A stretch of 33,526 nucleotides of DNA, from positions 1-33,526 of the forward strand of contig JAABTU010000333.1 in assembly GCA_011389715.1 (NCBI GenBank). Reading direction: 5' to 3'. The position numbers were made by a program, and so were the translations under genes. Shown here piece by piece: positions 1 to 33,526 of this stretch; the first letter of the stretch is position 1; the number at the start of each line of letters is the position of its first letter. The stretch comes from Desulfotignum sp. Lineage in GTDB: Bacteria > Desulfobacterota > Desulfobacteria > Desulfobacterales > Desulfobacteraceae. Below the pieces are notes generated by a model that was given only the letters and a program-made list of their open reading frames with translations, was not told the origin of the DNA and ran no database searches.

Positions 1-719
1 AAAGCCTGCACCACAGAAATTTCGGAGCGCAGCAAGTCTTGTCCGGAGCCTTCAAAAATGATGATACCGTCATCCAGCAGGGCAATGTGCTGGGCCAGAT
101 CAAAAATATGCGGGATATCATGGCTCACAATCACAGCGGTAAATCCAAATTGTTTCTGGTATGATTTTATCATGGTGTGTACATCTTTTTTGCGTATGGG
201 ATCCAGGCCTGTGGTAGGCTCATCAAACAGTATCACCTCCGGATCTGTCACAAGTGCCCGTGCCAGGGCCACCCGCTTGCGCATCCCCCCGGACAGTTCT
301 GCGGGGTATTTGTGGTCAATGCCGTCAATACCCAGCTGTTTCATGCGGGCATGCACCTTTTGCTGCAATGCGGCATCTGCGATTTTTGATGTTTCCTTCA
401 GGGGCAGCGCAATGTTGTCATATACGGTGAGAAAGTCAAACAAGGCGTTGTCCTGGAACATATAGCTTGTTTTGTTTTTGAACCGGCGAAACTTTTCCCC
501 GGACAACCGGTCCAAAGGCTCCCCCTGGATCAGCAGCTGGCCGGAATCCTGGTGTATCAGCCCCACAATATGCTTGAGCAATACGGATTTTCCTGTTCCG
601 CTTTTGCCGATAACAACGGTAACCTGCCCTTTGGTTATGGACAGGTTTACCCCCTTGAGCACCTCCAGGGCACCAAATTTTTTCTTTATGTTTTTAAACT
701 GGATAAAAGGGATTGCCAT
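1..719 (-). CDS. mlaF: MlaF-like ABC transporter ATP-binding protein (partial, C-terminus off the left edge)
   Basis: Reverse strand from ATG at 719 reads MAIPFIQFKNIKKKFGALEVLKGVNLSITKGQVTVVIGKSGTGKSVLLKHIVGL (Walker A). Adjacent to an MlaE-like permease. Missing from the ORF track because no stop lies in the window. Confidence 0.88.
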   Translation of the reverse strand, partial: MAIPFIQFKNIKKKFGALEVLKGVNLSITKGQVTVVIGKSGTGKSVLLKHIVGLIHQDSGQLLIQGEPLDRLSGEKFRRFKNKTSYMFQDNALFDFLTVYDNIALPLKETSKIADAALQQKVHARMKQLGIDGIDHKYPAELSGGMRKRVALARALVTDPEVILFDEPTTGLDPIRKKDVHTMIKSYQKQFGFTAVIVSHDIPHIFDLAQHIALLDDGIIIFEGSGQDLLRSEISVVQA

Positions 720-722
720 GGG

Positions 723-1553
723 TTACACCAGAAAAGAGGTAATGACATAGTCACAGATCAGGACACAGACACAAGATTGTACCACAGCACTGGTGGTTGC
801 CAGGGACACGGCTTTGGCCCCGAACTCGCCCTGGCGGTTCACATGGGAATAATACCCGCGGTAGCAGCATATGGTGGTCACCACAACGGCAAACACCAGA
901 GATTTGAAAAATCCCCCCCAGATATCAATAAGTTTCACACTGTTTATCACCCTGTCCATGTAAACGGCTTCATTTATCCCCAGAAACAGAGATCCGGACA
1001 GGTATCCGCCGAAAATCCCCACCATGTCAAAGAGTGCGGTAAGCAAAGGAAAGCTCAAGACTGCTGCCAGAAGTCTGGGGGTAAACACAAAGCGCACAGG
1101 GTCTATCTGCATGGTGAACAGGGCATCGATCTGCTCTGACATGCGCATGACCCCTATTTCAGCAGCCATGGCGGAACCTGCCCTGGCAGTGACCATGATA
1201 GCGCCCAGTACAGGTCCCAGTTCCCGGATCAGGGTCAGAGAAACAGCCGTGCCAAGGGCTGCCTCAGATCCGAATGTAACCAGGGTATAGTATCCCTGGA
1301 GCCCTAAAACCATACCGGTGAACAGCCCGGTGAGCAAAATGACGAAAACGGATTTGGCGCCGACAAACCAGATATGGTCCAGTATTTTGCCTGTTTGAAA
1401 AGGGATATGAAATATCTGGTTTACCCCTGACACAAAAAACAGAAAAAATCTGCCCACAGATGCAGTTAACCTGGTAAAAAAACTGCCTATGTCCTCAATA
1501 TAACCGGTTATCATAATGGGTTGTTTTATATCGGATTCACAAAGGAAATACAA
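723..1553 (-). CDS. mlaE: MlaE/YrbE-family ABC transporter permease
   Basis: 276-aa ORF with MlaE-type features (LIRELGPVLGAIMVTARAGSAMAAEIGVMRMSEQIDAL), 3 bp upstream of mlaF. Confidence 0.92.
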   Translation of the reverse strand: MYFLCESDIKQPIMITGYIEDIGSFFTRLTASVGRFFLFFVSGVNQIFHIPFQTGKILDHIWFVGAKSVFVILLTGLFTGMVLGLQGYYTLVTFGSEAALGTAVSLTLIRELGPVLGAIMVTARAGSAMAAEIGVMRMSEQIDALFTMQIDPVRFVFTPRLLAAVLSFPLLTALFDMVGIFGGYLSGSLFLGINEAVYMDRVINSVKLIDIWGGFFKSLVFAVVVTTICCYRGYYSHVNRQGEFGAKAVSLATTSAVVQSCVCVLICDYVITSFLV

Positions 1554-1669
1554 GATTATGTTGACAAACAGATTGACACGTACAGTAAAAACCGCTACGT
1601 ATAAAGGCCGGTTTATGTGAAAATTCAGGGATAATACATAACTTAGATGTATGGTGTAAAGGAAAATCC

Positions 1670-2143
1670 ATGGCCCAGAAAATCACCCTGAGCATACCTG
1701 ACATGCTCCACGAACGTCTCACACAATGGCGGGATTCTTTTAATTTTTCAAAAATGTTTCAGGATGCGGTCACAGAAGCCATCCAGAAAAAAGAAGAATT
1801 CCAGAAGCGCTTTTCCCAGGAATTTGATATGCCCGAGGTTGTAAAACGGCTGCAACAGGAAAAACAGGCTTGGGTCAAACAGTTTTACAGGCTCGGACGA
1901 AAAGAAGGCATACGATGGGGAAAATCCGCCCATTTTGAAGACCTGCTATACGTACTGCATGTACAGGATACGTATGACCTGGTGCAGGACACAAAACTGT
2001 CAACATATTTTAATAATATCTTAGGCAGTTACGGGGTTGACAAATTTACCATAGATGGACAAAAAGACCACCAAAAAATGTTTTTGGATGGCTGGATGAA
2101 CGGGGTTAAAGAATTCTGGAACCAGGTAAAGGAAGCTTTGTAA
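1670..2143 (+). CDS. Hypothetical protein with RHH/CopG-like N-terminus
   Basis: 157-aa ORF. N-terminus MAQKITLSIPDMLHERLTQWRDSFNFSKMFQDAVTEAIQKK resembles a beta strand plus two helices of RHH proteins. Stop is 1 bp before the next ATG. Confidence 0.6.
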   Translation: MAQKITLSIPDMLHERLTQWRDSFNFSKMFQDAVTEAIQKKEEFQKRFSQEFDMPEVVKRLQQEKQAWVKQFYRLGRKEGIRWGKSAHFEDLLYVLHVQDTYDLVQDTKLSTYFNNILGSYGVDKFTIDGQKDHQKMFLDGWMNGVKEFWNQVKEAL

Positions 2144-2144
2144 A

Positions 2145-5100
2145 ATGGCATATACAATTGCAGGAATTGATGTAGGATCCGTGTCTGTGAGCATTGCTGT
2201 CATTGACAGCAACAAAAATCTGCTGCACAAGGCCACTGCTGTTCACCAGGGAGATGTCACCTCCTGTCTGTCCGCACTGTTGTCCCATGATGCACTGAAA
2301 AAAGTGCAGTACGTGGCTGTAACCGATGCCACTCCCTCTTTTGTCTTTTCCCATGAAAGGTTTGATGAGCAGGTTGCTGTCATCAGGGCTGCCAGGGCAT
2401 TTCACAAAAATGGCTGTGATGCCCTGCTGCATGTGGGCGGAGAAAAATTTTCCTTGAGCCTGTTTGACGGACAAAACAATTACACCGGGACCAGGCACAA
2501 CACCTCCTGTGCCGCCGGCACCGGCAGTTTTTTAGACCAGCAGGCCAGGCGGCTTAATTTGAAAGGGTCTGGTGAAATCAGTGAAAAAGCGTTGAAAAAC
2601 CGGCAAAAAAGGCCTGACATCGCCACCAGGTGTGCGGTTTTTGCCAAGACTGATCTGATACATGCCCAGCAGGAGGGGTACAACATTGAACAGATCTGTG
2701 ACGGGTTATGTTACGGGCTGGCCAGAAATATTGTCAACACCCTTTTTACGGGCAATGACATCCAGGGCACCGTCCTTTTTTGCGGCGGTGTTGCCAAAAA
2801 CACGGCCGTAACCCGGTATCTGGAATCCCTTCTCAGGCTTTTGCTGGTCATTGACCTACATGCAGACGTTTACGGTGCAGCCGGCGCAGCCCTGTGCCTG
2901 TGGGACCAAATGCAGGAAAAAAAACCGGCCCCTGCAAGCTTTGGTTCTGCTGATGCATTTTTCAAAATTCTGCCGAAAAAAAACAGCTACCTGTACCCTG
3001 CCCTGTCTCTTTCAATGTCAGATTATCCTGATTTTCACTGCTTTAAACAGGTTGTGCATGAAGGGGTGGAAACCGATATCTACACCGATCCGGCCCGGGT
3101 GGATCTCTCCTGCACCTATCTGGGGCTCGATGTGGGGTCCACATCCACCAAGAGCATATTGATAAACCAGAACGGAGACCCCATTGTGGGGTGCTATACC
3201 AAAACCGCATCACGCCCGGTCCAGGCGGTCCAGAAAATATGCAAAGCCATGGACACCTTTTTGGCGGACGCCGGTCTTGCGGTTTGTGTCAAGGGGTGCG
3301 GCACCACAGGTTCCGGCCGGCGCATCAGCGGCAGGGTTATCGGGGCGGATATCGAACCTGATGAAATAACGGCCCATGCCACAGCAGCGGTGAATTTAAA
3401 CAAAAATGTGGATACCATCATTGAAATCGGGGGACAGGATGCCAAATTCACCCTTTTAAAGGACGGCAGGGTGACCGCTTCTGTGATGAATACCGTGTGC
3501 GCAGCCGGTACCGGCAGTTTCATTGAAGAACAGGCTGAAAAACTGTCCTGCCCGCTTTCAGAATATTCCCTGCGTGCAGAAGGGGTCAAGGCCCCGGTGT
3601 CCAGCGACCGGTGTACGGTTTTCATGGAACGTGACATCAACTACTTTTTTGCTGAAGGGTATGAGAAAAATGAAATTCTGGCATCGGTTCTCCATTCGGT
3701 CAGAGACAATTATCTGACCAAGGTGGCCACTGTGGGCAGGATCGGAGACTGTATTCTCTTCCAGGGGGCTACGGCCAGAAACAAGGCATTGGTGGCGGCG
3801 TTTGAACAAAAGTTGCAAAAACCGATCCATGTATCCCGTTTGTGCCATTTGACCGGGGCCTTAGGCGTGGCGCTGCTGGCCCGTGAAAAACGCATCAGCC
3901 GTACACAGTTCAGGGGATTTGGCCTGTGGGAAAAAAACATTCCAGTGCGCCAGGAAGTGTGCCGGTTGTGCACCAACCTTTGCAAGCTCACCATTGCCCA
4001 GGTGGACGGCCGGCCCCATGCCTATGGTTTTTTGTGCGGCCGGGATTATGATACCCAAAAAATGGTGCCCCAAAAAAATGCATATGATCTGAAAAAACTG
4101 CGCAAACAGCAGTTGCTGCCCATTGCCCGCCGTCCTGAAAAGCATGGGTTCACCATCGGCATACCCGCAGCCCTGCATCTGTTCGAAGACCTGGAATTCT
4201 GGGAATACTTTTTTTCACACCTGGGCATTAAAACCATTGCCAGCCGGAACCTGAAACAGCCGGTGGCTTTGGGAAAAACCATTGCCAGGGCGGAATTCTG
4301 TGCACCGGTGACTGCCCTGCACGGCCATGTGGCGCATCTTTTAGAAAAAGCGGATTATGTGTTTTTGCCCTTTTATTTTGAAGAAAAAACCGATCAAAAA
4401 CGGGTCAGGCGCCAGCATTGTTATTACACCCAGTTCAGTCCTGCAATCATTGCCTGCCTGGACCATTGTGATACCCGACGGCTGGTCATGCCCACCATTA
4501 AATACCTGTATACCAGTTTTCATACCAAAATAGCGCTGTACCAGTCTTTGAAAGAGATTTCTCCGGATTTTTTGTTTTCTTTTTTTGATATCCATACTGC
4601 CTGGGACAGGGCTGTGGAATTTCGCAAAGGAAACCAGACAAAACTGTCAGCCCTTTACAAAACACGTGGCCAGTCACGACCGGGAATCAAGGCCCTGCTG
4701 CTGGGACGTCCCTATACAGTGCTGTCTGACACCATGAACCACCATATTCCCCGGATCTTTGAAAACCTGGGGGTTGAAACCTATTTCCAGGATATGGTGG
4801 ACACATCAGACATAGATTTTACCCCCATTCGTCCTTTGTTGAAAGAGATCCACTGGAAATACGCCGCCCATATACTGAAAGCCGCTTATGCAGCGGCACT
4901 TACAGATGATCTGTACCCGGTATACATCACCTCTTTCAAATGTTCCCCTGATGCCTTTGGTGTGGAATATTTCAAACAGATCATGGCAGGTTTCAACAAA
5001 CCCTATCTGGTACTGGAACTGGATGAGCATGATTCCAGTACCGGGTATGAAACCCGGATTGAAGCAGCAGTGGGGGCTTTTACCAATCACCATCAGGCCA

Positions 5101-6350
5101 GGGACAAATCCGGGCACCGACCCCTGGATTTTTCACCCAGATTTGTGGAGTCCCTGGATGGAAAAAATATCATTTTTCCAAACTGGGATGCCCTTACCGG
5201 GCATCTGATTGTTTCCACCTTTCAGAGTGAGGGACTTCAGGCCTTTTTGATGGAAGAAACCAGTGAAACCCTGAAAAAAAGTCTGCTGACCAATACCGGC
5301 CAGTGCCTCCCCCTCAACGCCGTGGCTGCAGGTTTTATCCATACGGTGAAAAAACATGGCCTGGATCCGGAAAATACCCTGCTCTGGCTCAACCGCTCTG
5401 ATATCGCCTGCAACATCAGGATGTATCCCTATCATATCCAGCATATATTCAAGCAGGAGGGAAACGGATTCGAAAAATCAGGCATTTATCACGGGGAGCT
5501 GTCTTTGTTTGACATATCGTTCAGGGCATCCACCAATGCCTATTTTGCCTATATGTTCGGCGGACTTCTCAGAAGCATTGGATGCAAGATACGGCCCTAT
5601 GAAAAAAACAAAGGAGAAACAGACAGGACACTGGCCACAGCACTGGAGATCATCGGCAGGGCATTTGCCGGCAATGGCTCCAAACAGGATGCCCTTGCAG
5701 CGGCCATTCCTTTGTTCAGCCGGATAAAAACAGATGGTTCCGGTACCCGGCCCAAGGTGGCCATTTTCGGGGATCTGTATGTCAGGGACAATGATATCAT
5801 GAACCAGGATCTGATGCATTACATTGAAGCCAACGGCGGAGAGGTGGTCATAACCCCTTACTATAAATACATCAAGATTATTGCCAACTCCTATTTTAAA
5901 AAATGGTTCAAGGAGGGCAAATACCTGAGCCTCATTTCCAACAAAGCCCTGATGGTTGCCATGCAGGCCATGGAAAAAAAATATTTCCAGTATTTTGAAC
6001 CGGTGCTGCAGGAATCAGATTTTCTGGTCACCGATGCCTATGAAAACATCCTGGAACAATACGGCATCCAGCCGGAGCATACCGGCGAGTCCATGGATAA
6101 TGTGTTAAAAATTCACCATATCATCCGGGAACATCCAGATCTGGCACTTCTGGTGCAGACCAACCCGGGCTTCTGCTGCCCCGGGCTTGTAACAGAGGCC
6201 ATGGCTGCCAAACTGGAAGCAAAAACCGGGGTGCCCATTGTCAGTATCACCTATGATCTTTCCGGCGGCAATAAAAACAAGCTGGTGGTACCATTCATTA
6301 AATACTTCAGGCAGAAAAACTATTCCCATAACTGGAAAGTTTCTGTCTGA
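2145..6350 (+). CDS. Large acyl-CoA dehydratase activase-like protein (two BadF/BadG/BcrA/BcrD ASKHA domains, DUF2229-like and HgdB/COG3580-like regions)
   Basis: 1401 aa. Domain 1: GIDVGSVSVSIAVID and CAAGTGSFLDQQ. Domain 2: GLDVGSTSTKSILI, IEIGGQDAKFTLLKDG, CAAGTGSFIEEQ, RCTVFMERDINYFFAEGY. Cys cluster CRLCTNLCKL and C-terminal PGFCCPGLVTEAM. Confidence 0.9.
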   Translation: MAYTIAGIDVGSVSVSIAVIDSNKNLLHKATAVHQGDVTSCLSALLSHDALKKVQYVAVTDATPSFVFSHERFDEQVAVIRAARAFHKNGCDALLHVGGEKFSLSLFDGQNNYTGTRHNTSCAAGTGSFLDQQARRLNLKGSGEISEKALKNRQKRPDIATRCAVFAKTDLIHAQQEGYNIEQICDGLCYGLARNIVNTLFTGNDIQGTVLFCGGVAKNTAVTRYLESLLRLLLVIDLHADVYGAAGAALCLWDQMQEKKPAPASFGSADAFFKILPKKNSYLYPALSLSMSDYPDFHCFKQVVHEGVETDIYTDPARVDLSCTYLGLDVGSTSTKSILINQNGDPIVGCYTKTASRPVQAVQKICKAMDTFLADAGLAVCVKGCGTTGSGRRISGRVIGADIEPDEITAHATAAVNLNKNVDTIIEIGGQDAKFTLLKDGRVTASVMNTVCAAGTGSFIEEQAEKLSCPLSEYSLRAEGVKAPVSSDRCTVFMERDINYFFAEGYEKNEILASVLHSVRDNYLTKVATVGRIGDCILFQGATARNKALVAAFEQKLQKPIHVSRLCHLTGALGVALLAREKRISRTQFRGFGLWEKNIPVRQEVCRLCTNLCKLTIAQVDGRPHAYGFLCGRDYDTQKMVPQKNAYDLKKLRKQQLLPIARRPEKHGFTIGIPAALHLFEDLEFWEYFFSHLGIKTIASRNLKQPVALGKTIARAEFCAPVTALHGHVAHLLEKADYVFLPFYFEEKTDQKRVRRQHCYYTQFSPAIIACLDHCDTRRLVMPTIKYLYTSFHTKIALYQSLKEISPDFLFSFFDIHTAWDRAVEFRKGNQTKLSALYKTRGQSRPGIKALLLGRPYTVLSDTMNHHIPRIFENLGVETYFQDMVDTSDIDFTPIRPLLKEIHWKYAAHILKAAYAAALTDDLYPVYITSFKCSPDAFGVEYFKQIMAGFNKPYLVLELDEHDSSTGYETRIEAAVGAFTNHHQARDKSGHRPLDFSPRFVESLDGKNIIFPNWDALTGHLIVSTFQSEGLQAFLMEETSETLKKSLLTNTGQCLPLNAVAAGFIHTVKKHGLDPENTLLWLNRSDIACNIRMYPYHIQHIFKQEGNGFEKSGIYHGELSLFDISFRASTNAYFAYMFGGLLRSIGCKIRPYEKNKGETDRTLATALEIIGRAFAGNGSKQDALAAAIPLFSRIKTDGSGTRPKVAIFGDLYVRDNDIMNQDLMHYIEANGGEVVITPYYKYIKIIANSYFKKWFKEGKYLSLISNKALMVAMQAMEKKYFQYFEPVLQESDFLVTDAYENILEQYGIQPEHTGESMDNVLKIHHIIREHPDLALLVQTNPGFCCPGLVTEAMAAKLEAKTGVPIVSITYDLSGGNKNKLVVPFIKYFRQKNYSHNWKVSV

Positions 6351-7150
6351 CGTTCTCCCGGCAGGTACGCTTTGATGGCAGGGTATTTTTTCACATAATT
6401 GTTCTGAAACGCGATCCGCTGCACATTAAAGGCATTGTGACGGTCTACTGCCCGCCGGTACCGCAGATAGTATTCATCATAATTTTTCAGACTTTCGGGA
6501 TCGTTGTGGTCGGCAATCTGTGAAAAATTGGTATAGGCATAGGTGAGCAGCGCGGTAAAATCATTCAGGTAGGTTTCAAGGCTTTGAAAGTGACGGATGA
6601 CGTGGCGGTTGGTATAATACTGGCGGACCTGATAAATCCAGTGCAGTTCTTTTTTCATGAAATACTCTTTGTAATCTGTGGTAAGTTTGACCAGCCGGTC
6701 AATGGCATCCTGGTTGCGTGCCAGGGTCAGGCGCAAAGATTTGATAAACGCGATGGTCTGTTGCAGTTTTTCAAGACTGGATTCCACTTTGGACATATTT
6801 TCCAGCTGCACCAATCCGTCATCCAGGTCGGTTGTGCTCTGTTTGAGATTGTTGCACAGCAGGATTACCTGGGTGGTTATGGGAGGCAGGTGGGCGTATC
6901 TGTTCTTTTCTTTTTCATGGGCCCAGATATACAGTTCAGCCCCCACAACCGCAGAAAAACTGGTCAAAAACAGCATGAACAAAATCATGCCCGCGGTCTT
7001 TCTGGATTTAAAGATCACATACGGGGTGGTGACTGGTGCCAGCAATACCATGGCTGCCCACCACCTGGGATTTTTTTTTCTCTTACAGTCCAGTAGAATC
7101 AGTCCGGACAACAGCAGAACATAAAAAAAATAAATATAAAACACGATCAC
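6320..7150 (-). CDS. Hypothetical membrane protein
   Basis: 276-aa ORF with two N-terminal hydrophobic segments then a helical region. Its start overlaps the comEC stop by 4 bp (7147-7150). Its 3' end overlaps the activase ORF convergently by 31 bp. Confidence 0.75.
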   Translation of the reverse strand: MIVFYIYFFYVLLLSGLILLDCKRKKNPRWWAAMVLLAPVTTPYVIFKSRKTAGMILFMLFLTSFSAVVGAELYIWAHEKEKNRYAHLPPITTQVILLCNNLKQSTTDLDDGLVQLENMSKVESSLEKLQQTIAFIKSLRLTLARNQDAIDRLVKLTTDYKEYFMKKELHWIYQVRQYYTNRHVIRHFQSLETYLNDFTALLTYAYTNFSQIADHNDPESLKNYDEYYLRYRRAVDRHNAFNVQRIAFQNNYVKKYPAIKAYLPGERQTETFQLWE

Positions 7151-9600
7151 CCGCCTTTATGGGTAGCAATTGTATACCCGTTACCAGAAGATGTAATGGT
7201 AACCGCACCCTGGGTATCGGTTCTGAAAACCTGAATACCCCTTTGCCGGTAACGCGCCAGAACATCTGGATGGGGAAATTTATAGCGGTTGTTAAACCCG
7301 CAGGATACTATTACCCTTTCAGGGTGAATTTTATCAAGGAAAAACTTGGTTGAAGAGGTATTGCTGCCGTGGTGGGGGGCCAGCAGAATGCTGGACACAA
7401 GATTTTTATGTACCACCTGTGCCAGTAAGTGTTCCCTTGCTTTCATGATATCTCCTGGAAAAAGCATGGAAAAATCCTGCAGTTTCAGTTTGAAAACCAG
7501 AGAATTATCATTGGGATCCAATCCGGGACGAACAGATGCACACTGGAAAAATGCAAGCTCTGTTTTGTCATACAGGATTTGTTTTTTTTTGCAGTTCGGA
7601 ACAAAAACCGGAATCTGTCTGCGCTCACAGGCCGTCATGATACGGGTAAAAGCGTCATGGGCGCTTTTGTCCCCATTTGTGACCAGGGTACCGGTCCTGA
7701 AATTTTCCAGTATAAATACCAGCCCGTTCATGTGATCTGAATCAGGGTGAGTGAGTATGACGGCATCCAGTGCCATGATGCGCTGCTGCCACAAAAAAGG
7801 GGCCACCACATGCCTGCCTGTATCAAAACTACTGGTTCCGGGAAAACCGCCCCCGTCCACCAGCATGTTTTTTCCTTCAATGGTCTGAATCAGGGCGGCA
7901 TTTCCCTGGCCCACATCCAGTATTGTGATGACCATGTGCCCGGCAAGCTTTGTGCGTGTCACCGCCTGTATCCCGTATACGCCGGCAATTGTTATGACGG
8001 CAGAGCACACCAATATTACCGGTTTTGTCCTTTTAAAAGACAACAAACAAAAACCTGCTCCCATGGCCGTATACATGGCCACCATATCATATACAGACAA
8101 AGACGGTACATGGGACCAGGCAAAGGGAAGTTCCGTCAGCCAGGCAAGAAATGTGAGGCACAGGGAAACCAGTTTTGCCGCCATGGCCAAAAGCACACCG
8201 GAAACACCGGGAAAAAAAGGCCAGACAAGCAGGCTCACCAGACCAAGGGGGAGACAGACAAATCCGATTAAAGGTACCAGTATCAAGTTTGCCGGTAATT
8301 GCACCATGGAAATCATGTTGAAATACCGGGCGATCAACGGAAATGTGCCAATTCCTGCCAGCACGGTTACAAGGCAGATGGATGCGGGATATTTTAAAAT
8401 CTTCGGGATATGGGGTTTTTGGTATTTTCCAGCAATCCCCAGGCCGGAAATGATGAACAGCACCGCTGTAAAAGACAATTGAAATGAGATGGAGAACAAA
8501 GCACCCGGATCAGCAAGCAGAATAAGAATACCGGCCCCTGCCAGGATATTGACAGGATGGCTTTGTTTTTCCCCCAGAAAAGAAAACATAAACATGCTGA
8601 TCATGATAAAAGCCCGCTGTGTGGAAGGAGAAAACCCGCAAAACAACGCATACAGACCCAGGGGGACAAGGGTAAGTATGCCGGCAGCTTTCCTTGCCTT
8701 TGCAGAAATCAGCAGCCGTGGAAAACATGACAAAATCCGATAAAACAGATAAAAAAAGATGGCCGTCAATATTCCCAGATGAAGGCCTGAAATGGCAAGC
8801 AGATGGGACGCCCCTGACCGGGCGAACAGGTCTTTTATCTGTGTGGGCATCTGCTGCTTTATACCGGTAACCAGGGCCGCCAGGACATGGGCTGGAGCCT
8901 GGTGATCAAGACGGTTCATGGTAAAATGGTAAAACCGGTTCCGTGTATTTTCCAATGCCTGTATCCACCGGATCAATACAAAAGATTTTTCTTGGGAAAC
9001 CATGGCAATCTTATTTGCTCCTGTGTGGACAGCACCAAAGATGCCCTGGCGTTTGAGAAATGTCTGGTAATCAAATGCACCGGGATTTCCAAAATTCCGG
9101 ATGGGCCTTATGGGGCCGGGGCATTGGATAAGATCATGAAACTTGAAAGAGTGGTCTGTTTTTCCGTAAATATTCAGATACAGGCGGCCTGTGGCGGAAA
9201 TGACCTGGGTTTCTGTGTCTGAATCTGTTGTAACAATTTTCCTGCAGTCCAGCACCACCCGGATTTTATAGGGGTATTTTCGTGAAAAAGAAACAATTCT
9301 GCCCACAACACGGATGTCGGGATCATTGTAAAAATGGGACACATGGCCAGGTGAAAGCCTTGGAGAATGGATGTAAAAACTCTGATAACCGGACCAGATG
9401 CCCGCCAGAAGACAGATCCAGAAAACAAGCCATTTCCTGTAAAAAAATTTCGATAGGAACAGGGCAGCCAGAACAGCAAAGCAAAGAACAGCCAATAACA
9501 GATGCGTATGAGAAGAGACATTTCCCGCCAGGATCCCTGTAATCATGGCCAGGATTACAGGGACAAGGGGTGGAACCAGAGGGTGTGACGAATCTTTCAC
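7147..9600 (-). CDS. comEC: ComEC/Rec2-family DNA internalization protein
   Basis: 817 aa. Competence domain (LFARSGASHLLAISGLHLGIL) and a metallo-beta-lactamase-like domain (ILTHPDSDHMNGL, LLAPHHGSNTSS). Confidence 0.94.
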   Translation of the reverse strand: MKDSSHPLVPPLVPVILAMITGILAGNVSSHTHLLLAVLCFAVLAALFLSKFFYRKWLVFWICLLAGIWSGYQSFYIHSPRLSPGHVSHFYNDPDIRVVGRIVSFSRKYPYKIRVVLDCRKIVTTDSDTETQVISATGRLYLNIYGKTDHSFKFHDLIQCPGPIRPIRNFGNPGAFDYQTFLKRQGIFGAVHTGANKIAMVSQEKSFVLIRWIQALENTRNRFYHFTMNRLDHQAPAHVLAALVTGIKQQMPTQIKDLFARSGASHLLAISGLHLGILTAIFFYLFYRILSCFPRLLISAKARKAAGILTLVPLGLYALFCGFSPSTQRAFIMISMFMFSFLGEKQSHPVNILAGAGILILLADPGALFSISFQLSFTAVLFIISGLGIAGKYQKPHIPKILKYPASICLVTVLAGIGTFPLIARYFNMISMVQLPANLILVPLIGFVCLPLGLVSLLVWPFFPGVSGVLLAMAAKLVSLCLTFLAWLTELPFAWSHVPSLSVYDMVAMYTAMGAGFCLLSFKRTKPVILVCSAVITIAGVYGIQAVTRTKLAGHMVITILDVGQGNAALIQTIEGKNMLVDGGGFPGTSSFDTGRHVVAPFLWQQRIMALDAVILTHPDSDHMNGLVFILENFRTGTLVTNGDKSAHDAFTRIMTACERRQIPVFVPNCKKKQILYDKTELAFFQCASVRPGLDPNDNSLVFKLKLQDFSMLFPGDIMKAREHLLAQVVHKNLVSSILLAPHHGSNTSSTKFFLDKIHPERVIVSCGFNNRYKFPHPDVLARYRQRGIQVFRTDTQGAVTITSSGNGYTIATHKGG

Positions 9601-9629
9601 ATATCCTCGCCCGCATATATGGTTTCAGC

Positions 9630-10883
9630 CTATTTGATGCGCACCATGTCAGCTCCCAAGGCACAGAATTTTTTTTCAATGGCTTCATATCCCCGGTCCA
9701 TATGGTACACCCGGGAAATCAGGGTGGTGCCTCTGGCCATCAGCCCTGCGATTACCAAAGATGCACTGGCACGCAGATCTGACGCCATAACCGGTGCTGC
9801 CTGGAGTTCCGGCACCCCCCTGACCATGGCAATGTCTGCCCTGGACAGGGTGATATCCGCCCCCATGCGCATCAATTCATTGGCATGAATAAACCGGTTT
9901 TCAAAAATGGATTCATGGATAACACTTGTGCCGTCTGCAATACACATCAATGTCATGAACTGGGCCTGCATGTCAGTGGGAAATCCCGGATAGGGAAGGG
10001 TTTTGATGTCCACACTTTTGACCTGTTCCATCCCCCTGACCCGGATCTGATCACCGCAGATTTCCACCCCGGCACCTGATGCTTTGAGTTTACTGATTAT
10101 CCCACCGATATGGTCCGGGTTACAGCCTTTGATCAGTACATTTCCCCGGGTGGCAGCGGCCGCCACCATAAAGGTGCCTGTTTCAATGCGGTCCGGAATC
10201 ACGGTGACCAGTGCCGGTGCAAGGCGGTCCACCCCTTCGATGGTAATGATGGGTGTGCCGGCCCCTGATATTTTTGCCCCCATTCGGCTTAGGGCATCTG
10301 CCAGGCATATAATCTCAGGTTCACGGGCTGCATTTCTGAGAACGGTTTTGCCTTTTGCCAGCACAGCAGCCATCATCAGATTTTCGGTCCCGGTGACCGT
10401 AGGGATGTCAAAATAGATCTCATTTCCCGTAAGTTTTTCCGCCTTGGCTTCAATGTAGCCATGATCAATGCCGATTTTCGCACCCAATGCCTCCAGGCCT
10501 GCCAGATGCATGTTCACCGGCCTGGCGCCGATGGCACACCCCCCGGGCAAAGATACCTTGGCATGCCCGAATCTGGCCACCAGCGGTCCCAGCACAAGAA
10601 TGGAAGCCCGCATTTTGCGCACAAGCTCATATTCCGCTTCTATTTTCTGTATGCCTGACCCGTCCACAGTCATGACATGGTTGTCAAAGGCACACCTGGC
10701 CCCTAAATCTTCCAACAGAAGCTTTATGCTGTGAATGTCCATAAGATTTGGAACGTTTGTGAATTCACAGGTGCCATCCACCAGGATACTGGCTGCAATA
10801 AGCGGCAGTGCCGCGTTTTTTGCCCCTGAGATGACAACTTCACCCGCAAGTTTTCTGCCGCCGTTTATTTGAATTTTGTCCAT
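9630..10883 (-). CDS. murA: UDP-N-acetylglucosamine 1-carboxyvinyltransferase
   Basis: [34 protein letters not shown], and [14 protein letters not shown] with the catalytic Cys. Start set to the MDKI Met at 10883, not the ORF-track start at 10934. Confidence 0.96.
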
Positions 10884-10910
10884 AGAAACTACATACCGGA
10901 TTTTTAAGAA

Positions 10911-10943
10911 AAAAGGGTTTTGGAAAAAGGCCAAAACCCTTTT
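10911..10943 (-). terminator. Intrinsic terminator downstream of tRNA-Leu
   Basis: Perfect 13-bp inverted repeat aaaagggttttgg / ccaaaaccctttt with a 7-nt loop. On the minus strand it is followed by a T run just after the tRNA 3' end. Confidence 0.8.
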
Positions 10944-10953
10944 GCAGTTATGA

Positions 10954-11041
10954 TGGTACCTGGGACGAGAATTGAACTCGTACAGCCATTTTGGCCGAGG
11001 GATTTTAAGTCCCTTGCGTCTACCAGTTCCGCCACCCAGGC
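10954..11041 (-). tRNA. tRNA-Leu (anticodon UAA), CCA encoded
   Basis: Reverse strand GCCTGGGTGGCGGAACTGGTAGACGCAAGGGACTTAAAATCCCTCGGCCAAAATGGCTGTACGAGTTCAATTCTCGTCCCAGGTACCA. Acceptor, anticodon, long variable and T arms all present. Confidence 0.96.
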
Positions 11042-11159
11042 ATAATCTTAAATTTTTTATCGCATTTGCCAGGATTTTGCAAGGTCAAAATGCAGGATCA
11101 ACAGGACAATCACATGTAAAAAAATCATTCAGCAGAGGCTTTGATCATCCAGGCCCTGG

Positions 11160-12038
11160 TCAGGGTTTTGGATGGTGGTGTTTTATGAATTCAAAGGTAT
11201 ACAGGATAACACCGGCCCAGATGCAGGCAAAGGTGATCAGGTTGTGGATGGAAAACGGTTCTTTGTATACAAACACCCCCAGCACAAAGGCAATGGACGG
11301 GGCAAGATACTGCAGGATACCGATGGTGGACAGATTCAGCCGTCTGGCCGCTGACGCAAACCACAGCAGCGGCAGGGAGGTCACCACCCCTGCCCCGATC
11401 ATCCAGAAAGTGAGTCCAATATCTTTTAAGAACAAGGAACTGCCTGTTCCCATTAAAAAGAGAATATATGCCAGGGCCGGGACCATCAGGATCAGGGTTT
11501 CAACAAACAGCCCGGGCATGGGGGCCACCTGGATCCGTTTTCGGCAGTATCCATAAAAAGCAAAGGAAAAGGCCAGGGTCAGGCCGAATATGGGCAGGGC
11601 GCCATAGGCTGCCAGAGAATAGATCACCCCTGCCAGGGCAAACCCCAGGGAAATGCACTGCAGGCGGGTAAAGGTTTCCCCCAGCAGCAGATAGCCCAGC
11701 AGCACATTGATCATGGGATTGATATAATACCCCAGGCTGGTTTCCACCACCCGGCCGGAATTCACGGCCCATATATAGACAAACCAGTTCAGGGCAATCA
11801 GTGAACTGCTTATGGCAAGGCCTTTTACCAGGGAAGGGGTGCGAAGAATCCGAAACACCTCTTTTCCCCTTTTCTGGTAACAGATGATAATAAAAACAAA
11901 CACACAGGACCAGACAACCCGGTGGCACAATATCTCAAACGGTGAAGCTGCCTGCATCTGTTTCCAGTAGGCCGGCAGAAGCCCCCAGGCTGCAAAGGCA
12001 GCAAGTGCAAAAAGTACCCCGTAAAAAGGTTGTTTCAT
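11160..12038 (-). CDS. rarD: RarD/EamA-family transporter
   Basis: MKQPFYGVLFALAAFAAWGLLPAYWKQMQAASPFEILCHRVVWS..., and NWFVYIWAVNSGRVVETSLGYYINPMINVLLG typical of RarD. Start set at 12038. Confidence 0.9.
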   Translation of the reverse strand: MKQPFYGVLFALAAFAAWGLLPAYWKQMQAASPFEILCHRVVWSCVFVFIIICYQKRGKEVFRILRTPSLVKGLAISSSLIALNWFVYIWAVNSGRVVETSLGYYINPMINVLLGYLLLGETFTRLQCISLGFALAGVIYSLAAYGALPIFGLTLAFSFAFYGYCRKRIQVAPMPGLFVETLILMVPALAYILFLMGTGSSLFLKDIGLTFWMIGAGVVTSLPLLWFASAARRLNLSTIGILQYLAPSIAFVLGVFVYKEPFSIHNLITFACIWAGVILYTFEFIKHHHPKP

Positions 12039-12204
12039 GTGGTATCCTTCATATGATTTTTTTTTGTGCCCCAGTGTAGCACCATTGGCTGGATTGGCAA
12101 CCAAAAATACAAGGGCCCTGCTGCATGCAGCCTGGAAACAGGAACTGAGGAGTAAGGCACTAATCGATTGCCCTGGCTTTTTTTTTCTGGTAAACACAAC
12201 ACCC

Positions 12205-12819
12205 ATGAAATGGATGAACACAGAAAAACTGGTACTGGCATCCCGGTCTCCCAGGAGAAAAGAACTGCTGGAACAGATGGGACTTGCCGTCGAGATTCTT
12301 CCTGCTGATGTGGATGAAACCGAAGAACCGGGTCAGCAGCCCCTGGAACTTGTCAAAGTATTGTCGGAAAAAAAAACCCGTCACATCATGCAGCTGAAAA
12401 AAAATGCCTGGGTACTCGGGGCAGATACCATTGTTGTAAAAGACAGGCAGATCCTTGGAAAACCGGAAAACAGAGAACAGGCCATTCACATGCTCGGCCT
12501 TTTGAGCGGCCGGACACACGCGGTTTATACAGGATATTCAGTGGGCCATTTTGCCCGCAGGCAGATGAAAACCCATGCGGTTGCAACACAGGTTGTGTTC
12601 AAAACTTTGACAAGACAGGAGATCCTCTGGTACACTGGCACACAAGAACCCTATGACAAGGCCGGGGGATACGCCATCCAGGGACTGGGCGCCTTTCTGG
12701 TCAAAGAGATTCACGGTTCCTATTCCAATGTGGTGGGCCTGCCGGTGTGTGAACTCATTCAGACCCTTGCGGCCCTGGAGGTGATTCAATTTAAGGACAG
12801 CCATCATGACCCGGATTAA
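12205..12819 (+). CDS. maf: Maf-family nucleotide pyrophosphatase
   Basis: KLVLASRSPRRKELLEQMGL, VLGADTIVV, EPYDKAGGYAIQG, GSYSNVVGLPV. Start likely 12205 or 12214. Confidence 0.94.
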   Translation: MKWMNTEKLVLASRSPRRKELLEQMGLAVEILPADVDETEEPGQQPLELVKVLSEKKTRHIMQLKKNAWVLGADTIVVKDRQILGKPENREQAIHMLGLLSGRTHAVYTGYSVGHFARRQMKTHAVATQVVFKTLTRQEILWYTGTQEPYDKAGGYAIQGLGAFLVKEIHGSYSNVVGLPVCELIQTLAALEVIQFKDSHHDPD

Positions 12820-13498
12820 AGAAAACCTTATGGCCATTCACCGGAATATCCTAGATACCGCAAACAGCTGCGGCAGAAACCCTGAAGATATTCAATTAAT
12901 TGGTGTCAGCAAGAAAAAACCTGTCCAGATGATAAAACAGGCCATCGATGCGGGCCTTACCACCCTGGGGGAAAATTATATCCAGGAAGCCATGGAAAAA
13001 ATAGATGCCATCGGCCGGGATGCTGCTGCCTGGCATTTTATCGGTCACCTGCAGTCCAACAAAGCCAGATTCGCTGTCCAATATTTTGATCTCATACACA
13101 CGGTGGACAGCTTTAAACTGGCAAAAGAGATTGATAAACAGGCCGGAAAAATCCAAAAATGCCAAAAAATTCTGCTCCAGATAAATATTGCCATGGAAGA
13201 CACCAAATCCGGCGCCCAGAAAGATGCGGCAGTGGATCTGGCCAAAAAAATCATGGGGTTTGAAAAGCTTTCTCTCCAGGGCCTGATGTGTATGCCCCCG
13301 TACTTTGATGATCCCGAAGATGCCAGAAGCTATTTCAAACAGCTGGTTCAGATCAGAGAAGAGATCCTGGCGGCCGGGGTGAACCCCGGTGCCATGGCAC
13401 AGCTGTCCATGGGCATGAGCAATGATTTTATGGTGGCCATCCAGGAAGGGGCCACCATGGTGCGGGTGGGAACCGCCATTTTCGGGAGCCGGATGTGA
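12806..13498 (+). CDS. yggS: YggS/PLPBP-family pyridoxal phosphate homeostasis protein
   Basis: LIGVSKKKPVQMIKQAIDAGLTTLGENYIQEAMEKI, WHFIGHLQSNKAR, LSMGMSNDFMVAIQEGATMVRVGTAIFG. Overlaps the maf end. Confidence 0.95.
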   Translation: MTRIKENLMAIHRNILDTANSCGRNPEDIQLIGVSKKKPVQMIKQAIDAGLTTLGENYIQEAMEKIDAIGRDAAAWHFIGHLQSNKARFAVQYFDLIHTVDSFKLAKEIDKQAGKIQKCQKILLQINIAMEDTKSGAQKDAAVDLAKKIMGFEKLSLQGLMCMPPYFDDPEDARSYFKQLVQIREEILAAGVNPGAMAQLSMGMSNDFMVAIQEGATMVRVGTAIFGSRM

Positions 13499-14052
13499 AA
13501 CTGCTGCTGCATGCCTGCTGCGGTCCCTGCACCATCTATCCCCTCCAGGTGCTCAGGGCCATGGATATCAAGGTGATGGGGTTTTTCTTCCGCCACAATA
13601 TCCATCCCTTCACGGAATGCCTCAAACGAGAAGAAACACTTCGCCAATATGCAGATGCGCAGGAATTAAAAATGATCTGGCAGCAGGATTATGATCTGGA
13701 AACATTTCTCAGATCTGTTGCATTCCGGGAAAAAGACCGGTGCCGCTACTGCTACCATGCCCGGCTGACCGCAACTGCCAAAATTGCAAAAAAAGGAAAA
13801 TTTGACGGATTTTCCTCCACCCTGCTCTACAGCCGGTTTCAGAACCATGCCCTTATCCGGGAAACGGGAGAATCCGTGGCAAAGGAAACCGGGGTGGATT
13901 TTTTTTACCATGACTTCAGGGAAGGCTGGAAACAGGGTATTGCGGAATCAAAAGCCATGGGCATGTACAGGCAGTCCTACTGCGGATGCATTTACAGTGA
14001 AAAGGACCGGTACTACCGGCCGGCAAAAAAAACCCTGCATGATACGCAATGA
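13495..14052 (+). CDS. queH: Epoxyqueuosine reductase QueH
   Basis: LLLHACCGPCTIYPLQVL, CRYCYHARL, FSSTLLYSRFQNH, YCGCIYSEKDRY. GTG start overlaps the yggS stop. Confidence 0.93.
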   Translation: MKLLLHACCGPCTIYPLQVLRAMDIKVMGFFFRHNIHPFTECLKREETLRQYADAQELKMIWQQDYDLETFLRSVAFREKDRCRYCYHARLTATAKIAKKGKFDGFSSTLLYSRFQNHALIRETGESVAKETGVDFFYHDFREGWKQGIAESKAMGMYRQSYCGCIYSEKDRYYRPAKKTLHDTQ

Positions 14053-14162
14053 TCAAATTTTTTGAAACTCGTGAGCGGTCAGACTTGCGTTTTTTCAGAA
14101 ACCATACACAAAAACGTGATCATCGCACGATAAGACAGGTTTGTGATCTGCAGCCAGGTCCT

Positions 14163-16379
14163 TTAGTTGGGGGGGACCCGTTTGATCTGGTTGATCATGG
14201 AAACAAGCCGTCTGTCAGTCTGGTGAAGCCGGGCGGCCAGCACTGTGAACAGATGCTTTGCCACTTCCGGATATTTTTCAATGATCTCTTCGAGCTTGTC
14301 TCCGGGAAACCGCTTGACTTTGGACCGCCCCTTGGAGATGATGGATGCGGACCGGGCATCTTTGGTGATGGCGGCCATCTCTCCGAAATATTCACCGGGC
14401 TGGGTGATTTCAGCAATTTTTTTGCCCCCTTTCACCACATACACGGCACCCTGGACCAGTTTGAAAAAATCGATGTCTGTATTGTTTTCCCGGATAATGA
14501 CATCCTTGTCTTCATATTGTTCCACATCCGGATTCACCAGGTAGGCGGGCAGAGATTCCTTGGTGATCACTGTTTTTTTCACCACCTCTTCCAGGGAGGT
14601 CTCCCCGGTTCTGACCTTCTGGAGCCCGGCATCCCGTAATGTGACCATGCCTTCCTGAACCCCCACTTTCCGCAGCTGGTCTTCGGCCACCTCCGCGCTG
14701 ATCGCCTTGGCCACTTCATCGGTGACTTCCATGAGTTCATAGAGCCCTACCCTGCCCTTGTATCCGGTGCCGTTGCAGTGGCTGCACCCATTGGGGCCCA
14801 TAATTGTAAGCTGAGAGATCTCATCTTTGGGAAACCCCTCGAGTTCCAGCTCTTTGGGGTTATGACCGGTGACCTGTTTCTTGCATTCCGGACACAGCCG
14901 CCGGGTCAACCGCTGGGACAAAACCATGGTTACAGATGCTGCCAGCATATAGGGCGGAATACCGATATCCACCAGACGGCCGATGGTGGAGGGACAGTCA
15001 TTGGTATGCAGGGTGGCAAAGACCAGATGCCCTGTCATGGCAGCCTTTATGGCGATTTCCGCAGTATCGAGATCACGGATCTCCCCCACCATGATAATGT
15101 CCGGATCCTGCCGCAGAAAGGCTTTCAGGGCAGCGGCAAAGGTCATACCGATCTCTTCTCTCACCGGCACCTGGTTGATTCCCTTGAAGTTGAATTCCAC
15201 CGGATCTTCTGCAGTCAGAATTTTAATATCATCCTTGTTGAGCCGGTTGAGGATGGAATACAGGGTGGTGGTTTTTCCGGAACCGGTCGGCCCTGTCACC
15301 AGCAGCAGGCCGTAGGGCCGTGAAATGCTGCGCTTGAGCATGTCAAAAGTGGCGGATTCAAATCCCAGCCGGGTCAGATCGATATTCAAAGCGCTCTGGT
15401 CAAGTATCCGCATGACAATGCTCTCCCCGAACAGGGTGGGCAGAGAGGATACCCGGAAATCAACGGATTTTTTTCTGCCCAGGCGCAATTTGATCCGGCC
15501 GTCCTGGGGAACCCGTCTTTCAGCAATATCCAGGGATGCCAGAATTTTTATGCGGGAAACCACTGCATTTTTAATGGAAACCGGCAGATTCATGGCTTTG
15601 TACATGCCGCCGTCCAGCCGGTACCGGACCTGGAAAGATTTTTCAAAGGGTTCGATGTGGATGTCTGACACCCCGTCGTTGATGGCCTTGGTCAGAATCC
15701 CGTTGACAAGCTTGATGATGGGGGCATCCGAGGCCATGAATTCATCCTGGCCGTCATCTCTTTCAGCCGTGCCCACCTCGATCTCTTCAGCCGCCTCGGA
15801 AACCAGAGACCCAAAATCTTCCACAGAGGTGACAGGGGTGTCGTCTTCTGCATCTTCCTCAAAATGGAGAAAATTTTTGTACGCGTCATCACTGATCTTG
15901 TAAAAATCCCGGTAGGCCTGGATGATATCATTTTCAGTGGTGACATACACATGGATATTCTTTTTTGTCTTGTTGTGCAGGTCTTCCACCACCTGGGTAT
16001 CGGTAGGTTCCACCATGGCCACGAAAAGGTCGTCATTTTTCAGGGCCAGGGGAAAGACCATGTTTTCTTTGGCCAGATCAAAGGGGAGAATTTTCTGGGC
16101 CGCCGCATCAGGCTTCATTTCTGAAAACCGGATCACATTGTAATTATAAATCCGCCCCAATACATTGATGATGGTTTCCGGATCAATATACCCTTTGTTG
16201 AGGAGAATGGCGCTGAGGCGTTCGCCGGTCTTTCTGTGCACCCCTAAGGCCTCATCCAGCTGGAGACTGGTAATCTGGCCCTCTTTGGAAAGAATTTCCC
16301 CTATCCGGGTCTTTCCGGCGCCGGACTGGTCCTTGATGGTGGATGTAAGACTGGATTTTCCCTTTGGATTTTTAACCAT
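14163..16379 (-). CDS. PilB/GspE-family type IV pilus or type II secretion ATPase with C-terminal cyclic-nucleotide-binding-like domain
   Basis: 738 aa. T2SSE N-domain, Walker A GPTGSGKTTTLYS, Walker B-like DPDIIMVGEIRD, zinc motif CPECKK...CSHCNGTGYKGR. C-terminal ~120 aa with DIDFFKLVQGAVYVVKGGKKIAEITQPGEYFGEMAAITKDARSASIISKG resembling a cNMP fold. Confidence 0.92.
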   Translation of the reverse strand: MVKNPKGKSSLTSTIKDQSGAGKTRIGEILSKEGQITSLQLDEALGVHRKTGERLSAILLNKGYIDPETIINVLGRIYNYNVIRFSEMKPDAAAQKILPFDLAKENMVFPLALKNDDLFVAMVEPTDTQVVEDLHNKTKKNIHVYVTTENDIIQAYRDFYKISDDAYKNFLHFEEDAEDDTPVTSVEDFGSLVSEAAEEIEVGTAERDDGQDEFMASDAPIIKLVNGILTKAINDGVSDIHIEPFEKSFQVRYRLDGGMYKAMNLPVSIKNAVVSRIKILASLDIAERRVPQDGRIKLRLGRKKSVDFRVSSLPTLFGESIVMRILDQSALNIDLTRLGFESATFDMLKRSISRPYGLLLVTGPTGSGKTTTLYSILNRLNKDDIKILTAEDPVEFNFKGINQVPVREEIGMTFAAALKAFLRQDPDIIMVGEIRDLDTAEIAIKAAMTGHLVFATLHTNDCPSTIGRLVDIGIPPYMLAASVTMVLSQRLTRRLCPECKKQVTGHNPKELELEGFPKDEISQLTIMGPNGCSHCNGTGYKGRVGLYELMEVTDEVAKAISAEVAEDQLRKVGVQEGMVTLRDAGLQKVRTGETSLEEVVKKTVITKESLPAYLVNPDVEQYEDKDVIIRENNTDIDFFKLVQGAVYVVKGGKKIAEITQPGEYFGEMAAITKDARSASIISKGRSKVKRFPGDKLEEIIEKYPEVAKHLFTVLAARLHQTDRRLVSMINQIKRVPPN

Positions 16380-16396
16380 GTGTCTCTGTATCTGAC

Positions 16397-16606
16397 TTAT
16401 CTAAAATTTTTATACACCCGGATACTGCCTGCAATCACCAGAAATATTCCCAGCATATAAAAACAGAACCTGACAATCAAGAGTTTGTTACTGAAAAAAG
16501 CGATGTTCGCCACCTGCTCCGTCACGTCAGGTATCCGGTAAAAGACCCCTAATCCCACTGCAATGAGAACAATCCCATAATAGAATGCGAATTTTTTTTT
16601 GTCCAT
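16397..16606 (-). CDS. Small membrane protein, unknown function
   Basis: 69-aa ORF with two hydrophobic segments, in a same-strand run between the ABC-F and pilB-like genes. Confidence 0.65.
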   Translation of the reverse strand: MDKKKFAFYYGIVLIAVGLGVFYRIPDVTEQVANIAFFSNKLLIVRFCFYMLGIFLVIAGSIRVYKNFR

Positions 16607-16612
16607 CCTAAA

Positions 16613-18454
16613 TCACAGCCTTTCCAATTCTTTGAGTTGTTTTTCAAACTGTACGTTCTGAGACTCCAGGTCCTCCATTTTTTCTCCAAGGTCTGAAAAC
16701 AGGGTTTCCACCGCATTTTCAAGGTCTGACAACTGCTTTGAAAGCGTCTGGATGTTTTTGCCGTCCGCGTTTTCAGATGCTGTGAGCAGTTCTGCATTCA
16801 CCGTCTGAATACGGTTTTCAAGGGTTTCTATCTCATCTTCTATCAGTGAAATCTTTTTCTGGATGGGTCCCAGCACCCTGGACCTGCCTGCAATGATTTC
16901 CGATTTTTTCTGGCGCATCTCCTTTTTGTTCAAACCGGTGGATTTTTTTTGCTTTCCTGAAACCGTGCCGGCCTCTTCCCAGCCGTCCTTGTCCAGAAAT
17001 TCCTGGTAACTGCCTTCAAACAGATCGATGCAATCTTTTTTAAACACCACCAGCCGGGTGGCCAGAGAATGCAGGAACAGCTCATTATGGGTCACCAGGA
17101 TCAGGGCGCCGCAAAAATCCTGCAATGCCGCTGAAAATGCATCACAGGCCTCGATATCCAGGTGATTGGTGGGTTCATCCAGCAGCAGCAGGTTCACCGG
17201 GGCCAAAAGAAGTTTGCCCAGCATGACCCGGGATTTTTCCCCCCCTGACAATACGCTGATCTTTTTCAGGGCAGCGTCTTTTTCAAACATCATGGCACCG
17301 CAGATATTTCTGGCAGCCTGGCGGTCGAAATCCGGGTGGGCATCCATCAGCTCTTCTTCAATGGTATGGCCCTCATTGAGAGTGTGCACATTGGTCTGTT
17401 CAAAATATCCCGGGACAACCCCCGGGTTGCAGGTGACACTGCCGGATGCAGGGGCAAGTCTGCCGGTGAGCAGCTTGACCAGGGTGGTCTTGCCTTTGCC
17501 GTTCTGGCCGATGACGGCAATTCTGTCCCCTGGCTGGACAGTTACGCAAAAATCAGTGATCAGCGGTTTTTGCGGTTCATAACCAAAACACAGCTTGTCG
17601 GCAGTGAGCATCTGTTTGCCGTTAAAAGGCAGATAGTTGAAAGAAAAATCCAGATTTTTGGACTGGGAGAGTTTTTCTTTTGATTCCTGCTTTTCAAGGG
17701 TTTTGATTCTGGATTGTACCATGTTTGCCAGCCGGGCCTTGGCCCGGAACCGCGTGATAAACGTTTCAATCTCTTTTTTGCGTTTTTCCTCATTCAGCCT
17801 GGTTTTTTCATATACCGCTTCATCCTGGGCCACCTGGTCATAGTATTTGGCCGTATCTCCCGGGATTTTTCTGATTTTAAGGCGATGGATGCCGGCAATA
17901 TGGGTGACCACATGGTCCATGAATCCCCGGTCATGGGTTACCAGAAGAACCTCCCTGGGCCAGGCTGTCAGAAACTGGGATATCCATCGAATGGAGGTGA
18001 TATCCAAGTAATTGGTGGGTTCGTCCAGAATAAGCAGATCCGGTTCAGACACCATCACCTTGGCCAGGTTCAGCCTGACCTGGAAGCCGCCGGAAAAAAC
18101 AGCCGGATCCCTGTCCATGTCCCCGGGAGAAAACCCCAGTCCGGCCAGCACTTTTTCCGCTTTCCAATAGTGTTCTCTTTCATGCTCCGGCAGCCCTGTC
18201 ATGGCTTCTTTGCGTACCGTGTTTTCTGAAAATACAATTTTCTGGGACAGCATGCCGATGCGGTATCCGGCCGGGCAGTTTATTCTGCCCCCGTCCGGGT
18301 GATCATATCCTGCGATGATATTCAGCAGGGTGGTTTTTCCGTGGCCGTTCCTGCCCACAAGCCCCACCCGTTCTCCAGGGTTTATCTGCAGACTGGCATC
18401 ATCAAACAGGGTCTGGTCACCAAACCCCTTGCAAATGGATTCAATGGTAAACAT
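16613..18454 (-). CDS. ABC-F family ATPase
   Basis: Two ABC domains (GRNGHGKTTLLNIIAGY, GQNGKGKTTLVKLLTG, LSGGEKSRVMLGKLLL, LLLLDEPTNHLDIE), inter-domain linker, and C-terminal coiled coil. Start set at MFTIESICKGFG (18454). Confidence 0.93.
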   Translation of the reverse strand: MFTIESICKGFGDQTLFDDASLQINPGERVGLVGRNGHGKTTLLNIIAGYDHPDGGRINCPAGYRIGMLSQKIVFSENTVRKEAMTGLPEHEREHYWKAEKVLAGLGFSPGDMDRDPAVFSGGFQVRLNLAKVMVSEPDLLILDEPTNYLDITSIRWISQFLTAWPREVLLVTHDRGFMDHVVTHIAGIHRLKIRKIPGDTAKYYDQVAQDEAVYEKTRLNEEKRKKEIETFITRFRAKARLANMVQSRIKTLEKQESKEKLSQSKNLDFSFNYLPFNGKQMLTADKLCFGYEPQKPLITDFCVTVQPGDRIAVIGQNGKGKTTLVKLLTGRLAPASGSVTCNPGVVPGYFEQTNVHTLNEGHTIEEELMDAHPDFDRQAARNICGAMMFEKDAALKKISVLSGGEKSRVMLGKLLLAPVNLLLLDEPTNHLDIEACDAFSAALQDFCGALILVTHNELFLHSLATRLVVFKKDCIDLFEGSYQEFLDKDGWEEAGTVSGKQKKSTGLNKKEMRQKKSEIIAGRSRVLGPIQKKISLIEDEIETLENRIQTVNAELLTASENADGKNIQTLSKQLSDLENAVETLFSDLGEKMEDLESQNVQFEKQLKELERL

Positions 18455-18630
18455 ATGGTATCTGTTCCGACATGGGTATCTGTTTTGATTTTTTAAAATT
18501 AGGCTATTATTATAACATTGGTGCTGGAATTTATAAACATCAGATTTTGCTTGACTTGGATTTTCAATCTTGCATAGTAACAGGATAAGCAAGGCAATTT
18601 CATTCGTATAAAAATTAAACAGAGGCAATC

Positions 18631-21342
18631 ATGACCAGATATATCTATGAGTTCAGCCCGAAAAAAACAGACGGGGATGCATCCTTAAAAAACCTTCTTG
18701 GCGGCAAAGGTGCCAACCTTGCTGAAATGGCACGTATGGGCCTTCCCGTACCTCCGGGATTCACCATTTCCACGGCATGCTGCAACCACTATTTTGAACT
18801 GGGGGGCAAGTTTCCCCCTGGCCTTGAACAGCAGATCATGACAGCCATGGCCAATGTGGAAAGCCGGATGGGGCTGGTATTTGGTGATCCCAAGGCCCCT
18901 TTGCTGGTGTCCTGCCGGTCCGGGGCCAGAAGCTCCATGCCCGGTATGATGGAAACCATTCTCAATGTGGGACTGTGCCCGGAAACCATCCCCGGCCTGG
19001 TGGAAAAAACCGGTAATGAATGGTTTGTGTATGATGCATACCGCCGGTTGATCATGATGTACTCAGATGTGGTCATGGAAAAAGCAGAACAGGTGGTGCC
19101 TGAAGACGGCATGGGCATCCGGCTGAATCTGGAAATGATGATGAACAACCTGAAAAACGACAAAGGATATGAAAATGATACCGACATTTCCACGCAGGAT
19201 ATGAAGGCCCTGTGCGACAGGTTCAAAAAAAAGATATGCCAGTATCTGAAACAAGATTTTCCTGATGATCCCCATGCACAGCTCATGGGGGCAATAGCGG
19301 CGGTTTTTAAAAGCTGGAACGGAAAACGCGCGGTTTCCTACCGGCGCATTGAACATATTCCTGACTCCTGGGGAACAGCCGTAAATGTCCAGAGCATGGT
19401 GTTCGGGAATATGGGAAACACCTCTGCCACAGGCGTGGCATTTACCCGTAATCCTGCCACCGGAAAGAACGTTTTTTACGGGGAATGGCTGGTGAATGCC
19501 CAGGGCGAAGATGTGGTGGCAGGCAGCCGTACCCCCAATCCCCTGAACACCGACACCAAAAACATGCAGAACCAGCATCTTGTATCCCTGGAAGAGGCCA
19601 TGCCGGGACTCTACAGCCAGCTGTATGATATCCGGAACAGGCTGGAAGCCCATTACAAGGATATGCAGGATATTGAATTCACCATCCAGGAAGGCAGGTT
19701 ATACATGCTCCAGTGCCGGGTGGGAAAACGGACCGTCACCGCTGCCTTGAACATGGCAATGGACATGTATGAACAGGGCATGATCGATGAAAAGACCATG
19801 GTCTGCCGTTTGAATCCCAAAACCCTTGATGAGATGCTTCACCCCATTGTGGATCCGGAACAGGAAAAAAGTGCTGTAAAAGTGGCTGAAGGCCTGCCGG
19901 CCGGACCCGGCGGGGCCTGGGGAAAGATTGTGTTTACATCAGAAGATGCGGTGCAGCGGGCAAAAACCGGTGAAAATGTGATTCTGGTCAGAGAGGAAAC
20001 CAATCCGGAAGATATTGAAGGGATGCGCTCTGCTGCTGCCATTCTTACTGCCAGAGGGGGCATGACCAGCCATGCCGCCCTGGTGGCCAGGGGATGGGGA
20101 AAGTGCTGCATTGTGGGTGCCGGTGCCCTGAAAATCAATGCAAAAAACCGACAGATGCAGGCAGGCACCCGGATTTTCAATGAAGGGGATATTTTCACTT
20201 TGAACGGCACCCGCGGGATAGTTTATGAAGGCCGGCTCAAAATGAAAGATGCCCTGGAAAACCCCAAATTCAAAAAATTCATGGCCATTGCCGACCGCCA
20301 CCGGACCATGGCGGTGCGCACCAATGCAGATACCCCTGAAGATGCGGCAACCGCCCTGGAGTTCGGGGCACAGGGTATCGGGCTTTTCCGCACCGAGCAT
20401 ATGTTTTACGGGGCTGATTCAGACCGGCCCCTGTTTCTTTTGCGGAAAATGATTTTAAGCAAAACCACAGAAGAACGCCAGGTTGCTCTGGATGAGCTGT
20501 TTCCCTTTGTAAAAGGGGAAATTGCAAAAACCCTTGCTGTCATGGACAACCTGCCGGTCACCCTGCGTCTGCTGGACCCGCCGCTGCACGAATTTGTACC
20601 CAGCTCGGAAAAGAACCAGATGGAAATAGCCCGGGCACTGGGAATAGATATAGAGGAGGTGATCAAGCGGAGTATGCTTCTCAAGGAATCCAACCCCATG
20701 ATCGGGCACCGGGGGGTACGCCTGGGAATAAGTTTTCCTGAAATCACCAGAATGCAGGTACAGGCCATTTTTGCCGCATCTGCCGACCTGATCCGCCAAG
20801 GCAGACACCCTTTGCCGGAAATCATGGTGCCGGTCACCTGCAATGAAAAGGAGTTGTCCTTTACCAGAAAAATTGTTGACGACTGCCATAAACAGGCCCT
20901 GAAAACCCATAATCTTGCACAGATTCCCTATCTGTTCGGCACCATGATCGAAATTCCCAGGGCTGCCCTGATAGCCGATAAAATGGCCCAAGAAGCCCAA
21001 TTTTTTTCCTTTGGCACCAATGACCTCACCCAGATGACCTTTGGCTTTTCCAGAGATGATATCGGGTCTTTTATGAACGATTATATTGACAATGCCATTC
21101 TGGACGCAGATCCCTTTGAAACCCTGGACCAGGAAGCAGTGGGCAGCCTTATTGAAATTGCTGTGGAAAGGGGAAAAAAAAACCGGCCGGACATCAAACT
21201 GGGCATCTGCGGAGAGCACGGCGGTGATCCTGAATCAGTGGCATTCTGCCACAGGGCAGGCCTCACCTATGTATCGTGCTCTCCTTACCGGGTGCCCATT
21301 GCACGGCTGGCCGCAGCCCAGGCCGCCATCATGGACAAATAG
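18631..21342 (+). CDS. ppdK: Pyruvate, phosphate dikinase
   Basis: 903 aa. LLGGKGANLAEMARMGLPVPPGFTIST, catalytic-His region GGMTSHAALVARGWGKCCIVG, LGICGEHGGDPES. Confidence 0.97.
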   Translation: MTRYIYEFSPKKTDGDASLKNLLGGKGANLAEMARMGLPVPPGFTISTACCNHYFELGGKFPPGLEQQIMTAMANVESRMGLVFGDPKAPLLVSCRSGARSSMPGMMETILNVGLCPETIPGLVEKTGNEWFVYDAYRRLIMMYSDVVMEKAEQVVPEDGMGIRLNLEMMMNNLKNDKGYENDTDISTQDMKALCDRFKKKICQYLKQDFPDDPHAQLMGAIAAVFKSWNGKRAVSYRRIEHIPDSWGTAVNVQSMVFGNMGNTSATGVAFTRNPATGKNVFYGEWLVNAQGEDVVAGSRTPNPLNTDTKNMQNQHLVSLEEAMPGLYSQLYDIRNRLEAHYKDMQDIEFTIQEGRLYMLQCRVGKRTVTAALNMAMDMYEQGMIDEKTMVCRLNPKTLDEMLHPIVDPEQEKSAVKVAEGLPAGPGGAWGKIVFTSEDAVQRAKTGENVILVREETNPEDIEGMRSAAAILTARGGMTSHAALVARGWGKCCIVGAGALKINAKNRQMQAGTRIFNEGDIFTLNGTRGIVYEGRLKMKDALENPKFKKFMAIADRHRTMAVRTNADTPEDAATALEFGAQGIGLFRTEHMFYGADSDRPLFLLRKMILSKTTEERQVALDELFPFVKGEIAKTLAVMDNLPVTLRLLDPPLHEFVPSSEKNQMEIARALGIDIEEVIKRSMLLKESNPMIGHRGVRLGISFPEITRMQVQAIFAASADLIRQGRHPLPEIMVPVTCNEKELSFTRKIVDDCHKQALKTHNLAQIPYLFGTMIEIPRAALIADKMAQEAQFFSFGTNDLTQMTFGFSRDDIGSFMNDYIDNAILDADPFETLDQEAVGSLIEIAVERGKKNRPDIKLGICGEHGGDPESVAFCHRAGLTYVSCSPYRVPIARLAAAQAAIMDK

Positions 21343-21348
21343 CGATGC

Positions 21349-21390
21349 AGGCCCTCTGCCGCCATGTTCCAGGCAGGGGGCTTTAGCTTT
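21349..21390 (+). terminator. Probable ppdK terminator hairpin
   Basis: aggccctctgcc / ggcagggggctt stem of ~12 bp (with G-T wobbles) and an interrupted T tract, just after the ppdK stop. Confidence 0.5.
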
Positions 21391-21826
21391 AATTGATATC
21401 CACCCGGTACCGTGACCAGCCGCAGCGTTCCTTGTAGGGATAGCGCATCAGTTCTGTGGCAAGAATGGAAAAATCTTTGGACCGGATGGTAAAATACACC
21501 ACTTTTTCCGTGCCCATGATGGTTTTGACTCCCACTGCGCCGTAAAGGGTTTTGTAGGTATCTTCCACAAAACACTGCACAGCCCCTGTGATGATCACCA
21601 GATCAGATTCAGTGCGCACCTCATACACATCAATCATGGTGATATCAACGGATTTGCCCTTGAAATAGGAGGTGGGTCCGATACGCGTAAGTTCACAGGT
21701 GACAAAATTTTTAAATCCCATTTCATACCGGCGAAATTGCGCTTCATCCCCCCTGGCCAAACCGGCTGATGCCAGAAAAACAGACAAAAAAACAAACAGA
21801 TACGTCGATATGGGCCATCGCATCAT
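21389..21826 (-). CDS. Secreted hypothetical protein
   Basis: 145 aa with N-terminal signal-like MMRWPISTYLFVFLSVFLASAGLARG. Start overlaps the stop of the upstream gene by 4 bp. Confidence 0.7.
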   Translation of the reverse strand: MMRWPISTYLFVFLSVFLASAGLARGDEAQFRRYEMGFKNFVTCELTRIGPTSYFKGKSVDITMIDVYEVRTESDLVIITGAVQCFVEDTYKTLYGAVGVKTIMGTEKVVYFTIRSKDFSILATELMRYPYKERCGWSRYRVDIN

Positions 21827-22656
21827 AACGCGGCCTGTGGGTTGTCCATGGAAGGCCCCTGTTCAGTGGACACATTTTTTATCATGCCCTGGATATTTTT
21901 TTGCAGGTCTTTGAGGACCATGGGGGTAAGGACCACTGAGCCGGCACCGGAAAAAAGGTTCTGATAGTGCCGGCGGGTTTTGAGATCACGGTACCCTGTT
22001 TCCACCAGGATGGGAACCTGGTAATCGATTTTCAGCACCTGCGCCACAAAGGTTTCTGTATCAATGCCGGGCGCTTTGTGATTGGCAATGATCATCTTGA
22101 ATTTTTCAGGCTGGCTCCGGAACATCTCCAGGGCCTGGATTCCGTTCCTGGAGATCACCGGGGTAAATCCCATTGCACTGATGACATCTGCAATCAGGTT
22201 GCTGCGAATCGGGTTGGTATCAATCACCAGAATATGCCGGGTGCCCATGATGGTCACGGTTTGTTCTGCTGGTGCACCTGCGGGAAAAAGGGCGGCCCAG
22301 TTCTCATTGCCCACAGGATGCAGCTGGGTAACATCCATTTCATAGGCATGGGAAGCCACAAACTGATCATCTTCAGTATCTGCCAGCCGGGCGATGAACC
22401 GGTTGTTTTCTGCAATGTACTGGCGCAGCCATGTACGGTAGATCAGATCTTCTCCTTTGAGAATCAGCAGTTTGGGACCTGCATGGGTATTCACCTGGAT
22501 GGAATGATAGATCTGCGGGGTGTTGGAATAGGGAATCCGGGTTTCCTTGTAGTTTTCCGCTATAAATTCAACCATGAAATCCCTGGCAGAACAGGGGGTG
22601 ACTACCAGCACAATGATAAGTACCGGGATAAGCAAAATGCCTGTTATCTGTTTCAT
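21823..22656 (-). CDS. Exported protein with novel N-domain and degenerate response-regulator receiver-like domain
   Basis: Signal-like MKQITGILLIPVLIIVLVVTPCSA. C-terminal HILVIDTNPIRSNLIADVISAMGFTPVISRNGIQALEMFRSQPEKFKMIIANHKAPGID...VPILVETGYRD follows the REC pattern. Confidence 0.75.
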   Translation of the reverse strand: MKQITGILLIPVLIIVLVVTPCSARDFMVEFIAENYKETRIPYSNTPQIYHSIQVNTHAGPKLLILKGEDLIYRTWLRQYIAENNRFIARLADTEDDQFVASHAYEMDVTQLHPVGNENWAALFPAGAPAEQTVTIMGTRHILVIDTNPIRSNLIADVISAMGFTPVISRNGIQALEMFRSQPEKFKMIIANHKAPGIDTETFVAQVLKIDYQVPILVETGYRDLKTRRHYQNLFSGAGSVVLTPMVLKDLQKNIQGMIKNVSTEQGPSMDNPQAAL

Positions 22657-22693
22657 GATCCGATCCTTTTTTCAGTTCCAGCACAAATATACC

Positions 22694-23092
22694 TTATATC
22701 GGCCAGAGTCCTGACAATCTTGAACCCCATATCATGAGCCAGTATATGAAAAACAGGGTCAGGTAAAGGCCGCCCAGAACTATCATCTGTTTTTTCAGGT
22801 CATTTTTGCGCCGGGCCCGAAACCGTGCCAGAATCACACCAAAAATACTGATGGCAAGTCCCAGAAAAATAATATATAACAGGGACTGCAAAAAACGCAA
22901 CTCCCAGACTGTTCTGAGATCAAGCTGGTAAAACCGGTCAAAAAAGGTTTCAAACTCCGGCTGGGCCAGGTGAAATACCAGCATAAAAACAAAAAGAACG
23001 GTCCAGGCAAACAGATGCAGGGCAGTGAACACCCTGGCCCAGACATCTTTTGATTTGCGCCGTTCAAAGGGTTTTGTGCTGTAATTGTTCAG
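22694..23092 (-). CDS. Membrane protein, unknown function (candidate CTG start; conservative GTG start at 23032)
   Basis: Open frame LNNYSTKPFERRKSKDVWARVFTALHLFAWTVLFVFMLVF... preceded by AAGGAG-5 nt-CTG. The track ORF (22694..23032) uses an internal GTG. Confidence 0.6.
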   Translation of the reverse strand: MNNYSTKPFERRKSKDVWARVFTALHLFAWTVLFVFMLVFHLAQPEFETFFDRFYQLDLRTVWELRFLQSLLYIIFLGLAISIFGVILARFRARRKNDLKKQMIVLGGLYLTLFFIYWLMIWGSRLSGLWPI

Positions 23093-23148
23093 GTTTTCTC
23101 CTTGGTTTTTTTATTGGGTATGTTGACAACATATATTATGGTTTTGCC

Positions 23149-23946
23149 ATGAATGAAATAGTTCTTTCCAAAAACCAGTTTCTTGAATTAAAGCATCTGG
23201 TATACCAGACGTCTGGGATCAATCTGCATGAGGGCAAAAAAGAGCTGCTCAAATCCAAACTTGCCAAGCGGATGCGTCTGACCAGAAAAAATTTTGACCA
23301 ATACCTTGCCTATCTGGCTTCCAATGAACAGGAAGTGGTGGAATTTATTGACACTGTCACCACCAACCACTCCTATTTTTTCAGGGAAAACAAAAGCATT
23401 GCTTACATGGTGCAGCATTTTAAAGGCAATGCCCCCCAAAAAAATCAGGTCTTCAAAATATGGTGTGCTGCCTGTTCCACCGGAGATGAACCCTATTCCA
23501 TTGCCATTCAGCTTCTGGAAGCAGGCCTGAATTTTTCCATACTGGCCACTGACATATCCCATTCTGTTCTGGCCACGGCTGTCCGGGGCATTTACCGCGT
23601 TGACAAGACCAGAAATATCCCCAATCCCTTGCTGCGCCGGTATTTTCAACAGGGAACCGGCAAATACCAGAACCATGTAAAAATCAAAAAACAGGTGCAG
23701 GGATATATCAGTTTCCAGCGATTCAACCTGATAACGGACACACCGCAAGACCAGGGGTTTGATGCGGTTGTCTGCCGGAATGTCATGATATATTTTGATC
23801 TGCCCACCAGCGAAAAGGTTGTAAACAAACTCTATGGGGCGGTTGTGCCCAAGGGTTTTTTTGCCATTGGCAATGCAGAAAGTCTCATGAACCTGAAACA
23901 CAAATTTTCATCCATACCAAAGGTACCCTCTTTGTATGTGAAATAA
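23149..23946 (+). CDS. cheR: CheR-family protein-glutamate methyltransferase
   Basis: MNEIVLSKNQFLELKHLVYQTSGI..., TVTTNHSYFFRE, KIWCAACSTGDEPYSIAI, DAVVCRNVMIYFD, IGNAESL. Start set at 23149. Confidence 0.93.
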   Translation: MNEIVLSKNQFLELKHLVYQTSGINLHEGKKELLKSKLAKRMRLTRKNFDQYLAYLASNEQEVVEFIDTVTTNHSYFFRENKSIAYMVQHFKGNAPQKNQVFKIWCAACSTGDEPYSIAIQLLEAGLNFSILATDISHSVLATAVRGIYRVDKTRNIPNPLLRRYFQQGTGKYQNHVKIKKQVQGYISFQRFNLITDTPQDQGFDAVVCRNVMIYFDLPTSEKVVNKLYGAVVPKGFFAIGNAESLMNLKHKFSSIPKVPSLYVK

Positions 23947-23974
23947 TGCCCCCTTTTTTTAGCAGTATGCGGTA

Positions 23975-24826
23975 TCAATGTGCCAGGTGAGCGTCGGTTT
24001 TAAAGCGGCGGGTGACCATCTCATTGATCTCTTCTGCACTGGTTTCAATGGGCTTGTTGCTCACATTGATGATGGAATACCCTTTGGCAATATAATGGCG
24101 GTGGGCCATGAGAATTTCTTCCTCAATATCTTTTTTCCTCGAATAGGCTTTCATGTCCGATGCCCCGAGGCTTTCCTGGCGCATTTTTCGATGGGCCACA
24201 AGCTGCTTGGCATTGATGTTCAAGGCAAAAATCCGCCGCCGGTCGACAGCATCCAGTACGGCCGGCATGGGAACCCCTGGAACAAAAGGAATATTGGCCA
24301 CTTTCCATCCCAGCACCGCCATGTACATGGACAAAGGGGTCTTGCCGGCCCGGGACAGCCCCAGCAGGATAATCTCCGCCTCAGTGAGGGTTTCGGGGTT
24401 CAGGCCATCATCATGGGCCAGGGCAAAGTCAATGGCAGAAACCTGCTTGAGATTCACCTGGTGGCGTTCCCTGTAAAGGCCGGGCTTTTCCAAGGGATCC
24501 TGGTTCAAAAATGCCTGGATTTTTGAAAGCACCGGACCCATAAGATCAATGGTGACTATTTTATGTTCCATGCCCTTGCGGGTGAGGTATTTGCGCAGGT
24601 TTGAGTTGACAATGGTATGGACGATCAGACTTTCAAGATCCTTGACTTTGTCGATAAGTTCATCCACCTGGACCTCGGACCGGATCTGTGGTACCTTGAC
24701 AACCGTAATTTTGTTATCGGGAAACTGTATCAGTGTTGATTCCACCAGGTGAAAGGCATTGATGCCCTCTCCGCAGGATGCAATGTAGATCATTTGAAAG
24801 GCTGAAGGATCATGAGTATCTGTCAT
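23975..24826 (-). CDS. PpsR/DUF299-family pyruvate, phosphate dikinase regulatory protein (kinase/pyrophosphorylase)
   Basis: YIASCGEGINAFHLVESTLIQF, ALAHDDGLNPETLTEAEIILLGLSRAGKTPLSMYMAVLGWKVANIPFVPG. Same neighbourhood as ppdK. Confidence 0.9.
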   Translation of the reverse strand: MTDTHDPSAFQMIYIASCGEGINAFHLVESTLIQFPDNKITVVKVPQIRSEVQVDELIDKVKDLESLIVHTIVNSNLRKYLTRKGMEHKIVTIDLMGPVLSKIQAFLNQDPLEKPGLYRERHQVNLKQVSAIDFALAHDDGLNPETLTEAEIILLGLSRAGKTPLSMYMAVLGWKVANIPFVPGVPMPAVLDAVDRRRIFALNINAKQLVAHRKMRQESLGASDMKAYSRKKDIEEEILMAHRHYIAKGYSIINVSNKPIETSAEEINEMVTRRFKTDAHLAH

Positions 24827-24908
24827 GAATTAATTCCTTTATTGCGGGCATTTTTTGTTTTATAATGTTACTTTTATATACTAACCGGAAAATTTGGGGA
24901 AGGCAACC

Positions 24909-25340
24909 ATGGCACACCAGGATAAGGGACATTATGCAGGCAAACATCCGGATCAGAAGACTGATCCGGTGATTGTCAAAAAACTCAGTGAAATCACGGA
25001 AAAAAATCAGTTAAGCTGTGCCTCTGCCCATAAAGCGGCAAAAAATCTGGGGGTTTCCCCCAAAGAAATCGGGATTCAGGCAGACCTGATGGAGCTGCGC
25101 ATTGTAAAGTGCCAGCTGGGGCTGTTCGGGTATGAACCGGAACAAAAACGGATTGACCCGGGCATCGACGTTTCAGATGAATTGTGGGCAGCAATTGAGA
25201 ACAAGAGCGTTGACGGCCGGCTTTCCTGCCGGGAATGCTGGGATATTGCCGGAGAATGGAAAATCAGCCGACTGGATATGGGATCTGCCTGTGAAAAAAT
25301 CAATATCCGCGTCAAACCCTGCCAGCTGGGGGCATTTTAA
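24909..25340 (+). CDS. Conserved-looking hypothetical with two tandem 'LSC...CQLG' modules
   Basis: Two related ~45-aa halves, each with a conserved LSC and ending in CQLG. Start set at ATG 24909, preceded by ggggaagg. Confidence 0.7.
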   Translation: MAHQDKGHYAGKHPDQKTDPVIVKKLSEITEKNQLSCASAHKAAKNLGVSPKEIGIQADLMELRIVKCQLGLFGYEPEQKRIDPGIDVSDELWAAIENKSVDGRLSCRECWDIAGEWKISRLDMGSACEKINIRVKPCQLGAF

Positions 25341-25349
25341 GGAACGGGC

Positions 25350-25637
25350 ATGGTGGTGGGATGTGGGCGGATCAGGTTACGGCTGTATGATATCCATTCG
25401 CTAAAAGCCAAGCGCAAAATTGTAAAAAGCATTGTTGCAAAAATTCAGAACCGGTTCAAGGCGGCGGCGGCCGAAACAGGTTTGAATGACAGCCATGAAT
25501 GGGCCGGAATCGGGTTTTGTGTTGTGGGCAATGACAGTGCCCGGGTGAATTCACAGGTGGATAAAATATTTAATTTTGTGGATGATACGGGACTGGCCAT
25601 GGTTGCAGATACAAACATGGAAATCATTCATCTGTAG
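25350..25637 (+). CDS. DUF503 family protein (YlxP-like)
   Basis: 95 aa. VVGCGRIRLRLYDIHSLKAKRKIVKSIVAKIQNRF...AEVG-like segment AETGLNDSHEWAGIGFCVVGND. Confidence 0.9.
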   Translation: MVVGCGRIRLRLYDIHSLKAKRKIVKSIVAKIQNRFKAAAAETGLNDSHEWAGIGFCVVGNDSARVNSQVDKIFNFVDDTGLAMVADTNMEIIHL

Positions 25638-26013
25638 TATTACGGGCTGGTGCCAGTTTTTTGCGGGTTTTCTGTCTGCGCCGCAGTTTCTGCTTCCGGA
25701 TTTTTTTTATCTGTTCCAGCCGGGCCGTATCTGTGCCTGATTGCAGGGCTTCAATTTTTTCAGCCAAAGCCCGTAACGCCAGAAAACGGTTCAGGTGCAG
25801 GGACCGGTGCTTGTCCATTTTTACGGACAGACCGGTTTTTTTGTGGCGGACAAACACGGCGGAAGAAGATTTGTTCACCTTCTGCCCTCCCCTGCCCGAA
25901 GCTTTGATGAATTTTTCTTCCAGATCCTTTTTTTGAATACCCAGATCAGCCAGCTTCTGTTCCAGGGCAGCCAGTTTTTTTTCATTGGGGCCCATGGTAT
26001 TATCCTTTATCAC
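25624..26013 (-). CDS. Class I release-factor-like protein (GGQ domain, peptidyl-tRNA hydrolase/ArfB-like)
   Basis: ASGRGGQKVNKSSSAVFVRHKKTGLSVKMDKHRSLHLNRFLAL plus basic tail IRKQKLRRRQKTRKK; no codon-recognition domain. Confidence 0.88.
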   Translation of the reverse strand: MIKDNTMGPNEKKLAALEQKLADLGIQKKDLEEKFIKASGRGGQKVNKSSSAVFVRHKKTGLSVKMDKHRSLHLNRFLALRALAEKIEALQSGTDTARLEQIKKIRKQKLRRRQKTRKKLAPARNTTDE

Positions 26014-26016
26014 CGT

Positions 26017-27288
26017 TCAACAGGTTTCAGGGATGATGCGGCAGACATCCAAAATCTGTGTTTTTCCCTTTATTTTCAACGCACCCAGCTGATCGATCCG
26101 GGCTATGTTGCCAAGGGTTTCAATATCCGCTTTCATCTCATCAAAGACCTTTGCGGACAGATAAATCTCATTTCCCCTGGCCATGGACTGCAGGCGCTGG
26201 GCCGAATTCACCGTATCTCCTATGACCGTATAGTTCAGATGGTTCTCCTCGCCTAAAAACCCGGCAATCAACTCCCCGGTGTTGATGCCCACCGTCATTT
26301 TCAATTTTTCACAGATCCCCCCTTTTTTATGCTTGAACCGGTTAAAGGCAAAAAACATGTCAAGGGCCGCAGACACGGCATGGAGACTGCATTTTTCATC
26401 ATGCAGGGGGGCGCCGAAAATGGCCATCACGCAGTCACCCATCAATTTATCCAGGGTTCCGGAATGTTTAAATACAACGGGAATCATATGGGAAAAAAAA
26501 TCATTCAGGATCACCACCACCTCTTCAGGGGAAATCGTTTCTGAAAGGGTTGTGAACCCCTGAAGATCTGCAAAAAGAATACAGGCTTTTATCCGCTCCC
26601 CGCCCAGTCGGGGCCGGCCGCTTTTCAAAATTTTATCCACCACATTTTTTGAAAAAAAACGGGACAAGTACATAATATGCTTTTCTTCACTGAGCTTGTC
26701 GAAATAAAACCGCTGAAAGGAAACCGTATTCATCAAATGATCCCTGACAATGGCATAAAAGTAGCTGTCTGCGGCTTGAAACCCCTGTTTTTTATTTTTA
26801 AATAAAACCAAAGCCCCATGAACATCTCCCCGTGAAATCATGGGCATCGCATAAAGCGATCCTTCCATATCATTGAATTCATCATAGTTGCTTACGTCTT
26901 CAATGATGATTTCTTCTTTGCCCGTTGTCAGGTTTTTCAACAGGCGGCTTTGCCGTAAAAAAGAATAATCCATCTGATTGTCAAAACTCGATCCGATGAT
27001 TTTCCCCTGGTGGTGCAAAAAATCCTTAAACAGATACAACACCGCACCGGACAGATTTTTATACTTGACCAGACAATCCAGTTGACTTCGCCAGATCCGA
27101 TCATGATCGGTAACGTCAATGGATTTCATTGCGGCAACCATTTCTTTTATAATGGACAGTTCATTGATTTTATGTTCATACTTTTGCTGGACAGTTAAAA
27201 ATTTATTTGTAATAAATTGAAACTGGGCCGGGCTCGGGGTGCTTGTCAGCTTTGTGCCGTCCATCATATCTTCCTTTTCCGACATCAT
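26017..27288 (-). CDS. Class III adenylate cyclase with N-terminal GAF-like region
   Basis: ACILFADLQGFTTLSE, GTLDKLMGDCVMAIFGAP, VGINTGELIAGFLGEENHLNYTVIGDTVNSAQRLQ. The K and D positions fit ATP specificity. Confidence 0.9.
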   Translation of the reverse strand: MMSEKEDMMDGTKLTSTPSPAQFQFITNKFLTVQQKYEHKINELSIIKEMVAAMKSIDVTDHDRIWRSQLDCLVKYKNLSGAVLYLFKDFLHHQGKIIGSSFDNQMDYSFLRQSRLLKNLTTGKEEIIIEDVSNYDEFNDMEGSLYAMPMISRGDVHGALVLFKNKKQGFQAADSYFYAIVRDHLMNTVSFQRFYFDKLSEEKHIMYLSRFFSKNVVDKILKSGRPRLGGERIKACILFADLQGFTTLSETISPEEVVVILNDFFSHMIPVVFKHSGTLDKLMGDCVMAIFGAPLHDEKCSLHAVSAALDMFFAFNRFKHKKGGICEKLKMTVGINTGELIAGFLGEENHLNYTVIGDTVNSAQRLQSMARGNEIYLSAKVFDEMKADIETLGNIARIDQLGALKIKGKTQILDVCRIIPETC

Positions 27289-29162
27289 GAAATCAAGCGT
27301 ACCAATTGGTTGTTTTCTTTTAAAAATACCCCGATATCTGCAATGCGGTCCGCAATTGTTCCAATGGCGACATCTTCAAATAACCCTGTCAGAAGATCCA
27401 TGTGGTCCTTCTGCAGCCCGGGGGTACCGTTTATGCAGTTTTTTTGATCATCTTTATACGTCATGTCCGCCAGGTAATCAGCCAGCCCGGTGATGGCAGC
27501 CAGCCGGGTATGGCTGGCGGAAGATGATGGGAGATGATGAAATGAGATGGCATGCACAAGGGATTCCGGCAGGTTCCACTTCTTTACAATAAGCCCGCCC
27601 ACAACACCGTGGTTATAGCCGAACACCTCCTCTTCAAACTCATGGACCGGCACGCCGGTCTGATTTGACCATTTGATAATCTGCCCGTATTCTTCCGGGA
27701 AATGGTCAATCAAAAAAATTTTGCCAAAATCGTGTAGAATACAGGCGGTAAATATTCCCTGATCTGAAAATTCTTTTTTGTTCCGACACATATACTGCCC
27801 AACCAGAGCGGTTTCAATGGAATGATGCCACAAATTCTTCGGATCAAACAATCCGTCTAAATTTGAGACAGTGAAGGCTTTTGACAGGCTCAATCCAAAG
27901 GCAAGATTCATAATTTCATCCCTGCCCAGAATAATCGACGCCTCTTTTACGGAACTGACCTTCCGGGCCAGGCCGTAAAAAGCGGAATTCACCAGTTTAA
28001 GGATTTTCAGGGTCAATACCTGATCCACCTCAATGATTTTTTTGATATCTTCAATTTCCGTATCAGGGTCCATGGTCAGATTGTAAAGTTGCAATGCCAC
28101 AGACGGTATGGTGGTCAAAGACTCAACACGGTTCAATTTTGAGATGACGTCGGACTGCCTGTTTTTACGCTGGATCAACTGCTTTTCAATTTCGCCTTTC
28201 AAGGCAAGTTCATTGATGATGCTATCACCCCGGCCATTAACCGTTGCGGGGGCCTGGGACTTGATCTTGCCCGATAAGAAAGGAATTAAAGGAGAATTAA
28301 AGGGGAGCCGGGAATAAAAGTTTTTTTGGGCAGAAATGGGAAGGGTGGACAACCCGGCCCAAATCACTTCCTGATCCATTGCCAAAAGTTTATGAAACAA
28401 ACGACCCCGGGCATGTTTAAACATCAAGACATCGGCTTTTAAAGCCGATGCCCGGGTGTCTTCAGCCGGAACCCCACCAGCCGGACCGGATTCCGGAATG
28501 GCACCAGGTGGATGCAATGCATCACCATAGGGTCTAAGACGGGTCAGTGCAACCTGGATCATTTCAGAAAAAGAATGGCCGTCCTTTGGGAAAACAGCCT
28601 CCCCCACTTTGATGGACGCAGTTTTTTCTACCAGTTCTATGATGGTATGGCCAATTTTGGGGACCAGATATTTCAGGCCGGATTCATCTGTGGTATATCC
28701 GAAAACAAGCACTTTGTTGTCTTCAATCACATAAACCGAATCGCTGTCCCGAAAGGCATTTTCGATATCCCCCTCTTTGCCCAGAAGGGACCGGGGAATA
28801 TCTTCTTTGTCACCGGGTTCAACCACCACATACACCATGGCCGTATCCACCCCGGCCCGCAAGGTCATATTGAACAGTTTTGAAATCCACTTGAGCTGCA
28901 ATTCATCAATATGAAAGGGGAACTGATCATCCTTGACCACCCGGGAAACCGACACGCCGGCATTCATGGCTCTCAGCTGTTTTATAATCCGGGCGGCCCT
29001 TTCCTTGTGAGGAATGTCACAGAGGATGGCCGGGTGATGCGCAAGTACCGTTTCCGCCTTTTTTCTGGAAAAATGAAATTCCCGGACAAGATAGTCAAGA
29101 AACGGTTCCGTATTTTGCAGATTCAGCTGTCGGAAAACAATTCTGTATAATGATTGCTGCAT
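27285..29162 (-). CDS. HDOD domain protein
   Basis: 625 aa. ESLTTIPSVALQLYNLTMDPDTEIEDIKKIIEVDQVLTLKILKLVNSAFYGLARKVSSVKEASIILGRDEIMNLAF...CILHDFGKIFL. 4-bp overlap with the cyclase gene. Confidence 0.9.
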   Translation of the reverse strand: MQQSLYRIVFRQLNLQNTEPFLDYLVREFHFSRKKAETVLAHHPAILCDIPHKERAARIIKQLRAMNAGVSVSRVVKDDQFPFHIDELQLKWISKLFNMTLRAGVDTAMVYVVVEPGDKEDIPRSLLGKEGDIENAFRDSDSVYVIEDNKVLVFGYTTDESGLKYLVPKIGHTIIELVEKTASIKVGEAVFPKDGHSFSEMIQVALTRLRPYGDALHPPGAIPESGPAGGVPAEDTRASALKADVLMFKHARGRLFHKLLAMDQEVIWAGLSTLPISAQKNFYSRLPFNSPLIPFLSGKIKSQAPATVNGRGDSIINELALKGEIEKQLIQRKNRQSDVISKLNRVESLTTIPSVALQLYNLTMDPDTEIEDIKKIIEVDQVLTLKILKLVNSAFYGLARKVSSVKEASIILGRDEIMNLAFGLSLSKAFTVSNLDGLFDPKNLWHHSIETALVGQYMCRNKKEFSDQGIFTACILHDFGKIFLIDHFPEEYGQIIKWSNQTGVPVHEFEEEVFGYNHGVVGGLIVKKWNLPESLVHAISFHHLPSSSASHTRLAAITGLADYLADMTYKDDQKNCINGTPGLQKDHMDLLTGLFEDVAIGTIADRIADIGVFLKENNQLVRLIS

Positions 29163-29280
29163 GTCACACGTTCATAATTTTCAGCTGGTTCATACCGGCC
29201 GGGTATAAAATTTTATTCCCGTCTCCTTTAATCTTACGCAGATCATTTAAAATATTTACAGATTACAAAATATTAATTTT

Positions 29281-29415
29281 TTCAACATTGCATTATTTAC
29301 CTTTTCTGTCAATGTTGTATTGCACCCCCGCCCAAAGGGGGATTTTCTGGTGGATAATTCCCTGGTTTTTGAGGTCGGCGGTAAAGGCAAAACCTTTAAA
29401 CAGGTCAACGACCTC
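29281..29415 (+). pseudogene. C-terminal remnant of a DUF4143-type AAA ATPase
   Basis: + frame reads FNIALFTFSVNVVLHPRPKGDFLVDNSLVFEVGGKGKTFKQVNDL, matching the GDFLVD..yLFEVGGK.KtfkQI signature of this family. No intact ORF; cut at the IS200-like hairpin. Confidence 0.6.
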
Positions 29416-30100
29416 CGGCAAAGCCGGAGGCTTGTATTGTGAACCGCTCAAAGCGGTCATAAAAGCGTGAGCCACCTAAAGGTGACTAAAACAATTCCAG
29501 TTGATCTGTTTTTCTATCAGCAGTTTCTGTTTCTGGATGTATTTCCTTACAGTCTCTTCATCTCGTCCAACTGTTGAAACCTAACGCGGGAAACCCGCAA
29601 CCCAGATGCTCCTCCTCATTTTCTTGTTTTTTTTACAGAAACTGAGGAGTAATGCAATAATAACCTCTGGCCCAAAAGTTTTGCCCAACAAAATTGCGTT
29701 TTTTGCCAGCATAGGTTCGAGCTATATGAATAGCGCTTTTCCCTTTAATGTAACCGACAACTTGAGCTACTGAATACTTCGGTGGTATTGCTATCAGCAT
29801 ATGAACGTGATCTCCCATCAGATGCCCTTCAAGAATCTCTGATTCTCTTTGTAATGCCAAATCTCTAAAAACTTCAACGAGATATTTTCTCAGCTGGCCA
29901 TATATTGCTTTTTTCGATATTTTGGAATCCAAACAATATGATACTTGCAATCATAGGTCGTATGGTTTAATTTTCTATTGTTATTCATTAAAAGTCTCCT
30001 TCTCTGTGATCTTTAAGCGGTTCACAGTTTGGGAGACTTTCTTATATTCCCGCAAATGTCAAACTTTGGGAGTCTCCCCGGCATAGCCGGGGGTTTACCT
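29415..30100 (-). mobile_element. Degenerate IS200/IS605-family (IS200-like) element; boundaries approximate
   Basis: Y1 transposase remnant flanked by end-type hairpins cctccggcaaagccggagg (29412-29430) and ccccggcatagccgggg (about 30077-30093). Confidence 0.8.
29476..29988 (-). pseudogene. tnpA: IS200-type TnpA (Y1 transposase), frameshifted and interrupted
   Basis: From 29988: MNNNRKLNHTTYDCKYHIVWIPKYRKK, frameshift, AIYGQLRKYLVEVFRDLALQ...GDHVHMLIAIPPKYSVAQVVGYIKGKSAIHIART...NFWARGYY, ~76-bp insert, VSTVGRDEETVRKYIQKQKLLIEKQINWNCFSHL*. Confidence 0.88.
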
Positions 30101-30101
30101 T

Positions 30102-30133
30102 TGATTAATTACACAAATGATTAATTACACAAA
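30102..30133 (+). repeat. Perfect tandem duplication of a 16-bp unit (tgattaattacacaaa x2)
   Basis: Read directly: tgattaattacacaaa tgattaattacacaaa, between the IS200-like end and the SBP pseudogene. Confidence 0.95.
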
Positions 30134-31176
30134 AGCCCTGCAGACCGCCGGTGATGTGTTTGCCGCCAGAAATGAAGACAGCCAGGCTTTTTATTTTTAT
30201 CTGGAGGGCATGGGCCATGCAACCGATGCCCATCAAAACCAGGACTTTCTTGAACGTATCCTGGCTGTCACGGCCCGGATGCCCTCGGAAAAGATCATCG
30301 CCCTGGTTGACGGGGCAGGTGCACAGGATACTGACAATACCGGAAGAATTTTGTATGGGTCTGGTGTGGCAAAATTGGAAGGCCAGGACAAAGAAGGGGC
30401 TGCAAAGCTTTTGAAGGAAATTGTCGCAAGGTTTGCCGGCACCCCTGAAGCTGAGCAGGCAGCCGGAGAACGGGCGTTAAACGCCATACAGATGGCTGTG
30501 GATGCGGTGAACCAGTCAGGACAGAGCGGTTTTACCCTGCTGGTCCGGGACACCCTGTCAGATCCGGCAGGGGCTGCGGCCGCGGTGCGGTATCTGGAAA
30601 AAACAAGGCTGCCTGTATCATCGGCCCCATGGTGACGGCGGAACCTGCCGCTGTCCAGGCCCAGGCGCTGCAAATCCCCATGATCACCCTGAGCCAGCAG
30701 GCCGGGATCCCGGAAACCGGGCAAAGGTGAACTTTGATGCCCTGTTCATTCCGGACAGTCCCCTAAGAGCAGGCCAGATTGCCATGCAGCTCAAATATCA
30801 CGGCTTTCGCGATGTGGTCCTTTTAGGCACAAACATCTGGAATGCAGATACTTTTTTTGAGGCGGTGGGCGATTATCCGCCTCGCACGGTTTTTCCGGTG
30901 GATTTTTATGCGGATAATCCAGCAGAACAGGTGCAGGGATTTGTTGCTGCCTATGAAGAGATGTTCGGCGCCCTGCCCGATTATTTTGCCGCCATTGCCT
31001 TTGATACCGCCAATCTGGTCATGCACTGCCTGTCTGAGCCCGGGCTGACCTCAAAATCCCAATTTGTGCAGACTTTGAAAACCCTGCGTTATGACGGCGG
31101 CGTCACCAGCCCCACATCCTTTGACAAAACCGGGGAATGCATCAAATCCCTCCACCTGCTCGGGGTCACGAACTGA
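30117..31176 (+). pseudogene. Periplasmic binding protein (Peripla_BP_6 / penicillin-binding-protein-activator-like) pseudogene
   Basis: Three frames needed: ORF 30117-30635; then KAACIIGPMVTAEPAAVQAQALQIPMITLSQQAGIPETGQR* (to 30730); then NFDALFIPDSPLRAGQIAMQLKYHGFRDVVLLGTNIWN... to 31176. N-terminus missing. Confidence 0.82.
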
Positions 31177-31435
31177 ATGGGTAGAGTAGAGCACTGATTC
31201 GGACAGAGATTCCGGCCCTTGCCATTACCGTGCTTTAAAAAAAACAGGCGTTATTGTTGTTCCAACGCCCTATGAACAAAAGTACAATGATGGAAAATCA
31301 AAAAAGGATTTACCATCTATCGGGAAAAACCCCATTACGGTATTTTAATGATCTCTCTTTATCTGATGACAATAAAATTCAATTATCTTTTGCGCTCTTT
31401 TGCGCTGAAAAGACAAGAAAAACCTGGCCAGGGAG

Positions 31436-31615
31436 ATGGTATCGGCCCCCAAAATCATTTCGATTTCGAACGGCACTTCAATTTCCGGGAACAGCGAGGT
31501 TACACATTCTCAAAATCCGGAACCGGCCACATTCATTCTCTTTGGCCTCGGCCTGCTGGGTGCTGCCGGTATCGGCAGAAGATCTGGAACTGACCGGCGG
31601 GTGACGTCAAGATAG
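31436..31615 (+). pseudogene. PEP-CTERM sorting-signal fragment
   Basis: Frame reads MVSAPKIISISNGTSISGNSEVTHSQNPEPATFILFGLGLLGAAGIGRRSGTDRRVTSR*: PEP motif, hydrophobic helix, Arg cluster. 59 aa, apparently below the ORF-track cutoff. Confidence 0.75.
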
Positions 31616-31632
31616 GAAAAAATGCAGAAAAG

Positions 31633-31667
31633 AGGCAGGGCTGTTGATTCAGTACCTGCCTTTTTTT
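31633..31667 (+). terminator. Intrinsic terminator after the PEP-CTERM fragment
   Basis: aggcagg ... cctgcct stem followed by a T7 tract. Confidence 0.75.
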
Positions 31668-32200
31668 ATGCCAGTGCCATCAATGCGTATTTTTATTCAC
31701 TGGGCATGACAACCAGATGGAAGATAGTTGTGTCCGGAAGTATTTTTTTCTTGACAATTTGAAATATTTTCTGGAAAGAATAAATAAGATTTTTCCCGGG
31801 ATAACCTCCACAATTTGAGGTCTGAATGAGAAAATTATTAAAATGCTGCACACATCGCTCCTAACTGGAATTGTCTTTTTCGGTTAGGGGCTATTGGTTT
31901 TGAAGAAATGGCACCATGGAAACAGTATCTTTATGTTCCAAATGATTAAATCTAAATGCAATCACATTCAAATAAGTTCCTTTTGCGCCGCAATTACCTG
32001 CTGTATCTAAAAAGCTCCTTTTAAATTATTCGTGAAGTTACTGGTTAATTTGGGGTGTCGGGCATCTGCTGGCGCGATTGCCCTTAAACTACTTCTGTTG
32101 TTATTTCAGCTTTCTATCCTAAAATTGATCATATCGTCAAAGAAATGTTGCTCCATGATCAACCCACATCAGTTTTCAAATTTCATGAAAGGAGAACAAA

Positions 32201-33526
32201 ATGAAACACACAAGCACAATGATTTTGACTGCTTTGTTTATTTTTTTTTCCGCTGTTTGTTTTGCAACAAATGTATGCGCCCAAAATCCTAATTCAGCAT
32301 GGGCTGTGCATTATGGGGGAGATTATTCTCATACCGCCATTTCAGTCGCCCAAACTAAAGATGGCGGGTATATTATTGCAGGTGACGGATATTTGATTAC
32401 AAAATTAGATCCCGGCGGAACGGTTGAATGGCAAAAAGATTACCAGTTAGATTTCTTTTATGCCGCGTATTCCATTGAAGAAACGCAAGATGGTGGTTTC
32501 ATCGTTGCTGGTACAAACCAAAAGAACTACGATGATAAAGTGTGGATATTAAAACTTGATTCCTCTGGAGACACCGAGTGGCAAAAAATGACGACCTACG
32601 AAGGAAATAGTTATTTCAAGTCGAGAGCATATTCAGTAAAAGAGACATTTGACCAGGCAGGCAATGTGGACGGGTACGTAATTGCGGGATCGACAATTCA
32701 TTTGACTAGACAATCATGGGGTATATGGGTGTTAAAACTTGATCTGGAAGGCACCATTGATTGGCAAAAAACATTTAATAAGGGTACTGCTGGTGCTTTC
32801 TCTATTGAACAAACATTTGACAGTGACGGCAATCCTGATGGATATATCATTGCTGGTTCAAACTATTATTATTACGTCTCAAAAGCCTGGATTTTGAAGC
32901 TTGATCAGGATGGAACTTTAATTTGGGACAGGACATATGGCGGCAGCTCACACAATACCCGATCGGTTAAGCAAACTGCTGACGGTGGGTTCATAGCAGC
33001 AGGCTCCGGTAAAGATCTTGACAGTTATCTTGCCCCTGGAAGACATTACTGGGTAGTCAAGCTTGATCAAAATCTTTCTGTCGAATGGAACAAGCTTTAT
33101 GGTGGCTCAATTGGTGAGGATGTACCCTTTTCTGTTCAAGAAGTTGTTGATGCTTTTCGTAATCCCAATGGATATGTCATAGCAGGGGAAACGGCTAATT
33201 TCGGTGCGGGTCAAAAAGACGTTTGGATAATTAAAATTGGTCCTGATGGAAACATCGAATGGGAAAAGACCTATGGCGGCAGTCTTAACGAAAGTGCCAA
33301 TTCAATCCAACAGACTTTTGACCAATTTGGCTATCCAAACGGATATGTTGTTGCAGGTTATACGTGGTCTTATGGCAGCGGCCGCAACAGCTTTATACTG
33401 AAACTAAATGTTAACGGAGAAATACCAGGCTGTGAACTAATGAACACTAGCGATGCAGATGTATTAGATGGATATGTCTTTTTTTATGACAACCCCGTTG
33501 CAACAATAGTTGAAAATTCATATGCA
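32201..33526 (+). CDS. Secreted beta-propeller-like repeat protein (partial, open at right edge)
   Basis: RBS aaaggag, then ATG 32201: MKHTSTMILTALFIFFSAVCFATNVCAQ signal peptide. At least seven repeats of DGGYIIAG...W-K-LD-G-EW-K-YGG type. Confidence 0.85.
   Translation, partial: MKHTSTMILTALFIFFSAVCFATNVCAQNPNSAWAVHYGGDYSHTAISVAQTKDGGYIIAGDGYLITKLDPGGTVEWQKDYQLDFFYAAYSIEETQDGGFIVAGTNQKNYDDKVWILKLDSSGDTEWQKMTTYEGNSYFKSRAYSVKETFDQAGNVDGYVIAGSTIHLTRQSWGIWVLKLDLEGTIDWQKTFNKGTAGAFSIEQTFDSDGNPDGYIIAGSNYYYYVSKAWILKLDQDGTLIWDRTYGGSSHNTRSVKQTADGGFIAAGSGKDLDSYLAPGRHYWVVKLDQNLSVEWNKLYGGSIGEDVPFSVQEVVDAFRNPNGYVIAGETANFGAGQKDVWIIKIGPDGNIEWEKTYGGSLNESANSIQQTFDQFGYPNGYVVAGYTWSYGSGRNSFILKLNVNGEIPGCELMNTSDADVLDGYVFFYDNPVATIVENSYA

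Follow-up and report, generated by a model that had tools for sequence, protein, structure and literature searches.

A degenerate receiver domain behind a signal peptide, with a co-occurring exported partner, in Desulfobacteraceae-like sulfate reducers

Background

Receiver domains are among the commonest bacterial domains and are treated as cytoplasmic. The closest described relatives of the protein reported here are the bacterial pseudo-receivers, or aspartate-less receivers, which keep the receiver fold without the catalytic residues (PMC12632262, PMC4395418). One of them, FrzS of Myxococcus xanthus, acts by protein contact via its alpha3-beta4-alpha4 face, and a 2025 review regards the way bacterial pseudo-receivers are switched as a mystery (PMC12632262). 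The periplasm, export, and signal peptides have no mention in the pseudo-receiver reviews PMC12632262 and PMC4395418. When we searched the open literature for receivers that are exported or periplasmic, the one phrase hit was irrelevant and nothing else of use emerged, though such a protein may have been noted elsewhere.

Here we describe a receiver gene in a stretch of 33,526 nucleotides from Desulfotignum sp. (contig JAABTU010000333.1), which we call the window. Its product falls within the published definition of a pseudo-receiver. Compared with the reviewed pseudo-receivers, such as FrzS, its receiver domain lies behind a signal peptide and is fused to an exported module. What is new is the place and the partner.

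The locus and its receiver domain

The receiver gene is real; its open reading frame is complete, with 277 codons and AAGGA 7 bases 5' of the ATG. The features of the locus, in window coordinates, are as follows.

21823-22656, minus strand: module-plus-receiver gene, an ORF with ATG start encoding 277 aa (P0001); 45 homologues have the same layout or a sub-layout
22585-22656, minus strand: signal peptide, residues 1-24, with predicted cleavage between CSA and RD (A-x-A site and charge bias)
22297-22584, minus strand: N-terminal exported module, residues 25-120, which also occurs alone in other families
22240-22296, minus strand: variable linker, residues 121-139, with the top dN/dS of all segments (0.61)
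21880-22239, minus strand: receiver domain, residues 140-259, with degenerate active site (profile, fold, tree)
22081-22083, minus strand: Asn192 codon, at the phospho-acceptor Asp position (alignment of 39 homologues)
21997-21999, minus strand: Thr220 codon of the retained T-G-Y motif (same alignment of 39)
21925-21927, minus strand: Thr244 codon, at the conserved Lys position (same alignment of 39)
21389-21826, minus strand: partner gene, 145 aa with signal peptide, in the same 59/391 genomes as the receiver fusion
22694-23092, minus strand: usual third gene, a three-helix membrane protein, in 46/59 fusion-bearing genomes
23050-23943, plus strand: divergent cheR-type methyltransferase gene (Pfam CheR, E 3.8e-49)

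Elsewhere in the window lie a gene for a PilB/GspE-type secretion ATPase that carries an MshEN domain and, at its C-terminus, a cyclic-nucleotide-binding domain (14163-16379, minus strand) and, in the same window as this ATPase, a class III nucleotidyl cyclase gene (26017-27288). An IS200-type transposase gene (29636-29950, minus strand) and a short piece of a gene for a periplasmic binding protein (30727-31173, plus strand) were also observed.

The Pfam profile Response_reg (PF00072) matches residues 142-254 of the window protein alone with an E-value of 8.8e-5 and 23.1 bits, a single match that falls below the gathering cut-off of 30.2 bits. Across diverse family members, the same profile matched 27/27, with a best E-value of 3.2e-13. 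The FleQ N-domain (PF06490), a minor pseudo-receiver group in Pfam, was matched weakly by 20/27 members, with PF00072 scoring better; FleQ differs in being a cytoplasmic transcription factor. A sequence search of the receiver against solved structures returned the Spo0F, RcsC, and MtrA receivers.

An AlphaFold model of moderate confidence was built from a six-row alignment, with a pLDDT of ~65-86 in the receiver and lower values in the N-terminal module. Within residues 141-258 it has the five alternating strand/helix pairs of a (beta-alpha)5 fold: 141-145/149-161, 165-169/172-181, 186-192/200-210, 216-219/225-235, and 241-244/248-258. The receiver model had 433 PDB matches at E <= 0.001, and the top solved structure was Spo0F (6ifh), with a TM-score of 0.83 on the target. 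Spo0F (6ifh, 1nat) is the nearest solved receiver, with the same fold and 23% identity, but it is a cytoplasmic phosphorelay protein with an intact site. The initial annotation had called the domain receiver-like and named an AlphaFold model as a check; by profile, modelled fold, PDB matches, and a tree clade with 100/100 support (see below), it is a true receiver.

A recurrent module and a co-occurring partner

Between the signal peptide and the linker, residues 25-120 follow the consensus ...YHSIQV..AG.KLLIL.G.D..YR.WLR.YIA.... This stretch was initially annotated as unassigned sequence behind the signal. It does follow the signal, but it is a distinct module, which also occurs alone as an exported protein of ~145 aa in other families of the same order. 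We found no relative of the module in Pfam, NCBIfam, or PDB sequences, and when another 396 genomes were drawn from the phylum, the module turned up in none except the window's own. The genes around the stand-alone module were rejected as a guide to its function, given that they vary between families, close relatives excepted.

The receiver gene's stop codon and the partner gene's ATG overlap in an ATGA. The 145-aa partner protein has a signal peptide and three Cys that are invariant among the aligned homologues. It has no known family in Pfam, NCBIfam, or PDB sequences, and its AlphaFold model (pLDDT 41) was too poor for structure search. The mature part of the window's receiver protein has no Cys, though its partner has these three.

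In a sample of 391 genomes of the class, the module was found in 72, of which 59 belong to the window's family (Desulfobacteraceae-like) and 13 to other families of the same order. The fusion to a receiver was found in 59/391 genomes, all of that one family, and the partner was found in exactly these 59 when the two genome lists were compared by eye, with 0/332 in the others. In the 13 out-of-family module genomes, the module takes a short receiver-less form wherever the frame is readable, and none has the partner. Given its presence in 59/59 fusion genomes and 0/13 receiver-less ones, the partner follows the receiver-bearing form and not the module. Counts of this kind are inflated when neighbouring genes are inherited jointly, but fusion and partner are also present or absent together within genera. 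Since the co-occurrence of adjacent genes also arises by joint inheritance or deletion, the pattern is evidence for a functional unit and not for binding.

The membrane protein encoded by the third gene is present in 46/59 fusion genomes and in three others. It has three predicted helices and a conserved loop (AQPEFETFFDRFY..LRT.W) that is predicted to face the periplasm. Its start is probably the CTG at 23092, which follows a GGAG. Standard ORF calling places the start at GTG 23032 and loses the conserved ERRK..D start.

The cheR gene often neighbours the receiver locus; in the other half of the genus it is missing along with the three genes. Four same-genus relatives (L192-L195) cleanly lack cheR, the membrane protein, the receiver gene, and the partner as one block, and the flanking kinase-PPPase and pyruvate phosphate dikinase genes are ~50 bp apart, compared with the 21389-23943 interval in the window. 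We rejected cheR as an obligate partner, given that it adjoins only about half of the informative loci. No partner kinase gene adjoining the receiver gene was found at the locus, and the neighbouring genes pointed to no function.

Loss of the active site under continued selection

Active-site positions were assigned by alignment to Spo0F and to the family (39 exported homologues). In the window protein they are D146/T147 for the DD pair, N192 for the acceptor, T220 for the switch Thr, and T244 for the Lys, so that the expected D-D / D / T / K reads D-T / N / T / T, an incomplete catalytic set. The hand alignment of the initial annotation had these positions right, including the retained switch Thr region with Thr220 of the T-G-Y motif. 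Its proposed Asp-to-Asn change is the commonest state among the homologues but is not universal, as the acceptor is N in 25/39, D in 8, Q in 2, and H, T, S, or E in 1 each. The Lys position is K in 21, T in 15, and another residue in 3. In the DD pair, 6/39 retain the second acid, while at the first position 38 have D and 1 has E; Thr220 is kept in 36/39, and Tyr222, Phe186, Pro183, and Leu251 are invariant (39/39).

All five catalytic residues are kept in 4/39 homologues (L052, L054, L059, and L060), all of which carry signal peptides and may be phosphorylatable, judging from their residues. The combination of an intact Asp with a cytoplasmic topology, which had been named in advance as evidence against an exported pseudo-receiver, was not found, and the intact-Asp homologues carry signal peptides. 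In L060 (7812-8981), an insertion of ~45 residues was observed directly after the phospho-acceptor Asp.

In the tree, the 39 exported receivers form one clade (100/100 support) beside receivers of hybrid-kinase type. These nearest non-family receivers sit near the ends of long ORFs, mostly of 450-1600 codons, and their type was assigned by ORF size and motif pattern alone. The sister group, the hybrid histidine kinase receivers (PF00072; pattern ...FDLVITD..MP.M.G...TG(F/Y)S...KP), has the same fold and motif skeleton of DP.KF, TG-aromatic, and KP. By comparison, the window family is exported, has no kinase in the protein and almost no Cys, and has mostly lost the second DD acid, the acceptor Asp, and the Lys. 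All 39 exported receivers have V or I at the K-3 position, so that the aromatic residue for Y-T coupling is absent (for the meaning of this position, see PMC12632262). They also have two extra residues at the end of alpha4, where an aromatic is found (F in 37, Y in 2). Relative to receivers of hybrid-kinase type, conservation is lower in the beta3-alpha3 loop beside the active site (2.2 vs 3.5 bits/column) and higher in the alpha2-beta3 loop QPEKF (4.0 vs 2.7 bits/column).

With the tree rooted on cytoplasmic receivers, the clade with intact active sites branches first. A full-length tree from which the catalytic columns had been excluded required at least 7 state changes at the acceptor position and at least 5 at the Lys position. 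Given the single clade, the early intact branch, and the repeated state changes, it is probable that export happened a single time, to a receiver that still worked, and that its chemistry was lost on several later occasions. Export probably preceded decay, since the early branches with intact sites are also exported.

The within-genus dN/dS values were 0.18 (receiver), 0.21 (module), 0.19 (partner), and 0.61 (linker). The low value for the receiver argues that the degenerate domain is maintained, and it disfavours a neutral remnant. The receiver could still be a passive leftover of the fusion, a slowly decaying spacer beside an exported module that does the work, as the decay of catalytic residues in many lineages and the existence of the module on its own elsewhere in the order would suggest. 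We consider this unlikely, given that the receiver is more constrained than the module, that every fusion lineage examined retains it at full length with the four invariant residues, and that the partner tracks the receiver-bearing form.

A quite unlikely alternative is that the acidic pocket, with its first acid kept, became the binding site of a periplasmic sensor for a metal or small ligand. Such a site would account for a first acid and a Thr220 that are nearly always kept as the Lys and acceptor vary. However, the second acid and the acceptor Asp are each kept in only a minority, the replacing residues differ between lineages in a way not expected of a common ligand site, and D146 may be kept for structural reasons.

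A version of the module with a coiled-coil tail sits at another locus in some family members. We observed such paralogues in L051, L055, L172, L175, and L176, where a charged coiled-coil tail replaces the receiver; by a look at the sequences, those of L172, L175, and L176 adjoin MoxR-, VWA-, TatD-, FtsE-, FtsX-, and EnvC-like genes. The placement of a paralogue between MoxR/VWA-type genes and TatD-, FtsE-, FtsX-, and EnvC-like genes would be in keeping with the window protein and its partner forming a machine for envelope assembly or the cell wall, in which the receiver is a docking wedge, instead of a sensory pathway. We regard this as quite improbable, as the surroundings of the paralogue say nothing direct about the receiver locus, and no envelope enzyme is found there.

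Export signal and topology

The signal peptide of the window protein reads MKQITGILLIPVLIIVLVVTPCSA, with predicted cleavage before RD. Signal-peptide features (n-, h-, and c-region and cleavage site) were scored by scripted rules in 45 homologues, and by these rules the window protein has the n-, h-, and c-regions and the A-x-A site expected for Sec export and signal peptidase I. A-x-A-type cleavage sites, with Ala at -1 and a small residue or Cys at -3, were found in 43/45 homologues, K or R among the first ten residues in 43/45, and a strongly hydrophobic core in all 45. The mean charge was +1.5 in the n-region and -2.6 over the first fifteen mature residues. With a positive n-region and a negative mature start, an N-in/C-out topology is predicted, and this charge bias holds in 44/45. 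The signal sequence has a dN/dS of 0.28, indicating purifying selection. The hydrophobic N-terminal signal proposed in the initial annotation is thus borne out by cleavage site and charge bias across the family.

A lipoprotein was rejected for the window protein, which by eye has no lipobox and reads V-T-P-C; its relative L028 (FLLGC) might be one. Cys residues occur in 4/39 exported receivers compared with 20/23 in a set drawn from hybrid-kinase-length ORFs in the same family, a difference whose p-value takes no account of relatedness, and the Cys share of residues is 0.10% compared with 1.0%. The partner protein and the module in its stand-alone forms likewise start with signal peptides. From the signal peptide, charge bias, and Cys depletion, we infer that the receiver is periplasmic.

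An internal start at Met28, the candidate for a cytoplasmic start past the hydrophobic stretch, is unlikely and was rejected because Met28 is conserved in only 25/45 homologues. That the hydrophobic start is skipped in this way or inverted (C-in), leaving an ordinary cytoplasmic pseudo-receiver, is very improbable; an AGGGA precedes Met28 in the window genome and cheR is a frequent neighbour, but the poor conservation of Met28, the selection on the signal sequence and its cleavage motif, the C-out charge bias, the loss of Cys in the receivers, and the export of both the coupled partner and the stand-alone module all stand against it.

A proposed role outside the cytoplasm

The reading that we favour, with moderate confidence and on sequence evidence, is that the receiver would be a periplasmic, phosphorylation-independent docking module acting with the exported partner. 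In the ancestor of the family, a receiver of hybrid-histidine-kinase type would have been joined to a small exported protein. As the fusion carries a Sec-type signal peptide, the receiver would be threaded through the membrane and fold in the periplasm, a compartment that lacks ATP and kinase domains. Freed from phosphotransfer, it would have lost its catalytic residues independently in several lineages (with N at the acceptor position here), and selection would have continued to act on the fold as well as on the T-G-Y and alpha2-beta3 (QPEKF) loops. The receiver would now present a phosphorylation-independent interaction surface.

The receiver protein most probably works with the translationally coupled exported partner (window 21389-21826), which it may bind directly. 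The three-helix protein, whose gene lies immediately upstream, may hold such a complex at the inner membrane, so that the module and the membrane protein would tie receiver and partner to the envelope. The initial annotation had proposed a phosphorylation-independent protein-interaction module in the periplasm; this proposal gains support here and fits the constraint on the receiver and its co-occurrence with an exported partner, with the interaction role itself a plausible one. It is a long shot that the intact-site receivers of L052, L054, L059, and L060 would still respond in the periplasm to a switching agent, whether a metal or some unknown phospho-donor, in which case the family would be a stepwise record of the passage from a phospho-switch to a phosphorylation-free module after export.

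Conclusions

A single exported clade spans the range from intact to fully degenerate active sites, and a partner tracks that clade perfectly. The family may thus offer a natural series for asking what the receiver fold does once phosphorylation is impossible, with a concrete candidate for the protein it works with. The co-occurrence also links conserved families that have no assigned function, in sulfate reducers of environmental importance.
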